A program made the translations under genes and the position numbers. The notes beneath the pieces were generated by a model, which saw only the letters and a program-made list of their open reading frames with translations, made no database searches and had not been told where the DNA came from. This document shows, one piece after another, positions 1 to 64,000 of a stretch of 64,000 nt of DNA. The stretch comes from Cytophagaceae bacterium (GTDB lineage: Bacteria; Bacteroidota; Bacteroidia; Cytophagales; Spirosomataceae), in NCBI GenBank assembly GCA_947460975.1, contig CANHGO010000006.1, positions 1 through 64,000 of the forward strand, given 5' to 3'. How positions within the stretch are numbered: the stretch's first letter is position 1; each line of letters starts with the position of its first letter.

Positions 1-2
1 AT

Positions 3-116
3 TTTATTCGTCTACCAGGCACGCAAAAAGACCTCGGAACCCATGTTGGGGCTAATCGTAAAATTCCTTTTCCTTGCTCTAGCGCTTTAGCTGCATTCTT
101 GCTCATTATTCGTTAA
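3..116 (+). CDS. Possible C-terminal fragment of a CDS entering from the left edge
   Basis: Frame 3 is open from the window edge to TAA at 114-116 (...FIRLPGTQKDLGTHVGANRKIPFPCSSALAAFLLIIR*); no family recognised; overlaps the end of the convergent DUF4432 gene by about 11 bp. Confidence 0.3.
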   Translation, partial: FIRLPGTQKDLGTHVGANRKIPFPCSSALAAFLLIIR

Positions 117-1164
117 TTAAATTGATAAAATTAGTATAAGTTGTGTAAGGACCAACCTCTGGGCCCAACACGGATAAATTCACTTCAATTGATTTTTTTT
201 CACCAGGGGCTAAGAAAGTCAATGTGTTTGATTCTCTTGCTGCCTTCTGACCAATAGGCGGATTCGTTCCAGGTTCAATACCTGTTACATATTCGTTTTT
301 GGCAAAATGTTGCCAGTTGGTCAACCAAGGTAATTCCCTTTTGTCAAAAGAAATTTGAACCCCTAATTGCTTCTTTTCGTTCCACAAACCACAATACACT
401 TGATGGTCAGCATTTGCCTCCGGCTCAATAAATACCACAGATTCTCCTCCACCATCATGAACGGATAAGGGATCAGGACATTTCTTGATGTCAGCGATTC
501 CTAAAAGTTTAGGATCTGAAGCCACTCGGTGATTGCCTTTCCAAATAATATCAGTTCCTTCATCAACCAAAGGCCAACCGAAATTAAAATGATATAAAAG
601 CATTAATGGAGCTGGCGTATTTCCTTCATTCAACACCTCATCTTTGATTGTCAAACCTGCTTGTCCCAAACGACCCGATATGGTTCGCTTCAGTGTCAAA
701 CACGGTCCAAAAATTTTATGTTGGCGTATAATCCCAGTGATCGACATATCTAATTGACCTGCTTGGACATCTGGTTGCTGAATGGAAATGATTTCAGCTG
801 GTATGTTGCTGATTAAACCATGAACACCTCGACTACCATGAGCATCTTCATCAGGGCCACCTACATGATCTAAACCACAGGTAACCAAAAGGCCTCCACC
901 AAACGTACGAAGCCAATCTATTCCTTGGTTCGACATCGGTTGAGGCCCTAAAACTCCTACGTGACTTATCCACGCAAGACTATGCTGGTTGAAAAATGCC
1001 TCCGCAATATCCATGGCACGGTCAAGCACCACTTTATAACGAAATCCTGAACCCGTATCAATCCAAGCAATTCGGACTCCTCTACCTGCGCCATTATCTA
1101 AAACGGACGTTTCAATTCCTCCTAATTGCTTGTGATTCGATATTTTATCGGTCCATTCCGGCAT
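106..1164 (-). CDS. DUF4432 / aldose 1-epimerase-like protein
   Basis: 352 aa; galactose-mutarotase-like sequence (LLVTCGLDHVGGPDEDAHGSRGVHG, LLYHFNFGWPLVDEG) typical of DUF4432. Confidence 0.75.
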   Translation of the reverse strand: MPEWTDKISNHKQLGGIETSVLDNGAGRGVRIAWIDTGSGFRYKVVLDRAMDIAEAFFNQHSLAWISHVGVLGPQPMSNQGIDWLRTFGGGLLVTCGLDHVGGPDEDAHGSRGVHGLISNIPAEIISIQQPDVQAGQLDMSITGIIRQHKIFGPCLTLKRTISGRLGQAGLTIKDEVLNEGNTPAPLMLLYHFNFGWPLVDEGTDIIWKGNHRVASDPKLLGIADIKKCPDPLSVHDGGGESVVFIEPEANADHQVYCGLWNEKKQLGVQISFDKRELPWLTNWQHFAKNEYVTGIEPGTNPPIGQKAARESNTLTFLAPGEKKSIEVNLSVLGPEVGPYTTYTNFINLINE

Positions 1165-1172
1165 AATTCATT

Positions 1173-3887
1173 TTACTTTTTCTTAAACATTGCGTTGCTT
1201 TCGCTTCCGCCTGACATCAAATAAGCCATTAAATCTTTTAATTCTTCCCCATTAAGGCTATTAATTAAACCTGGCAACATGCTTGATACCGGTGAATATT
1301 TAACTGAACGAACGTTTTTCTTTAATATTTTTTCAATTTGATCTGGCGCATATGGATTTTGAGAAACATAGTAAGCCATTTTATCTTCGTTGGTCACACG
1401 CCCAATCACAGAAGTACCGTTTCTCAACATAATTTGAGTCGCTGCATACTGGTCAGAAACAGTTTTATTTGGATCAATGATAGATTCTAACATATCCTTC
1501 TTCGAGAAACGAGTTCCCAAATTAGTTAAATCAGGACCCACATTTCCACCGCCATCACTACCCATGGCATGACAACGAACGCAAGTAGTTGCGGCAAACA
1601 TAGATTTACCATTTTGGAAATCACGATCCGCCAAAGGAGCATCTAATAAGGCAACTGCATCATTCAACTTCCATTGCTTACCTGGACCCTTTGGATAATT
1701 GATCGCTACGATATCATTTCCACTTGAAGAAAGCATATCTGCACCACCCAATTTATCGTAATAAGCGCGCTTAGATTCAGCTACATTCTTCAAAGCTAGT
1801 TTACGTGCACGGTCGATAAATCCAACATAACTACGTCCTCCTGAAAAGGCAAAAGCCTTTTTAAACCATGAGAAATAACGCTCATGTTGCTCTGGAGTCC
1901 AATTAGTTTTAGCTGCCGATAACATAGTAGCCATATAAGTTTGCTGAGCTGGTGGAATTTTTTCCAACATCTTCGCAATATCCGTTCCGTATTGAGGATT
2001 ACGCATAATTAAATCCGCAGACGAAGTAGCCGTTTCTACGCGATAAGCAGTAGCACTAGCCGTATCCTTTGTTTCCATTAACTTCAAGGTACGCTCGATA
2101 ACATTAGGAGCTTCCAAAGGAATTAATAAACGACTTAACGCGCGATCCATATTCATGCGATTCGATGGATAAGATGCATTGTATTTAGCAATGATCTTAG
2201 CTGATGTAGCAGCATCTGGCATTCCTAAACGTAACATAGCTAATTCATATGCACGTAAAATGTCTAATTTTTGTGATTCGGTAAATGCCTTATTATCTAC
2301 GGCAAGAAGCGAAGCATAAATAGCTGATTTTAATTCAGGCTTACTTTGACGAATTAAGCCGATCAAAGCATGTGTAGCAGTAATTGGATCTTTTTCACTC
2401 AATGCCTTATCTTTCCACTCATTGATTGGTTGGTGTTCTAAAGCTAAACGCGCCGCATAACGAATAAAACGATCTGGATGCTTTAAATATGGCCAAGCAT
2501 ATGCCACGGCTGCAGGATTAGCTCCTTGGTGAAATTGCTCAATCTTACGACGCGTTTCGTTCAATGGATTAGGTGCGCCAACTAACGTTTTTGCACTTGC
2601 TTCTTCAGTACCTACATAAGAAACACGGTATACATCTGATTCCAAACGACGACCACCTGCCATAAAGTAAAGTGCTCCATCAGGACCAACAACACCATCT
2701 GTCAAAGGCAAAGGAATGCCTGAAATAAACTCTTCGCGATCTGCCAAGAAAGTAGATCCAGAAGCTTTTAATTTAATTAAGTGACCAATACCAAATGTCC
2801 AGTCAAAAGCCAACAATGATTTCTTGTATTTAGCTGGAAACTTGGCATCCTTCAAAGACAATAAACTGGTAGGTGATCCTTGTCCAATATTCAATACCGG
2901 AGGTAAATTGTCAGGATAAGTTGTTGACCATTTGCTATTACCTGTTCTCCAACCATACTCAGAAGCACTTGTTACATGACAAATACGCGTTGGACGGTAC
3001 CAAGGTAAACCAAAATCCCACTCCATATCCGCATCATATGAAAATAAATCTCCTGTCTCATTAAAGGCGATATCAAAAGCATTACGGTAACCTGCTGAAA
3101 TTAATTCCCATTTTTTTCCTTCTGGATCTATGTTGGCAATCCATCCTCCTGGAGCATAACGATCGTTCGCATGTCCACGCGGGTCTTTAATTAAAGGGAA
3201 AATATTATCTTCTTGCCAGTTTTTAGGCAAACGATAGGCATCCATTTCTGGTACATCCGTATGATTACCTGAAATCAAGAAAATAGATTTCTTATCTGGT
3301 GATAAAATAATACTGTGTGGACCATGTTCTCCCTCTCCTTTAAATTCTTTCATTAAAGTGATTTTGTCAAACTGATCATCTCCATCTAAATCCTGAACAC
3401 GATACAAGCCACTACCTCTTGGCGTAAAGCCTTGTGCTGGTCCACGACCCGGATTAGCTGAAGCGCCTGGTCTTGTTGCTCTCGCATTCACCATCACATA
3501 AAGACTGTTGAATGCATATAACATACCGTGCGCATTTCCAATACCTAAGGTATCTACGCCCTTACCAAATTTCAATTTTTCAACCTTAGGCTTTACGCTG
3601 GCTGATCCTATTGCAGGAATAGTCAAACGATATAATCCACCATATTGATCCGAGCAAATCATACGACCTTTATCATCAAAAGTCATCGAAACCCAAGAAC
3701 CCATGTTTTCATCGGATGGGCTAATCAAATGTTCAATCTTAAAACCAGGTTGTAATCTGATTTTATCCAACTTAGGATTGGCACCTTCTACGTGAGCAGG
3801 TTCAATCTTAAATAAACTGTTGTAGCCAGCACTTCCTAGGCCAACTACCGCAACGAGCGCTAATAAATACTTAAAAATTGGTTTCAT
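1173..3887 (-). CDS. Membrane-anchored glucose/sorbosone dehydrogenase-like protein with HEAT-like region and C-terminal cytochrome c domain
   Basis: 904 aa; N-terminal hydrophobic segment; beta-propeller-like region; CVRCHAMGSDGGGNVGPDLTNLG heme c site near the C-terminus. Confidence 0.8.
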   Translation of the reverse strand: MKPIFKYLLALVAVVGLGSAGYNSLFKIEPAHVEGANPKLDKIRLQPGFKIEHLISPSDENMGSWVSMTFDDKGRMICSDQYGGLYRLTIPAIGSASVKPKVEKLKFGKGVDTLGIGNAHGMLYAFNSLYVMVNARATRPGASANPGRGPAQGFTPRGSGLYRVQDLDGDDQFDKITLMKEFKGEGEHGPHSIILSPDKKSIFLISGNHTDVPEMDAYRLPKNWQEDNIFPLIKDPRGHANDRYAPGGWIANIDPEGKKWELISAGYRNAFDIAFNETGDLFSYDADMEWDFGLPWYRPTRICHVTSASEYGWRTGNSKWSTTYPDNLPPVLNIGQGSPTSLLSLKDAKFPAKYKKSLLAFDWTFGIGHLIKLKASGSTFLADREEFISGIPLPLTDGVVGPDGALYFMAGGRRLESDVYRVSYVGTEEASAKTLVGAPNPLNETRRKIEQFHQGANPAAVAYAWPYLKHPDRFIRYAARLALEHQPINEWKDKALSEKDPITATHALIGLIRQSKPELKSAIYASLLAVDNKAFTESQKLDILRAYELAMLRLGMPDAATSAKIIAKYNASYPSNRMNMDRALSRLLIPLEAPNVIERTLKLMETKDTASATAYRVETATSSADLIMRNPQYGTDIAKMLEKIPPAQQTYMATMLSAAKTNWTPEQHERYFSWFKKAFAFSGGRSYVGFIDRARKLALKNVAESKRAYYDKLGGADMLSSSGNDIVAINYPKGPGKQWKLNDAVALLDAPLADRDFQNGKSMFAATTCVRCHAMGSDGGGNVGPDLTNLGTRFSKKDMLESIIDPNKTVSDQYAATQIMLRNGTSVIGRVTNEDKMAYYVSQNPYAPDQIEKILKKNVRSVKYSPVSSMLPGLINSLNGEELKDLMAYLMSGGSESNAMFKKK

Positions 3888-3891
3888 GTTT

Positions 3892-4668
3892 TTATTTTAG
3901 GTTTTTGATACGAATATTCCTGTACTCTACTTTCATTGGGGGACCTACGTGTACTTGAACACCTAACCAACCCTCTGATTTGCCATTAACTTTATCCAAG
4001 TCAGTGACGTCACTCATTAAAACTCCATTGACATAATGCAAAAGACGATTTCCTTTCACAATTAAATGCACTTCATTCCAATCCTCTGATTTAATTTTAG
4101 TTTTTAAAGAATCTGAATTTCCTAATGAACCAGTTACCTTACGAGGCAACCATGCATTACGAGCTGAATAAGCACGAAGGTTGTTTTTAACCTCTGGATC
4201 CGTTTGTTCGTTCACGTTTACAATCTCACCACGGTACCCTAAGGTTGTGCGTCCACGTTCCTCATAGTTTTGACCTGTGTAACGAATGGCTCCGTCGATG
4301 TCAGCCTGATATCCTTTTAAAGCAAAAGGTAAATCTGGCAATAACTCCTCTGAACGATAATTGATCCCTGTATTGCCATCTTTGGTGATTTTAACCTCAC
4401 ATTTTAATTCGAAATCAGAAGGTTTTGCATCACGGTAAATAATGAAGGTATTGCGCTTCAAAAGAGTTGCCGGTGTAATTTCACCCACAATACTACCATT
4501 TTCAGCTTTCCAATAGACAGGATCTCCCTCCCAACCTTTCAATGTTTTACCATCAAAAATTTTCTTGAATCCCTTCTCGGACGCTTGAGCCTTTTGAGCA
4601 AAGCTTGGACTGTAAAAGCCAAGCAGCGTAACAAATAACCAAACTAGGTTACGGTAATTAATTTTCAT
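3892..4668 (-). CDS. DUF1080 (3-keto-disaccharide hydrolase family) secreted protein
   Basis: 258 aa; signal peptide; GFKKIFDGKTLKGWEGDPVYWKAENGSIVGE and GNTGINYRS motifs of DUF1080. Confidence 0.85.
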   Translation of the reverse strand: MKINYRNLVWLFVTLLGFYSPSFAQKAQASEKGFKKIFDGKTLKGWEGDPVYWKAENGSIVGEITPATLLKRNTFIIYRDAKPSDFELKCEVKITKDGNTGINYRSEELLPDLPFALKGYQADIDGAIRYTGQNYEERGRTTLGYRGEIVNVNEQTDPEVKNNLRAYSARNAWLPRKVTGSLGNSDSLKTKIKSEDWNEVHLIVKGNRLLHYVNGVLMSDVTDLDKVNGKSEGWLGVQVHVGPPMKVEYRNIRIKNLK

Positions 4669-4740
4669 ATGTATAAGTTTAAAGGTTTAAATTAATTTAA
4701 AATAAATTGAAAAAAAAGAATTGGCTATTTTTTGTAAAAA

Positions 4741-5931
4741 TTAAATTCTTTTAAACAAAAACACACCCTTTTTATTTGAAATAATAATATCATTTTTCTT
4801 ATCCTTGTTCATATCCTCCACAAAAAAGTTAATCCCTGCACCTGAATCTGAATCAATCACATGAGAAACCCAATGCGGCGATGGTTTAGGCTGATATTCA
4901 TACCATTGTAAATTAGCACTTTCAAATTCTCCCGGATCTTTTCCATTATGAGCCATAAATCGTTTGCCCACAATAAAATCAGGATTCTTATCTCCATTCA
5001 AATCAACGAATTGCATTGAATGAGTTTGAGAAAGTGATTTATCAATTAAATGATTTTCAATTTCACCCGTCGCTAATGACTTAGTCTCATTCCACCATAT
5101 ACCATAATCATGTGCAGAAGAGGATAAAATATCCATGTCTCCATCTTTGTCAAAATCGTAGACATACATTTGCGCACAATCAAACTTGGTTGATAATGCA
5201 TGAAAAGTCCATTCAGTTTGAAGGTCTTTTGGCATTTCCCACCAACCTTCCTTAATGATCACATCCTTTCGGCCGTCTTGATTTAAATCAGCAAAGCCCA
5301 AACCATGTGTGTACTTGTGGGTACCTAATTTAGGATTAGCTGAAATAGTTCGCGCAACCCAAACACTATCTTTTGCCGAAGGTGCCTGGTACCAAACCAC
5401 TTTTTGGTTTTTAGAATCATTCCCAATCAAATCCTTTTTGCCATCTCCATCCACATCTTCAAACAATGGTGATTCATTTCCTAAGGATGCACATAAAAAA
5501 TGTCGCTTCCAGTAACCTGATTTATTTTGATTGTTTTCAAACCAATAAACCGCTTCTCCTGGTAAGCCTACTTTGATTACATCGACCCAACCATCTTGAT
5601 TAATATCTGCTGAAAAATTAGCAAAAGAATCCGAATATCCCTCATCTACCTTAAATACATGAGTATCTGGAAATGACTTCAATGATTTGTCATACCTAAT
5701 TTCAGTAGAAAACTGATGCTTAACCCAGGTAGGTGCTTCATACCAAAATGCACCCGCAATAATGTCCTTGTTCCCATCCTTATTGATGTCACCGACACAA
5801 ACACCTTCAGAAACAAACTCAGTAGAAATGACAATTTTTTGAAATTCTACCGACTTTTTTACCTCTTTATTTTCAGGAGAAAAACCAGTGAAAAAAGCGT
5901 AAAAAAGGGCAATTAAGTTAAGTATGCTCAT
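4741..5931 (-). CDS. FG-GAP/VCBS repeat secreted protein
   Basis: 396 aa; repeated DxNxDGxxD motifs (DINKDGNKDIIAG, DINQDGWVDVIKVG, DVDGDGKKDLIGN, DLNQDGRKDVIIKE, DFDKDGDMDILSS). Confidence 0.85.
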   Translation of the reverse strand: MSILNLIALFYAFFTGFSPENKEVKKSVEFQKIVISTEFVSEGVCVGDINKDGNKDIIAGAFWYEAPTWVKHQFSTEIRYDKSLKSFPDTHVFKVDEGYSDSFANFSADINQDGWVDVIKVGLPGEAVYWFENNQNKSGYWKRHFLCASLGNESPLFEDVDGDGKKDLIGNDSKNQKVVWYQAPSAKDSVWVARTISANPKLGTHKYTHGLGFADLNQDGRKDVIIKEGWWEMPKDLQTEWTFHALSTKFDCAQMYVYDFDKDGDMDILSSSAHDYGIWWNETKSLATGEIENHLIDKSLSQTHSMQFVDLNGDKNPDFIVGKRFMAHNGKDPGEFESANLQWYEYQPKPSPHWVSHVIDSDSGAGINFFVEDMNKDKKNDIIISNKKGVFLFKRI

Positions 5932-5947
5932 AATTTAGAGAAAAAAA

Positions 5948-5973
5948 ATAGCCGCCAATTCCTTGGCGGCTAT
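5948..5973 (-). terminator. Rho-independent terminator downstream of susD-like gene
   Basis: TAGCCGCCAA-TTCC-TTGGCGGCTA stem with A tract on the + strand (T tract on -). Confidence 0.8.
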
Positions 5974-5986
5974 CCATTAATGATAC

Positions 5987-7498
5987 TTATTTAATGTTTG
6001 GATTCAAAGCAGCTTCATCAGCAGGCAATGGATAGTACTTATCAATCACCGTAAATGAATTACTACGCAATGTATATCCTCTTTCATAGTAATGTGCAAA
6101 TGGATCAGCCTTAATCGCATTTCCTTTAGCAGTTATCACTTCTTTAAACGTATCAGTACGAACTAAGTCATGCCATCTTTTATTTTCAAAAGCTAACTCC
6201 CAACGACGCTCATTCATTAAAGCTGTACGGAAAGCAGCTTGAGTAGATGCAGTTGTTTCAGCCAAACCAGCACGCTTACGTACTTGATTCATAAACGGAG
6301 CTGCCTCAGCTGTTTTTCCTTGCTCATTTAATGCTTCAGCTAAGAATAACAAAACCTCAGAGTAACGGAAAATAGGCCAGTTCATCCCATGGTTACCATT
6401 CAAGGAATGGGTTCTAGCAAACTTCTTAATGTAAGGATAGGTTTTAGCCTGCCATAAAGTAGTTGAACATGTTATATAACCAATGGAAGCATCCTTTCGC
6501 AAATCACCTGCTGAATATGAATTAATCAACTCTGGCATCGGTGCATTATTTCCTTCACCTGTTTGAGGTTGAGGATTTGATGTACCCGTCAAGGTAAATA
6601 ACTCAGCTGCAGTCATAGGTCTAGGTAAGAAGTTATACATAAATGATCCTTGGAAACCATTAGCTCCTTCTTGGTATTGAACTTCGAAAACGCTTTCCGC
6701 ATTGTTCTTATTCCCTGTGCTTGTCGTAAATGCATTATTATAATCAGGCATTAGAGAATAACTTCCTTCTGCAACGATTTCACGGCATAACTTTTCAGCA
6801 CCCGCCCAGTTTTTCTGAATCAAATACAAATTAGCTAGTAACGCTCTCGCTGCTCCAGCCGTTGCACGACCAGGCTCTTGAGTAGCCTTTGGCCTTAATC
6901 CAGCAATCGCACCCGTCAAATCACCAATGATGATTTTTGAGATATCATCAGCAGTTCCAAGCTTTGCTGCGGCCTCTTGTCTATTAGCTACTGGAGTCAA
7001 CTGCAAAGGCCCTTTATTGAAATACCTGTAGATTTCAAAATAAGCAAAGGCACGCATAAATTGCGCTTGTCCTTTAAGATTTGCTTTCACAGTGGCATCA
7101 AAATCGGCCTTATCGATCAACGCTAAAATTTGATTAGCACGCGCAATAATTAAATAATCTTGGCGATATTGATTCAATACGTGTGTATTAGTCGTTAAAT
7201 TATTCGATACTGGAATCGAAAAATCCGCTAAATCTTCTTGTTGCTCCGTCGCACCAAATGCTGTATTACGATAGTAATACGTATTATCAGAGTGCATTTC
7301 AGAAAGAAGCCAAGAACGATCGTTATAAATCGTTCTCAAGGGAACGTAACAAGCATTCACTGCTTGCGTAAAATCGGCTTCTGTCTTAAAGAACGTCACC
7401 GAACTTAAACTTGTTTCTGGAGTTATCTCCAAAAATTCAGCTGTGCAACCTGATAATCCTAGGGCTAGCAAACAGCTTAATATGATTTTATTTTTCAT
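5987..7498 (-). CDS. SusD/RagB family nutrient-binding outer membrane lipoprotein
   Basis: 503 aa; lipobox LGLSGC; SusD C-terminal pattern (NQVRKRAGL, ERRWELAFENKRWHDLVRT). Confidence 0.95.
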   Translation of the reverse strand: MKNKIILSCLLALGLSGCTAEFLEITPETSLSSVTFFKTEADFTQAVNACYVPLRTIYNDRSWLLSEMHSDNTYYYRNTAFGATEQQEDLADFSIPVSNNLTTNTHVLNQYRQDYLIIARANQILALIDKADFDATVKANLKGQAQFMRAFAYFEIYRYFNKGPLQLTPVANRQEAAAKLGTADDISKIIIGDLTGAIAGLRPKATQEPGRATAGAARALLANLYLIQKNWAGAEKLCREIVAEGSYSLMPDYNNAFTTSTGNKNNAESVFEVQYQEGANGFQGSFMYNFLPRPMTAAELFTLTGTSNPQPQTGEGNNAPMPELINSYSAGDLRKDASIGYITCSTTLWQAKTYPYIKKFARTHSLNGNHGMNWPIFRYSEVLLFLAEALNEQGKTAEAAPFMNQVRKRAGLAETTASTQAAFRTALMNERRWELAFENKRWHDLVRTDTFKEVITAKGNAIKADPFAHYYERGYTLRSNSFTVIDKYYPLPADEAALNPNIK

Positions 7499-7532
7499 TT
7501 TTTCTTAAAATAAACGTTTGATATCTAGCTAA

Positions 7533-10500
7533 TTAAAAGTTAAAGTTTGCACCAAGAGTAAATGTTCTTGGAACTGGATAGTTGGATAAATCCACACCTG
7601 GACTCAAGTTACCACCGTCACCTTGACCGTTTGATTGAGCACTTGTTTCTGGATTGGGTCCACCCCAATAATTAGTAAACACATAAGCTTGTTGGCATGA
7701 TGCGTAAACACGTACCGACTTGTAAACCTTCGTTGGCTTAGAAAATGTATAACCCAAGGTAACGTTACGAATCGTGAAATAAGATGCATCTGCAACAAAA
7801 CGACTGTTAATCCAGTCACGCTCGATACCTGTTACGTTTCCACCACCTACGGTAGTTCCGTACATTCCCATTCCTGGATTAGCTTCTGAACGGAAGCGAT
7901 ATTTAGCTCCATCCACCATGTTAAACACACCGTCTAAGTTAGCCGTTGAGTAAATATGACGAACCAATAATTGATTACCATAAGAACCAGATCCAATGAT
8001 ATTGAAATCCCAATCCCCGTAAGTAACATTGTTCGTGATACCATATACAAAATCAGGGAATGGATTACCCATGATAACACGATCATCCGAGTTTCCACCG
8101 AAATCAATTACTCCGTTTCCATTTGCATCCTTAAGTTTGATACTTCCCACTGTGGAACGTCCTGGAACTTTAGGAGAAGCAGCTAAATCTGCCGCATTTT
8201 TGTAAACACCATCAGCCATCACACCATAAAATTGACCAAATGGCTGACCAACCTTAGTAATGTGGAAAGATCCATATACACGATCAATGCCTGGAGCTAA
8301 AGCAACTACTACGTTTCTGTTAAAAGAAATGTTTGCATTTGTAGTCCACTTAACCTTACCTGTCGTATTGGTTGTGTTTAACGAGAATTCATGTCCCCAG
8401 AATTTAATTTCTCCAATGTTATCGTTGAAGTTACCAAAACCAGATTCTTGTGCAATTTGTACAGCGAATAATAAGTTAGTTGTATTCTTCGTGTAATAAT
8501 CATACGCAAAATTAACCCGATTATTAAACAAGTTTAAATCCAAACCTAAATCCAATTGTGTAGTCGTTTCCCAACCTAAATTCGGATTCGCCAGTGAACT
8601 AACTGAAGCACCTGTAGAAACTGTATTTCCAAACACACCATTCACGGTATTGTTAATCAATGCATATGAAGTATAGTTACCTAAGTTGTTGTTACCAATG
8701 ACACCCCAGCTACCCCTTAATTTCATGAATGAAACTGCAGGTATATCTGACATAAATGCCTCATCAGAAACAACCCAACCCGCACCTACGGATGGGAAAG
8801 TACCCCAACGGTTATTAGCACCGAAACGAGATGAACCATCACTACGAATCGCTGCATTAAATAAATACTTGCCTTTATAATTATAATTTAAACGAGCTAA
8901 ATAAGATGTTAAAGCCCACTCTTGTACACCAGAGTTCGTACCACCTCTAGCAATGTTGATGGCACCTTGAATCGTAGGAAGGCGATCATCTGCATAAGTA
9001 TCAGCCTGAATACGCGTTGACTCTTGACGGAAGTATTGGTTTGTATAACCTCCTAATAATTCAAATTTATGATCATCCCATAAAGTCTTATTGTAGGTAA
9101 CCGTATTTTCATTCAACCAAGATAAGTTCTCAAAATTCTCGCGAATAGACGCTGCTGTCGTTGGAATCGGTGTATTGATTGCTGAAGTAGCATTCGAAGG
9201 GTTAAAGAAGAAAAACTTCGTTCTCAAAATCTCTCCGTTCATCGATGACTTAAATTTCAAACCTTTAACCGGCTCAAATTCAACAAACGCATTTGATAAC
9301 AAATTAGTTGTTGTAGTTTCATTAATCAACTCATCTGCCGAACGTACCCAGTTGGCATAAGCGAAAATATTACCCGTACTCGCTGGAAAACGATTGAATT
9401 TTGTTAAAGTCTTACCATCCGCCTCATAAATAGGCATAATAGGCCAAGTATGTAATGCGTTAAATAAAATACCGGTTCCACGATCACCATCCGTTCTAGG
9501 CGTATTATCATATACCATTTGTGGCGCTACATTAAATCCAATAGTCACCTTGTCCGAAATGTCGTATTCTGAATTCATACGCAATGAATACCGCTGATAA
9601 TCCGTATTTCTCACTACACCTTTTTGCTGCAATACTCCAGCAACCAAAGAAGTTCTAGATTTCTCTTTATTTGAAGAGATCGATAAATTATAACTTGATA
9701 TCGGCGCATCTTTATTAATCAAGGCTCCATACCAGTCGTTATCTTTATCCTTATATTGAGAAGGATTTTGGAATTCTACTGGAACGGGTTGCTTAGCATC
9801 TTCATAAGACTCTTTCTTAAATTGAGCAAATTCCTCTGCATTCATCATATCAAGACGTCCCTTCATAGGTACATTTTGAGTTCCTGTAAAGACATTAAAA
9901 CTAACGTTAACTCCTGCACCCTTTCCTTTCTTTGTCGTAATCAATACAACACCATTCGCAGCACGAGAACCGTAAAGTGAAGTTGATGACGCATCTTTTA
10001 AGACCGAAATATCTTCAATCTCATCTGGGTTCATCGCACCAATTGCACCTGTGATAGGAAATCCATCCACTACATATAATGGATCAGAACCCGCAGAAAC
10101 AGATAATTGACCACGAATACGAATATTCATACCCGTTCCTGGCTTACCTGTTGTTTGGTTGATTTGAACACCCGCTAATTGGCCTTGTAATTTTTGACCA
10201 ATCTGTGTAACAGGTAAATCTTTCAAATCCTTATACGATATTGTTTGTACAGCTCCAGTAATCTCTTTTTTACTTTGACTACCGTAACCCATAACAACAA
10301 TCTCATTTAAGGTCTTGTTATCTACTGTTAATGTTACATCAATAGACTTCTGTCCTGTGTAAACAACATCAGCAGAGTTGTAACCCACGGAAGAAATCCT
10401 TAAGGTTTCATTTCTGCTCACATTAATTTTAAAATTACCATCTCCGTCGGTAGAAGCACCACGGGAAGTACCAACAACTGAAACTGAGGCTCCTATAACA

Positions 10501-10640
10501 GGCTGGCCATCAGATCCCTTCACTTTCCCTGTAGCTGCTTGCTGCTGTGCCATCAAGGACGTGGACAGAATTAGAAATAGTCCGAGGAATACTCCCCCAA
10601 TCTGACTTCCAATTCGATAAACAATAGAATTGTTTTTCAT
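7533..10640 (-). CDS. SusC/RagA family TonB-linked outer membrane protein
   Basis: 1035 aa; signal peptide, carboxypeptidase-like domain, plug domain (VMGYGSQSKKEITGAVQTI, DPLYVVDGFPI, VLKDASSTSLYGSRAANGVVLITTKKGK). Confidence 0.97.
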   Translation of the reverse strand: MKNNSIVYRIGSQIGGVFLGLFLILSTSLMAQQQAATGKVKGSDGQPVIGASVSVVGTSRGASTDGDGNFKINVSRNETLRISSVGYNSADVVYTGQKSIDVTLTVDNKTLNEIVVMGYGSQSKKEITGAVQTISYKDLKDLPVTQIGQKLQGQLAGVQINQTTGKPGTGMNIRIRGQLSVSAGSDPLYVVDGFPITGAIGAMNPDEIEDISVLKDASSTSLYGSRAANGVVLITTKKGKGAGVNVSFNVFTGTQNVPMKGRLDMMNAEEFAQFKKESYEDAKQPVPVEFQNPSQYKDKDNDWYGALINKDAPISSYNLSISSNKEKSRTSLVAGVLQQKGVVRNTDYQRYSLRMNSEYDISDKVTIGFNVAPQMVYDNTPRTDGDRGTGILFNALHTWPIMPIYEADGKTLTKFNRFPASTGNIFAYANWVRSADELINETTTTNLLSNAFVEFEPVKGLKFKSSMNGEILRTKFFFFNPSNATSAINTPIPTTAASIRENFENLSWLNENTVTYNKTLWDDHKFELLGGYTNQYFRQESTRIQADTYADDRLPTIQGAINIARGGTNSGVQEWALTSYLARLNYNYKGKYLFNAAIRSDGSSRFGANNRWGTFPSVGAGWVVSDEAFMSDIPAVSFMKLRGSWGVIGNNNLGNYTSYALINNTVNGVFGNTVSTGASVSSLANPNLGWETTTQLDLGLDLNLFNNRVNFAYDYYTKNTTNLLFAVQIAQESGFGNFNDNIGEIKFWGHEFSLNTTNTTGKVKWTTNANISFNRNVVVALAPGIDRVYGSFHITKVGQPFGQFYGVMADGVYKNAADLAASPKVPGRSTVGSIKLKDANGNGVIDFGGNSDDRVIMGNPFPDFVYGITNNVTYGDWDFNIIGSGSYGNQLLVRHIYSTANLDGVFNMVDGAKYRFRSEANPGMGMYGTTVGGGNVTGIERDWINSRFVADASYFTIRNVTLGYTFSKPTKVYKSVRVYASCQQAYVFTNYWGGPNPETSAQSNGQGDGGNLSPGVDLSNYPVPRTFTLGANFNF

Positions 10641-10684
10641 AAAAAATAGTTTAGGTTAAATAAAATAAATAAAATAAGTTTAGA

Positions 10685-10732
10685 GGTGTTAAATCAAGAA
10701 TATACTCTTTTCAACACAACAAGTTTAACACC
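10685..10732. promoter_or_regulatory. Inverted repeat GGTGTTAAA...TTTAACACC in susC upstream region
   Basis: 9-bp perfect arms at 10685-10693 and 10724-10732. Confidence 0.5.
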
Positions 10733-10740
10733 CTTTATCT

Positions 10741-10776
10741 ATTTAACTATCCTTATAGGCATTAGGATAGTTAAAT
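10741..10776. promoter_or_regulatory. Large inverted repeat/hairpin between divergent susC-like and M24 peptidase genes
   Basis: 13-bp perfect arms ATTTAACTATCCT / AGGATAGTTAAAT with 10-nt loop. Confidence 0.6.
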
Positions 10777-10877
10777 TATTTATGGTTTTATTTAAATAAA
10801 AATTTTGCGTGTCTTTTTATTTCCAAAGTGACAAATCGAATATACTTGGTATATTTATATTAAATAATTTTTAAAAT

Positions 10878-12125
10878 ATGCAGTCAACTCGAAGATCCTT
10901 TTTGCAAATTTCTAGTTTGGGGCTAATTAGTGTCCCCAAGATTAATTCTAGCAATATTTTTTCATCTAAAAATATAAAAGGTATTTCAGAGGCACCTTTC
11001 ATTCAAAATGAAGAACGTATAGCCCGTATTAAAAAAGCACAAAAACTATTAAATCAAAATAAGATGATTGCGCTGGTGTTAGACGCAGGCACCAACATGG
11101 AATATTTTTCTGGAATTCGTTGGAATCCTTCCGAAAGGTCTATGTTGGCCGTCATTCCGGCTACCGGAGAAATCAATTATATATGCCCATCTTTTGAGGA
11201 AGATCGATTTCTTGAGGTTAAAAAAATAGGTTCAACAGTTCATACCTGGGAGGAACACGAAAATCCATTTGAGTTAGTTATTCAAGTGCTTAAAAAGGCA
11301 GGTTTCAAACAAGGGAATATTGCCATTGAAGAACAAACGCGATTCTTTATTTCAGATGGAATCAAAAAAGCGGGCAAAGGATTTAAATTAGTCAGCGGGG
11401 ATCCGATTACAATTCCTTGCCGACTCATTAAATCGAAAAATGAAATAGCCCTGATGCAGAAAGCCAATGACATCACGGCTATTGCTATTCAATACGGCTT
11501 AACATTTTTATCTGAAGGGATCAATCCGGCCTCTATTTCACAGAAAATTGCCGCCAAACACGTTGAATTAGGAGGGCAACACCGTTTTGCTTCCGTGACT
11601 TTTGGGGTAGCTAGCTCTTTTCCTCACGGCAGTTCTCAAAAACAAATACTTAAAAAAGGAGATATAGTGATGCTCGATTGCGGTTGCAGTGTAGGAGGTT
11701 ACGAATCCGATATTACAAGAACAATTGTTTTTGGTCCCGCATCCGAAAAGCAAATTAAAATTTGGGAACTCGAAAAAAGAGCACAAGCCGCGGGATTTGC
11801 CGCTGCAAAACTGGGTGATCCCTGTGAAAATGTAGATTTCGCCGCTCGTAAAGTCATCATCAATGCAGGCTTTGGCCCAGGATATAAATTGCCGGGACTA
11901 CCGCATCGAACTGGGCACGGAATAGGAATGAACGGTCACGAATGGGGAAATATGGTTAAGGGCAACCAATTAAAACTCCAAGTGGGGATGTGTTTTAGTA
12001 TTGAACCGACCATCGCCATCCCGAATGAATTTGGAGTGCGCCTTGAGGATTGTGTATATATGACTGAAAATGGACCTAAATGGTTTTCAAACCCAAGTCC
12101 TTCCATCGACCAACCATTTATTTAA
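10878..12125 (+). CDS. M24 family Xaa-Pro peptidase with Tat-like N-terminus
   Basis: 415 aa; RRSFLQ N-terminus; pita-bread fold motifs (DIVMLDCGCSVGGYESDITRT, LPHRTGHGIGMNGHEW, FSIEPTIAIP). Confidence 0.9.
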   Translation: MQSTRRSFLQISSLGLISVPKINSSNIFSSKNIKGISEAPFIQNEERIARIKKAQKLLNQNKMIALVLDAGTNMEYFSGIRWNPSERSMLAVIPATGEINYICPSFEEDRFLEVKKIGSTVHTWEEHENPFELVIQVLKKAGFKQGNIAIEEQTRFFISDGIKKAGKGFKLVSGDPITIPCRLIKSKNEIALMQKANDITAIAIQYGLTFLSEGINPASISQKIAAKHVELGGQHRFASVTFGVASSFPHGSSQKQILKKGDIVMLDCGCSVGGYESDITRTIVFGPASEKQIKIWELEKRAQAAGFAAAKLGDPCENVDFAARKVIINAGFGPGYKLPGLPHRTGHGIGMNGHEWGNMVKGNQLKLQVGMCFSIEPTIAIPNEFGVRLEDCVYMTENGPKWFSNPSPSIDQPFI

Positions 12126-13547
12126 TTACCCTAATTTCAAATGTTGGTTGACACAGGACGGAATATCACTCGCATAATGAGACACATAAATAAGTGCGGT
12201 TTGACTATTAGAACAGATATAGTCTAAAATTTCTTTGACTCGCTGAATTTGTTCCTCATCCAATCCTTGGCATGGCTCATCCAAAATCAACAAAGGAGGA
12301 TTCTTGACCAGCGCCCTAGCTAATAAAACCATTCGCTGCTCGCCCGTTGAAATTTGTTGAAACATTCGATCTGCCAAATGAGAGATTCCAAAAACACCTA
12401 AGCACAAATCAATCCGCTGATGTTGGTCTTCCGAAATTTTCTTGTATACCCCCAAAGTATCGAATAATCCCGATCCTACGACATTAAAAACATTTGCTGG
12501 CTCCCTAAAATAAACATGGAGCTCAGGGCTTACATACCCGATCCGTTTTTTTATATCCCAGATACTCTCCCCAGTCCCTCGCTTTCGGTCAAATAAAATA
12601 ATGTCCTGTGAATAGGCTTGAGGATTATCTGCCGTTATCAAACTTAATAAAGTTGATTTACCCGCACCATTGGGACCCGAAAGGGCCCAACGATCACCCG
12701 ATCTGACTTTCCAAGTTATGTCGGACAAAATTACTTTTTCCCCATATTGAATGGTCACATTCCGTAGGTGTACAGCCTGTTGGAATGATTCAAAAACCTG
12801 GGCCGATGTGATCAAATCATCCATCTTCGACCGATCAAAAGTTAACTGACCAACCTTGCGTGCCGATTCATACTTTGAAACTTCACCATCCCAGGTAGCA
12901 CGACCATTATCTAAATAAATAACGCGATTGACACATGCAGGCAAAGCTGCAGGAGAGTTAATCAAAATAAATTGAATGGAATTTTCCCGAAGCTTCTCCA
13001 AACAATTAGCTAATATCTCCCTCCCCTCCACATCAAGACCTAAAAAAGGATTATCCAAAATAAGCCAATCAGGATCCCTTAGGACTGATTTAACTAATTG
13101 CAAACGCTTATTTTCACCGTTGGAAAGGGTGACTAAGGGCTTATCACGTAGGTGATCCAGCATAAAAAAGCCCAACCAATATGCTAATGGCACTTCATCT
13201 TCTTGGGACAATTCCTCCCGAATCGTATAAGCATCCCCAGCATCCGCTGAATTAAAGCGCTGCTGGAGATAAAAATCCTGCATATTGCTCCGATTTTTAA
13301 AATGATGCTGCTGCTCAACCAGTAAAATGCTAGGATGTACTCGGGTGGTTCTTGATTTGAAATAAACAGTTCCTGTTCTAAATAATCGACCGGATAAGGC
13401 TTTGGCTAAGGTCGTTTTTCCGGAACCGACAGGCCCTACAATAGCCAAACAATCATCCTCATTAAGTGTAAAACTTATATCAGACAAGACTTTAGCACCT
13501 CCATAGGAAGCACTTAAGCCCTCAATGACAGCTATAGGTTCCCCCAT
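12126..13547 (-). CDS. Twin ABC ATP-binding protein, ModF-like
   Basis: 473 aa; two Walker A motifs (GPVGSGKTT, GPNGAGKST) and two signature motifs (LSNGENKRLQLVK, ISTGEQRMVLLAR); no TM segments. Confidence 0.8.
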   Translation of the reverse strand: MGEPIAVIEGLSASYGGAKVLSDISFTLNEDDCLAIVGPVGSGKTTLAKALSGRLFRTGTVYFKSRTTRVHPSILLVEQQHHFKNRSNMQDFYLQQRFNSADAGDAYTIREELSQEDEVPLAYWLGFFMLDHLRDKPLVTLSNGENKRLQLVKSVLRDPDWLILDNPFLGLDVEGREILANCLEKLRENSIQFILINSPAALPACVNRVIYLDNGRATWDGEVSKYESARKVGQLTFDRSKMDDLITSAQVFESFQQAVHLRNVTIQYGEKVILSDITWKVRSGDRWALSGPNGAGKSTLLSLITADNPQAYSQDIILFDRKRGTGESIWDIKKRIGYVSPELHVYFREPANVFNVVGSGLFDTLGVYKKISEDQHQRIDLCLGVFGISHLADRMFQQISTGEQRMVLLARALVKNPPLLILDEPCQGLDEEQIQRVKEILDYICSNSQTALIYVSHYASDIPSCVNQHLKLG

Positions 13548-15460
13548 TAAATTCGTTCGTCTTTGATTTTTTCTACCACCGCAGGATCCAATAAAGTTGA
13601 CGTATCCCCTAAATTTGACACATCCCCTTCGGCTATTTTCCGCAAAATTCGACGCATAATTTTGCCCGATCTCGTTTTGGGTAAGCCGCTCACAATCTGT
13701 ATTTTATCTGGTCTAGCAATGGCACCAATCACTTTGGTCACCGTAGCTGAAATATCTTTTTTGATTTGTTCCGGATCATGGCTTGAATTTTCCATAATCA
13801 CATAGGCATAAATTCCTTGCCCCTTGATATCATGTGGGTAACCAACTACAGCAGACTCGATGACACCGGAGTGCATATTAATGGCATTTTCAACCTCAGC
13901 GGTTCCAATGCGGTGACCTGAAATATTCATCACATCATCCACTCGGCCGGTAATCCGATAATACCCATCCTCATCTCGCAAACAACCATCGCCTGTGAAA
14001 TATAAATTTTTATAAGTGGCAAAATAAGTAGTCCGACATCTATCATGATCGCCATACGTAGTTCGAATCATGCCTGGCCATGGGAATTTAATGCACAAAT
14101 TACCTGAAACACCATTTCCAATGACCTCTTCCCCCTTTTCATCCACCAAAATAGGCTGAATACCAGGCAAAGGTAAGGTGGCAAAACAAGGTTTAGTTGG
14201 CGTTATATTAGCCAATGGAGAAATCATGATTCCACCCGTTTCCGTCTGCCACCAAGTATCGACGATGGGACAATTTCCCTTGCCAATATGCGCATGATAC
14301 CAATTCCAAGCTTCCTCGTTGATCGGCTCACCCACAGATCCCAAGACCTGCAAAGAACTTAAATCCTTATTTTTGACAAAATCAAGCCCAAATGCCATCA
14401 ATGACCGAATAGCCGTAGGTGCCGTATACAGTATATTTACTTTGAATTTCTCCACAATATCCCAAAAACGACCCGCATCTGGGAAGGTAGGAATGCCCTC
14501 AAACATTACGCTCGTCGCACCAGAAGCTAATGGCCCATAAACAATGTAGGTATGGCCTGTAATCCAACCGATATCTGCGGTGCAAAAATAGATTTGTCCT
14601 TTTTTGTATTGAAATATATTCTGAAAAGTATAGGTCGCAAAAACCATATAGCCCCCGCACGTATGAACAACTCCTTTAGGTTTGCCCGTAGATCCTGATG
14701 TATATAAAATGAATAGTGGGTCTTCGGAGTCCATGGGTTCAGCTGCAAAATCCGTTAATCCTAAAGATTCCATGCGCGACATCTCTTGATCATAAAAAAC
14801 ATCCCGCCCCTTTTCCATCGAAATGGCTGATTTAGAGCGCTCAACAACGATCACTCGTTCCACCGATGGACATGAGATTAAGGCCTCATCCATGATATTT
14901 TTTAAACAAATTTCTTTGTTACCACGGAAAGAACCATCCGCTGTGACGACAATATTGCATTGAGCATCTTGAATACGATCCGAAATAGATTGGGCAGAAA
15001 AACCCCCAAAAACAACTGAATGAATGGCACCAATTCGGGCACAAGCCAAAACGGCTATTTCCAATTCAGGAATCATAGGCATATAAAGGCATATTCGATC
15101 GCCTTTCTTTGCTCCATTTTGTTTTAGCACATTGGAAAACGTACACACTTGTTGGTGCAATTCGCGATATGATATATTTTTGGATGGCTCATTCGGGTCA
15201 TTTGACTCCCAAATAATCGCAATGTCATCTCCGTTATTTTCTAAATGTCTATCTAAACAATTCTCCGTGATATTTAATTTTGCCCCTCCAAACCATTCCA
15301 TTTTGGGCTCTGAAAAATTCCAATCCAACACACGATCCCACTTCTTTTTCCACGTAAAATGCTCGGCTATGTTCGCCCAAAAAACTTCAGGGTTATCGAC
15401 GCTTAATTGGTACGCTTGTTGGTACTCTTCAAAAGATTTTACTTGTAAATTCATTGTCAA
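13547..15460 (-). CDS. acs: Acetyl-CoA synthetase
   Basis: 637 aa; YTSGSTGKPKGVVHTCGGYM, WWQTETGGIMISP, YFTGDGCLRDEDGYYRITGRVDDVMNISGHRIGTAE, SGKIMRRILRKIA. Confidence 0.97.
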   Translation of the reverse strand: MTMNLQVKSFEEYQQAYQLSVDNPEVFWANIAEHFTWKKKWDRVLDWNFSEPKMEWFGGAKLNITENCLDRHLENNGDDIAIIWESNDPNEPSKNISYRELHQQVCTFSNVLKQNGAKKGDRICLYMPMIPELEIAVLACARIGAIHSVVFGGFSAQSISDRIQDAQCNIVVTADGSFRGNKEICLKNIMDEALISCPSVERVIVVERSKSAISMEKGRDVFYDQEMSRMESLGLTDFAAEPMDSEDPLFILYTSGSTGKPKGVVHTCGGYMVFATYTFQNIFQYKKGQIYFCTADIGWITGHTYIVYGPLASGATSVMFEGIPTFPDAGRFWDIVEKFKVNILYTAPTAIRSLMAFGLDFVKNKDLSSLQVLGSVGEPINEEAWNWYHAHIGKGNCPIVDTWWQTETGGIMISPLANITPTKPCFATLPLPGIQPILVDEKGEEVIGNGVSGNLCIKFPWPGMIRTTYGDHDRCRTTYFATYKNLYFTGDGCLRDEDGYYRITGRVDDVMNISGHRIGTAEVENAINMHSGVIESAVVGYPHDIKGQGIYAYVIMENSSHDPEQIKKDISATVTKVIGAIARPDKIQIVSGLPKTRSGKIMRRILRKIAEGDVSNLGDTSTLLDPAVVEKIKDERI

Positions 15461-15466
15461 GGCTAT

Positions 15467-15691
15467 TTAATCAACTCTTTTATACTCATTCTGTAGGGCA
15501 TAAACCCCAAAAATACACATGCCTCCGGTCAACAAAGGCGCTAAAATAAACGTATAAATAATGGCAGGGACGATATTGTCCATCCCTCCTTTTTCAAACA
15601 ATTTCAACGATTGTTCAAAGACCAAAAAGTATCCTGCGGCTAAGCCTAGCAAGATCCAAACTATTCCAAAAATCTGTCTTATTGCATTCAT
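15467..15691 (-). CDS. Small two-TM membrane protein (DUF6814-like)
   Basis: 74 aa with two hydrophobic segments, between MFS and acs in the same orientation. Confidence 0.65.
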   Translation of the reverse strand: MNAIRQIFGIVWILLGLAAGYFLVFEQSLKLFEKGGMDNIVPAIIYTFILAPLLTGGMCIFGVYALQNEYKRVD

Positions 15692-15693
15692 GA

Positions 15694-17274
15694 TTAATCG
15701 TTAATTTCTTTATCTTTTCCATTGACATACAAGAGTCCTATCACAAAACAAACTCCGCCGATAATAATGGGATACCATAAACCCTCTAAATAAGGTTTAT
15801 CATAAGGAATTGCCTGGCCAGCTGCAACCGCCACTTCATTGGCCGTGCTAGCCTTGGCAGCTAAATAGGTCGCCACCGCCGGAAGCAATCCTCCAAAAAT
15901 TCCATTTCCAATGTGATAGGGCAAGGACATGGAGGTATACCGAATGGCTGTTGGGAACATCTCAACAAGGAAGGCGGCAATCGGCCCATACACCATGGTC
16001 ACATACAAAACTTGGATAAAGACCAACAAAATTAAAAACCAAAAACTGGATGAACCCACATGAACGATCCTTTTTACTTCAGGCTTTTGGGGATTTTTAC
16101 CTGGAAAAATCGTGGTCAAAGAAGATTCCTCTAAAGTCAATGTGGAACCATCGGTATATGAAAATTCCGTCTTCACTGTTTTCTTTAAATCTACGCTTTT
16201 GGGTATCATAAAATAGTCCGTCTTAATCACCTTTGAACCTGCTACCTCGGTTTTTAGTGACACATCAGCTGTCTCATACATAGCCTGATAAATAGGCCTG
16301 TAGGTACAAATGGCTAATAACATACCGGTCAGCATCACTACTTTACGACCAATCTTATCTGAAAGCCAGCCAAAAAAGATGAAAAATCCAGTGCCTCCCG
16401 CTAAAGAAGCTGCAATGATGTAATTGCTTTGCTCAAATTCTATATTGGCCACTTTTTGAAGAAAAGAAAGGGCATAAAACTGACCTGTGTACCAGACGAC
16501 TCCTTGGCCCATCGTGGCACCAAATAAGGCCAATAACACAAATTTGAAATTCAATTTTTTACCGAAAGATTCCTTCAGCGGATTTGCGACAATTTCACCT
16601 GCAGCTTTCGCCTTCTCAAACATGGGCGATTCGTCCATATTTTTGCGAATAAAATACGATATGCCCACCATGACGATGGATATGAGGAATGGGATGCGCC
16701 AACCAAAATTTGCGAAGGCTTCTGCGCTCATCGATTTTTTGGTAGCCAGAATCACTAATAAAGAAATAAATAAGCCTAAAGAAGCGGTAGTTTGAATCCA
16801 AGCGGTTCGATACCCTCTTTTCCCCGGCTCCGAATGTTCAGCCACATACGTTGCCGCACCTCCATATTCACCCCCTAAGGCCAATCCTTGTAACAATCTC
16901 AAAATTAAAACAAGTAAAGGAGCAATAAAACCGATGGTCTCATAACCAGGAATTAAACCAATGGCAAAAGTCGAAAAGCCCATGATCAACAAAGTAACCA
17001 TAAAGGTATATTTACGGCCAATCAAATCTCCTAAGCGTCCAAAAAACAAAGCACCAAAAGGTCGGACCACAAAACCTGCGGCAAAAGTAGCCAAGGTGGA
17101 TAGAAATGCAGCGGTGGGATTATCGGAAGGAAAAAACTTAGTGGCTATCACGACGGATAAGCTACCAAAAATATAAAAATCGTACCATTCAATGAGGGTT
17201 CCGACGGAAGAGGCGGCGATAACTTTACGAAGTTTTTTCTTGTCGACCTGTTCGGAGGATAAATTTGAATTCAT
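15694..17274 (-). CDS. MFS transporter, metabolite:H+ symporter-like
   Basis: 526 aa; SSVGTLIEWYDFYIFGSL, GRLGDLIGRKYTF, RLLQGLALGGEYGGAATYVAEH; hydrophilic insertion in the C-terminal half. Confidence 0.9.
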   Translation of the reverse strand: MNSNLSSEQVDKKKLRKVIAASSVGTLIEWYDFYIFGSLSVVIATKFFPSDNPTAAFLSTLATFAAGFVVRPFGALFFGRLGDLIGRKYTFMVTLLIMGFSTFAIGLIPGYETIGFIAPLLVLILRLLQGLALGGEYGGAATYVAEHSEPGKRGYRTAWIQTTASLGLFISLLVILATKKSMSAEAFANFGWRIPFLISIVMVGISYFIRKNMDESPMFEKAKAAGEIVANPLKESFGKKLNFKFVLLALFGATMGQGVVWYTGQFYALSFLQKVANIEFEQSNYIIAASLAGGTGFFIFFGWLSDKIGRKVVMLTGMLLAICTYRPIYQAMYETADVSLKTEVAGSKVIKTDYFMIPKSVDLKKTVKTEFSYTDGSTLTLEESSLTTIFPGKNPQKPEVKRIVHVGSSSFWFLILLVFIQVLYVTMVYGPIAAFLVEMFPTAIRYTSMSLPYHIGNGIFGGLLPAVATYLAAKASTANEVAVAAGQAIPYDKPYLEGLWYPIIIGGVCFVIGLLYVNGKDKEIND

Positions 17275-17526
17275 ATGCTAGGTTTCTCGTGATTACATCA
17301 CTTGTGAAGACAAATTAAGCATTATTTCATTATTTTTAGAAAAAATTAATCTTAATGATGAAAAAAATGCCCTTGAAACTGGTTGAATTCAAGGCGATTT
17401 AAAATCACCGATTGGTATAACAGGAAATTAAAATTTCGTCGCAAAAATTAACTTAAAGGGTAACTATTCTCAAAAATTATTATATCATTGTGGTACATTA
17501 AAATTTACATTAAAACCTATTTCAAT

Positions 17527-18537
17527 ATGTCAAATCAAAACAATCAATCTCGTCGTCAATTTTTGATCAACGGGTCATTAGCTTCTTTAGGCGTTATATG
17601 GGCTAGTCAGGCTGCCGTTTCAAGCACATTATTTGCAGGAAAACCTAATTCCAAATTTGGAGGTGTTCAAATTGGAGCCATCACGTATTCATTCCGCAGC
17701 ATGCCAGGTAGTGTAGATGATTTAATTAAATACTGCGTAGCATGTAACATTAGTGCAATTGAATTAATGGGAGATGCCGTGGAAGAATATGCGGGCAAAC
17801 CAAAAAGCACGATGGCAAGAGCGGCTTATGTTCCAGGCCAACCACGTCCACAGATGACAGATGAGCAAAGAGCTGCGATGGCAAAATTAAATAAAGATGT
17901 TGCGGATTGGCGCGCTAGTGTATCGATGGATAAGTTTGTTGAAGTAAGAAAAATGTTCAACAAAGCTGGTATATCAATATATGCGTTTAAGCCGAACGCT
18001 TTAGGTCCAAACAATACAGATGGAGAAGTTGAATACGCGTTAAAAGCAGCGAAGGCTTTAGGAGCAAATTCAGTTACCATTGAATTACCTACTGATCCAA
18101 AACAATCTCAGAGATTAGGCGATTTAGCATCCAAGCATAAAGTTTACATTGGATATCATGCACACACGCAAGCGACAGATACCGCATGGGATGTGGCATT
18201 AGCCCAATCACCTTATAATTCCTTGAACTTGGATTGCGGACACTACATTGCTGCAGGTGGTCCAAATACGACAGCTACTTTATTAGCTTTAATCGAAGCA
18301 AAGCATGACCGCATTACCAGCATGCACATTAAAGACCGCAAGAATAAAGAAAATGGAGGTCAAAATGTGGTTTGGGGTCAAGGAAATACGCCATTGAAAG
18401 ATATCTTAGGATTATTAAAATCTAAAAAATATAAATTCCCTGCTTCGATCGAGTTGGAATATGATATTCCTGCTGGTTCGGATGCAGTCCAAGAGACCAA
18501 AAAATGTGTGGAATACGCGAAAGCGATCCTTTCATAA
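17527..18537 (+). CDS. Sugar phosphate isomerase/epimerase (xylose isomerase-like TIM barrel), Tat-type N-terminus
   Basis: ORF 17488-18537; the internal ATG at 17527 gives MSNQNNQSRRQFLINGSLASLG; TIM-barrel motifs (SLNLDCGHYIAAG, ITSMHIKDRK, PASIELEYD). Confidence 0.85.
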   Translation: MSNQNNQSRRQFLINGSLASLGVIWASQAAVSSTLFAGKPNSKFGGVQIGAITYSFRSMPGSVDDLIKYCVACNISAIELMGDAVEEYAGKPKSTMARAAYVPGQPRPQMTDEQRAAMAKLNKDVADWRASVSMDKFVEVRKMFNKAGISIYAFKPNALGPNNTDGEVEYALKAAKALGANSVTIELPTDPKQSQRLGDLASKHKVYIGYHAHTQATDTAWDVALAQSPYNSLNLDCGHYIAAGGPNTTATLLALIEAKHDRITSMHIKDRKNKENGGQNVVWGQGNTPLKDILGLLKSKKYKFPASIELEYDIPAGSDAVQETKKCVEYAKAILS

Positions 18538-18555
18538 ATTAATAATCTACCTATG

Positions 18556-18596
18556 AATCGCGTTGTTAATCTACCATCTTGATTAGCAACGCGATT
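18556..18596 (+). terminator. Rho-independent terminator-like hairpin
   Basis: AATCGCGTTG...CAACGCGATT arms followed by TT. Confidence 0.65.
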
Positions 18597-18626
18597 TTAT
18601 ATAAGCCAAAAAACAAAAATTAAACC

Positions 18627-20270
18627 ATGAAGTCAAAATCTACTTTTTTCATCGTTCTGATGAGCTTTTTAACTTTCGTCATGAATGCACAAGAAATCGC
18701 AAATCCGTATGGATTAACCACCCAAGTAAAAACAAAATATGGTACCTTAGAAGGAACCTTCGATACCCGAACAAAAATTGCCAGTTTTAAAGGTGTTCCC
18801 TTTGCTTTACCTCCTGTAGGAGCGTTAAGGTGGAGAGAGCCGATGGATCCAAAACCCTGGAGTGGTGTTTTACAAGCTAAAAAATTCGGCCCAAAAGCTA
18901 TCCAAGCTCCCTTATTTGGCGACATGGGTTTTCGTAGCAATGGAATGAGTGAAGATTGCTTATATCTAAACATTTGGTCTCCTAACCCAAAATCTACGGC
19001 AAAATTACCTGTGTTAGTTTATTTTTATGGAGGTGGATTTATGGCCGGTGATGGTTCTGAGCCACGGTATGATGGGGAAGTGATCGCACAAAAAGGAATC
19101 GTTACAGTTACGGTAAATTACCGCTTAGGTTTATTAGGTTTCTTTTCACATCCTGAATTAACCAAAGAATCCCCACACAAGGCCAGTGGAAATCAAGGTT
19201 TATTAGATCAAAATGCCTCATTAAAATGGGTTAAAGAAAATATTGAAAATTTTGGTGGAGACCCCAACCGAGTGACCATCGCCGGGGAATCAGCAGGTTC
19301 TATGTCGGTAAGTGCCCAAATGGCTTCTCCCCTATCGAAAAACTTAATTCATGGCGCCGTGGGTGAAAGTGGGGCCTGGATTGGTTCAGGCTTAGGACCT
19401 GTAACTTTAAAAGATGCCGAAAAAGTAGGCCTTACCTTTGGCGAAAAAGCAGGCGCTAAATCATTGAAAGAATTAAGGGATATCCCAACTTTAGATTTAT
19501 ACCAAAAAATGTTAGAGCCAGGAATGCCCCGTTTTTCAGCGTGCATCGATGGATATTTCATTTCAAAAACGTTGCCTGAGATATTTGCCAACAAAGAACA
19601 GGCGATGGTTCCTTTGCTTTTAGGTTGGAATTCAGAGGAAATGAATTACAAGTCCATGACGAAAGGACAGCCCATTACTACAGAAAATTATGCGGCGGCA
19701 GTCAAAGATTTGTACAAAGAAAATGCGGACAAGATTCTAGCTCTTTATCCGGGTAAGTCGGCGGAGGAAGCAGAACAATCCGCCACTGATTTAGCAGGTG
19801 ACCGTTTCATCGGTTTCTCTACTTGGAAATGGTTTGATATGCACCGTAAAAACAGTCAAAATCCAGTATATAGATATTATTTCGCAAAGCCAAGGCCTGA
19901 AATGATCGTAAAAGGTGTACAAGCAGCTCTTGCGGGTGGTGTAGTGAAAGTGGATCCCAATGCGCCTAAACAAGCAGCGCCAAAAGGTGCTGTTCACTCA
20001 GCAGATATCGAATATTTTATGGGAAATCTATCAACCAATTTGACCTATGGTTGGACCCCTGATGATCATAAAACCTCCAAAGACATGCAAGAGTATTTAG
20101 CTAATTTCATTAAAACAGGAAATCCCAACGGAGGTAAATTAACGAATTGGCCTACAGCTGGGCAAGAAGCTCAACCAGAATTAATCATTTTGGATGCCAA
20201 TCCTAGAGTTGTCAAAGGAACCAAAGACGCTCGTTACGAATTATTAGATTCCATTATCCTAAAAAAATAA
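18627..20270 (+). CDS. Type-B carboxylesterase
   Basis: 547 aa; signal peptide; FKGVPFALPPVGALRWREP, SEDCLYLNIWSP, VTIAGESAGSMSVSAQ. Confidence 0.93.
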   Translation: MKSKSTFFIVLMSFLTFVMNAQEIANPYGLTTQVKTKYGTLEGTFDTRTKIASFKGVPFALPPVGALRWREPMDPKPWSGVLQAKKFGPKAIQAPLFGDMGFRSNGMSEDCLYLNIWSPNPKSTAKLPVLVYFYGGGFMAGDGSEPRYDGEVIAQKGIVTVTVNYRLGLLGFFSHPELTKESPHKASGNQGLLDQNASLKWVKENIENFGGDPNRVTIAGESAGSMSVSAQMASPLSKNLIHGAVGESGAWIGSGLGPVTLKDAEKVGLTFGEKAGAKSLKELRDIPTLDLYQKMLEPGMPRFSACIDGYFISKTLPEIFANKEQAMVPLLLGWNSEEMNYKSMTKGQPITTENYAAAVKDLYKENADKILALYPGKSAEEAEQSATDLAGDRFIGFSTWKWFDMHRKNSQNPVYRYYFAKPRPEMIVKGVQAALAGGVVKVDPNAPKQAAPKGAVHSADIEYFMGNLSTNLTYGWTPDDHKTSKDMQEYLANFIKTGNPNGGKLTNWPTAGQEAQPELIILDANPRVVKGTKDARYELLDSIILKK

Positions 20271-20291
20271 TTTTCAAATCTCGAAAAAATT

Positions 20292-20319
20292 AAAGGCCGT
20301 TTTTCAAACGGCCTTTTTT
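20292..20319 (+). terminator. Rho-independent terminator
   Basis: AAAGGCCGTTT-TTC-AAACGGCCTTTTTT. Confidence 0.85.
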
Positions 20320-20363
20320 CATGTCTATAATTGATTATTTTTACCTGATCATTTCAATACAAT

Positions 20364-21413
20364 ATGACAAACTCGATTATAAAATCAGCTTTACTTTCTT
20401 ATGGAATGTCTGGACGTGTATTCCACGCCCCATTCATTGACCTACATCCAGGTTTTTCCCTAGCAGGCGCATGGGAAAGAACGAACAAAAATATTGAAAA
20501 GGATTATCCTGGAGTTAAATCCTATACAAGCATAGACGAAATTTTAACAGATCCCTCGATCGACTTAGTCGTGGTTAACACGCCCATTTACTCCCATTAC
20601 GAATATGCATTAGCTGCTTTAAATGCGGGCAAACACATCATTGTAGAAAAAGCGTTCACGACTAATTTACAAGAAGCATTAGCCTTAGATACATTAGCGA
20701 AATTAAAATCAAAACACATTTTTGTTTACCAAAACAGACGTTTAGATTCCGATTTTCTAACTGTAAAAAAAATAGTGGACGCGGGCGTAGTAGGTGAGCT
20801 GGTGGAAGTAGAGATCAGATACGATCGTTTTAATGGAGCTCAATCACCCAAATTACATAAAGAAATTCCCGGACCCGGTGCAGGAATTGTGAAAGATTTA
20901 GGACCTCACTTGATCGACCAGGCCATTTATTTATTTGGTAGTCCGGAAAAAGTATTCGCAGATTTACGAATGACCCGTCCTGAAACCCAAGTAGATGATT
21001 ATTTTGAAATATTATTCTATTACCCTAACCTGAGAGTGAGGCTTAGAGGGGGATATTATTTCAAAGAGCCTGTCCCATCGTTTCAATTGCATGGAAAAAA
21101 GGGAAGCTTTTTGAAAGTGAGAGCTGATAAACAAGAAACTGATTTATTGGCCGGTTTAAAGCCAAAGGGGGATGATTGGGGTACAGAAAATGAATCAGAT
21201 TTTGGAATATTACATGTAGATGGTCAGGAAAAAATCAGAGTTCCATCTGAAAAAGGCAACTTCATGTATTTCTATGAAAATGTATTTGACACCCTTCAAG
21301 GTCGAGCTGAACCATTTGTTTCAGCCATGCAAGGAGCTCAATGCATGCAGGTGATCGATGCTGTTTTCGAAAGTCATGAAGCGCAAAAAGTGATTCATTT
21401 AAATTCATTATAA
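20364..21413 (+). CDS. Gfo/Idh/MocA family oxidoreductase
   Basis: 349 aa; N-terminal Rossmann-like region and IIVEKAFTTNLQEA (EKP-like motif), GPGAGIVKDLGPHLIDQAIYLFG. Confidence 0.9.
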   Translation: MTNSIIKSALLSYGMSGRVFHAPFIDLHPGFSLAGAWERTNKNIEKDYPGVKSYTSIDEILTDPSIDLVVVNTPIYSHYEYALAALNAGKHIIVEKAFTTNLQEALALDTLAKLKSKHIFVYQNRRLDSDFLTVKKIVDAGVVGELVEVEIRYDRFNGAQSPKLHKEIPGPGAGIVKDLGPHLIDQAIYLFGSPEKVFADLRMTRPETQVDDYFEILFYYPNLRVRLRGGYYFKEPVPSFQLHGKKGSFLKVRADKQETDLLAGLKPKGDDWGTENESDFGILHVDGQEKIRVPSEKGNFMYFYENVFDTLQGRAEPFVSAMQGAQCMQVIDAVFESHEAQKVIHLNSL

Positions 21414-21419
21414 CTCAAA

Positions 21420-22055
21420 ATGGAAATTCCTTTGATGCTATTCACGCAATTTGAGCCTGAATTATCTAAAAAAATTCAGCAAGTTGGCGTAGTCAGAAAG
21501 TTTAAATCAGATGAATTCCTGATGAAGACTGGACAGTCGATTCGCTCCGCCGTTTTAGTGACCAAAGGAATTATCAAAGTATTTCGAGAGGATGATGAAG
21601 GAAATGAAATTTTCATGTACAACCTACATCCAGGAGAAGCCTGTGCCATTTCGATGACCTGCGCGGCCCGACAAATTGCTTCCCAAATCATGGCAAAAGC
21701 CTTAATTGACACAGAAGTGATTGCCATTCCCGCCGAGCTAATGGATGAATGGGGTTCTAAATATAAGTCATGGTATCAATTTGTATTAGAAACTTATCGG
21801 TCGAGGTTTGAGGAATTATTAGACACTTTAGATCAAATTGCCTTCAGAAATTTGGATGAACGATTACTTTGGTATTTGAAACAGCATCAAAAAAGCTTAA
21901 AAACGAATCTTTTAAAAGCCTCTTTCACAGAAATCGCCCATGAATTAAACTCATCCAGGGAGGTTATTTCAAGGCTAATTAAGAAACTAGCGGAGAAAGG
22001 CCATATCAAAATGCATAAAAACCAAATTGAAATTATCGATTTAAAAGGACTGTGA
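21420..22055 (+). CDS. Crp/Fnr family transcriptional regulator
   Basis: 211 aa; cNMP-binding-like N-terminus and C-terminal HTH (FTEIAHELNSSREVISRLIKKLAEKGHIKM). Confidence 0.92.
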   Translation: MEIPLMLFTQFEPELSKKIQQVGVVRKFKSDEFLMKTGQSIRSAVLVTKGIIKVFREDDEGNEIFMYNLHPGEACAISMTCAARQIASQIMAKALIDTEVIAIPAELMDEWGSKYKSWYQFVLETYRSRFEELLDTLDQIAFRNLDERLLWYLKQHQKSLKTNLLKASFTEIAHELNSSREVISRLIKKLAEKGHIKMHKNQIEIIDLKGL

Positions 22056-22114
22056 TAAAAGTCACCATTTAGAAGGAGAATTAGATCTAAATTTGTCCCA
22101 ACAAAAAAAGAAAT

Positions 22115-22936
22115 ATGGAGATTTTAGGCTACTTCGCCTCATTAATTATCGGATTATCCTTAGGCTTAATTGGCGGTGGTGGATCCATATTAACTGTCCC
22201 CGTTTTAGTCTATCTTTTCGGTGTAAATCCTATTTTAGCTACTGCCTATTCGTTATTTATCGTGGGCGCAAGTAGTTTGGTCGGCGCCTTCCCAAAATAC
22301 AAACAAGGTTTAGTCAATTTAAAGACGGCCCTTATTTTTGGAATTCCATCCATCGTATCCGTATTTGCTACCAGGAAATTCATTGTTCCACTCATTCCTA
22401 ATCAAGTTTTTGTCCTAGGTGATTTCTTGGTAACCAAGTCGATTTTAATGATGGTTTTATTTGCCATCCTAATGGTAGCAGCATCTATCTCGATGATACG
22501 TGGTAAATGCGAGCAATGTGAAAAAGAAAAGGATGAAAATTTCATAGTTGATGTACAAGTTTTTAATTATCCCATGATCCTTTTGGAAGGAGCAGTCGTT
22601 GGCATTTTAACTGGCTTAGTCGGCGCAGGAGGAGGTTTTCTCATCATTCCAGCCCTTGTGATGCTGTCAAAATTATCCATGAAGCAGGCCATTGGCACTT
22701 CTTTATTAATCATTGCCGCCAAATCATTAATTGGATTTACTGGTGATTTGGGTCATCAAATCATTGATTGGAAATTACTTTTAACGGTCACAGGATTAGC
22801 GATTGTAGGTATATTTATTGGGGATATCGTAAGTAAAAAAATAGACGGAAATAAGCTTAAAGTGGGATTTGGTTGGTTTGTTTTAATTATGGGAGTATTT
22901 ATCCTAGTCCAACAATTAGCCTTTCCTATCCAATAA
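22115..22936 (+). CDS. TauE/SafE family sulfite exporter-like permease
   Basis: 273 aa; GLSLGLIGGGGSILTVPVLVYLFG and GILTGLVGAGGGFLIIPALV internal repeats. Confidence 0.92.
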   Translation: MEILGYFASLIIGLSLGLIGGGGSILTVPVLVYLFGVNPILATAYSLFIVGASSLVGAFPKYKQGLVNLKTALIFGIPSIVSVFATRKFIVPLIPNQVFVLGDFLVTKSILMMVLFAILMVAASISMIRGKCEQCEKEKDENFIVDVQVFNYPMILLEGAVVGILTGLVGAGGGFLIIPALVMLSKLSMKQAIGTSLLIIAAKSLIGFTGDLGHQIIDWKLLLTVTGLAIVGIFIGDIVSKKIDGNKLKVGFGWFVLIMGVFILVQQLAFPIQ

Positions 22937-22953
22937 TTTAAAAATAAAAAGCC

Positions 22954-24372
22954 ATGAAAGTAGAGCAAATTTACACGGGATGTTTAGCGCAGGGAGCTTA
23001 TTACATCGAGAATAACGGAGAAGCGGCCATTATAGATCCACTTCGTGAGGTACAACCCTATATTGAAAAAGCAAAAAGAAATAATGCTAAAATCAAGTAC
23101 GTATTTGAAACTCATTTTCATGCAGATTTTGTTTCAGGTCATTTAGATTTGTCGGCAAAGACAGGGGCGCCAATCGTTTATGGTCCCAATGCCCAATGTG
23201 GATTTGATTGTATTTCTGCCACAGACGGTCAAGAATTTCCCTTAGGTGATGCCAAAATTCGTGTCATTCACACTCCGGGCCATACGATGGAATCGACTTG
23301 TTTTTTATTGATCGATCAAGCAGGAAAAGCTACCAGTTTGTTTTCGGGAGACACCTTGTTTATTGGCGATGTAGGCCGACCCGATTTAGCTCAAAAAGTA
23401 TCCGCTGATTTAACTGAAGATATGTTGGCCGGTTTTTTATACGATTCTCTTCAAAACAAAATCATGCCTTTAGCGGATGATATCACCGTATATCCAGCGC
23501 ATGGAGCGGGTTCTGCTTGTGGTAAAAATATGAGTAAAGAGACTACGGATACCTTAGGAAATCAGAAAAAGACCAACTATGCTTTAAATCCTGCTCTTAG
23601 CCGAGAACAATTTAAAAAAGAGGTGTTAACGGGTTTGGTGGCACCTCCTGCATATTTCCCATTAAATGTGTTGATGAATATTCAAGGATACGATTCGATT
23701 GACAAGGTTTTAGAGCGAGGCCAACATGCCCTTTCTCCAGCAGCATTTGAAGCGGCGGCCAATGAAACATCGGCTTTGATTTTAGATACCCGAAATGTAC
23801 AAACGTTTGCAGCCGGTTTCGTACCTAATTCAATTAACATTGCCATTGACGGTTCTTTTGCACCCTGGGTAGGCGCCATGATTCCAGATATCAAGCAAGA
23901 AATATTATTAGTCACTGATGAAGGCCGTGAAGAAGAAGTCATAACCCGATTGGCCCGAGTAGGATATGATTTTACCATTGGTTATTTAAAAGGGGGCATA
24001 TCAGCTTGGAAAGATTCAGGAAAGGAAATAGATCAAATCGAATCCATCTCTGTGGAGGAGACTTTGAATCGAGCCAAATTGGGTGAAGGTGAAATCATTG
24101 ATGTAAGAAAAAATAGCGAATACCTTTCTGAGCATATTGTTGACGTGGAAAATGCCCCCTTAGATTTCATTAATGACAGTATGCTTAAAATCAAGAAGGA
24201 TAAAACATATTTTGTGCATTGCGCCAGTGGCTATAGATCGATGATATTTATTTCGACTTTAAGAGCAAGGGGCTACGAGAATTTAATCGACGTGCAAGGC
24301 GGATTTAAGGCCATTAAAGAATCAGAGAAATTCAAATTGTCGGAATATGTTTGTCCAACGACATTGTTGTAG
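22954..24372 (+). CDS. Persulfide dioxygenase-type MBL-fold hydrolase with two rhodanese domains (CstB-like architecture)
   Basis: 472 aa; THFHADFVSGHLDL, HTPGHTMESTCF, FSGDTLFIGDVGRPDL; first rhodanese lacks the Cys loop (LVTDEGREEE), second has HCASGYRSM. Confidence 0.9.
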   Translation: MKVEQIYTGCLAQGAYYIENNGEAAIIDPLREVQPYIEKAKRNNAKIKYVFETHFHADFVSGHLDLSAKTGAPIVYGPNAQCGFDCISATDGQEFPLGDAKIRVIHTPGHTMESTCFLLIDQAGKATSLFSGDTLFIGDVGRPDLAQKVSADLTEDMLAGFLYDSLQNKIMPLADDITVYPAHGAGSACGKNMSKETTDTLGNQKKTNYALNPALSREQFKKEVLTGLVAPPAYFPLNVLMNIQGYDSIDKVLERGQHALSPAAFEAAANETSALILDTRNVQTFAAGFVPNSINIAIDGSFAPWVGAMIPDIKQEILLVTDEGREEEVITRLARVGYDFTIGYLKGGISAWKDSGKEIDQIESISVEETLNRAKLGEGEIIDVRKNSEYLSEHIVDVENAPLDFINDSMLKIKKDKTYFVHCASGYRSMIFISTLRARGYENLIDVQGGFKAIKESEKFKLSEYVCPTTLL

Positions 24373-24432
24373 ATCTTTAAACGTGTAAACTTTCAATAAA
24401 GGAACATTAATTTTTCAAATAAATAACAAGCT

Positions 24433-24684
24433 ATGCTCGCTAACATCACACAAAATTGGGGATTTATGCGCGTGATTCGCCTGGCTTTAGGCGTTTATGC
24501 CATGATCGAAGCGGTAAAGGCGCATGAATTATTGATGGGCATGTTAGGCCTTTTAATAGCAGGCATGGCCCTATTTAATATGGGCTGTGGCACACAAGGC
24601 TGTGGCGTTCCAATCGTAAAAAACACAAAAACCAAAGACCAAAATCAGGATGAAGTGGAATATGAAGAAGTTCATTCAAAATAG
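24433..24684 (+). CDS. Small membrane protein with CGTQGCG motif (YgaP/DUF2892-like)
   Basis: 83 aa; two hydrophobic segments, MALFNMGCGTQGCGVP. Confidence 0.7.
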   Translation: MLANITQNWGFMRVIRLALGVYAMIEAVKAHELLMGMLGLLIAGMALFNMGCGTQGCGVPIVKNTKTKDQNQDEVEYEEVHSK

Positions 24685-24877
24685 TTTCTGGGAAATTCTT
24701 GGCGGATTTTTTGGGGGCTTAATAGGCTATTTTTACTGGCGAGACATTGGTTGCTCAACAGGCACCTGTCCCATTACGAGTAAACCTTTGAATAGTATAC
24801 TGTATTTTGCCTTTTTAGGGTATCTATTTGTGAATATTGTTTCCCAATGGCGAACGCAAAAAAAATCATTTAAATAA
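24662..24877 (+). CDS. Small membrane protein, DUF6132-like
   Basis: ORF 24650-24877; likely start ATG 24662 (MKKFIQNSFWEILGGFFGGLIGYFYWRDIGCSTGTCPITSKP); overlaps the end of the preceding gene. Confidence 0.7.
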   Translation: MKKFIQNSFWEILGGFFGGLIGYFYWRDIGCSTGTCPITSKPLNSILYFAFLGYLFVNIVSQWRTQKKSFK

Positions 24878-24892
24878 ATTAAATTTACTTTT

Positions 24893-24941
24893 TACCTGTT
24901 ACTTGATACCTATTACCTAATACTTTTTACCTATTACCTAA
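24893..24941 (+). repeat. In-phase degenerate heptanucleotide array TACCTAW, 7 units
   Basis: TACCTGT TACTTGA TACCTAT TACCTAA TACTTTT TACCTAT TACCTAA, directly read. Confidence 0.8.
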
Positions 24942-24958
24942 TTTTAACTTACCTAATA

Positions 24959-25522
24959 ATGATCGAAACATTAACTCAGCCGTGGCCTTGGTATGTGGCA
25001 GGAGCAATCATCGGACTTATAGTCCCTACCCTATTAATTTTAGGCAATAAGCATTTTGGAATTTCGGCCAATTTGAGGCATATGTGTGCGGCATGTTTTC
25101 CAAGTAACATCCCATTTTTCAACTATGATTGGAAGAAAGAATCTTGGAATTTATTTTTCATCGGTGGTATTTTAGTTGGCGGTATCATTTCCACCCAGTA
25201 CCTAAGCTCTCCTGATCCCGTCATTATTCATCCTGATTTAGCTAAGGATTTAACTCAATTCGGGATTACTGATTTTTCTGGTTTAGTACCTGTTCAATTA
25301 TTTTCTTTTGACCAACTATTCACACTTCGCGGATTAATCATGATGGTTGGCGGGGGATTTCTAGTCGGATTTGGCACTCGATATGCTGGAGGATGTACCT
25401 CAGGACATGCCATTATGGGCCTCAGTGACTTACAGTGGCCATCATTAGTGGCGACGATCAGTTTTATGATCGGCGGTTTTTTGATGACTAATTTGATTTT
25501 ACCTTATATTTTAGCCTTATAA
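24959..25522 (+). CDS. YeeE/YedE family thiosulfate/sulfur transporter, first half
   Basis: 187 aa; GFGTRYAGGCTSGHAIMGLSDLQWPSLVATISFMIGG. Confidence 0.92.
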   Translation: MIETLTQPWPWYVAGAIIGLIVPTLLILGNKHFGISANLRHMCAACFPSNIPFFNYDWKKESWNLFFIGGILVGGIISTQYLSSPDPVIIHPDLAKDLTQFGITDFSGLVPVQLFSFDQLFTLRGLIMMVGGGFLVGFGTRYAGGCTSGHAIMGLSDLQWPSLVATISFMIGGFLMTNLILPYILAL

Positions 25523-25524
25523 AG

Positions 25525-26022
25525 ATGAAAACGAAACAAGAAGAAACGGATTTTGAAGTACGTTCGCTAGACACCATGTGTGTCAATGAGTCTGAATTGG
25601 TTCATCCTTGGTGGTATAATTTCAAATACGCAGCAGTGGGAGTGATTTTTGGTATTGTGTTTATCAAAGCTGAGATTATTTCTTGGTTTAGAATTCAGGA
25701 AATGTTTAAACTCCAAAGTTTCCACATGTATGGCGTAATTGGAACGGCCGTGGTGGTAGGAGCGATTTCAGTATTTTTAATCAAAAAACTGAAGATTAAA
25801 ACAGTTCACGGAGAAGAAATCACCTTTACAAATAAGAAATTCAATAAAGGCCAAATATACGGCGGATTGATATTCGGTCTAGGTTGGGCCATTACTGGCG
25901 CATGCCCAGGACCTTTATTTGCCCAATTAGGATCTGGTTCCCTTGCTGTAATCGTTGTCATAGCAAGCGCCATGTCCGGAACTTGGATCTATGGTAAATT
26001 CAGGGAGCAGTTACCCCATTAA
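25525..26022 (+). CDS. YeeE/YedE-like (DUF6691) transporter, second half
   Basis: 165 aa; GLIFGLGWAITGACPGPLFAQLGSG; starts 2 bp after the preceding ORF ends. Confidence 0.9.
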   Translation: MKTKQEETDFEVRSLDTMCVNESELVHPWWYNFKYAAVGVIFGIVFIKAEIISWFRIQEMFKLQSFHMYGVIGTAVVVGAISVFLIKKLKIKTVHGEEITFTNKKFNKGQIYGGLIFGLGWAITGACPGPLFAQLGSGSLAVIVVIASAMSGTWIYGKFREQLPH

Positions 26023-26110
26023 GGAAAAGTAGCAGAAAAAATAAAATGCGCTAAATGCATGTCATTTTATCCATATGCAATTCGGATAAATGGAATAGGT
26101 ACGTTATCTT

Positions 26111-27139
26111 TTAATTTTTAGAATACCAATCTTTGATCGGCTTATAGGGTCCAAATTTATGTTGCTCCTCTGAAAATGGGTCTACATAAGGTCCAAAAGG
26201 ATGATCAAATGGTTTTTTGGCAATTTTAGGCCAATCCATAGACAAATCTTTGCTCGGCCTAGGCATCGAATTTACATAAGCCGCCACATCCCAAGCTTCC
26301 TCATCCGTCAATACTGGCTTTTCATACGTTGTGCCTTGCGGCATATTGTATTTAACATACCCAGCAAAATTCGAAATTCGAAATAAACCCGCCCCATGGT
26401 TATAGCTATTTTTACCCCATAGAGGTGGATAGGTATAGGATTTGCCATTTTCGGCCAATAAGCCTCCCCCATCTGCTTGATGACAAGACTGACATTTGGC
26501 CACATAAACCTCCAAACCCTTTGAGGGATCGCAGGCCCTTTTCATTCCTTTCATCTTAAATATGCCAGAGCCCCTTGGAATTTTATCTTTCTCCACGTCC
26601 TTTCCAAGCCAGTTGATGTAAGCCAAAATCGCACGCATCTCTCTGCCCGTAGAATCTAAGGCCTTCCCATTTAAACTCCGTTGAAAGCAGTCATTGACAC
26701 GTTTAATTTGATTTTCCACGGTGCCCGAACGAGCACGGAATTTTGGATAGGTCGATTGCACAGCAAAATAATTATTTCCCCAAGGTTGGGTTCCCGCATT
26801 CAAATGGCAATTCTGACAATTCATCCCATTGGACATTTGCAAAACCGATCCCTTAGGACCTAAATATTCGGAAGTATGCGCAATTAATTCTCGGCCATAC
26901 TGCACTAAATCTCTCTCACTTGAATCCAAATAGATCATGCGCCAATCAGAAGGTGCTGTCCAAACATGATTGAAATTTGTATCTGGGGCCACATAAACAT
27001 GGCTAGAATCAGGTGATTTTGAGGATCCAATCGACGACTGGCGAAATACGATGATTCCTAATGCCATGAATAATAACAATAGCGCCCCATATAAAAATGT
27101 GGATAATCGTTGGAACCGTTTTTGATTAGGAAAACTCAC
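26111..27139 (-). CDS. Diheme cytochrome c, TsdA-like thiosulfate dehydrogenase candidate
   Basis: 342 aa; N-terminal TM; two CxxCH sites (MNCQNCHLNAG, KCQSCHQADGGG). Confidence 0.8.
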   Translation of the reverse strand: MSFPNQKRFQRLSTFLYGALLLLFMALGIIVFRQSSIGSSKSPDSSHVYVAPDTNFNHVWTAPSDWRMIYLDSSERDLVQYGRELIAHTSEYLGPKGSVLQMSNGMNCQNCHLNAGTQPWGNNYFAVQSTYPKFRARSGTVENQIKRVNDCFQRSLNGKALDSTGREMRAILAYINWLGKDVEKDKIPRGSGIFKMKGMKRACDPSKGLEVYVAKCQSCHQADGGGLLAENGKSYTYPPLWGKNSYNHGAGLFRISNFAGYVKYNMPQGTTYEKPVLTDEEAWDVAAYVNSMPRPSKDLSMDWPKIAKKPFDHPFGPYVDPFSEEQHKFGPYKPIKDWYSKN

Positions 27140-27145
27140 AGCTAA

Positions 27146-27553
27146 TTAATATTTCAAATAGGACCAACCTTCTTCTTGCTTAATGATTACTTCTGAAACA
27201 CCTGAGGGAACAAATCCCGATTGTGGCAAAATGGTAGCCTTATCTATTTTCCGCTCCCGAATGGTATTTTCACAAGCCACAAACTTAACCCCCATAGCGG
27301 CTAATTCAGCAATTTTAGCTTGTTGGGTTGTCTTGGAAGCAATTAATAAACCAATACCAGAACCATGAGCCACCACTTCAATTTGAGTGTTATTACCTAA
27401 GGCGGTCTGCATATTCGCAATATTTCGCATGACACCATGCCAAACTGTGGTATCAGCCGTATTAATTTGCATTACTACTTTATGTGTTTTTTGTGCGAAG
27501 GCCGAAGCAGAAATAAATAGGCCAATGATTGAAGTTAAAATTAGTTTTTTCAT
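27146..27553 (-). CDS. DsrE/DsrF-like secreted protein
   Basis: ORF 27146-27598; likely start at 27553 (MKKLILTSIIGLFISASAFAQ); DsrE-like VVAHGSGIGLL...MGVKFVACENTIRERKI. Confidence 0.82.
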   Translation of the reverse strand: MKKLILTSIIGLFISASAFAQKTHKVVMQINTADTTVWHGVMRNIANMQTALGNNTQIEVVAHGSGIGLLIASKTTQQAKIAELAAMGVKFVACENTIRERKIDKATILPQSGFVPSGVSEVIIKQEEGWSYLKY

Positions 27554-27817
27554 CGAATGATTTTTTTTAAAACTAACATTTTTAAATAATGAAAGCAAAT
27601 TGGCCTAAGCGAATGTGCACGAATGAATTTCAATGCGAAACTGCTCTCATTGATTTATTAAAATTAACCAAAGAGTGATTAAAACTTAGGCTAATATGCC
27701 TGCCAACTGCCTAGACGATTGAATAAATTATATGGCGATCACGTGCATGACGTTGCGGACAAATGTCACGAATTCCAATTTTCCAACTCTGTAGATTTGC
27801 ATATAAATAAAACAAAA

Positions 27818-28120
27818 ATGATCGCATTGATAAAAAGTTTATTGGGTTTGGGTGAAAAAGTAAATGTTAATGAACTTATAGCCAATGGCGCTATCGTTCT
27901 TGATGTTCGATCTCCAGCAGAATTTAAAGATGGACACATCAAAGGAGCACTTAATTTTCCATTGCAAAATTTAACCTCACAAATGAACAAATTAAAGAAA
28001 GAACAAGTTATTGTAACTTGTTGCCGTTCAGGAAGCCGAAGTGGAATGGCTAAGCGCATGTTAAAGTCCAATGGATTTCTTCAAGTGCATAATGGAGGCC
28101 CTTGGACAAATTTAAAGTAA
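27818..28120 (+). CDS. Single-domain rhodanese
   Basis: ORF 27719-28120, likely start 27818; VLDVRSPAEFKDGHIKGALNFPL and TCCRSGSRSGMA. Confidence 0.9.
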   Translation: MIALIKSLLGLGEKVNVNELIANGAIVLDVRSPAEFKDGHIKGALNFPLQNLTSQMNKLKKEQVIVTCCRSGSRSGMAKRMLKSNGFLQVHNGGPWTNLK

Positions 28121-28138
28121 AATATAAAGACACAGAAA

Positions 28139-28435
28139 ATGAGCAAATTCAGCGAACTTTTAAAAACGCCAGAACCCGTTTTAGTTGATTTTTCAGCGGA
28201 ATGGTGCGGCCCTTGTAAACAATTAAAGCCAATTTTAGAGCAATTGAAGTCTAAAATAGGTGATTCCGCTAAAATCATTAAAATCGACGTAGATAAAAAC
28301 AAATCATTATCGGTACAATTTCAAATCAGATCCGTCCCGACGTTGATTTTATTCAAAGATGGGAAGTCTGTTTGGCGCCAGTCGGGGGTTGTTCCCGCCA
28401 ATACCTTAGAAGGCATCATCAAACAATATGTGTAA
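28139..28435 (+). CDS. trxA: Thioredoxin
   Basis: 98 aa; VDFSAEWCGPCKQLKPILEQL, RSVPTLILFKDG. Confidence 0.95.
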   Translation: MSKFSELLKTPEPVLVDFSAEWCGPCKQLKPILEQLKSKIGDSAKIIKIDVDKNKSLSVQFQIRSVPTLILFKDGKSVWRQSGVVPANTLEGIIKQYV

Positions 28436-28553
28436 ACATTGACGCCAATAGTCAATTGGCTTTATCCTATTTCCTTGACTTAAAATAGGTTGATTCTTAG
28501 ATTAATAATAATCCTTTAAAAAACTAAAGGACGGTGTAAACCCGTCCCCTTAT

Positions 28554-28598
28554 TACCTAATACCTATTAATTTTTACCTAATACCTACTTTTACCTAT
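28554..28598 (+). repeat. Second degenerate TACCTAW heptad array, adjoining msrB stop codon
   Basis: TACCTAA TACCTAT TAATTTT TACCTAA TACCTAC TTT TACCTAT. Confidence 0.75.
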
Positions 28599-29080
28599 TT
28601 TTTCACCGGCTCAAAGCCAATCGAAACCGAATTCACGCAATAACGTAAACCAGTCTCCGTGGGACCGTCATCAAAAACGTGACCCAAATGTCCCCCACAT
28701 TTTCCACAGGTAATCTCCACTCGGCGCATGCCCAACGTATTATCTACGGTTTCTTTGATGACACCGGCTTTTAATTCTTTGTCGAAGGAAGGCCAACCGC
28801 AATGCGAGTCGAACTTAGAATTTGAACTAAAAAGTGGAGCACCACAGCCTTTACATGTGTACACCCCTTTTTCATTATGCATTAAAAACTTGCCCGTATA
28901 AGGTCGTTCTGTGCCTTTTTGACGTAAAATATAATACTCTTCTTCACTTAATTTAGCTTTCCACTCAGCTTCTGTTTTAGGCAAATTTTCCATTTTATTC
29001 GTTTCCATTTTTTTTTGTCCACAAGCCTGAAAGCTTATGAATACCAGCACAAATAATATATTTGACAAAATAGTTTTCAT
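28595..29080 (-). CDS. msrB: Peptide-methionine (R)-S-oxide reductase, lipoprotein
   Basis: ORF 28595-29179; likely start 29080 with lipobox-like FISFQACGQ; YTCKGCGAPLF, HCGWPSF, ITCGKCGGHLGHVFDDGP, RYCVNSVS. Confidence 0.95.
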   Translation of the reverse strand: MKTILSNILFVLVFISFQACGQKKMETNKMENLPKTEAEWKAKLSEEEYYILRQKGTERPYTGKFLMHNEKGVYTCKGCGAPLFSSNSKFDSHCGWPSFDKELKAGVIKETVDNTLGMRRVEITCGKCGGHLGHVFDDGPTETGLRYCVNSVSIGFEPVKK

Positions 29081-29183
29081 CTTTATTTTTGTTTGAGTCT
29101 TAAACGCAAATATAACCGAAATTGTTTCCACAATGAATACCATTAGACCTAATCTATCATTTTTTTCATTTGCTCCCAACCCA

Positions 29184-32114
29184 CTAATCAGCTCTCCTCG
29201 GATCTACTCGCCAGCCTAATTTCCTCAAAGCCTGCACCCGTAAACTACGGTGCTCAAACTCTTCCATAACCACACCTTTCATCCAATAAACCCCGCCTCC
29301 ACGGAAAGAATACTGTTTTAAGTCAGAAGGAAAATGTAAGGTGTCAAAAAACTCGCCCCGAACATCCACAAAATAACCAAAATACATACGCTCCCCCGCC
29401 TTCGTGCGAGTCGGCTTAAGCGTAACCAAATACCCCAATATATCGCCCCGCTCGTAACATAAATCAGCATTCAATAATGTTTCAGGGAGTTCGTCCACCA
29501 AGTCAAAGGGAGAACAGAGCGGAAATCCCAAAATCTCCCACTGATCAAATGCATCCTCGATCTCATCGTGCACCAACTCCGGCAATATCCCTAAATCAGA
29601 AGAATCATCCGCAAACATCTCCATCGAAACCACCTGAGACACCTTTCCCTGAAAACGAGCATGAGCTTCCCAGAGCAAAGGTTTCTTGCCGACACCCAAA
29701 TTCCTAAAAGCCCCCACTCGGATCAATAAAATCGCCTGTTCCAAACCTAATGAAACTCGGTGAACAAAATCATCCCAAGAACGAAATGGCCCTAATTGGC
29801 CCCTAGAGGCAATTAAATCCTGAATGACACGCTTCTCAAGGCCTTTGACATGTACCCAACCTAAGCTAATCACAGAACCCCGAATACTGGTCAAATACCC
29901 ACTCTCATTAATCTCGGGTGCCTCCACCTGCGCGCCACAGCGCCTAGCCTCATGTACATAAAATTCGGTCCGGTAAAATCCCCCAAAATTATTGATCACC
30001 GCCACCATAAATTCCAAGGGATAATAAGTCTTCAGATACAGACTTTGATAACTCTCCACCGCAAATGAAGCCGAATGTGCCTTGGAAAAACTATATCCCG
30101 AAAAACTTTCCATCTGCCTCCACACTTCGCTGGCGACGGCCAACTCATACCCTTTGTCCGCACAATTCACAAAAAAAGCCTCCCGAATCCGATCGAATTC
30201 TGCCCGAGAGCGGTACTTGCCCGACATCCCTCGCCTCAGTACATCCGCCTCCGCCAAACTTAAACCCGCAAAATAATGCGCCACCTTAATCACATCCTCT
30301 TGGTATACCATCACCCCATAGGTTTCTTTCATTAATTCACCCATCAAAGGGTGGACAGGTTCGTAAGAATCGGGCGCATGAAAACGCTCGATATAAGCCT
30401 TCATCATCCCTGAAGAAGCCACCCCCGGACGAATAATCGACGAGGCCGCCACCAGCGTCAAATAATCCTGACACCTTAATTTTTTCAGAAGTTGGCGCAT
30501 CGCAGGCGACTCAATGTAAAAACAACCCATGGTTTCGTGGCGCATCAACTGCCTCCTGACTTGTTCATCGCGCATGAAATCTTGCACGCGGTGAATGTCC
30601 ACATCTTGGCCTCGATTAGCCCGAATGATATCCACCGATTCTTTAATATGCCCTAAACCTCTTTGAGACAATATATCAAACTTTGCAAAACCAATCTCCT
30701 CCGCCACATGCATATCAAATTGGCAAATAGGAAAGCCTTTTGGCATAGGCTCCAAGGCAGTATAATGAGCCAAGGGATGCTCCGAAATCAAAATTCCGCC
30801 CGCATGAATGCTCAAATAATTAGGAAAATCAAGCAACAAACTGCCATACTTAACAATCAAACGCTGAACTTCCGAGCCCACCTCGCGCATCGCAGCCGCC
30901 GGATCAAGCCAAGCATCCACCTCCGCTTTGGGTAAACCGAAAACTTTCGCCAATTCCCGGTAAATCGATTTATCCCGAAAAGTCACATAGGTCGCCAACA
31001 AGCAAACATATTTAGTCCCATAGCGCTTAAAAATATAATCGATAATATCATCCCGCTCATCCCACGAAAAATCAATGTCAAAATCAGGCGGACTAGTCCG
31101 ATGTGGATTAATAAATCGCTCAAAATATAAATCCAAATCCACCGGATCCACATCCGTAATCCCCAAACAATAAGCCACAATTGAATTAGCCCCAGAACCC
31201 CGGCCCACATGAAAATAGCCCCGAGAACGCGCATAACGAATAATATCCCAAGTAATTAAAAAATAAGCATTAAAACCAAGCTCATTAATGACCTTTAACT
31301 CCTTCTCAACCCTCGCCTTAGCCTCTCGGTCCGAACGCGGATACCGATACCGCAATCCCTCATAAGCAAGCTTGGTCAAAAGAGCCAAATCATCCTCCGA
31401 ACTCGACCCAAATAGCACCCGATTTTTAGGCCGTTTAAAATCAAATTCAAAGGAGCAATCCGCTAAAATTCGTTCCGACTCCTCCAGCAAAAACGGATAA
31501 TCTTGGCAGTAATCCGCCAACTCATCCTGCGAGTACATACGCTCATCTTCCTGAGCTTGTGCGTCCACAGAAAGTTTACTCAATAGCGTATTTTCATCGA
31601 TTGCACGCAGCAAACGATGCATCGAAAAACCCCGTTTGTCCAAAAACGTAAAGGGCTGACACCAAACCGTCTTATCCCAATCTTTTTCCTTCCACAAACG
31701 ATTGCGATCACTCGCGCGTACCCCCCAACGCTCATACTCACCTAAATTTTTGAGTTTTTTTTTACGAACCCAAGGGAAAATAGTCCACACTTCCGCCCAC
31801 TCCGGAGGACGCTCAGGCCAAGACTCCTCAGCCAATAAGTAAGTAGAGGCAAAAGCATTAATCTGCGCCATACCATGGGCATTCCGAGCGAGACATATAT
31901 ACATCAACGTATGATTGTTTCTGAATTCCATCCCCAACACAGGTTTGATTCCTGCATCTTGGCACGCCTGAACAAAATCGAACACCCCAGAGGCTCGGTG
32001 AATATCCGTCAACGCCAGCGTTTTTATTCCATGCTTCACAGCCGCTTCCACCAATTGCTCCGGCGAAAGCGTTCCATAACGCAAGCTATAATAGGAATGG
32101 CAATTCAAATACAT
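29184..32114 (-). CDS. dnaE2: DNA polymerase III alpha subunit, accessory/error-prone DnaE2-like
   Basis: 976 aa; PHP-like N-terminus (NCHSYYSLRYGTLSPEQLVEAA), catalytic SPPDFDIDFSWDERD, GRGSGANSIVAYCLGI; operonic with dinB. Confidence 0.9.
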   Translation of the reverse strand: MYLNCHSYYSLRYGTLSPEQLVEAAVKHGIKTLALTDIHRASGVFDFVQACQDAGIKPVLGMEFRNNHTLMYICLARNAHGMAQINAFASTYLLAEESWPERPPEWAEVWTIFPWVRKKKLKNLGEYERWGVRASDRNRLWKEKDWDKTVWCQPFTFLDKRGFSMHRLLRAIDENTLLSKLSVDAQAQEDERMYSQDELADYCQDYPFLLEESERILADCSFEFDFKRPKNRVLFGSSSEDDLALLTKLAYEGLRYRYPRSDREAKARVEKELKVINELGFNAYFLITWDIIRYARSRGYFHVGRGSGANSIVAYCLGITDVDPVDLDLYFERFINPHRTSPPDFDIDFSWDERDDIIDYIFKRYGTKYVCLLATYVTFRDKSIYRELAKVFGLPKAEVDAWLDPAAAMREVGSEVQRLIVKYGSLLLDFPNYLSIHAGGILISEHPLAHYTALEPMPKGFPICQFDMHVAEEIGFAKFDILSQRGLGHIKESVDIIRANRGQDVDIHRVQDFMRDEQVRRQLMRHETMGCFYIESPAMRQLLKKLRCQDYLTLVAASSIIRPGVASSGMMKAYIERFHAPDSYEPVHPLMGELMKETYGVMVYQEDVIKVAHYFAGLSLAEADVLRRGMSGKYRSRAEFDRIREAFFVNCADKGYELAVASEVWRQMESFSGYSFSKAHSASFAVESYQSLYLKTYYPLEFMVAVINNFGGFYRTEFYVHEARRCGAQVEAPEINESGYLTSIRGSVISLGWVHVKGLEKRVIQDLIASRGQLGPFRSWDDFVHRVSLGLEQAILLIRVGAFRNLGVGKKPLLWEAHARFQGKVSQVVSMEMFADDSSDLGILPELVHDEIEDAFDQWEILGFPLCSPFDLVDELPETLLNADLCYERGDILGYLVTLKPTRTKAGERMYFGYFVDVRGEFFDTLHFPSDLKQYSFRGGGVYWMKGVVMEEFEHRSLRVQALRKLGWRVDPRRAD

Positions 32115-32116
32115 GT

Positions 32117-33307
32117 TTATTCGTCCGTTTTAGCAGGTAATCGATTTCTGCGTTCTCCGCTCCCCATGAATCCACTAGCCCTTAAAATAGAAAAATCTCC
32201 ATAGCGATTTCTTAATTTGTCCATCGCCCCATACAAAGGCACCAGCCGAGCACCCTCATCAAAAATCTGCAACTGCTCTTGCCCCTGCCATAGTTTTGAA
32301 AAGCGAACGCCTATAAGTCGGATCAATAAACGTCGATCATACAGTTTTTCAAAAAGCTCCTGAACCGCAGGAATCAGTCGGTGATCACTGGCCGAAGCAG
32401 GAATACTGATTTGTCGGGTATGGGTATCGAAATTCGAGTACCTCAACTTCACCGTCACACAAGCCGTGCATTGCCCAAGCTTACGTAAATCATACGCTAA
32501 TTGCTCCGTCAACGAACCCAAAATACGGCGCAGCAAAACCACATCCGTACTATCTTGTTCAAACGTGATTTCCTTCGACAAAGACTTCTGCTCAGAATAA
32601 GGAACCACAGGCCTCAAATCGATCCCATTAGCCCGCTCCCAAAGAACAGTCCCCGATTTCCCAAAAGTCTTTTCCAATATTTTCAAAGGCATCTGACTCA
32701 AAGTACCCACATGAACAATGCCCATATTACGCAAGGTTTGAGAAGTAACCGCACCGATCATCGGAATCTTCCCCACCGGCATAGGGGCTAAAAATGATTT
32801 TTCCTGGCCCGATACTACCTGAAATTCCCCCGCCGGTTTAACGTGATTGGTGGCCACTTTTGATACGGTCTTGTTGACCGATAACCCAAAAGACATCTGC
32901 AAACCAATCTCCTTTTTTATCCGATTTCGAAGGTCTTGAGCAAAAGCATAAGAACCAAAAAACCGTTCCATGCCGGTCATATCAAGGTAAAATTCGTCAA
33001 TAGAAGCCTTTTCAACTAAAGGAGCTCTCCCCATAATTAGCGAGGTCACCGCCTCTGAATGTTGGGTATACGCATCAAAATCCCCCCGCAAGACAATCGC
33101 ATCCGGACATAACTTCAAGGCCATCTTCATGGGCATAGCCGAACGTACCCCAAAAGCCCGCGTTTCATAACTGCATGCCGCCACCACCCCACGGTCTGAC
33201 ATTCCACCCACAATGACCGGTTTTCCCACAAGCCTAGTATCACGGAGACGCTCCACCGAAACAAAAAAACTGTCCAAATCCATGTGCACAATGGCGCGTT
33301 CTTGCAT
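32117..33307 (-). CDS. dinB: Y-family DNA polymerase (Pol IV/DinB-like)
   Basis: 396 aa; VHMDLDSFFVSVE, ACSYETRAFGVRSAMPMKMA, ASIDEFYLDMTG catalytic motifs; clamp-binding-like QLQIFD. Confidence 0.95.
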   Translation of the reverse strand: MQERAIVHMDLDSFFVSVERLRDTRLVGKPVIVGGMSDRGVVAACSYETRAFGVRSAMPMKMALKLCPDAIVLRGDFDAYTQHSEAVTSLIMGRAPLVEKASIDEFYLDMTGMERFFGSYAFAQDLRNRIKKEIGLQMSFGLSVNKTVSKVATNHVKPAGEFQVVSGQEKSFLAPMPVGKIPMIGAVTSQTLRNMGIVHVGTLSQMPLKILEKTFGKSGTVLWERANGIDLRPVVPYSEQKSLSKEITFEQDSTDVVLLRRILGSLTEQLAYDLRKLGQCTACVTVKLRYSNFDTHTRQISIPASASDHRLIPAVQELFEKLYDRRLLIRLIGVRFSKLWQGQEQLQIFDEGARLVPLYGAMDKLRNRYGDFSILRASGFMGSGERRNRLPAKTDE

Positions 33308-33325
33308 AAAATTGGTAGATATTTG

Positions 33326-33340
33326 GGTATTTTGAATACC
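33326..33340. promoter_or_regulatory. Candidate repressor operator, perfect inverted repeat GGTATT-TTG-AATACC
   Basis: 6-bp perfect arms, 3-nt spacer, in the 108-bp divergent promoter between dinB and the S24 repressor gene. Confidence 0.5.
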
Positions 33341-33415
33341 TTTCGTAACTTCGAAAAGATTATCAATAGAATTCAGCTACGAATTTTATCCATTTTAGTT
33401 TAATAAGCAAATCTT

Positions 33416-34117
33416 ATGAGTACTTTTTTTAGTCAGAATTTACGTTTTTTACGCAGCAAAATGTCGGAGAAAACTTCTCAAGAAAAACTAGCTGAATTAC
33501 TGAATATTAAGAAGCCAACCTTAGGCTCATACGAATCCGGAAGAGCCGAGCCTAAATACATCGATTTGATCCTATTGGCTCAGTTTTTCAATGTTGAGGT
33601 GGACGAATTACTCAAAGAAGATTTAGCCCAGAGAATACCCGGATTAGCGAATAAGCCTAAGCTACGAATTTTAGCCACTACGGTAGATTCAAATAATGAA
33701 GAGAATATCGAGATGGTGCCCATCAAGGCTTTGGCTGGTTATACCGCCTCCTACGATGACCTCGAATTCATCCAAGAACTGCCTACATTCCAAGTCCCTT
33801 TTCTACCCCGTGATAAAAAATACCGCGTTTTCCCGATCAAAGGGGAATCTATGTTACCCTTAAAGCCTAACTCCCTCGTGTTTGCCGAATATGTGGAAGA
33901 TTGGAAATCGATCAAGGATGATACGATTTGCATCGTAGTCACGAGAGAAGAAGGAGTGGTTTTGAAAAAAATCATCAATCACCTAGAAGCCAAGAGTATC
34001 CTGATTTTAAAATCGACCAATCCCATATACGATCCATATCCCATCTTAGGAGCTGAAATCCAAGAAATATGGAAGTTTGCGGGTTATTTTCATAGCGATT
34101 TTCCTACGAACGAATAG
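33416..34117 (+). CDS. XRE-HTH / S24 peptidase (LexA/CI-like) repressor
   Basis: 233 aa; HTH (TSQEKLAELLNIKKPTLGSYESGRAEP), ALAG candidate cleavage site, GESMLP serine and VVLKKI lysine motifs. Confidence 0.92.
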   Translation: MSTFFSQNLRFLRSKMSEKTSQEKLAELLNIKKPTLGSYESGRAEPKYIDLILLAQFFNVEVDELLKEDLAQRIPGLANKPKLRILATTVDSNNEENIEMVPIKALAGYTASYDDLEFIQELPTFQVPFLPRDKKYRVFPIKGESMLPLKPNSLVFAEYVEDWKSIKDDTICIVVTREEGVVLKKIINHLEAKSILILKSTNPIYDPYPILGAEIQEIWKFAGYFHSDFPTNE

Positions 34118-34214
34118 AAAGCCAAAGCCTTCAAAACATATCTCTTCGCTAAAATACGCGAGTAATCAGCAGCTTTGAACTCAAATGTCGCACCTATTAC
34201 ATTAGCCAAAAATC

Positions 34215-36329
34215 ATGTCCAACCTATTTTCCAAAATATCCACTGCGCTTCAAATCAGCGAAAACCAAGTACGAAAAACCATCGCTTTACTGGACGAAGG
34301 GGCCACAATACCTTTTATCTCTCGCTATCGCAAAGAAATGACAGGAAGTTTGGATGAAGTTCAGGTAGCTGCTATTCGGGATCTAAGGGACCAATATGTG
34401 GAATTGGAAAAACGGCGTGACGCTATTTTAAAATCTTTGCTAGAGTTAGAAAAACTGACTCCGGAATTAGAGAAAGCGGTACGAGCGGCTGAAACATTAG
34501 CCAAACTAGAAGATATCTATTTGCCCTACAAACCTAAACGTAAAACTCGTGCGATGGCTGCCCGTGAAAAAGGTTTGCAGGAACTGGCTGATAAATTATA
34601 CCAACAAGGCCTTATTGCCCCAGAAGCATTAGCGGTTAATTACCTGGATCAGGTGGCGAACGTCGACGAAGCCCTTGCCGGAGCTCGAGATATTTTGGCT
34701 GAAGAAATGATGGAAACAGCGGAAGCTAGAGAGGAAGCAAGGAATTTATTTACTCGTAAAACGACCGTAAAGTCTAGTATCGCCAGAGGAAAACAAGAGG
34801 CGGGAATCAAATACAAAGACTATTTCGATTGGTCTGAATCTCTCGCACAAGCCCCTTCACATCGGATTTTAGCTTTATTTAGAGGCGAAAATGAAGGTTT
34901 TTTAAACCTGAGTTTGCTGGGGCCCGATGAAGAAGTCCTTACCAAACTAGAGCGCAGATTCATCACAGGCAATAATTCCTGCGCCAAGCAAGTGGAAATG
35001 GCCATTCAAGATGGGTACAAGCGTTTATTGATGCCTGCCATGGAAACGGAAGTACGGGCTGAAGCTAAAAAACGAGCCGACGAGAACGCGATACGTGTAT
35101 TTGCTGAAAATATCAGGCAATTACTTTTAGCGGCTCCCTTAGGCCAAAAGCGTGTTTTGGCATTAGACCCTGGATTTAGAACAGGATGCAAAGTCGTATG
35201 CCTGGACGAACAAGGGAGCTTATTGGCCAATACAGCGATTTACCCTCACACAGGTCCTGGACAAGCTTCCGAAGCGGCTGAAACCATTAAAGATTGGGTG
35301 AAAAAATACCAAATTCAGGCCATTGCCATTGGTAATGGAACAGCGGGAAGAGAAACGGAAACTTTTGTTCGCAACTTAAATTTGAACGGCATCCATATTA
35401 TTATGGTGAACGAAAGCGGCGCTTCCATCTATTCGGCCTCCGAAGTCGCAAGAGATGAATTTCCAGATAAAGATGTGACCGTTCGAGGCGCTGTTTCTAT
35501 CGGTCGTAGACTGATGGATCCACTCGCTGAGTTAGTCAAAATTGACGCAAAGTCGATTGGCGTAGGCCAATACCAACATGATGTAGATCAAAAAAAATTA
35601 CAAGCTTCGTTGGACGACACAGTGGTGTCATGTGTCAATTTAGTTGGCGTAGAACTTAACACCGCCTCCAAACAGATTTTATCCTATGTATCAGGCCTAG
35701 GTCCCCAACTGGCTCAAAATATTATTGACTACCGGACAAAAAATGGTCCCTTTGTCAAGCGTTCTGACCTTAAAAAAGTGACAAGGTTAGGAGAAAAAGC
35801 CTTTGAGCAAGCCGCAGCTTTCTTGCGCATTCGACATGCGAAAAATCCGTTAGATGCGAGTGCCGTTCACCCTGAGCGCTATGAGATAGTCGAAAAAATG
35901 GCCAAAGATCTACATTGTAAAGTCGCCGATCTTTTGGCAGATGAATCACTGCGCAAGCAAATTCAATTAAGCCAATATGTAACGTCAGATGTGGGGATGC
36001 CCACATTAACCGATATCATTTCAGAACTGGCCAAACCAGGCCTCGACCCACGCGAAAAATTTGAGGCATTTGAGTTTGCCGATGGAGTAAATAATATCAA
36101 AGATTTACGGATTGGCATGACCTTGCCTGGGATTGTGACCAACATTACCAATTTTGGGGCTTTTGTGGATATTGGGGTACACCAAGATGGTTTGGTGCAC
36201 GTAAGCCAACTAGCCGACAAGTTTGTCAAGGATCCCAATGAAGTGGTGAAAGTATCACAAAAGGTGATGGTGCGTGTCACCGAAGTGGATGAAGCCAGAA
36301 AGAGAATTGCCCTAAGCATGAAGAGCTAA
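34215..36329 (+). CDS. tex: Tex-like RNA-binding transcription accessory protein
   Basis: 704 aa; ATIPFISRYRKEMTGSLDE, ALDPGFRTGCKVV, C-terminal S1 domain (GIVTNITNFGAFVDIGVHQDGLVHVSQL). Confidence 0.96.
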   Translation: MSNLFSKISTALQISENQVRKTIALLDEGATIPFISRYRKEMTGSLDEVQVAAIRDLRDQYVELEKRRDAILKSLLELEKLTPELEKAVRAAETLAKLEDIYLPYKPKRKTRAMAAREKGLQELADKLYQQGLIAPEALAVNYLDQVANVDEALAGARDILAEEMMETAEAREEARNLFTRKTTVKSSIARGKQEAGIKYKDYFDWSESLAQAPSHRILALFRGENEGFLNLSLLGPDEEVLTKLERRFITGNNSCAKQVEMAIQDGYKRLLMPAMETEVRAEAKKRADENAIRVFAENIRQLLLAAPLGQKRVLALDPGFRTGCKVVCLDEQGSLLANTAIYPHTGPGQASEAAETIKDWVKKYQIQAIAIGNGTAGRETETFVRNLNLNGIHIIMVNESGASIYSASEVARDEFPDKDVTVRGAVSIGRRLMDPLAELVKIDAKSIGVGQYQHDVDQKKLQASLDDTVVSCVNLVGVELNTASKQILSYVSGLGPQLAQNIIDYRTKNGPFVKRSDLKKVTRLGEKAFEQAAAFLRIRHAKNPLDASAVHPERYEIVEKMAKDLHCKVADLLADESLRKQIQLSQYVTSDVGMPTLTDIISELAKPGLDPREKFEAFEFADGVNNIKDLRIGMTLPGIVTNITNFGAFVDIGVHQDGLVHVSQLADKFVKDPNEVVKVSQKVMVRVTEVDEARKRIALSMKS

Positions 36330-36422
36330 TTGGCAAGCTATATTGATTTTTGATACCGAAGAAATATCGCCTACCCCATTAAGGTGCAAACCATATTCTC
36401 CGGTACCTAACATCTTAAAAAT

Positions 36423-36635
36423 TTACTTTTTAGCCAATTTTAATTCCATCGTGCACTGAGGACATTTGCCTTTTTTAGCATAGGTTTTAGTCCCCTCGCA
36501 TTTCATCGGACACTGATAAGCTTCTTTTTTGTCCGCTGCAGTTTCCTTTTTTTCAACTTTCGTTGCTTCTTGCTGTTGAGCCATCGCTCCAAACATTCCT
36601 GCCATCAAAGTGGCCATTAACATCATTTTTTTCAT
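36423..36635 (-). CDS. Small secreted heavy-metal-binding-domain protein
   Basis: 70 aa; signal peptide; YQCPMKCEGTKTYAKKGKCPQCTMELK motif. Confidence 0.8.
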   Translation of the reverse strand: MKKMMLMATLMAGMFGAMAQQQEATKVEKKETAADKKEAYQCPMKCEGTKTYAKKGKCPQCTMELKLAKK

Positions 36636-36642
36636 GTTGAAT

Positions 36643-38862
36643 TTATTTTATTTTAAATCGTATTCCTGAGTAAATCATTCGGCCGACAATCGGCCCCCAA
36701 ACCATCGTTGCATCAAAATAACGACTAAACGGATCTGTCGCATACATTAAAGGATTTGTTTGCGTAAAATTACTAAGATTTTCTCCGCCAACATACCATT
36801 CCCATTGCTTAAATTGCCTAGTCACCTGTGCGTAGATGGTAGAAAAAGCTGGGGAAATGACCAAGGGAGAATTGGGTTCATGTGCGTGTCCGGCAGCTGC
36901 ATTGGGAATACGCCTTTCTCCATTCCACTGCCAAGTTAAATCAAATTTCCATTTTGACATCGTAGTCTCATAACCCATATTCAACAAAACTCGTTCCTTA
37001 TTCACAAAGGGTTTCGCCAAACGGCTCAAGCTACCATTGGAACTAATGTAGTCCGATTGCACATCTTGCCAGCGGTAAGCTGCTTTAAGCTCAAAACGCT
37101 TAAATGGACTATAATTAAATTCTAGTTGCACGCTATTTGCAAAAGACACCCCCGGACTTGAATACATACGAATCAGACCAGAGGTCTCCATATCGACCAA
37201 CCATTGTTGCTCAAAATCAGTTCGATATGCGTCAAAAACAAAATTTGCTTTTCTTGTGCCTAGCATCAAATTTTTAGTCAATGACAAACCGTAGTTCCAG
37301 GATTTCTCGATTGGACTTAAATTACCCATCAATTGGATTCTTCGTCCATTCGCTAAAAAACCCATGTTTTCAGCGATTGGATTCACGCGGCGCCAACCTT
37401 TTCCTGCAGACAATCTAAAAATCCAATCGGATGAAATATCCCACTTAAGGTGCATCCTAGGTGTCCATTGGGTGCCTAATTGATTATGAAAATCGACTCG
37501 TTGGCCCACAACTAACAACAATACATTAGGAACCGTTAAGGCATATTCTCCAAAAAATCCAGGTACCATTTCAGTACGCGCAAAAGCCGAATCTATGTAC
37601 GATTCTTGATAAGAATCATATAAAAAGCTTGCACCCGCTTTCCAGCCATGGTTTGTGTTTCCAATGATGGACTGATAAATTAAATTCCCATACATGCTTT
37701 GCTCGCGACCTCGATAATTTTTAAAGGCAAAGTAAGAATCGTTATCATGTTGGTTTGCATTCAAAATTAAACCAAGACCCTTCCAAGGCTTCAATTGGAA
37801 TAGTCGGGCTATTTTAGAAAAAGCTTCCCAACGAGACGTCTTGCTTCCAAAACCATATACTAAATAGCGGTTGGATGATAAGTCCTCAAAATTCATTTGA
37901 CCAGCCACCCTATTTTCATGTAAATAACTGGCCCCCCACTGAACAATCCATTGATCTGTCGCATACTTCCAGCGATTTAAAACATTGGCAAACGTAAAAA
38001 GTGGCTGATCCATAAAGCCATCTTTATTCCCATCGGTCCTTGCTGCTTGTTGAGAAAAATGGGTAAAAACACCCATAGAAAGTTTATCGTTAAATTTGTG
38101 TGCCGCTTGTTGGTTTATTTCATAGCGACCCTGAGAATTCACATAGGTATTTAAAAAATAGGCCTCAGAAGTATCAGGTTTGGCTAACTCAATATTTATT
38201 CCACCCGTCATGGATTCATAGCCATTGGCCACCGAACTAACCCCTTTACTTAAATCAATGGATTTTATCCAAGTTCCAGGCAAATAACTTAGGCCATAGG
38301 TAGATTTCAAACCCCGGATGGATGGCATATTTTCAAGGTTTGTCTGGACATAATTCCCTGATAAACCCAATAATTGGATTTGCTTAGCCCCAGTTACCCC
38401 ATCTGTAAAGTTGACCGATACACTCGCATTCGTTTCAAAACTTTCAGATAAATTGCAACATGCGGCTTTTGCCAAAGTCTTCATCGTCAAAACCTCTCTT
38501 TGAAGTAACGACATGTTGTCTTGTTGGCCCGGATTAGCCAATACCCGAACCTCATATAATTCATTGGTTTTTGCCCACAAATGAATGTGCTGAAAGGCAG
38601 ATTTTTCAACCCAAACAGAATCGGTTTGAAATCCAACGTAAGTAGTAACAAGCCAACCGGGAAATTTACCTGCCGACAATTTAAACATGCCCCCAGCAGT
38701 GGTGAGCACAGCGACGCGAGTAGGTTTATAAACGACAGAGGCGCCAATAAGGTCTTCCATGTTTCCAGCGGAATCCAAACTCATCACACGTCCAGTGATT
38801 TCTTGGCCCCATAATCCAAAGGGCGCTAGTAATAAAAGATAAATAATTATTTTTTTGTACAT
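36643..38862 (-). CDS. TonB-dependent receptor, probably metal/copper-associated
   Basis: 739 aa; carboxypeptidase-like N-terminus, plug domain (AACCNLSESFETNASVSVNFTDGVTGAKQIQLLGLSGNYVQ), C-terminal beta-barrel. Confidence 0.88.
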   Translation of the reverse strand: MYKKIIIYLLLLAPFGLWGQEITGRVMSLDSAGNMEDLIGASVVYKPTRVAVLTTAGGMFKLSAGKFPGWLVTTYVGFQTDSVWVEKSAFQHIHLWAKTNELYEVRVLANPGQQDNMSLLQREVLTMKTLAKAACCNLSESFETNASVSVNFTDGVTGAKQIQLLGLSGNYVQTNLENMPSIRGLKSTYGLSYLPGTWIKSIDLSKGVSSVANGYESMTGGINIELAKPDTSEAYFLNTYVNSQGRYEINQQAAHKFNDKLSMGVFTHFSQQAARTDGNKDGFMDQPLFTFANVLNRWKYATDQWIVQWGASYLHENRVAGQMNFEDLSSNRYLVYGFGSKTSRWEAFSKIARLFQLKPWKGLGLILNANQHDNDSYFAFKNYRGREQSMYGNLIYQSIIGNTNHGWKAGASFLYDSYQESYIDSAFARTEMVPGFFGEYALTVPNVLLLVVGQRVDFHNQLGTQWTPRMHLKWDISSDWIFRLSAGKGWRRVNPIAENMGFLANGRRIQLMGNLSPIEKSWNYGLSLTKNLMLGTRKANFVFDAYRTDFEQQWLVDMETSGLIRMYSSPGVSFANSVQLEFNYSPFKRFELKAAYRWQDVQSDYISSNGSLSRLAKPFVNKERVLLNMGYETTMSKWKFDLTWQWNGERRIPNAAAGHAHEPNSPLVISPAFSTIYAQVTRQFKQWEWYVGGENLSNFTQTNPLMYATDPFSRYFDATMVWGPIVGRMIYSGIRFKIK

Positions 38863-38901
38863 CGTTTTTGATTTAAATGAGTGAATAAAAACTCAAAAAA
38901 A

Positions 38902-39327
38902 TCAAATTAGATATGCTTGCAGGCTCGCTAGACGCGTGCTTAAAGGAGGAGGTGAATGATTTGAATAATAAAAACTTAACTTTTCAGAGGCTCTTGACCC
39001 ACTCAAATTCAAAAAAGTCAAAGATGGGGACGTCAAAACAGCATCAGCTACTTGATGCTTTTGAATTTTATTACCAGTCTGATCAAAATTGAATTTTAAC
39101 GCGTATCGATCATAAGAGCAACATTTAGCCCGGCTGAATGTAGATGTATTTGCGTGATTAAAATTGGGTTTAGTATTCTTTGAACAACACGAAACCGCCT
39201 TATCAAATGAATATTTTTTATTTCCAGTGAAAAGGCATGTGGACTGAGTATATGAAATACCTAAATTTCCTACTAAAAAGTAGGTAGCTAAATAAACCAA
39301 AAAGAAGCGCTTGATAGCTAATTTCAT
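38902..39327 (-). CDS. Cys-rich secreted protein, possibly HYC_CC_PP family
   Basis: ORF 38902-39345, likely start 39327 (MKLAIKRFFLVYLATYF); VSCCSK and AKCCSYD; adjacent to metal-type TonB receptor. Confidence 0.55.
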   Translation of the reverse strand: MKLAIKRFFLVYLATYFLVGNLGISYTQSTCLFTGNKKYSFDKAVSCCSKNTKPNFNHANTSTFSRAKCCSYDRYALKFNFDQTGNKIQKHQVADAVLTSPSLTFLNLSGSRASEKLSFYYSNHSPPPLSTRLASLQAYLI

Positions 39328-39434
39328 CTCAAAAAATAATGGCACAAATTTACAAATTTTATAGATATTCTATTGAATTGATGAAATTTATGTGCTTTTG
39401 GTTTAAATTATTTAATTTGCACCAACTATTCAAT

Positions 39435-41075
39435 ATGCGTCCTCAATTTAGGTTAATCCTACTGTTTTTTATTTCCTTTATTGGGAGCCTTTCAGCTTTC
39501 GCTCAGAATACTACCTATCGATATTTGGTGCTGTTTAAGGATAAAAACAATAGCCCTTTTTCAATTACGAAACCAGAAACATTTCTAAGTTCCAAGTCTA
39601 TAGAACGTAGAAAAAAAATGAATATTGCCGTACAAGCGCAAGATTTACCGGTTAACCCCAGTTATTTAGACCAATTGAAATCCACAGGGGCAACCATCAT
39701 TTTTCCATTAAAATGGATTAATGGAGCATTGATTTCGCAAAAACCGAGCGACCTTTCCAAAGTATTAAAACTTGAAAATGTGAAAGGTCTTTATTGGAAT
39801 TTCCCTGCGGATTCGAGTGCCAACAATCAAATTAAAAGCAATGGAATCACAGGAACTAAATTATCAAATGCAGATCCAGATTTTGGGAGTTCGCTGACAC
39901 AAGTTTCCCAACTAGGAATCGACATTATGCATGCAAAAGGTTTTCGTGGAGAAAATACCCTGATTACTTTGCTGGATAATGGCTTTTTAAATGCGAATCA
40001 AGTCCCTTACTTGCAGGCCATTTTTACCGAAAAAAGAGTGATTGGCACGCTCACTACAACCCCCAGTTTAAAATCGGTCTATGTAGGAGGTTCCCATGGA
40101 ACGAATGTCCTTAGCACCATTGCCGGTCAATCCCCCGGAAAATTGTTTGGAACAGCCTATTTAGCCAATTTTGCAATGGCGCAAACCGAGGAAGATGGTT
40201 CTGAATTAATCGTCGAAGAAGCAAATTGGCTCAGAGGCGCTGAATGGGCCGATAGCTTAGGAACCGATGTATTAAGTTCATCTTTGGGCTATTCTGAATT
40301 TGACAACTTAAAACATAACCATACCTATGCAGATATGAATGGACGAACAACTTTGGTTTCAAAAGCCGCTGTCTGGGCATCACAAAAAGGGATTATTTGC
40401 ACCATAAGCGCTGGAAACGAAGGAACAAATACATGGAAATACATTTCAGCACCAGCGGATGCCGATTCAATTTTAGCCGTGGGAGCCGTAGACAGATCCG
40501 GTTTAAAAGCGAGTTTTAGCTCATTTGGACCTAGTTTTGATAAAAGAATAAAACCTGATGTTTCTTCTATGGGACTGGGGACTGTGGTTGGCACAACAAG
40601 TGGGACGATTGCCACATCCAATGGAACCTCATTTTCAGCACCCCTCATGGCTGGATTTGCTGCTGGAATGGTCCAAGCTAATCCACGTAATAGTTCTTGG
40701 CAAATCATGGATGCCATCCGAAAATCAGGCAATCAAGCATCTAAACCAGATAATTTATTGGGATACGGAATTCCGAATTTTTTAAAGGCCACCACCATAT
40801 TAAATCCGATATTAGGCGTTGAGCCCATCAATGAAATTGCGGTTCGAATTTATCCTAATCCAGTTAAAATAGGGGAAAAAATCAACATTGATCTACCTAA
40901 AGAAATGGAAATGAAACTTGAGATTTTTAATGCACAAGGGATCATTTTGAATACATTAATCCTAAAACAAATACACGAAGAAATATTCCTTCCGCCACTC
41001 AGCTCGGGCAAGTATTATTTTAGGTTCACGGAAACAAATACCTCCCAAACGATTCCTGTGCTTTATAATTTTTAG
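39435..41075 (+). CDS. S8 family subtilisin-like peptidase with T9SS type A sorting domain
   Basis: ORF 39339-41075; start at 39435 gives signal MRPQFRLILLFFISFIGSLSAFAQ; catalytic TLLDNGF, GGSHGTNV, NGTSFSAPLMAG; C-terminal IYPNPVKIGEKINIDL. Confidence 0.92.
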   Translation: MRPQFRLILLFFISFIGSLSAFAQNTTYRYLVLFKDKNNSPFSITKPETFLSSKSIERRKKMNIAVQAQDLPVNPSYLDQLKSTGATIIFPLKWINGALISQKPSDLSKVLKLENVKGLYWNFPADSSANNQIKSNGITGTKLSNADPDFGSSLTQVSQLGIDIMHAKGFRGENTLITLLDNGFLNANQVPYLQAIFTEKRVIGTLTTTPSLKSVYVGGSHGTNVLSTIAGQSPGKLFGTAYLANFAMAQTEEDGSELIVEEANWLRGAEWADSLGTDVLSSSLGYSEFDNLKHNHTYADMNGRTTLVSKAAVWASQKGIICTISAGNEGTNTWKYISAPADADSILAVGAVDRSGLKASFSSFGPSFDKRIKPDVSSMGLGTVVGTTSGTIATSNGTSFSAPLMAGFAAGMVQANPRNSSWQIMDAIRKSGNQASKPDNLLGYGIPNFLKATTILNPILGVEPINEIAVRIYPNPVKIGEKINIDLPKEMEMKLEIFNAQGIILNTLILKQIHEEIFLPPLSSGKYYFRFTETNTSQTIPVLYNF

Positions 41076-41098
41076 GCTGCAAATTTCTTGTGCGACTA

Positions 41099-42010
41099 TT
41101 ACAACATCGCTGCTCCAAAAACACCAGCACTATCCCCTAATTTCGGTTTAACGATGGGGGTCAATACTTCACCAGAGTTGAAAATATATTTTTTGATTCG
41201 CTCATAGCCTTCGCTATACAACAAATCGATGTTTCCAACTCCCCCACCGATCACAATCACATCGGGATCAATGACGTTAATGATCGTAGAAATAGCTTTC
41301 CCATAATATTCAAATAATCGCTCCATGGTGACTGTCGCATTTGAATCGGAACCCGCTATATAGGCTTGAACAATATCTTTTAATTTCTTTTTATCCCCAG
41401 TTTGTCTTTCATAAAACAATTCTAAGGATGGACCGGCAATGACTTTCTCAACACATCCAGCCTTGCCACAATAACAAGGCTCACCCCCTTCTTCCAAAAT
41501 ATTATGTCCCCATTCGCCACCAATTCCATGAAGCCCATTAATCACCTTACCATTCACCACTAAACCACCGCCAACACCCGTGCCTAAAATAACTCCAAAT
41601 ACTACTTGGGCCTCTTTATTTATTTCCTGAACCGCACCTAAAAGTGCTTCTGCTAACGCAAAGCAATTGGCATCATTGGCCAACACAACTTCACAACCAA
41701 CCACTTTGGCTAAATCGGCGGCCATAGGTTTGCCGTTCATGCTTGTCGTATTGCAATTTTTCATGGTCTGTGAAGCAGGATCCAAAACCCCTGGAGTAGC
41801 AAAACCTAAGCGCGTTGGCCTAAATCCCACTTTTTGACTGACTGAATCAATCAATCTACCCACCTGAGAAATGATATGATCATATCCCTTAATCGATTCT
41901 GTATCAATACGTTCACGTAAAATGACTTGAGTCGGATCATATTGATCTAAAATAGCACATTCAATTTTCGTTCCTCCTAAATCTATCCCCCAATTATATT
42001 TTTTTTCCAT
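41099..42010 (-). CDS. ROK family sugar kinase (glucokinase-like)
   Basis: ORF 41099-42040; likely start 42010; WGIDLGGTKIECAI, GTGVGGGLVVNGKVINGLHGIGGEWGH, CYCGKAGCVE. Confidence 0.92.
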   Translation of the reverse strand: MEKKYNWGIDLGGTKIECAILDQYDPTQVILRERIDTESIKGYDHIISQVGRLIDSVSQKVGFRPTRLGFATPGVLDPASQTMKNCNTTSMNGKPMAADLAKVVGCEVVLANDANCFALAEALLGAVQEINKEAQVVFGVILGTGVGGGLVVNGKVINGLHGIGGEWGHNILEEGGEPCYCGKAGCVEKVIAGPSLELFYERQTGDKKKLKDIVQAYIAGSDSNATVTMERLFEYYGKAISTIINVIDPDVIVIGGGVGNIDLLYSEGYERIKKYIFNSGEVLTPIVKPKLGDSAGVFGAAML

Positions 42011-42014
42011 AGGT

Positions 42015-42944
42015 TTATCGACGATTATCGTCATTTTCAAAAATACTAAAATAACTTAAATATCTACTTGACGCAATTTCACCGTCCTTAACTGCTTGTT
42101 GGACCACACAATGTGGTTCATGCAAATGTAAACAATTATTAAATTTGCACTGTCCCAAAAGTGCCCGCATCTCAGGGAAATAATGGGCTAATTCTTCTTT
42201 TTCTATTTCCATGACCCCAAATTCATTAATCCCTGGGCTATCGATCAAATAAGTATCGGGCCCTAGTTCCCACATCGTTGAATACGTAGTGGTATGAACC
42301 CCTTTTTGGGCAAAATCAGAAATTTCTTTCGTTTTAATATGTAAGGTAGGTGCGACGATATTTAAAAGACTTGATTTACCAACGCCTGAATGACCGGCCA
42401 TCAAAGATACCTTGCCTTCAAACATTTCTTTAAATTCCGAAATGCCCTGATTTAATGGGATTGAAGTAAATAAAACCCCATACCCCAATTCCTGGTATAA
42501 ACCTGCCCACTCAAAAACTTGATCTTTTTCTTCCTCATGTAATAAGTCCATTTTATTGAAAACGATCGTCACCGGAATTCGAAATGCTTCAGCAGTGACT
42601 AAAAACCGATCTAAAAATCCTAAAGATGTTTTGGGGAATTTATAGGTAAATATAAAAATGGCTTGATCTACATTCGCCGCTAATAATTGGCCATGGCTAG
42701 TCTTATGGACAGATTTTCGAATAATATAATTTTGCCTCGGCGAAATTTCTTCAATAACCACCGTTTGATTAGCCTCATCCTCCATGGAGAAAAGCACCTT
42801 ATCTCCCACGGTAATTGGGTTAGAGGTTTTAGGGCCATTCAACTTAAACTTCCCTTTTAATCTAGCTCGATATACCTTTCCCGATTCGGCACGAACTTCA
42901 TACCAAGAGCCTGTTGAACGCATGATGAGACCTTTATTCAGCAT
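42015..42944 (-). CDS. rsgA: Ribosome small subunit-dependent GTPase A
   Basis: 309 aa; OB fold, NKMDLL, GHSGVGKSSLLN circularly permuted GTPase, CKFNNCLHLHEPHCVV zinc site. Confidence 0.96.
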   Translation of the reverse strand: MLNKGLIMRSTGSWYEVRAESGKVYRARLKGKFKLNGPKTSNPITVGDKVLFSMEDEANQTVVIEEISPRQNYIIRKSVHKTSHGQLLAANVDQAIFIFTYKFPKTSLGFLDRFLVTAEAFRIPVTIVFNKMDLLHEEEKDQVFEWAGLYQELGYGVLFTSIPLNQGISEFKEMFEGKVSLMAGHSGVGKSSLLNIVAPTLHIKTKEISDFAQKGVHTTTYSTMWELGPDTYLIDSPGINEFGVMEIEKEELAHYFPEMRALLGQCKFNNCLHLHEPHCVVQQAVKDGEIASSRYLSYFSIFENDDNRR

Positions 42945-44190
42945 ATTTTTGGCCTAAATTTTTTCGTACATAGTTCATGATACATACTGTGGCACCTGCA
43001 TGGGTGGCCACATATTGGCGAGATTGTACTTGTTTTTGGACTAATAAATCTTCAGAAAGATAAATTTCAAGCATTTTTTCTTCTAATTCATGGCTATTTG
43101 CCACAGGAAAAGCTAATCCTACATTCACCAATTCAAGTGCCTCATGGAATTTTTCAAAATTCTTATTTCCAAAAAAGACGGTTGGCCCAAAAACGGCAGC
43201 CTCCAACGTATTATGTAATCCAGCGCCAAAAGCACCGCCAATATAAGCAAATAAGGCCCCTCGGTACAAATAAGATAAGCGACCAACTTCATTCACAAAT
43301 AATACCTGTGCATTTGTATCTAAAGGCACGCCTTTGGAATAGCCTACTTGAATTTCAATCTTTGACTCCCATGATTTTAACGTTGATTCATTAATTTCAT
43401 GTGGCACCACCACCCATTTAAATGGAAATTTACCTGAGTTGATCAGTGGAATTAAACAATCCATATCAGCGTCCCACACGGAACCAAGGACTACAAATTC
43501 GTTCTGGCCAACAAACTCCGAGCATAAAGACCATGTTTGAGCTGAACGAAGATTGGATAATACTCGATCAAATCGCGTATCACCACCCAATGTAACGTGC
43601 TGAATACCAATCTGATTCAACATATCTTTTGACGATTCATCCTGAACAAAAAGCTGGTCAAAAGAAGTTAATATATTCCTAAAGAATCCACCGTACCCTT
43701 TAAAAAACAATTGATCTTTTCTAAAAATGGCTGAAACTAAAATCGTTTTAATACTTCTCTTTTTAAGTTCATGTAAATAGAAATACCAAAATTCATATTT
43801 CACAAAAAATACCATGGACGGATTGACAAGATCCAAAAATCTTTGGCTAGTGGACGACCCATCAAAAGGCAAATAACTTACATAATCAATACCTGGCGCA
43901 TTTTTCCGCACCTCATACCCTGAAGGAGAAAAAAAGGTAACTAAAATAAAATAGTCTGGAAATTCTTCAGAAAATGCGTCGATGATCGGTTTTCCCTGTT
44001 CAAATTCACCCATGGATGCTGTATGAAACCAGGCAACGGGCTTGCTATTATTTTTGAAAGCAGATTCCAGCCCTTCCCAAACATGTTTTTGGCCATAATT
44101 CCATTTCTTAGCCTTGCCATGGAACACAGAAATGAATCCTAAAATCTGCTTATATAAAAACAAGGCAAAAATATACAGCCAAACCCTCAA
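42934..44190 (-). CDS. waaA: 3-deoxy-D-manno-octulosonic acid transferase
   Basis: 418 aa; WFHTASMGEFEQGKPII, LVSAIFRKDQLFFKGYGGFFRN, GGAFGAGLHNTLEAAVFG. Confidence 0.95.
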   Translation of the reverse strand: MRVWLYIFALFLYKQILGFISVFHGKAKKWNYGQKHVWEGLESAFKNNSKPVAWFHTASMGEFEQGKPIIDAFSEEFPDYFILVTFFSPSGYEVRKNAPGIDYVSYLPFDGSSTSQRFLDLVNPSMVFFVKYEFWYFYLHELKKRSIKTILVSAIFRKDQLFFKGYGGFFRNILTSFDQLFVQDESSKDMLNQIGIQHVTLGGDTRFDRVLSNLRSAQTWSLCSEFVGQNEFVVLGSVWDADMDCLIPLINSGKFPFKWVVVPHEINESTLKSWESKIEIQVGYSKGVPLDTNAQVLFVNEVGRLSYLYRGALFAYIGGAFGAGLHNTLEAAVFGPTVFFGNKNFEKFHEALELVNVGLAFPVANSHELEEKMLEIYLSEDLLVQKQVQSRQYVATHAGATVCIMNYVRKNLGQKYAE

Positions 44191-44255
44191 TTTTTCTTAA
44201 ATTTGATGTTGAAACAATAAATTTACAAAATTAGACGAATACCTACATCATCCTT

Positions 44256-44588
44256 ATGCATTGGAACCCATTAACAGACCTTCATCAATTGGATGAAATA
44301 GTTGAAATTTCACAAAATCAACCTGTGGTGATTTTCAAACATAGCACGCGTTGCTCCATTTCGTCGACTGCATTAAGTCGATTTGAGCGAGCTTGGGGAG
44401 ATACTGAAAACGCAGCTTTTTATTTGGATTTGATTGCATATCGACCTATTTCCTTAGAAATTGCCGAAAAATTTGGGATACAACATCAGTCGCCTCAGGC
44501 TTTGGTCATCAGCAAGGGGGCCTGTACCTATTCCGCAACCCATTGGGACATTTCGGTAGACGAATTAAAACCCTATTTGAGCGAATGA
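44256..44588 (+). CDS. ytxJ: Bacillithiol-system redox-active protein YtxJ-like (monothiol)
   Basis: 110 aa; VVIFKHSTRCSISSTALSRFERAW thioredoxin-like with single Cys. Confidence 0.8.
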   Translation: MHWNPLTDLHQLDEIVEISQNQPVVIFKHSTRCSISSTALSRFERAWGDTENAAFYLDLIAYRPISLEIAEKFGIQHQSPQALVISKGACTYSATHWDISVDELKPYLSE

Positions 44589-45412
44589 AAAAATTAATTG
44601 GATTTCTTTTTATTTTTTATTGGTCCTCAACCGTAGTTTGGGCTCAAAGAAAATCAGCACCTAAAGAAACCATAATTCAGGCGCCCAGCTCAACCAATCG
44701 GTCAAAAGTTATTTCCAAAAATAATGTTAGTAATGTTAAAAATACCAATCCTACCGGAATCTTAGCGCTTGGCATTAGCACATCGACGAGTTCAGGAATA
44801 TTTGGAGGAATCACGGCTAGAAAAGTGTGGATTAATAACCCTAAAAGTCAATCCCTTTTTGGACTTGATTTTTCTAACATAAAGGATTACAGAGAGTTTG
44901 ATTCGCCCTATTCTTACAATGGAAGAGGTTATACAGAAGGTAAATTAAATCAGTTGATCGTGATTAGACCAGAATATGGCCGCCAATGGACCTTGTTTAA
45001 AAAACCATCTGAAGGGGGTGCCGCTTTAAAGGGCTTAATCGCTACTGGACCCAATATAGGTATGCAAATGCCTTATCATGTCGACATTTCCTTATCCAAT
45101 CCAGGCACAGGAAAATCATCGATACTATCGATCCCCATGTCACAAACCTACGATAACACCTATCAGCGAACCGTTATTTTAGGTGAAAGTAGTTTTTTCA
45201 AGGGTGCCAGCGAATCTATTTATGTTCCGGGCTGGCATCTAAAAACAGCTTTCAACGTAGAATTAGATACATTTAAACAGAATTATTTAGCTTTGGAAAT
45301 GGGATTTATTGTGGATTATTTTTCCAAGCCTATTGAAATGTTAAACCAAACGCCACAGCGATCGGTTTATACCACTGGATATCTAACCTTTTTCTTTGGA
45401 AAGAGTAAATAA
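44585..45412 (+). CDS. Secreted/outer membrane hypothetical protein
   Basis: ORF 44543-45412; start 44585 gives signal MKKLIGFLFIFYWSSTVVWAQ and overlaps the ytxJ stop by a few bp; C-terminal LTFFFGKSK barrel-like end. Confidence 0.7.
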   Translation: MKKLIGFLFIFYWSSTVVWAQRKSAPKETIIQAPSSTNRSKVISKNNVSNVKNTNPTGILALGISTSTSSGIFGGITARKVWINNPKSQSLFGLDFSNIKDYREFDSPYSYNGRGYTEGKLNQLIVIRPEYGRQWTLFKKPSEGGAALKGLIATGPNIGMQMPYHVDISLSNPGTGKSSILSIPMSQTYDNTYQRTVILGESSFFKGASESIYVPGWHLKTAFNVELDTFKQNYLALEMGFIVDYFSKPIEMLNQTPQRSVYTTGYLTFFFGKSK

Positions 45413-45421
45413 AAATACAAT

Positions 45422-46291
45422 ATGATCGAGTTACCCCAAGTGAATTCAGCCCCTTCCTCAAGAAAGCCAGATTGGCTGCGGGTTAAATTGCCTATTGGTG
45501 AAAAATATACAAATGTTCGGAAAATAGTTGATGAGTATAAATTACATACTATTTGTCAATCAGGGAATTGCCCAAACATGGGCGAGTGTTGGGGAGAAGG
45601 AACGGCCACATTCATGATTTTGGGAAATGTTTGTACTCGGTCATGTACATTTTGTGCTGTGGCGACCGGCAGACCTAACGAATATGATGAAGATGAGCCC
45701 CGCAGAGTTGCTGAAGCAATTCAATTAATGAAGGTAAAGCATGCGGTCATCACGTCGGTCAATCGAGATGAGTTGAAAGATCGTGGTGCTGAAATTTGGT
45801 ATCAAACTGTCCGAGCGGTAAAAGAAACGACTCCGCTAACGACCATTGAAACACTTATTCCGGACACAAAGGGCAATTGGGATGCGTTAATTCGAATGAT
45901 CGAGGGGGGCCAAGAAGTAGTGTCGCATAATATGGAAACCGTAGCGAGATTATACAAATTCGTTCGGCCACAAGCCAAGTATGAGCGAAGTTTAGAACAA
46001 ACGAAGCGTACGAAAGAGTTTGGAAAAAGAACCAAATCTGGACTTATGCTCGGATTAGGAGAAACAAAAGAAGAGGTTTTTCAAGCAATGGATGATTTAG
46101 TTGCCCATGGTTTGGATGTGTTAACGTTGGGTCAATATTTGCAACCAACCAAAATGCACCATGAAGTGATCGAATGGATTCATCCCGAGACATTTTTGAT
46201 GTACAAAGAAGAAGGATTGAAAAGGGGATTAAACTATGTGGAATCAGGAGCTTTAGTACGTTCGTCCTATCACGCTGAAAAACATATCTAA
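45422..46291 (+). CDS. lipA: Lipoyl synthase
   Basis: 289 aa; [36 protein letters not shown]. Confidence 0.98.
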
Positions 46292-46294
46292 TTC

Positions 46295-47479
46295 ATGAAT
46301 AAGCCAGTACAATCCCAGTTTGCGTTTATAATTGCAGGCGGTGGAATGGCCGGTTTATCCTTAGCTTATTACCTTTCAAAAAGTTCTTTAGGTGATTTAC
46401 CTATTTTAATCATTGACCAATTCCCCAAAAATAAAAACGATAAGACCTGGTGTTATTGGTCTGATTGTGAAGAGGAATTCGACAAAATTGCGGAAAAAAG
46501 CTGGGATTCCTTATGGTTTCATAGCCAAAGAAACCAGTCTAAACTACTGAATATCAACCCATTTCAATACAGAAAAATTAATAGTGGCGATTGGTATGCT
46601 CAGGTCAATAAACAATTAGCGACAAAGCCAAACATCCAGTTTTTGAATGCGAAGATTCACTCATTTTTTTACAAAGGAGTAGATGTGTGCGTGAGCACGG
46701 ACCAAGGAGATTTTCATGCATCACAAAAAGTTTTTGATAGCATCAGTCCCTTTGTATGTGATTTTGAAAATTCCGAACATATCAAACAGCACTTTTTAGG
46801 TTGGACCATCGAAAGTCATTTTCCTGTATTCAAACAAGATTCGGCTGATCTATTTGATTTTAGGGTAGCGTTCGACTTAGAATGTGAATTCATGTATGTG
46901 TTGCCCACAAGTCCCAAGAAAGCCTTATTTGAGTATACTTTCTTCTCAGGTAAATTACGAGACAAAAACTACTACCGAGATAAATTGAAAGCCTATTTGT
47001 TAGCCTATTATGGTTTCGGCGAAGATGATTATGACCTTTTAGAGGAAGAATATGGAGTTATCCCGATGCGTCCCTTGGAAGAAAACGCACAAAACTTACA
47101 TGCTAAATTAATTAAGATTGGAACCTCAGGAGGATTTGTCAAATCGACGACTGGATATAGCTTTTTGAGAACTCAGCGCACATTAAAAGTATTAGCCGCC
47201 AACCTGGAGACAAAAAATCACAAAGCTTTTGTCTTAAAAGAACTCAGGTTTAAAAAATGGATGGACAAAGTTTTTTTACAAGTATTTATTGATCAAAAAA
47301 TTGCTGGATCAAAAGTATTTGAATCACTTTTCTTTAAAAATTCCCCTCAGAAAATATTGCGGTTTTTGGAAGAAAAAACAAGTTTACGTGAAGATTTATC
47401 ATTAATGTTCACGGTTCCAACCTTACCGTTTGTATGGGCAGCTGTCAAATTATTTTTCAAAGGAAATAAATTGCCATGA
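46295..47479 (+). CDS. crtY: Lycopene cyclase
   Basis: 394 aa; FAFIIAGGGMAGLSLAYYL, DKTWCYWSD, YGVIPMRP, GTSGGFVKSTTGYSF. Confidence 0.9.
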   Translation: MNKPVQSQFAFIIAGGGMAGLSLAYYLSKSSLGDLPILIIDQFPKNKNDKTWCYWSDCEEEFDKIAEKSWDSLWFHSQRNQSKLLNINPFQYRKINSGDWYAQVNKQLATKPNIQFLNAKIHSFFYKGVDVCVSTDQGDFHASQKVFDSISPFVCDFENSEHIKQHFLGWTIESHFPVFKQDSADLFDFRVAFDLECEFMYVLPTSPKKALFEYTFFSGKLRDKNYYRDKLKAYLLAYYGFGEDDYDLLEEEYGVIPMRPLEENAQNLHAKLIKIGTSGGFVKSTTGYSFLRTQRTLKVLAANLETKNHKAFVLKELRFKKWMDKVFLQVFIDQKIAGSKVFESLFFKNSPQKILRFLEEKTSLREDLSLMFTVPTLPFVWAAVKLFFKGNKLP

Positions 47480-47496
47480 CCATATCCTAAATTCAA

Positions 47497-47528
47497 TTTG
47501 TGGCTCTCTAATATTAATATTAAATTTG
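47497..47528 (+). promoter_or_regulatory. Bacteroidota-type promoter upstream of metK
   Basis: TTTG (47497-47500) - 20 nt - TAAATTTG (47521-47528), matching the TTTG/TAnnTTTG consensus. Confidence 0.65.
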
Positions 47529-47565
47529 CGTATTCTTAAAACTTAATTTATAAACTAATTCACGA

Positions 47566-48822
47566 ATGGCTTATTTATTTACCTCAGAGTCAGTATCCGA
47601 AGGACATCCTGATAAAGTTGCAGACCAAATTTCCGATGCGTTAATTGACCATTTTATGGCTTTTGACCCTACTTCCAAAGTTGCATGTGAAACACTTGTG
47701 ACTACAGGTCAGGTAGTTTTAGCGGGTGAGGTAAATACCACAACCTACTTAGATGTACAAGCCATTACTCGAGAAGTTATTCGTAAAATAGGCTATACCA
47801 AGTCGGAATATATGTTTGAAGCTAATTCTTGCGGTATTCTTTCGGCCATTCACGAGCAATCAGCTGATATCAATCAGGGTGTTGATCGAGCTAATCCAGA
47901 GGACCAAGGAGCGGGAGATCAAGGAATGATGTTTGGCTTTGCAACGAAAGAAACGGACAACTACATGCCATTGGCATTAGATTTGGCTCATAAGATTTTA
48001 CAAGAGTTGTCATCGATTCGCAATAATGAGTCATCTTTAATAGGTTACCTTCGTCCAGATGCGAAATCGCAGGTAACCATTGAATATAGTGATAACCACG
48101 AGCCACAAAGAATTGACACGATTGTTGTTTCGACACAGCATGACGACTTTGCTGCGGAAGCTGATATGTTGGCGAAAATCAAAAAAGATATCGTTGAGAT
48201 TGTGATTCCACGTGTGAAGGCAAAATTAAAGCCTGAGTTACAGGCCTTATTTAATGATGCGATTACCTACCATATTAATCCTACAGGTAAGTTTGTGATT
48301 GGTGGCCCGCATGGCGATACAGGTTTAACGGGACGTAAAATTATCGTAGACACCTACGGTGGAAAAGGAGCCCACGGAGGAGGTGCATTTTCAGGAAAAG
48401 ATCCTTCCAAAGTGGATCGTTCTGCTGCCTATGCAACTAGACATATTGCAAAAAATTTAGTGGCTGCTGGATTGTGTGACCAAGTATTAGTTCAAGTATC
48501 TTATGCGATAGGTGTGGCAAAACCATGTGGTTTATTTATTGACACCTACGGATCAGCTAAAGTTGGTTTAACCGATGGAGAAATCGCTAAAAAAGTAGAA
48601 GCTATTTTTGATATGCGCCCTTACTTTATTGAGCAAAGATTAAAGCTTAGAAATCCTATTTATTCTGAAACTGCAGCTTATGGCCACATGGGCCGTAAAA
48701 ACGAAGTGGTGACGAAACATTTTGTTGGGCCTAATGGTCAAAAGGTGACTAAGGAAGTGGAATTATTTACTTGGGAAAAATTAGATTATGTAGATGCGGT
48801 TAAAAGCGCTTTCAACTTATAA
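47566..48822 (+). CDS. metK: S-adenosylmethionine synthetase
   Basis: 418 aa; [56 protein letters not shown]. Confidence 0.98.
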
Positions 48823-48842
48823 GTGTTTTAAAAATTGCAAAT

Positions 48843-48869
48843 AAAAAAGGGGCTTTCGCCCCTTTTTTA
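48843..48869. terminator. Bidirectional terminator between convergent metK and hpf
   Basis: AAAAAAGGGGC-TTTC-GCCCCTTTTTT. Confidence 0.85.
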
Positions 48870-48872
48870 TGT

Positions 48873-49217
48873 TTAAAATTCAGTCGATATATCAGGCAAG
48901 CGCCCTATTTTTTTTTGATTCGTTTTCGATTTAAATCTTTTAATTTGTTCAGCTAAGGCATTTAATGCCAAATCTAAAGCTTCTTCAAACGACTTGGCTT
49001 TTTCCTTGACAAACAAAATGGCGCCGGGAACGGCCAACTTAATTTCCAGAAATTTTTCTTTGACTTTTCCAACGCCAGTAGAGACTTTTAAAAAAACCTC
49101 ACCACTGGTTATTCGGTCATAAAATGTTTCCAATTTATCTAATTTAGCTTGAATGCTGTCAATTAATTTTTGATCAGCATTGAAGTGAATGGCGTGAACT
49201 TGCACTTTCATAAGCAT
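48873..49217 (-). CDS. hpf: Ribosome hibernation promoting factor / RaiA-like
   Basis: 114 aa; VHAIHFNADQKLIDSIQAKLDKLETFYDRI, SFEEALDLALNALAEQIKRFKSK. Confidence 0.9.
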   Translation of the reverse strand: MLMKVQVHAIHFNADQKLIDSIQAKLDKLETFYDRITSGEVFLKVSTGVGKVKEKFLEIKLAVPGAILFVKEKAKSFEEALDLALNALAEQIKRFKSKTNQKKIGRLPDISTEF

Positions 49218-49351
49218 ACAATTTAAATGGTGGAAAATGCCCCAGGAATCAAATAGGGACTAAAGAAGAAAGAACGTTTGTGATTCGTCTGAAATGTAAA
49301 CGATTTTTAAAAGCTTGTCAAGTTTTACGAACTTTTTATTTTAAGATTCAG

Positions 49352-51049
49352 TTAATCCGCCCAAGCAACACGGTACAATTCAAATTTAATACCCGTCTTT
49401 ATTAAAAAATCATGCCAAAAATATTGGATTGCCGACAAGTGATCCGTGGGCGATTTTACTTCTATAAATTGATACTCAGAATCTTTGAAAACAAACAAAT
49501 CAGGAAATCCTTTTGCGTGAGTTGATAAATGTGTCCATAAATACCGCAATACAAATGCTAAACTTTCCTGGGGAACCCGAAGAACCAACTCCCTAATTAA
49601 TTCAATATCAAGTGTATACCAATCGATCAAAGGGTTCAATTTGCCCTCATGGTTTTCTTTGATATGTAGCGCATGAGCAAAAAATAAATCTAATGAGGCC
49701 AATAAACCCATTTTTTCTTCAAAATCTTTTTCTTTTCCCAAGGTAAACCCCTCAGAAGAATAATGACTTGGCGCCCACTGAAATGGATGATGAATGCCGG
49801 TTTGATTTTCATCAAAAACTAGATCCCAACAAAGAATCCCAAGAACATTTTTCCAAAGGTGATTTTCAGTAAAATGGGCTGAATACCCCATGTTCTCAAA
49901 ATAATCTATGACACCCAGCTCAACATTCCCCTTCCATTTGATGTCAATCAATATTGTAGTCGACAATTTTAACGATTGAGTGACCGCTTTTATATGCTTC
50001 TTTGAGTTTTGCTTTAAGATAAAATCTTCAAAAAAATGGGTCTCTTTTGGAGAAAAACCAATTTCTAGGCCCAATTTGGCCAATAGCAAAGCTTCTTCCG
50101 TCCGCTTTAATTTGGCTAAAATCCTAACCCTACGTTCCAATGACAAACCTGATAAACTCGGTTCATAAATATCCAAAGCAAGCTCCATACAGCCTAGTCG
50201 TTCAAGCCAACGGCCCAAAGAAAATAAGGCACGCTCAAAGGAACCCATTGCCAAATCCGAAATATCGACATATATGGGTAAAATATCTTGATTCCATGAT
50301 TGAACTAATTCTTGGGTTAATGCTGGATCTTTAGACATTTCATAAAAATTTTCTCGCCAAAGACTAATTTTCCACTTTTCGATAGCCTCCTTTCTCGTCT
50401 GAAAATAGGGGACAAATTCTTCCTCATTGACAGCAACGTATTGCCTATGGCCTAAATCCCGAATAACAAATTCGGACATATCACGAAATTTTGTACCAAA
50501 AAACAAGAATTGAATAAATGTGAAATTTTCTAATTGGACCGGGCAAATGAGTCGACTAGCCATTCCATTCAACACCTGCATTATTTCATAGCTAAAAGGC
50601 TTACATAAATCCACTAAATGTTCTTTGGAAATCGTAGATGCATATGTAGGAAAATGCGCTATTTTAGATGTCAAAGCGATGCACTCCTTCTTTGAAAATA
50701 CAGACAATATGGAGACTAGATTATTTGAATCTGGAGTTGAAGCAAAACGAATAAATCCTTTTTCACCCAACTCATCTAAGCTTAATGAAATATTAGAAAT
50801 TTCGACATAAGTCAGTTTTTCCTCTCTAAACCAAAGCGCACGCCTACTAGCTAATCGAAGGTAAAGGCATTGCGATTCTTTAGGTAAATTTTCAAAATCA
50901 TGAATGAATATTATTTCGGAGTCTGATAATAAATTTTTATACTGCTTTTTTACATATCCTAAAACATAATTGAAATTTTCCCAATAGTAAAAAGGTGACA
51001 AGTCAGGAATAGGCTGTTTGATCATTTTCAAATATAAATAAAAACACAA
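49352..51049 (-). CDS. VRR-NUC domain nuclease, FAN1-like
   Basis: 565 aa; C-terminal GFPDLFVFKDSEYQFIEVKSPTDHLSAIQYFWHDFL (PD-(D/E)xK VRR-NUC). Confidence 0.88.
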   Translation of the reverse strand: MCFYLYLKMIKQPIPDLSPFYYWENFNYVLGYVKKQYKNLLSDSEIIFIHDFENLPKESQCLYLRLASRRALWFREEKLTYVEISNISLSLDELGEKGFIRFASTPDSNNLVSILSVFSKKECIALTSKIAHFPTYASTISKEHLVDLCKPFSYEIMQVLNGMASRLICPVQLENFTFIQFLFFGTKFRDMSEFVIRDLGHRQYVAVNEEEFVPYFQTRKEAIEKWKISLWRENFYEMSKDPALTQELVQSWNQDILPIYVDISDLAMGSFERALFSLGRWLERLGCMELALDIYEPSLSGLSLERRVRILAKLKRTEEALLLAKLGLEIGFSPKETHFFEDFILKQNSKKHIKAVTQSLKLSTTILIDIKWKGNVELGVIDYFENMGYSAHFTENHLWKNVLGILCWDLVFDENQTGIHHPFQWAPSHYSSEGFTLGKEKDFEEKMGLLASLDLFFAHALHIKENHEGKLNPLIDWYTLDIELIRELVLRVPQESLAFVLRYLWTHLSTHAKGFPDLFVFKDSEYQFIEVKSPTDHLSAIQYFWHDFLIKTGIKFELYRVAWAD

Positions 51050-51124
51050 ATTGTACTATTTGTAGATAAATTTCAAGTTTTTGAACATAAAATTAGATTA
51101 TTTCAACAAATTGCAAAACAATAG

Positions 51125-51132
51125 TATATTTG
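51125..51132 (+). promoter_or_regulatory. Bacteroidota -7 element TATATTTG upstream of pgk
   Basis: Exact TAnnTTTG match 52 nt upstream of the pgk ATG; -33 partner is weak. Confidence 0.5.
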
Positions 51133-51184
51133 CACCGCCTAAAAATAGGTCAATTTTACAAAACAATTTCGAAACAAAATAAAT

Positions 51185-52375
51185 ATGCAAACAGTTTCAA
51201 CCTTTAATTTTGCCGGTAAAAAAGCATTAGTTCGCGTAGACTTTAATGTACCCTTAAATGAGCGTTTTGAAATTACAGATGATACAAGAATTAAGGCTAC
51301 GATCCCAACCATTCAAAAGATTATTCATGATGGTGGCTCTGTCATATTGATGTCACATTTGGGTAGACCTAAAGATGGTCCTATTGAAAAATATTCGTTA
51401 AGGCATTTGGTTACCCCTTTATCCATTGTTTTTGGGGTAAAAGTTAAATTTGCGCCTGATTGCATCGGAAAAGAAGCTGTTACATTAGCATCTGAATTAA
51501 AAGCTGGTGAAATTTTACTTTTAGAAAATTTGCGTTTTTATAAGGAAGAAGAAAAAGGAGACGAAGCATTTGCGGAAAAACTTTCCAAATTAGGAGATGT
51601 GTGGGTTAATGATGCATTTGGAACTGCCCATAGGGCACATGCTTCCACTGCGGTCATTGGCCAATTTTTCAGCGAAAAAGTAGCAGGATTTGTGATGCAA
51701 GCTGAAATTGAAAATGCCCAAAAAATATTGGAATACGCAGAAAGACCTTTTACTGCGATCATGGGTGGTTCAAAAATTTCAGATAAAATATTAATCATTG
51801 AACAATTATTAGACAAAGTAGACAATCTAATTATAGGTGGAGGGATGACCTACACATTTTCATTAGCTGAAGGGGGTAAAATTGGTAAATCTATTTCAGA
51901 ACCTGATAAAGTAGATTTGGCTAAGTCTCTCCTCGAAAAAGCAAAAGCGAAGGGAGTTAATATTTATATGCCATTAGATAATATGTGTGCAGATGATTTT
52001 AACAATAATGCCAATAGACAAATTGTCAATAGGGGTGAAATTCCGGATGGCTGGGAAGGTTTAGATATTGGTCCTAAATCGATTGAATTATTCCAAGAGG
52101 TAGTCGCGCAATCAAAAACCATTTTATGGAATGGACCCATGGGTGTTTTTGAATTTTCAAATTTCGCTAAAGGGACTAATGCCATAGCGGATGCGGTTGT
52201 TAAAGCAACGGAGGAGAATGGCGCATTCTCATTAATTGGCGGTGGAGATTCCGCATCAGCGGTGAATAATGCAGGATATGGTGATCGAGTAAGTTATGTG
52301 TCGACAGGTGGGGGTGCATTGCTTGAATACATGGAAGGCAAAGTATTACCAGGTGTCGCTGCATTAGAAGCATAA
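51185..52375 (+). CDS. pgk: Phosphoglycerate kinase
   Basis: 396 aa; [54 protein letters not shown]. Confidence 0.98.
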
Positions 52376-52393
52376 AAAATAAGATTTTATTTT

Positions 52394-52424
52394 AAAAGGC
52401 AAGGGAATGTTTCCTTGCCTTTTT
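52394..52424 (+). terminator. Rho-independent terminator after pgk
   Basis: AAAAGGCAAGG...CCTTGCCTTTT plus T tract. Confidence 0.85.
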
Positions 52425-52458
52425 GTATTTTAGCTTATTGCGAAATGAATAAACGTAT

Positions 52459-54912
52459 ATGATTTACACTTTACCACCCCAATCATTAAAATCATTATTG
52501 ATTAGCTTAGATAGTAGGCAGATTTATGACGCTCCTAATACGGCTTTCTTTGCAGTCAGGGGTATTCATCATGACGGACACCAATACATTGAAAACTTAT
52601 ATAAAAGCGGCATCAAAGAATTTATCGTAGAAAAGGTAGCATGGACCGGTATTTTATCTGAGAAAGCAAAAAAATGGAACGATGCGGATTTTCATGTAGT
52701 AGAAAATAGTATTCAAACTTTACAAAATTTAGCGGCCCTACATCGTAGTAAATTCGACTACGATCTTGTGGCAATTACAGGTTCAAACGGTAAAACTATT
52801 TGCAAAGAGTGGCTTGCTACTTTACTGAATGGAACTTATAATTTGGTCAAAAGTCCCAAAAGTTTTAATTCACAAATAGGAGTTCCATTATCTGTATGGG
52901 CCATGAAACCTAATCACAATTTGGGGATATTTGAAGCAGGTATTTCGCAACCTGGTGAAATGGCAAATTTAGAAACCATTTTAAAACCAAGCCATGGAAT
53001 TTTAACCCATTTTGGAGAAGCTCATGGAGCTAATTTTGGAAATGAAGATTTAAAATTGCAAGAAAAATTAAAGCTCTTCAAAACGAGTAAAACTCTGATT
53101 TATCGATCAGGAAAATGGGATAAACTAATCCATACCTACATAAAAAGTATAAATCCGGGAATTGAACTGATCGAATGGAGCACAGAGGATCCAACTAAAA
53201 ATATTTTTGTTCATTTTAATAGATCTGCCCATGAAACTCAAATTAAATTAAAGAAAGCGTCGCAAAGCGAACCTTTTATAGACATAAAAACGGAATTAAC
53301 GGATGATGCTTCCTTAGAAAACATATGCCACTGTTTAATCATGGCCCATGTGTTAGCCATGGATAATTTAGCATTAAACCAAGCTATACGAAGAGTAAAG
53401 CCAATATCCATGAGGCTAGAAATAAAAGAAGGACTCAGGGATATAAAAATAATTGATGACTCTTATAACAACGACATCGATGGGTTAAGGCTGGCTTTAC
53501 CCCTATTAATGAAATATGAGACAAAGAAAAAAATATTAATTCTAAGCGATTTTCTAGAAACTGGTTTACCCGAAGAAAACTTATACAATGAAATAAATAC
53601 CATGATATTAAATCAAAAAATTGATTTAATCATAGGTATAGGTAGCCAAATTTCAAGAAATAAAGATAAAATTACCGGAATTGAGGTTTATCAATCGACG
53701 GAAGAATTTTTGAAATCAGGAAAGTTAAATTCATTTTACAATGCAGCCATCCTATTGAAAGGGGCTAGAAAATACAATTTTGAAAAGCTAGTGTATGCAT
53801 TAGAAAATAAATCACATTGCACCCAATTAGAAATAAATTTAGATGCACTTCAACATAACTTAAGTTACTATAAAAATAAAATAGGCCTAGAAACCAAATT
53901 AATGGTCATGATAAAGGCTTTTGCCTATGGAGCGGGCGCTGTGGAAATTGGTCAAATACTCCAGCAACAAGGAGTGGATTATCTGACAGTTGCTTATACT
54001 GATGAAGGAGTTGAATTACGCAAAAACGGAATTTATACACCCATTATGGTGATGAACCCCCAAATTGAAGAATTTACAAAACTAATTGAATATTCATTAG
54101 AGCCAGAAATCTATAGTTTTGAATTACTAAAAGCATTAGATGAATATTGCCTTTTAAATGAACAAAACATTAAAATACATATCAAATTAGATACTGGTAT
54201 GAAAAGATTAGGTTTTGAAAGCCACGAAATAGAATCATTAGCTAACTGTTTAGCAGAAATGCCACAATTATGGGTAGTCAGTATGATGAGCCATCTAGTA
54301 GCCTCAGAAAGTATAGAGCATGATTTGTTTACGAAAAACCAAATCGCCGAATTTAAAAAAATGTCTACCATATTAGCTCAAAAATTAAGCTATAAGCCCC
54401 TTTTACATATAGCAAATTCAGCTGCAATAGAGAATTATCCAGAAGCAAAATTGGATATGGTCAGATTAGGAATCAGTTTATATGGCATTACACAAAACCA
54501 AAAAGAAATTAAAAAAATCGAAAACGTTCTAACGTTAAAAACTTTTATATCTCAAATAAAACAGATTGACAAAAACGAAACAGTTGGATATGGTAGAAAA
54601 GGAAAAGTAAATAAAAAAAGCACCATTGCCACATTAGCTATTGGCTATGCGGATGGCTACCCAAGATCACTCGGAATGGGAAAAGGACACTTCGAAATTA
54701 ATGGAGAATTATGCCACACCATTGGAGCCATTTGTATGGACATGACGATGGTCGACATAAGTCATTTAAAGCATGTAGCGACCGGAGATACGGCTTTAGC
54801 CTTTGGCGGAAAAATACAATTATCAGAAATAGCTAATAATGCCAACACAATCCCTTACGAAATAATGACTAACATCAGCAGTCGGGTTAAAAGAGTCTAC
54901 ATAAAAAATTAG
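52459..54912 (+). CDS. murF-alr: Bifunctional UDP-N-acetylmuramoyl-tripeptide--D-Ala-D-Ala ligase / alanine racemase
   Basis: 817 aa; ITGSNGKTICKEWLATLL; PLP domain MVMIKAFAYGAGAVEIGQIL, IKLDTGMKRLGF, AIGYADGYPRSLG. Confidence 0.95.
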   Translation: MIYTLPPQSLKSLLISLDSRQIYDAPNTAFFAVRGIHHDGHQYIENLYKSGIKEFIVEKVAWTGILSEKAKKWNDADFHVVENSIQTLQNLAALHRSKFDYDLVAITGSNGKTICKEWLATLLNGTYNLVKSPKSFNSQIGVPLSVWAMKPNHNLGIFEAGISQPGEMANLETILKPSHGILTHFGEAHGANFGNEDLKLQEKLKLFKTSKTLIYRSGKWDKLIHTYIKSINPGIELIEWSTEDPTKNIFVHFNRSAHETQIKLKKASQSEPFIDIKTELTDDASLENICHCLIMAHVLAMDNLALNQAIRRVKPISMRLEIKEGLRDIKIIDDSYNNDIDGLRLALPLLMKYETKKKILILSDFLETGLPEENLYNEINTMILNQKIDLIIGIGSQISRNKDKITGIEVYQSTEEFLKSGKLNSFYNAAILLKGARKYNFEKLVYALENKSHCTQLEINLDALQHNLSYYKNKIGLETKLMVMIKAFAYGAGAVEIGQILQQQGVDYLTVAYTDEGVELRKNGIYTPIMVMNPQIEEFTKLIEYSLEPEIYSFELLKALDEYCLLNEQNIKIHIKLDTGMKRLGFESHEIESLANCLAEMPQLWVVSMMSHLVASESIEHDLFTKNQIAEFKKMSTILAQKLSYKPLLHIANSAAIENYPEAKLDMVRLGISLYGITQNQKEIKKIENVLTLKTFISQIKQIDKNETVGYGRKGKVNKKSTIATLAIGYADGYPRSLGMGKGHFEINGELCHTIGAICMDMTMVDISHLKHVATGDTALAFGGKIQLSEIANNANTIPYEIMTNISSRVKRVYIKN

Positions 54913-54978
54913 AATCGGTTTTAAAGAACAATTGAACAACCTGAAAAAATAAACAGTAAATCAATTCATATCATCAAA

Positions 54979-55009
54979 ATCCTTAGGACTATATCTAAGG
55001 ATTTTTTTT
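54979..55009 (+). terminator. Rho-independent terminator after murF-alr
   Basis: ATCCTTAG-GACTATAT-CTAAGGAT followed by T tract. Confidence 0.8.
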
Positions 55010-55100
55010 GCATTATAACTAAATGCCCAAATTCACAAAATAGCATTTCAAACGAATCTAATGAAATGATTCTCGATTAAGATTTAATTAAATATATTAT

Positions 55101-55268
55101 TTAGCTTAAAAGCTAATAACTATTTAGTCGTATAGCTATATATTTAGCTTTATTGACAATAATATTTGTTTTAAAAGCTAATTAATAAAAAGGTGGGTAT
55201 ATAATTAGCCCTATTAAAGCTAAATGATACTATTTGGAAATTAATAAAGAAATACCTAAATTAGCTAA
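55101..55268. promoter_or_regulatory. Cluster of AGCT-centred palindromes upstream of arsR-like gene (candidate operator array)
   Basis: TTAGCTTAAAAGCTAA (55101-55116), TATAGCTATA (55131-55140), TTAGCT (55144-55149), AGCTAA (55176-55181), AGCTAA (55218-55223), TTAGCTAA (55261-55268). Confidence 0.55.
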
Positions 55269-55281
55269 ATAAGTAATAATA

Positions 55282-55641
55282 ATGCGTATAGAGGATATAG
55301 CAAAAGCTTTAGGAGACGAATCAAGAAGAAAAATTGTAGAATTATTGCAGTCAGGGGAATTACCTGCCACGGCCATTTTTGAACAATTTTCTTTTGCCGC
55401 ACCCACTATATCCAGACATCTTTCTGTCTTAAAGGAAGCTGGTATTGTAAGCACTCGCAGAAATGGAGTTTTTATTTACTACTCGATTGAAAAAGAAACC
55501 TTGCAAATTCTGTCCAATTGGCTCTCCCCTTTTTTACCCGAGTCAACGGAAAAAATAAAATCAATACCGAAAGAAAGATCGAGTCCTGTAAAGAAAAAAG
55601 ATTTTGAAAATCCATTTGATAAATTTCAAAGTGAATTTTAA
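55282..55641 (+). CDS. ArsR family winged-helix regulator
   Basis: 119 aa; MRIEDIAKALGDESRRKIVELLQSGELPATAIFEQFSFAAPTISRHLSVLKEAGIVSTRRNGVFIYYSI. Confidence 0.92.
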   Translation: MRIEDIAKALGDESRRKIVELLQSGELPATAIFEQFSFAAPTISRHLSVLKEAGIVSTRRNGVFIYYSIEKETLQILSNWLSPFLPESTEKIKSIPKERSSPVKKKDFENPFDKFQSEF

Positions 55642-55660
55642 ATATTAAAATAATTATATT

Positions 55661-55999
55661 TTGATGAAACGATTTGTAATCATTATTCGAGGCCCAATAC
55701 AAGGAATTTCTGGCGAAAATAGTATAGCGAACGAGGAGGAATTAGAGGTGATTAAGACTTGGCTAAGAGACCTTAAATCGAAATATTCCGACATGCTTTA
55801 TCAGAAATTTACGGGTCCACAAAGTTACTTTTCAAAGAGTGGAAAAATTGAAAATAAAATAATCCAACAAATTGACGGAGGTGAAATTTCGCAAATTGTC
55901 ACCTTGATTTTGCCATCGATCGACTTGGCCACTGAAATAGCCATGAGCTTTCCGTTCCCAAATACTTTTTACACCATTGAGCTGAGAGAAATGAGTTAA
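55661..55999 (+). CDS. Hypothetical protein, possibly YciI-like
   Basis: 112 aa; FVIIIRGPIQG...; 19 bp after arsR; only loosely resembles YciI/DGPF-type proteins. Confidence 0.55.
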   Translation: MMKRFVIIIRGPIQGISGENSIANEEELEVIKTWLRDLKSKYSDMLYQKFTGPQSYFSKSGKIENKIIQQIDGGEISQIVTLILPSIDLATEIAMSFPFPNTFYTIELREMS

Positions 56000-56003
56000 T
56001 TGC

Positions 56004-56041
56004 ATAAAAAATGCCCTAAATCGATATCTAGGGCATTTTTC
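56004..56041. terminator. Bidirectional terminator between convergent genes
   Basis: AAAAAATGCCCTA...TAGGGCATTTTT. Confidence 0.8.
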
Positions 56042-56079
56042 GGGATTCTTTATGAGAATCAAATATTTTCGAAAAAAAA

Positions 56080-57480
56080 TTATTTTATTTCTCCTACCAT
56101 ATTCTCAGGCTTGACCCAAGCATCGAACTCCTCGGCAGTTACATATCCTAAGGAAATCGCTGTTTCTTTTAGTGTAGAGCCATTTTTATGTGCCGTTTGG
56201 GCTATTTCTGCTGCCTTGTAATATCCGATTTTAGTATTTAACGCCGTAACTAGCATTAAAGAGTTATTGACATGCTTTAAAATGTTTTCATGCAAAGGCT
56301 CAATACCTACAGCACATTTATCATTAAACGCCACACATACGTCACCAATCAATCTAGCTGAATGTAGAAAGTTATAGATCATCACCGGCTTAAATACATT
56401 TAACTCGAAGTGACCGTTTGATCCACCGATACCAATCGTCACATCATTGCCCATAACCTGAGCCGCGACCATTGTCATCGCCTCACATTGTGTAGGATTA
56501 ACCTTCCCAGGCATGATGGAAGATCCTGGCTCGTTATCAGGTATATAAATCTCACCAATACCCGAACGAGGCCCAGAGGACAACATACGAATATCATTTC
56601 CAATCTTCATTAAACTCACCGCCACTGTTTTCAACGCTCCATGAGCCTCTACAATTGCATCATGAGCAGCTAAAGCTTCAAACTTATTCTCCGCCGTAAT
56701 GAAGGGTAAACCAGTCAAATTTGCAATATGCCTAGCTACATTTTCAGAATAACCTTTGGGTGTATTAATTCCAGTTCCCACCGCTGTTCCCCCTAAGGCC
56801 AACTCAGATAAATGGGCTAATGTGTTGCTGATGGCCTTTAATCCGTGGGTCAACTGTGACACGTATCCTGAAAATTCTTGACCCAAAGTCAAAGGAGTGG
56901 CATCCATAAAATGAGTACGGCCTATTTTAACCACATTTTTAAACGATTTGGCCTTAGCATCTAATGTATCCCTCAGTTTTGTTATACCTGGAATAGTTAC
57001 TTCCATTAACGTTTGATATGCGGCAATGTGCATGGCCGTTGGAAACGTATCATTCGAAGATTGCGATTTATTTACATCATCATTCGGGTGAACGAATTTT
57101 TGTTCATCCAATAAATTACCGCCTTGTAAAACGTGAGCGCGATAGGCAATAACCTCATTACAATTCATATTGGATTGAGTACCAGATCCCGTTTGCCACA
57201 CAACTAAAGGAAATTGATCTGCCCACTGACCCGCTAAAATCTCATCACAAACTGCTGAAATTAAATTTTTCTTAGCCTCGTCAAGAACACCAGCCTCAAA
57301 ATTAGTTATCGCTGCAGCCTTTTTAAGATAGGCAAAGGCACGTATAATCTCCTTTGGCATTTTATTGATATCCTGAGCGATAGGGAAATTCTCAATCGAA
57401 CGCTGAGTTTGTGCCCCCCAATATACATGAGCAGGTACTTGAACCTTTCCCATCGTATCCTTTTCAATTCTATATTCCAT
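56080..57480 (-). CDS. fumC: Class II fumarate hydratase
   Basis: 466 aa; [38 protein letters not shown]. Confidence 0.97.
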
Positions 57481-57567
57481 ATGGCTATTTGTATTAATTT
57501 TGTAATAAGTTTACAAAAATACCACCAAAATTGACACACAAAACAAGAAAACTAAATTATTAATACA

Positions 57568-57918
57568 ATGTTGAAAATTTACGGAATTCCAGCCTGCAAT
57601 ACAATGAAAAAAACATTTGAATACCTTCAATCAAAAGGCATTCCATTCGAATTCATAAATTATAAAAAAAATGGAATAAGCTCTACCGAACTGCAGGCTT
57701 TCATAGACCAATTAAGCCTTGACAAAGTATTTAATAAACAAGGATCCACATATAGACAATTACCAGAGGAGATAAAGTTGGCTTTAAATGATCCCAAAAA
57801 AGCATTTGAGTTTCTTTTGGAGAAAAACTCTGCCATCAAACGACCTATTCTTGTTGACAAAAACAAAATGATTGCAGGATTCAATGAATTAGAATTAGAC
57901 AAATGGCTAAATATCTAA
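57568..57918 (+). CDS. ArsC/Spx family protein (YffB-like)
   Basis: 116 aa; YGIPACNTMKKTFEYLQSKGIPFEFINYKK, IKRPILVDKNKMIAGF. Confidence 0.9.
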   Translation: MLKIYGIPACNTMKKTFEYLQSKGIPFEFINYKKNGISSTELQAFIDQLSLDKVFNKQGSTYRQLPEEIKLALNDPKKAFEFLLEKNSAIKRPILVDKNKMIAGFNELELDKWLNI

Positions 57919-59244
57919 TTACCCTTTGTAAAACAACCATTTACCCAATTCTTTCCAGGTAACTTTCTTGCCATACATCAGAATCCCAACTCGATAAATT
58001 CGTGCTGAAACCCAACTACAGCCCAAGAATCCCAGGACTAATAACGTCATAGACAAGATTAATTCCCAAGCAGGAACTCCATAGGGTAAGCGGACCATCA
58101 TGTTGATAGGCGAAGTAAATGGGATCATCGACGCCCAAAATGCAATAGTGCTATCCGGATCTTGCATCGTGTACTGAGCCATCAAGAAGGACAGTATAAT
58201 CGGAATCATCACGATAAAAGTGAATTGCTGGGCTTCTGTTGCACTTTCCACTGCTGAACCAATCGCCGCAAATAAAGAGCTATACAGCATATATCCCACA
58301 AAAAAATAAAATAAGAAAGCGGCTATAATCATCGGTATATTCGTGCTTTCCAACACCTTCGTCACTTCAGACATAGGTGATTCTTCCTCACTTTTTGAGC
58401 TTATATTGCTTTGTTTTCCTGAGTCTATTTTTTTGATTTGGGTAATGTTATTTTTTACTTTTTCCCCATAAAATTTACTTGTAATCTGCGTTAGGCCAAT
58501 AGTCAACACAATCCATAGCAAAAACTGCGTTAGGCCAACTAAGCCCACTCCAATGATCTTTCCTAATAGCAATTGATAAGGTTTAACCGAAGAAATAATC
58601 ACCTCAATAATCCGACTGCTTTTTTCCTCAATAACCCCATTCATCACTTGAGATCCATATAACAACAAAGTAACATACAAAACCATACCCATAATTCCCG
58701 CTAAAATCATCGCTCCTCCGGAACTAGACCTTGTCTCTTGCCCGTCGGTTGACACCGTAATGGTCTTGCTATCTATGTCAACCTGAGTACTTTCATAAAT
58801 TTGAGTAGAAATACCCGCTTTCAACAATAATTCATGACGCACCTTTTGTTGAATAATCTTCTCTACAGACTCTTTTAAAGACATCCCTATATTCTTAGCA
58901 GAATAAATATGTACCCCTTTGGGATTTGTTAATACGTCCTCTGGGATACTCACAAACGCATCATAACCTTTAGACGCAAATGACATTTTCAATTCTTGCT
59001 CTTTGCCAGTAATAAAAACAAATTCAACCTCTTTATCTTCTAGGTCACTCTGTTTCCACAAACCGCTTAAATCCAATATTTCCACTCGCTTCACTTCCTT
59101 GTCTTTCATGGCTAACCAAATAGGTATCGCGTAAATAGCCGTGATTAAAACAGGGGCTAATAAGGATGAAATCCAAAAAGATTTCTTCAAAACTCTCGTA
59201 ATATATTCGCGCTGTATAATTAATAAGATCTTATTCATATGCAT
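57919..59244 (-). CDS. ABC-2 type transporter permease (NatB-like)
   Basis: 441 aa; N-terminal TM, large extracytoplasmic domain, GVIEEKSSRIIEVIISSVKPYQLLLGKIIGVG. Confidence 0.9.
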   Translation of the reverse strand: MHMNKILLIIQREYITRVLKKSFWISSLLAPVLITAIYAIPIWLAMKDKEVKRVEILDLSGLWKQSDLEDKEVEFVFITGKEQELKMSFASKGYDAFVSIPEDVLTNPKGVHIYSAKNIGMSLKESVEKIIQQKVRHELLLKAGISTQIYESTQVDIDSKTITVSTDGQETRSSSGGAMILAGIMGMVLYVTLLLYGSQVMNGVIEEKSSRIIEVIISSVKPYQLLLGKIIGVGLVGLTQFLLWIVLTIGLTQITSKFYGEKVKNNITQIKKIDSGKQSNISSKSEEESPMSEVTKVLESTNIPMIIAAFLFYFFVGYMLYSSLFAAIGSAVESATEAQQFTFIVMIPIILSFLMAQYTMQDPDSTIAFWASMIPFTSPINMMVRLPYGVPAWELILSMTLLVLGFLGCSWVSARIYRVGILMYGKKVTWKELGKWLFYKG

Positions 59245-60130
59245 TAGTTTCGTTTACAACTTGAATAAATATATCATTGAATGAAGGAATAATTTCTTGG
59301 AATTCTAACAGGTCTACATGCGAGATAATTTGAGATATGGCCTGATTAGAACTAATGCCAACCGCTAGTTTTAAGGTGGCCGACTGGTTATTCACCGACA
59401 AAATCTCCATACCTTTTAACTCTAAAGGCAGATTTCCTAAATACCTGATTTTAAATGTATTCTGCTTATATCGATTTTGAACTTCCGCTTTTTCCCCAGC
59501 TAACACAACTCTTGAATGATTAATTAACGCAATGTCATCACATAATTCCTCTACCGTTTCCATCCGATGCGTTGAAAATAAAATAGTGGTCCCACGCTCT
59601 TTAATGGCTAATATTTCATCTTTTAACATATTCGCATTAATTGGATCAAACCCAGAAAATGGCTCATCTAGAATCAAAAGTTTAGGCTCATGTACCACAG
59701 TAGCAATGAATTGAGTCTTTTGCTGCATACCCTTAGATAAATCATCCACAGGTTTATTCCACCAATCTTTAATATCCAGTCGAATAAACCAATCTTTTAA
59801 TTTCGAAATAGCCTCAGATTTTGACATCCCTTTCAACTGCGCCAAATACAATAACTGATCGCCTACTTTCATTTTCTTATACAGCCCTCTTTCTTCTGGC
59901 AAGTAGCCAATTTGATCTACGTGCTTGGCAGAGAGTGGTTCTCCATCAAAAATTATTTGTCCAGAATCAGGGGCAGTAATCTGATTAATGATCCGAATTA
60001 ACGAAGTTTTGCCAGCTCCATTCGGGCCTAACAACCCAAATATCTTAGCTCGAGGAATTTCCAAATCAATGTGATCTAAAGCCAAATGATCTGAGTACTT
60101 TTTAACTACTTGACGAACGGATAAAATCAT
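59231..60130 (-). CDS. ABC transporter ATP-binding protein (NatA-like)
   Basis: 299 aa; LLGPNGAGKTSLIRII, LSKGMQQKTQFIATVVHEPKLLILDEPFSGFDPIN. Confidence 0.95.
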   Translation of the reverse strand: MILSVRQVVKKYSDHLALDHIDLEIPRAKIFGLLGPNGAGKTSLIRIINQITAPDSGQIIFDGEPLSAKHVDQIGYLPEERGLYKKMKVGDQLLYLAQLKGMSKSEAISKLKDWFIRLDIKDWWNKPVDDLSKGMQQKTQFIATVVHEPKLLILDEPFSGFDPINANMLKDEILAIKERGTTILFSTHRMETVEELCDDIALINHSRVVLAGEKAEVQNRYKQNTFKIRYLGNLPLELKGMEILSVNNQSATLKLAVGISSNQAISQIISHVDLLEFQEIIPSFNDIFIQVVNETNAYE

Positions 60131-60155
60131 ATCTAAAACAATTTTAGCTAAAATA

Positions 60156-60203
60156 AAAAATTGCGCTTACACCCATTTAGGAAATGGTATAAGCGCAATT
60201 TTT
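60156..60203. terminator. Long hairpin terminator between the ABC transporter genes and the Lys/Ala-rich gene
   Basis: AATTGCGCTTA...TAAGCGCAATTTTT with nested CCATTT/AAATGG. Confidence 0.65.
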
Positions 60204-60217
60204 AAAGGATAAGCGTT

Positions 60218-60607
60218 TTATTTTTTTGTAGCAGAAGTTCGAGCTGGAGCTTTTGCTGGCGCCTTCGGTTTTGTAGTACTTGCTACTGCAGGCTTAGTTG
60301 CTACCGGCTTTGGCACATCCAACAATAACGAAACTTGCTTTTGCTTAGATGCTTTTTTTGCTACTTTTTGTTTTTTTTTAGCTTCCTTAATGGCTAATTT
60401 TTTAGCTGCTTTGGCCGCTTTTTCTTTTTTCTTAGCTAAATCCTTAGCTTGTTCGTCCATCAACTTGTGGTATTTCTTAGAAATTTCTCCCAAAGCCTTA
60501 TGACTTAATTGAACCATTTTCTTAGCATTTTTCTCGCTTAACCCCTTCAATTTAGGCAATACGACTGTTGCTAAAACATCAACTAGTACTTTATCAGATT
60601 CACTCAT
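60218..60607 (-). CDS. Lys/Ala/Pro-rich basic protein (histone H1-like tail)
   Basis: 129 aa; KKKEKAAKAAKKLAIKEAKKKQKVAKKASKQ and a C-terminal KPKAPAKAPART tail. Confidence 0.7.
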   Translation of the reverse strand: MSESDKVLVDVLATVVLPKLKGLSEKNAKKMVQLSHKALGEISKKYHKLMDEQAKDLAKKKEKAAKAAKKLAIKEAKKKQKVAKKASKQKQVSLLLDVPKPVATKPAVASTTKPKAPAKAPARTSATKK

Positions 60608-60711
60608 AATATTATATTTTAATTATATGTTAAATCTATGTAAAGAAATTATTAATAAAAATTTTAGTGTGTTAAATTTTTAGAAGTGCGTGAAAATTTA
60701 ACATTGAAAAA

Positions 60712-61245
60712 TTAAACATTAAGTTTAGAAACAAAATCATAGCTGACAATTCCCATGCAAACAGAGACATTTAAAGAATGTTTAGTCCCAAATTGAGGTA
60801 TTTCAAGCGAATAATCAGCTGATTCAATAAACAAATCGTTTACCCCAAATACTTCATTGCCAAACACAAAAGCATAATTATGATTTTGATCAGGTTTAAA
60901 TTCAAATAATGAGATTGAATCTTTTACCTGTTCTACGCATATTATTTTAAAACCAAGATCTTTTAAGGCTTGTATACAAATCGACGGACTTTCAAAATAA
61001 GTCCAATCCACAGATTCGTCGGCCCCTAAAGCTGTTTTAGATATTTCTCTGTGGGGAGGTTTTGCCGTTATTCCACACAAATAAATATGTGAACACCGGA
61101 AAGAATCAGCCGTCCGAAACGCTGACCCAACATTGTTCATGCTCCGGATATCATCCAAAACAAGAACAAAAGGAAACTTTTCTGAATTTTTAAATTGTGT
61201 CACATCGAGCCTGTTTAGCTCATCCATCGACAACTTTTCATTCAT
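60712..61245 (-). CDS. TrmH/SpoU family RNA methyltransferase
   Basis: 177 aa; LDDIRSMNNVGSAFRTADSF, FVFGNEVFGVNDLFIESADYSLEIPQFGTKHSLNVSVCMGI. Confidence 0.95.
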   Translation of the reverse strand: MNEKLSMDELNRLDVTQFKNSEKFPFVLVLDDIRSMNNVGSAFRTADSFRCSHIYLCGITAKPPHREISKTALGADESVDWTYFESPSICIQALKDLGFKIICVEQVKDSISLFEFKPDQNHNYAFVFGNEVFGVNDLFIESADYSLEIPQFGTKHSLNVSVCMGIVSYDFVSKLNV

Positions 61246-62226
61246 CTATTGTACAATCCAAGTAAACGGATAAGCTAATTCAGGAATTTTAACGCGATCG
61301 GCCAACTTTTCTAACCTCGTTGGCAAATTAGCTACATAATCTCTTGCCTTCTCAGCTACATCATTCAATCCAGACATTTTTTCAATATCCCAATCTTTAA
61401 TTAAGCCTTGCATGATACTGATGTAATCCATGGTTGTGTAAACTCCAATTCTTTGTGCAGCATCTGAAAAGTGCTCATAAACAGAACTTTTGGCCCCATT
61501 GATTTCGCGTAAAAAATGCGCTGGCATGACGATTTTCTTTTTCATCATATCAGCAAATGCAATCATCATTTCAGATGGATCTAATTTGAAAATTTCTGTC
61601 ACAAATGCCTTATATGCTTTCGCATGCCTTAATTCATCCGCCGCAATTTGGGCGCACATTCTTGACAATAATGAGTTACCATGTTGCTTCGCTAATGAGG
61701 CTGTTCTACGATGAGAAACGTTCGTTGCCATCTCTTGAAACGAAGTATAAATAAAGTTGCGATATGGATCACCTGAAGTACCAATATCAAAACCATCAGC
61801 AATCAAATACTGTGTTGAAACAGCTACAGAATGCATGTCAACCTTACCTGATAAGTATAAGTATGTGCCTAATAAATTACCATGTCTACCTTCTTCAGCA
61901 GTCCAATTGCGTATCCAACGAACCCAGCTATTTTCTTGATCTTGTTGGTTTACAGTATCCATTCCCATCAACCATGATTCGTAGGTTGGCAATGCCTCCT
62001 CAGTAATTGTATCCCCAATTAACACGGCCCAATAATCATAAGGCAACTCTTTCGCAGCTTCTTGCAATAACTTAACTTCATCAAAAAAATTATCTTTTGT
62101 TGAATCTGGAAGCATATCTGAAGGCTGCCAATTGCTATCGATCGGGTTTAAATATTGAGCAACAAAGTTGTCCATATTCCGGCCCAACTCAGTCATCACC
62201 TCTAATCTTGTAGTTGAAAGGGACAT
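61246..62226 (-). CDS. Acyl-ACP desaturase
   Basis: 326 aa; ferritin-like di-iron motifs TAEEGRHGNLL and AADELRHAKAYKAF. Confidence 0.93.
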   Translation of the reverse strand: MSLSTTRLEVMTELGRNMDNFVAQYLNPIDSNWQPSDMLPDSTKDNFFDEVKLLQEAAKELPYDYWAVLIGDTITEEALPTYESWLMGMDTVNQQDQENSWVRWIRNWTAEEGRHGNLLGTYLYLSGKVDMHSVAVSTQYLIADGFDIGTSGDPYRNFIYTSFQEMATNVSHRRTASLAKQHGNSLLSRMCAQIAADELRHAKAYKAFVTEIFKLDPSEMMIAFADMMKKKIVMPAHFLREINGAKSSVYEHFSDAAQRIGVYTTMDYISIMQGLIKDWDIEKMSGLNDVAEKARDYVANLPTRLEKLADRVKIPELAYPFTWIVQ

Positions 62227-62409
62227 AAATAATCTATTTGAGAAAATAATAAAATTTAAATTAGTAAAATAATTGAGGATTCCCTAAATCAAGGACCCCA
62301 AATCGTTATTTGTTTGATAATAGTTTCTTTGTCATCAAAAAAACTAAAACTCTTCTTCACTTGCTTTAAAAAAAACATACACTTTAAAATAGCAGCAAAA
62401 AGTACCCTA

Positions 62410-63219
62410 CTAAAAAATAGAACTATGCTTGAATGTAAATTCTTCATCAGCTAAAACTAAGAAAAAAGCATTTTTGAAATTTGGACTAAACCAATCACCC
62501 AAATTAAAGTAGGTCGACCCCTCTCCTAACGGAAAAGCGATTGGATGGTGCCTATGCCCAAAAATATACGCTTTTTTATGGTTATTTGATTTTATATCTA
62601 CCTGCATTTGATCCCTAACGTAATTTAAAATAAAATCTGTATCTGATTCAAATGGAACATCACCAGCTGAAATCGTATCCGATTTACGCGTATTTGACCA
62701 CAAATGTGCTAGACGTACTCCCAAATCAGGATGCAAAATTTTAAACAAAAAGATCGATATTGGATTAATGAAAATTTGTTTTAAAAACTTATAGCCATAA
62801 TCTCCAGGACCCAAACCATCCCCATGACCTAACAAAGCCTTCACTGATTTTCCTTGGATATCAAAACTAAATTCAGTCGGCTGATCATAAATAATGGCAC
62901 CAATTTCCTCTTTAAGATAGGTTCGCATCCATAAATCGTGATTGCCTACAAAAATATGAATTCGAATACCCGCATCATTCATTTCGGCCAACTTCCCTAG
63001 AAACCGAACAAATCCTTTAGGTACCACTTGACTATACTCAAACCAGAAATCAAATAAATCACCTAATAAAAATACATCAGATGCATCTTTTTGAACTTGA
63101 CTGAGCCAGGTAATGATGTATTTCTCCCTGGCCAGAGATTCAGCATTATTAGGGAATCCTAGATGAAAATCAGATGCAAAATAGGCCTTTTTGCCTGCTG
63201 GAATTTGAACTTCAATCAT
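62410..63219 (-). CDS. lpxH: UDP-2,3-diacylglucosamine diphosphatase
   Basis: 269 aa; ASDFHLGFPN, LLGDLFDFWFEY, FVGNHDLWM, GHGDGLGPGD, FGHRHHPIAFPL. Confidence 0.9.
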   Translation of the reverse strand: MIEVQIPAGKKAYFASDFHLGFPNNAESLAREKYIITWLSQVQKDASDVFLLGDLFDFWFEYSQVVPKGFVRFLGKLAEMNDAGIRIHIFVGNHDLWMRTYLKEEIGAIIYDQPTEFSFDIQGKSVKALLGHGDGLGPGDYGYKFLKQIFINPISIFLFKILHPDLGVRLAHLWSNTRKSDTISAGDVPFESDTDFILNYVRDQMQVDIKSNNHKKAYIFGHRHHPIAFPLGEGSTYFNLGDWFSPNFKNAFFLVLADEEFTFKHSSIF

Positions 63220-63237
63220 ATACTATCCAAAAAAAAA

Positions 63238-63254
63238 GTGGGGAAAAACCCCAC
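63238..63254 (-). terminator. Rho-independent terminator downstream of ftsH
   Basis: GTGGGG-AAAAA-CCCCAC with A tract to the left on + strand. Confidence 0.75.
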
Positions 63255-63267
63255 CCAATTAATCTAT

Positions 63268-64000
63268 TTACTTTGATTTAGGCACCCTTTTCGCCACAGG
63301 TTTTTTCTCCTCTTTAGGCTCCTCTACCGGCTTCTTCCTAAGCTTGGGTTTAGCAGCTACTTTCTTAGTCGCATTTTTCTCAATTTCAGCTAAATCCCGA
63401 ACATCCTTAGCATCCTTTCTTTTCTTTTCCGTTTCACCCTTAATAAACTCTTGATAGGACGTTAATTGCTCAAAAGGACGAGGGCCGACCAACTCTTCTA
63501 AATCACTTTGAAAAAGAACTTCTTTTTTCAATAATTGCTCTGCTAGAATCGTTAATTTATCCTTTTTGTCACTTAATAGTTTTTTAGTACGCACATAAGC
63601 CTCCGCGATAATCTTACGAACCTCTTCATCGATTTCTCTAGCCGTTTGCTCTGAATATGGCTTATTGAATTGATATTCAGATCCTTTCGAATCATAATAT
63701 GAGATATTTCCCAACTTATCATTCATTCCATAAACCGTAACCATTGAATAGGCCAATTTTGTAATTCGCTCCAAGTCGTTTTGTGCACCCGTTGATATTT
63801 TACCAAAAATAATTTCCTCCGCAGCTCTTCCGCCTAAAGTCACACACATCTCATCCATCAATTGCTCCGTACGATACAAAAACTGCTCTTTGGGTAAGTA
63901 TTGAGCATAACCTAAAGCAGCGACCCCTCTAGGTACAATCGAAACCTTAACTAATGGATTCGCATGCTCCAAAAACCAACCTGCAATCGCATGGCCAGCC
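63268..64000 (-). CDS. ftsH: ATP-dependent zinc metalloprotease FtsH, C-terminal part (truncated by window edge)
   Basis: Frame continues past 63972 to the edge (GHAIAGWFLEHANPLVKVSIVPRG...); MCVTLGGRAAEEIIFGKISTGAQNDLERITKLA. Confidence 0.95.
   Translation of the reverse strand, partial: AGHAIAGWFLEHANPLVKVSIVPRGVAALGYAQYLPKEQFLYRTEQLMDEMCVTLGGRAAEEIIFGKISTGAQNDLERITKLAYSMVTVYGMNDKLGNISYYDSKGSEYQFNKPYSEQTAREIDEEVRKIIAEAYVRTKKLLSDKKDKLTILAEQLLKKEVLFQSDLEELVGPRPFEQLTSYQEFIKGETEKKRKDAKDVRDLAEIEKNATKKVAAKPKLRKKPVEEPKEEKKPVAKRVPKSK

Follow-up and report, generated by a model that had tools for sequence, protein, structure and literature searches.

In Bacteroidetes, XRE-S24 proteins have been described as "non-canonical LexA" SOS repressors on the basis of EMSA and mitomycin induction (Sanchez-Osuna et al. 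2021, PMC8565304). Their regulons include dinB-dnaE operons, their operators diverge, and the repressor genes lie opposite or in front of error-prone polymerase genes. A global regulon with recA is typical but not required, and diverged clades have reduced regulons. E. anophelis possesses a diverged regulator opposite an error-prone polymerase, a mitomycin-inducible arrangement. The Cytophagaceae homologues could not be assigned to either of the two classes defined in that study.

With respect to the polymerases, a Bacteroidetes DnaE2-PolY(-RecA) mutasome devoid of ImuA has been reported (Timinskas & Venclovas 2019, PMC6511836; a 2026 survey, PMC12926913). The former work described a RecA-NT motif on the Y-family polymerase that would allow RecA to replace ImuA. 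HdiR of Streptococcaceae and UmuDAb of Moraxellaceae, as far as they are cited in PMC8565304, are local S24 regulators with a minimal error-prone-polymerase regulon.

The window analysed here, a stretch of 64,000 nucleotides from a Cytophagaceae bacterium, contains the following genes:

33416 to 34117, plus strand: XRE-S24 repressor gene, 233 aa, non-canonical LexA type
32117 to 33307, minus strand: dinB, 396 aa, Pfam IMS and IMS_C
29184 to 32114, minus strand: dnaE2, 976 aa, Pfam PHP, DNA_pol3_alpha, finger and HHH_6

The two polymerase genes are 2 bp apart and dinB is separated by 108 bp from the divergent XRE-S24 gene; the first-pass annotation had already read the 2-bp gap and the divergence, and all its coordinates were confirmed, together with the expected domains. 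The block is intact in every contig of the genus that reaches across it, with the start codons always 108 bp apart, so the arrangement is not a product of chance. The S24 gene is single-copy in 12/12 high-quality genomes of the genus. In the window the cassette is flanked by msrB, thioredoxin and tex genes, and phage genes are absent around the S24 gene. While tex follows S24 in nearly all loci of the genus, msrB, on the opposite side, shifts position, which ruled out a shared operon with msrB. We consider it quite probable that the locus is a local, damage-inducible translesion-synthesis cassette under the control of a self-cleaving S24 repressor. Elsewhere in the window there are a FAN1-like nuclease gene (49352-51049, minus strand; FAN1_HTH and VRR_NUC), which codes for a crosslink-repair type enzyme, and a gene (52459-54912, plus strand) in which a Mur ligase and an alanine racemase are fused in one 817-aa protein.

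Judged by its sequence and by close relatives, the product of the cassette dnaE is an error-prone-type accessory alpha subunit and not the replicase. The PDFDIDF motif pointed out by the first-pass annotation is indeed present and, together with a third residue (D480), provides the catalytic aspartates D344/D346/D480, which show no variation among 81 relatives and correspond in alignment to those of E. coli alpha. The C-terminus is shorter than that of the replicative DnaE1, and tree construction placed 81 DnaE2 and 30 DnaE1 sequences in cleanly separate clades. Most genomes of the genus carry two dnaE genes, coding for a replicative protein of ~1,190 aa and an accessory one of ~976 aa. For instance, genome G010 (98% complete) has both types, its DnaE2 being 97% identical to that of the window. 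These relatives exclude the possibility, raised in the first-pass annotation, that the cassette gene codes for the only alpha subunit. Since the window's own assembly (1.50 Mb, 62.6% complete) shows a single dnaE, that of the cassette, the replicative dnaE of this genome is predicted from the relatives.

DinB is a Y-family polymerase of the "Bacteroidetes PolY2" type and the only one in the genus, with one IMS match per genome. As had been proposed, it is not a dead ImuB, since it matches IMS and IMS_C and keeps the catalytic motifs DLDSFF and SIDEF. The claim that no imuA-like gene accompanies it also stood: the ImuA model reaches the cut-off in 0/26 genomes of the genus, the sub-threshold matches being RecA itself. 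The DinB tail contains a clamp-type motif, QLQIF, followed by LVPLYGAMDKLRNRYGDFSILRA, a segment that resembles the RecA N-terminus and is conserved in 54 relatives with the pattern LYxAxDxIRxRYGxxxIxRA. Using hhalign, this tail was aligned to RecA residues 13-43 with a weak score (probability 4.6%, E 0.009), and the putative RecA-like character of the tail rests mainly on the published motif.

DinB, as bypass polymerase, and DnaE2, as extender, could be co-regulated and nevertheless act separately, with no single RecA-bound complex being formed. Both active sites are intact, unlike those of ImuB-DnaE2, so neither enzyme needs the other for catalysis, and the weak similarity of the DinB tail to RecA is also compatible with separate action. 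Throughout the phylum, however, dinB and dnaE2 share an operon and are conserved together, whichever of the two comes first, and the published motif analyses and models point to a complex (PMC6511836, PMC12926913). We regard separate action as possible, although doubtful.

The N-terminal region of the XRE-S24 protein corresponds to HTH_3 (PF01381; E 4e-11) and forms a five-helix phage-type HTH (residues 4-67; helices 4-14, 22-28, 33-41, 48-57 and 62-67 in the model). The canonical LexA winged-HTH (PF01726) is not matched, this region hitting only HTH_3-type domains. The term "LexA-independent", used in the first-pass annotation, is correct in this restricted sense, but in Bacteroidetes it is XRE-S24 proteins that have been published as the functional LexA (PMC8565304). 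The scissile bond is A107-G108 and the catalytic residues are S145 and K184; in an alignment of 45 S24 proteins the Ala and Gly are kept in 96 and 98%, respectively, and the Ser and Lys in 100%. Pfam scores the S24 domain of this protein below threshold (19.2 bits, cut-off 23.3), but PF00717 is matched by all 42 aligned homologues. A sequence search of the PDB recovered HTH domains only, the peptidase half being recovered by fold search. The AlphaFold model has moderate scores (pLDDT 75, pTM 0.51), and confidence is low in the linker that surrounds the cleavage site; among its structural matches are a lambda-186 hybrid repressor and LexA, the latter also in complex with the RecA filament. In the model, the C-domain resembles LexA/CI and not DdrO, and the HTH is phage-like, with matches to P22 C2/ImmR and a resemblance to DdrO. 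Some genomes of the genus also code for a 733-737-aa protein in which an ATPase-like region precedes a C-terminal S24-type domain (L234; also L235, L236 and L238).

Across the phylum, 80 named Bacteroidota loci with DnaE2 were found. Of the loci with dinB attached to dnaE2, 35/48 have a divergent S24 gene, vs 1/23 of those in which dinB is not attached (Fisher P 2e-8, the loci not being independent). The S24 / dinB-dnaE2 neighbourhood, whose conservation the first-pass annotation had listed among its checks, recurs beyond the genus. In Flavobacteriaceae the gene order is S24 / dnaE2-dinB. Within the family, the repressor gene of a sister genus (L239:6266-8809) is divergent from umuD-umuC and not from dinB-dnaE2; its product, 54% identical, is the closest relative of the window repressor outside the genus. 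As read from these gene neighbourhoods, the common denominator beside S24 genes is the presence of error-prone polymerase genes.

The XRE-S24 protein might be a remnant of a phage-type repressor, or might act on targets other than the adjacent dinB-dnaE2, the latter being constitutive or otherwise regulated. This would fit with its phage-like N-terminal domain, its sub-threshold S24 score in Pfam and the phylum loci in which dinB-dnaE2 has no adjacent S24 gene. However, there are no phage genes among its neighbours, the repressor is fixed in the genus at an invariant spacing, its homologues are repeatedly divergent from dinB-dnaE2, dnaE2-dinB or umuDC, and the S24 catalytic residues are invariant; this alternative is very improbable.

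The spacer between S24 and dinB contains two elements, neither of them assigned to a strand:

33326 to 33340: candidate operator, GGTATT-N3-AATACC (core GGTA-N7-TACC), ~18-33 bp upstream of the dinB ATG
33378 to 33396: S24-side element, TACGAATTTTATtCATTTT, the most conserved element of the spacer (1.95 bits mean, 16 genus spacers)

Five of the six arm positions of the candidate operator are kept as dyad pairs in 15-16 of the 16 distinct genus spacers, including the GGTA/TACC pairs; the remaining one, an inner pair, is kept in 12/16 and lost in 4. Another part of the spacer is more conserved than the palindrome, and a palindrome with 6-bp arms and an N3 spacer arises in about 8% of the copies when this AT-rich sequence is shuffled. 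The S24-side element is an inverted near-copy of 33306-33318, at the dinB start, and the resulting inverted repeat may be either a promoter pair or an auxiliary (second) operator. With regard to the published operators, CTAA-N5-TTAG and TTAC-N5-GTAA are absent from the window spacer, and GGA-N5-TCC has one match in 260 bp upstream, a background frequency (about 9% per 330 bp).

When 26 genomes of the genus were scanned for the pattern, the candidate operator was located essentially once per genome, at the cassette. There are 10 extra exact matches vs 7 control matches over the 26 genomes; they were discarded as further regulon members, being near the control level and, in the six inspected, located inside coding ORFs. 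All eight one-mismatch matches in the window's own genome also fall inside coding ORFs, and the candidate operator was not found near the FAN1-like nuclease gene. Upstream of recA, in 25 genomes of the genus, neither GGTATT-N3-AATACC nor CTAA-N5-TTAG was found, and GGA-N5-TCC is not conserved, with one isolated match only. Since the palindrome is essentially confined to the cassette and absent upstream of recA, the predicted regulon appears to be limited to the cassette; the lack of a recognisable recA site indicates that S24 is not a global SOS regulator here. A real repressor triggered not by RecA-driven self-cleavage but by a separate protease or another signal, like Deinococcus DdrO/IrrE, is a very improbable explanation: although the HTH resembles that of DdrO and recA lies outside the predicted local regulon, the Ala-Gly, Ser and Lys residues show full or almost full conservation in the 45 homologues, the C-domain is modelled as of the LexA/CI and not the DdrO type, and binding and regulation by related proteins are those of SOS repressors (PMC8565304).

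Operators were also surveyed upstream of 70 S24 genes from the phylum, whose loci are not phylogenetically independent. CTAA-N5-TTAG was found in 16 loci vs 0.36 expected, GATTA-N5-TAATC in 10 vs 0.02, CTAC-N5-GTAG in 6 vs 0.04, and GGTA-N7-TACC in 7 vs 0.1. The operator half-sites track the recognition helix of the repressor, in four classes:

helix IKR..GAYEE: operator CTAA-N5-TTAG
helix (M/L)KR(S/P)TLSGYEN: operator TGATTA-N5-TAATCA, Bacteroidales-type genomes
helix WSRS..GSYEEGRS: operator CTAC-N5-GTAG
helix IKKPTLGSYESGRA: operator GGTA-N7-TACC, the window's genus

Three of the four class operators are not named in PMC8565304 and may be new. GATTA-N5-TAATC also occurs upstream of several dinB-dnaE2 or dnaE2 operons with no adjacent repressor in the sequence covered, which suggests regulation in trans, although some of these loci end near the operon. 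A divergent S24 gene with TGATTA-N5-TAATCA sites at dinB-dnaE2 is present in Bacteroidales/Prolixibacteraceae-type genomes (L144, L145, L150, L156, L158, L166, L172, L175, L190, L191 and others); both regulator groups of PMC8565304 were reported absent from Bacteroidales. On balance, we are slightly inclined to think that the non-canonical LexA family is split into helix-readable operator classes and that the regulator of the window's genus is a one-operon, mutagenesis-only switch uncoupled from recA.

From homology and the literature, a mechanism of repression, RecA-triggered cleavage, induction, complex formation and mutagenesis can be proposed for the cassette, and we consider it very likely. 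In the undamaged cell, an XRE-S24 dimer would sit on the palindrome between the divergent genes, keeping dinB-dnaE2 repressed and probably also its own gene. The first-pass annotation took the S24 protein for the damage sensor. By homology, the sensor would instead be RecA polymerised on single-stranded DNA, probably the damage signal itself, and the S24 protein would be the transducer that reads the filament and is cleaved. Upon contact with the RecA filament, self-cleavage of the S24 domain at A107-G108, catalysed by S145/K184, would remove the repressor. DinB and DnaE2, then produced jointly, would act at the sliding clamp as a mutasome bound to RecA, the RecA-like tail of DinB taking the role filled elsewhere by ImuA/ImuB.

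The first-pass reading of the locus as a mutasome is supported, as regards an S24-controlled cassette without ImuA, by conservation, residues and literature, but neither mechanism nor set-up is new, both being already described for Bacteroidota (PMC6511836 and PMC12926913 for the mutasome). What the present analysis would add is the candidate operator of the genus, its main new element, together with the predicted local regulon and the putative helix-operator classes. If this is true, the Spirosomaceae/Cytophagaceae homologues left unclassified in PMC8565304 would constitute a distinct operator class of Bacteroidetes SOS repressor, and the cassette would be a naturally occurring SOS system that retains mutagenesis only, a useful one in which to study the reasons for the rapid change of LexA-type operators.

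Among the known systems, the DnaE2(B)-PolY-RecA mutasome, in its Cellulophaga algicola / Belliella DinB type (PMC6511836, PMC12926913), was found to differ from the window in local details only: an active PolY adjoins DnaE2, ImuA and ImuB are lacking, the DnaE2 core is the reduced one of Bacteroidetes, and the DinB tail is putatively RecA-NT-like, with a weak hhalign match. The ImuA-ImuB-DnaE2 systems of Proteobacteria and Actinobacteria share with the window a proposed damage-regulated operon ending in an accessory dnaE2, but the window lacks ImuA, its Y-family member is catalytically intact and the operon is not under canonical LexA. The S24 repressor with a minimal error-prone-polymerase regulon, predicted in our case, recalls HdiR and UmuDAb, although these, as cited, belong to unrelated lineages with other operators and polymerases. 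Like non-canonical LexA (PMC8565304), the window protein combines a CI-like HTH with an S24 domain carrying Ala-Gly, Ser and Lys, and its gene is divergent from error-prone polymerase genes; the autoregulated promoter palindrome of that family has a candidate counterpart at 33326-33340. In contrast, GGTATT-N3-AATACC differs from the described operators CTAA-N5-TTAG, GGA-N5-TCC and TTAC-N5-GTAA, and the regulon, with no site upstream of recA in the genus, is apparently cassette-limited. Since PMC8565304, PMC6511836 and PMC12926913 already describe this type of repressor and the mutasome, the cassette can be regarded as a genuine member of a known system.
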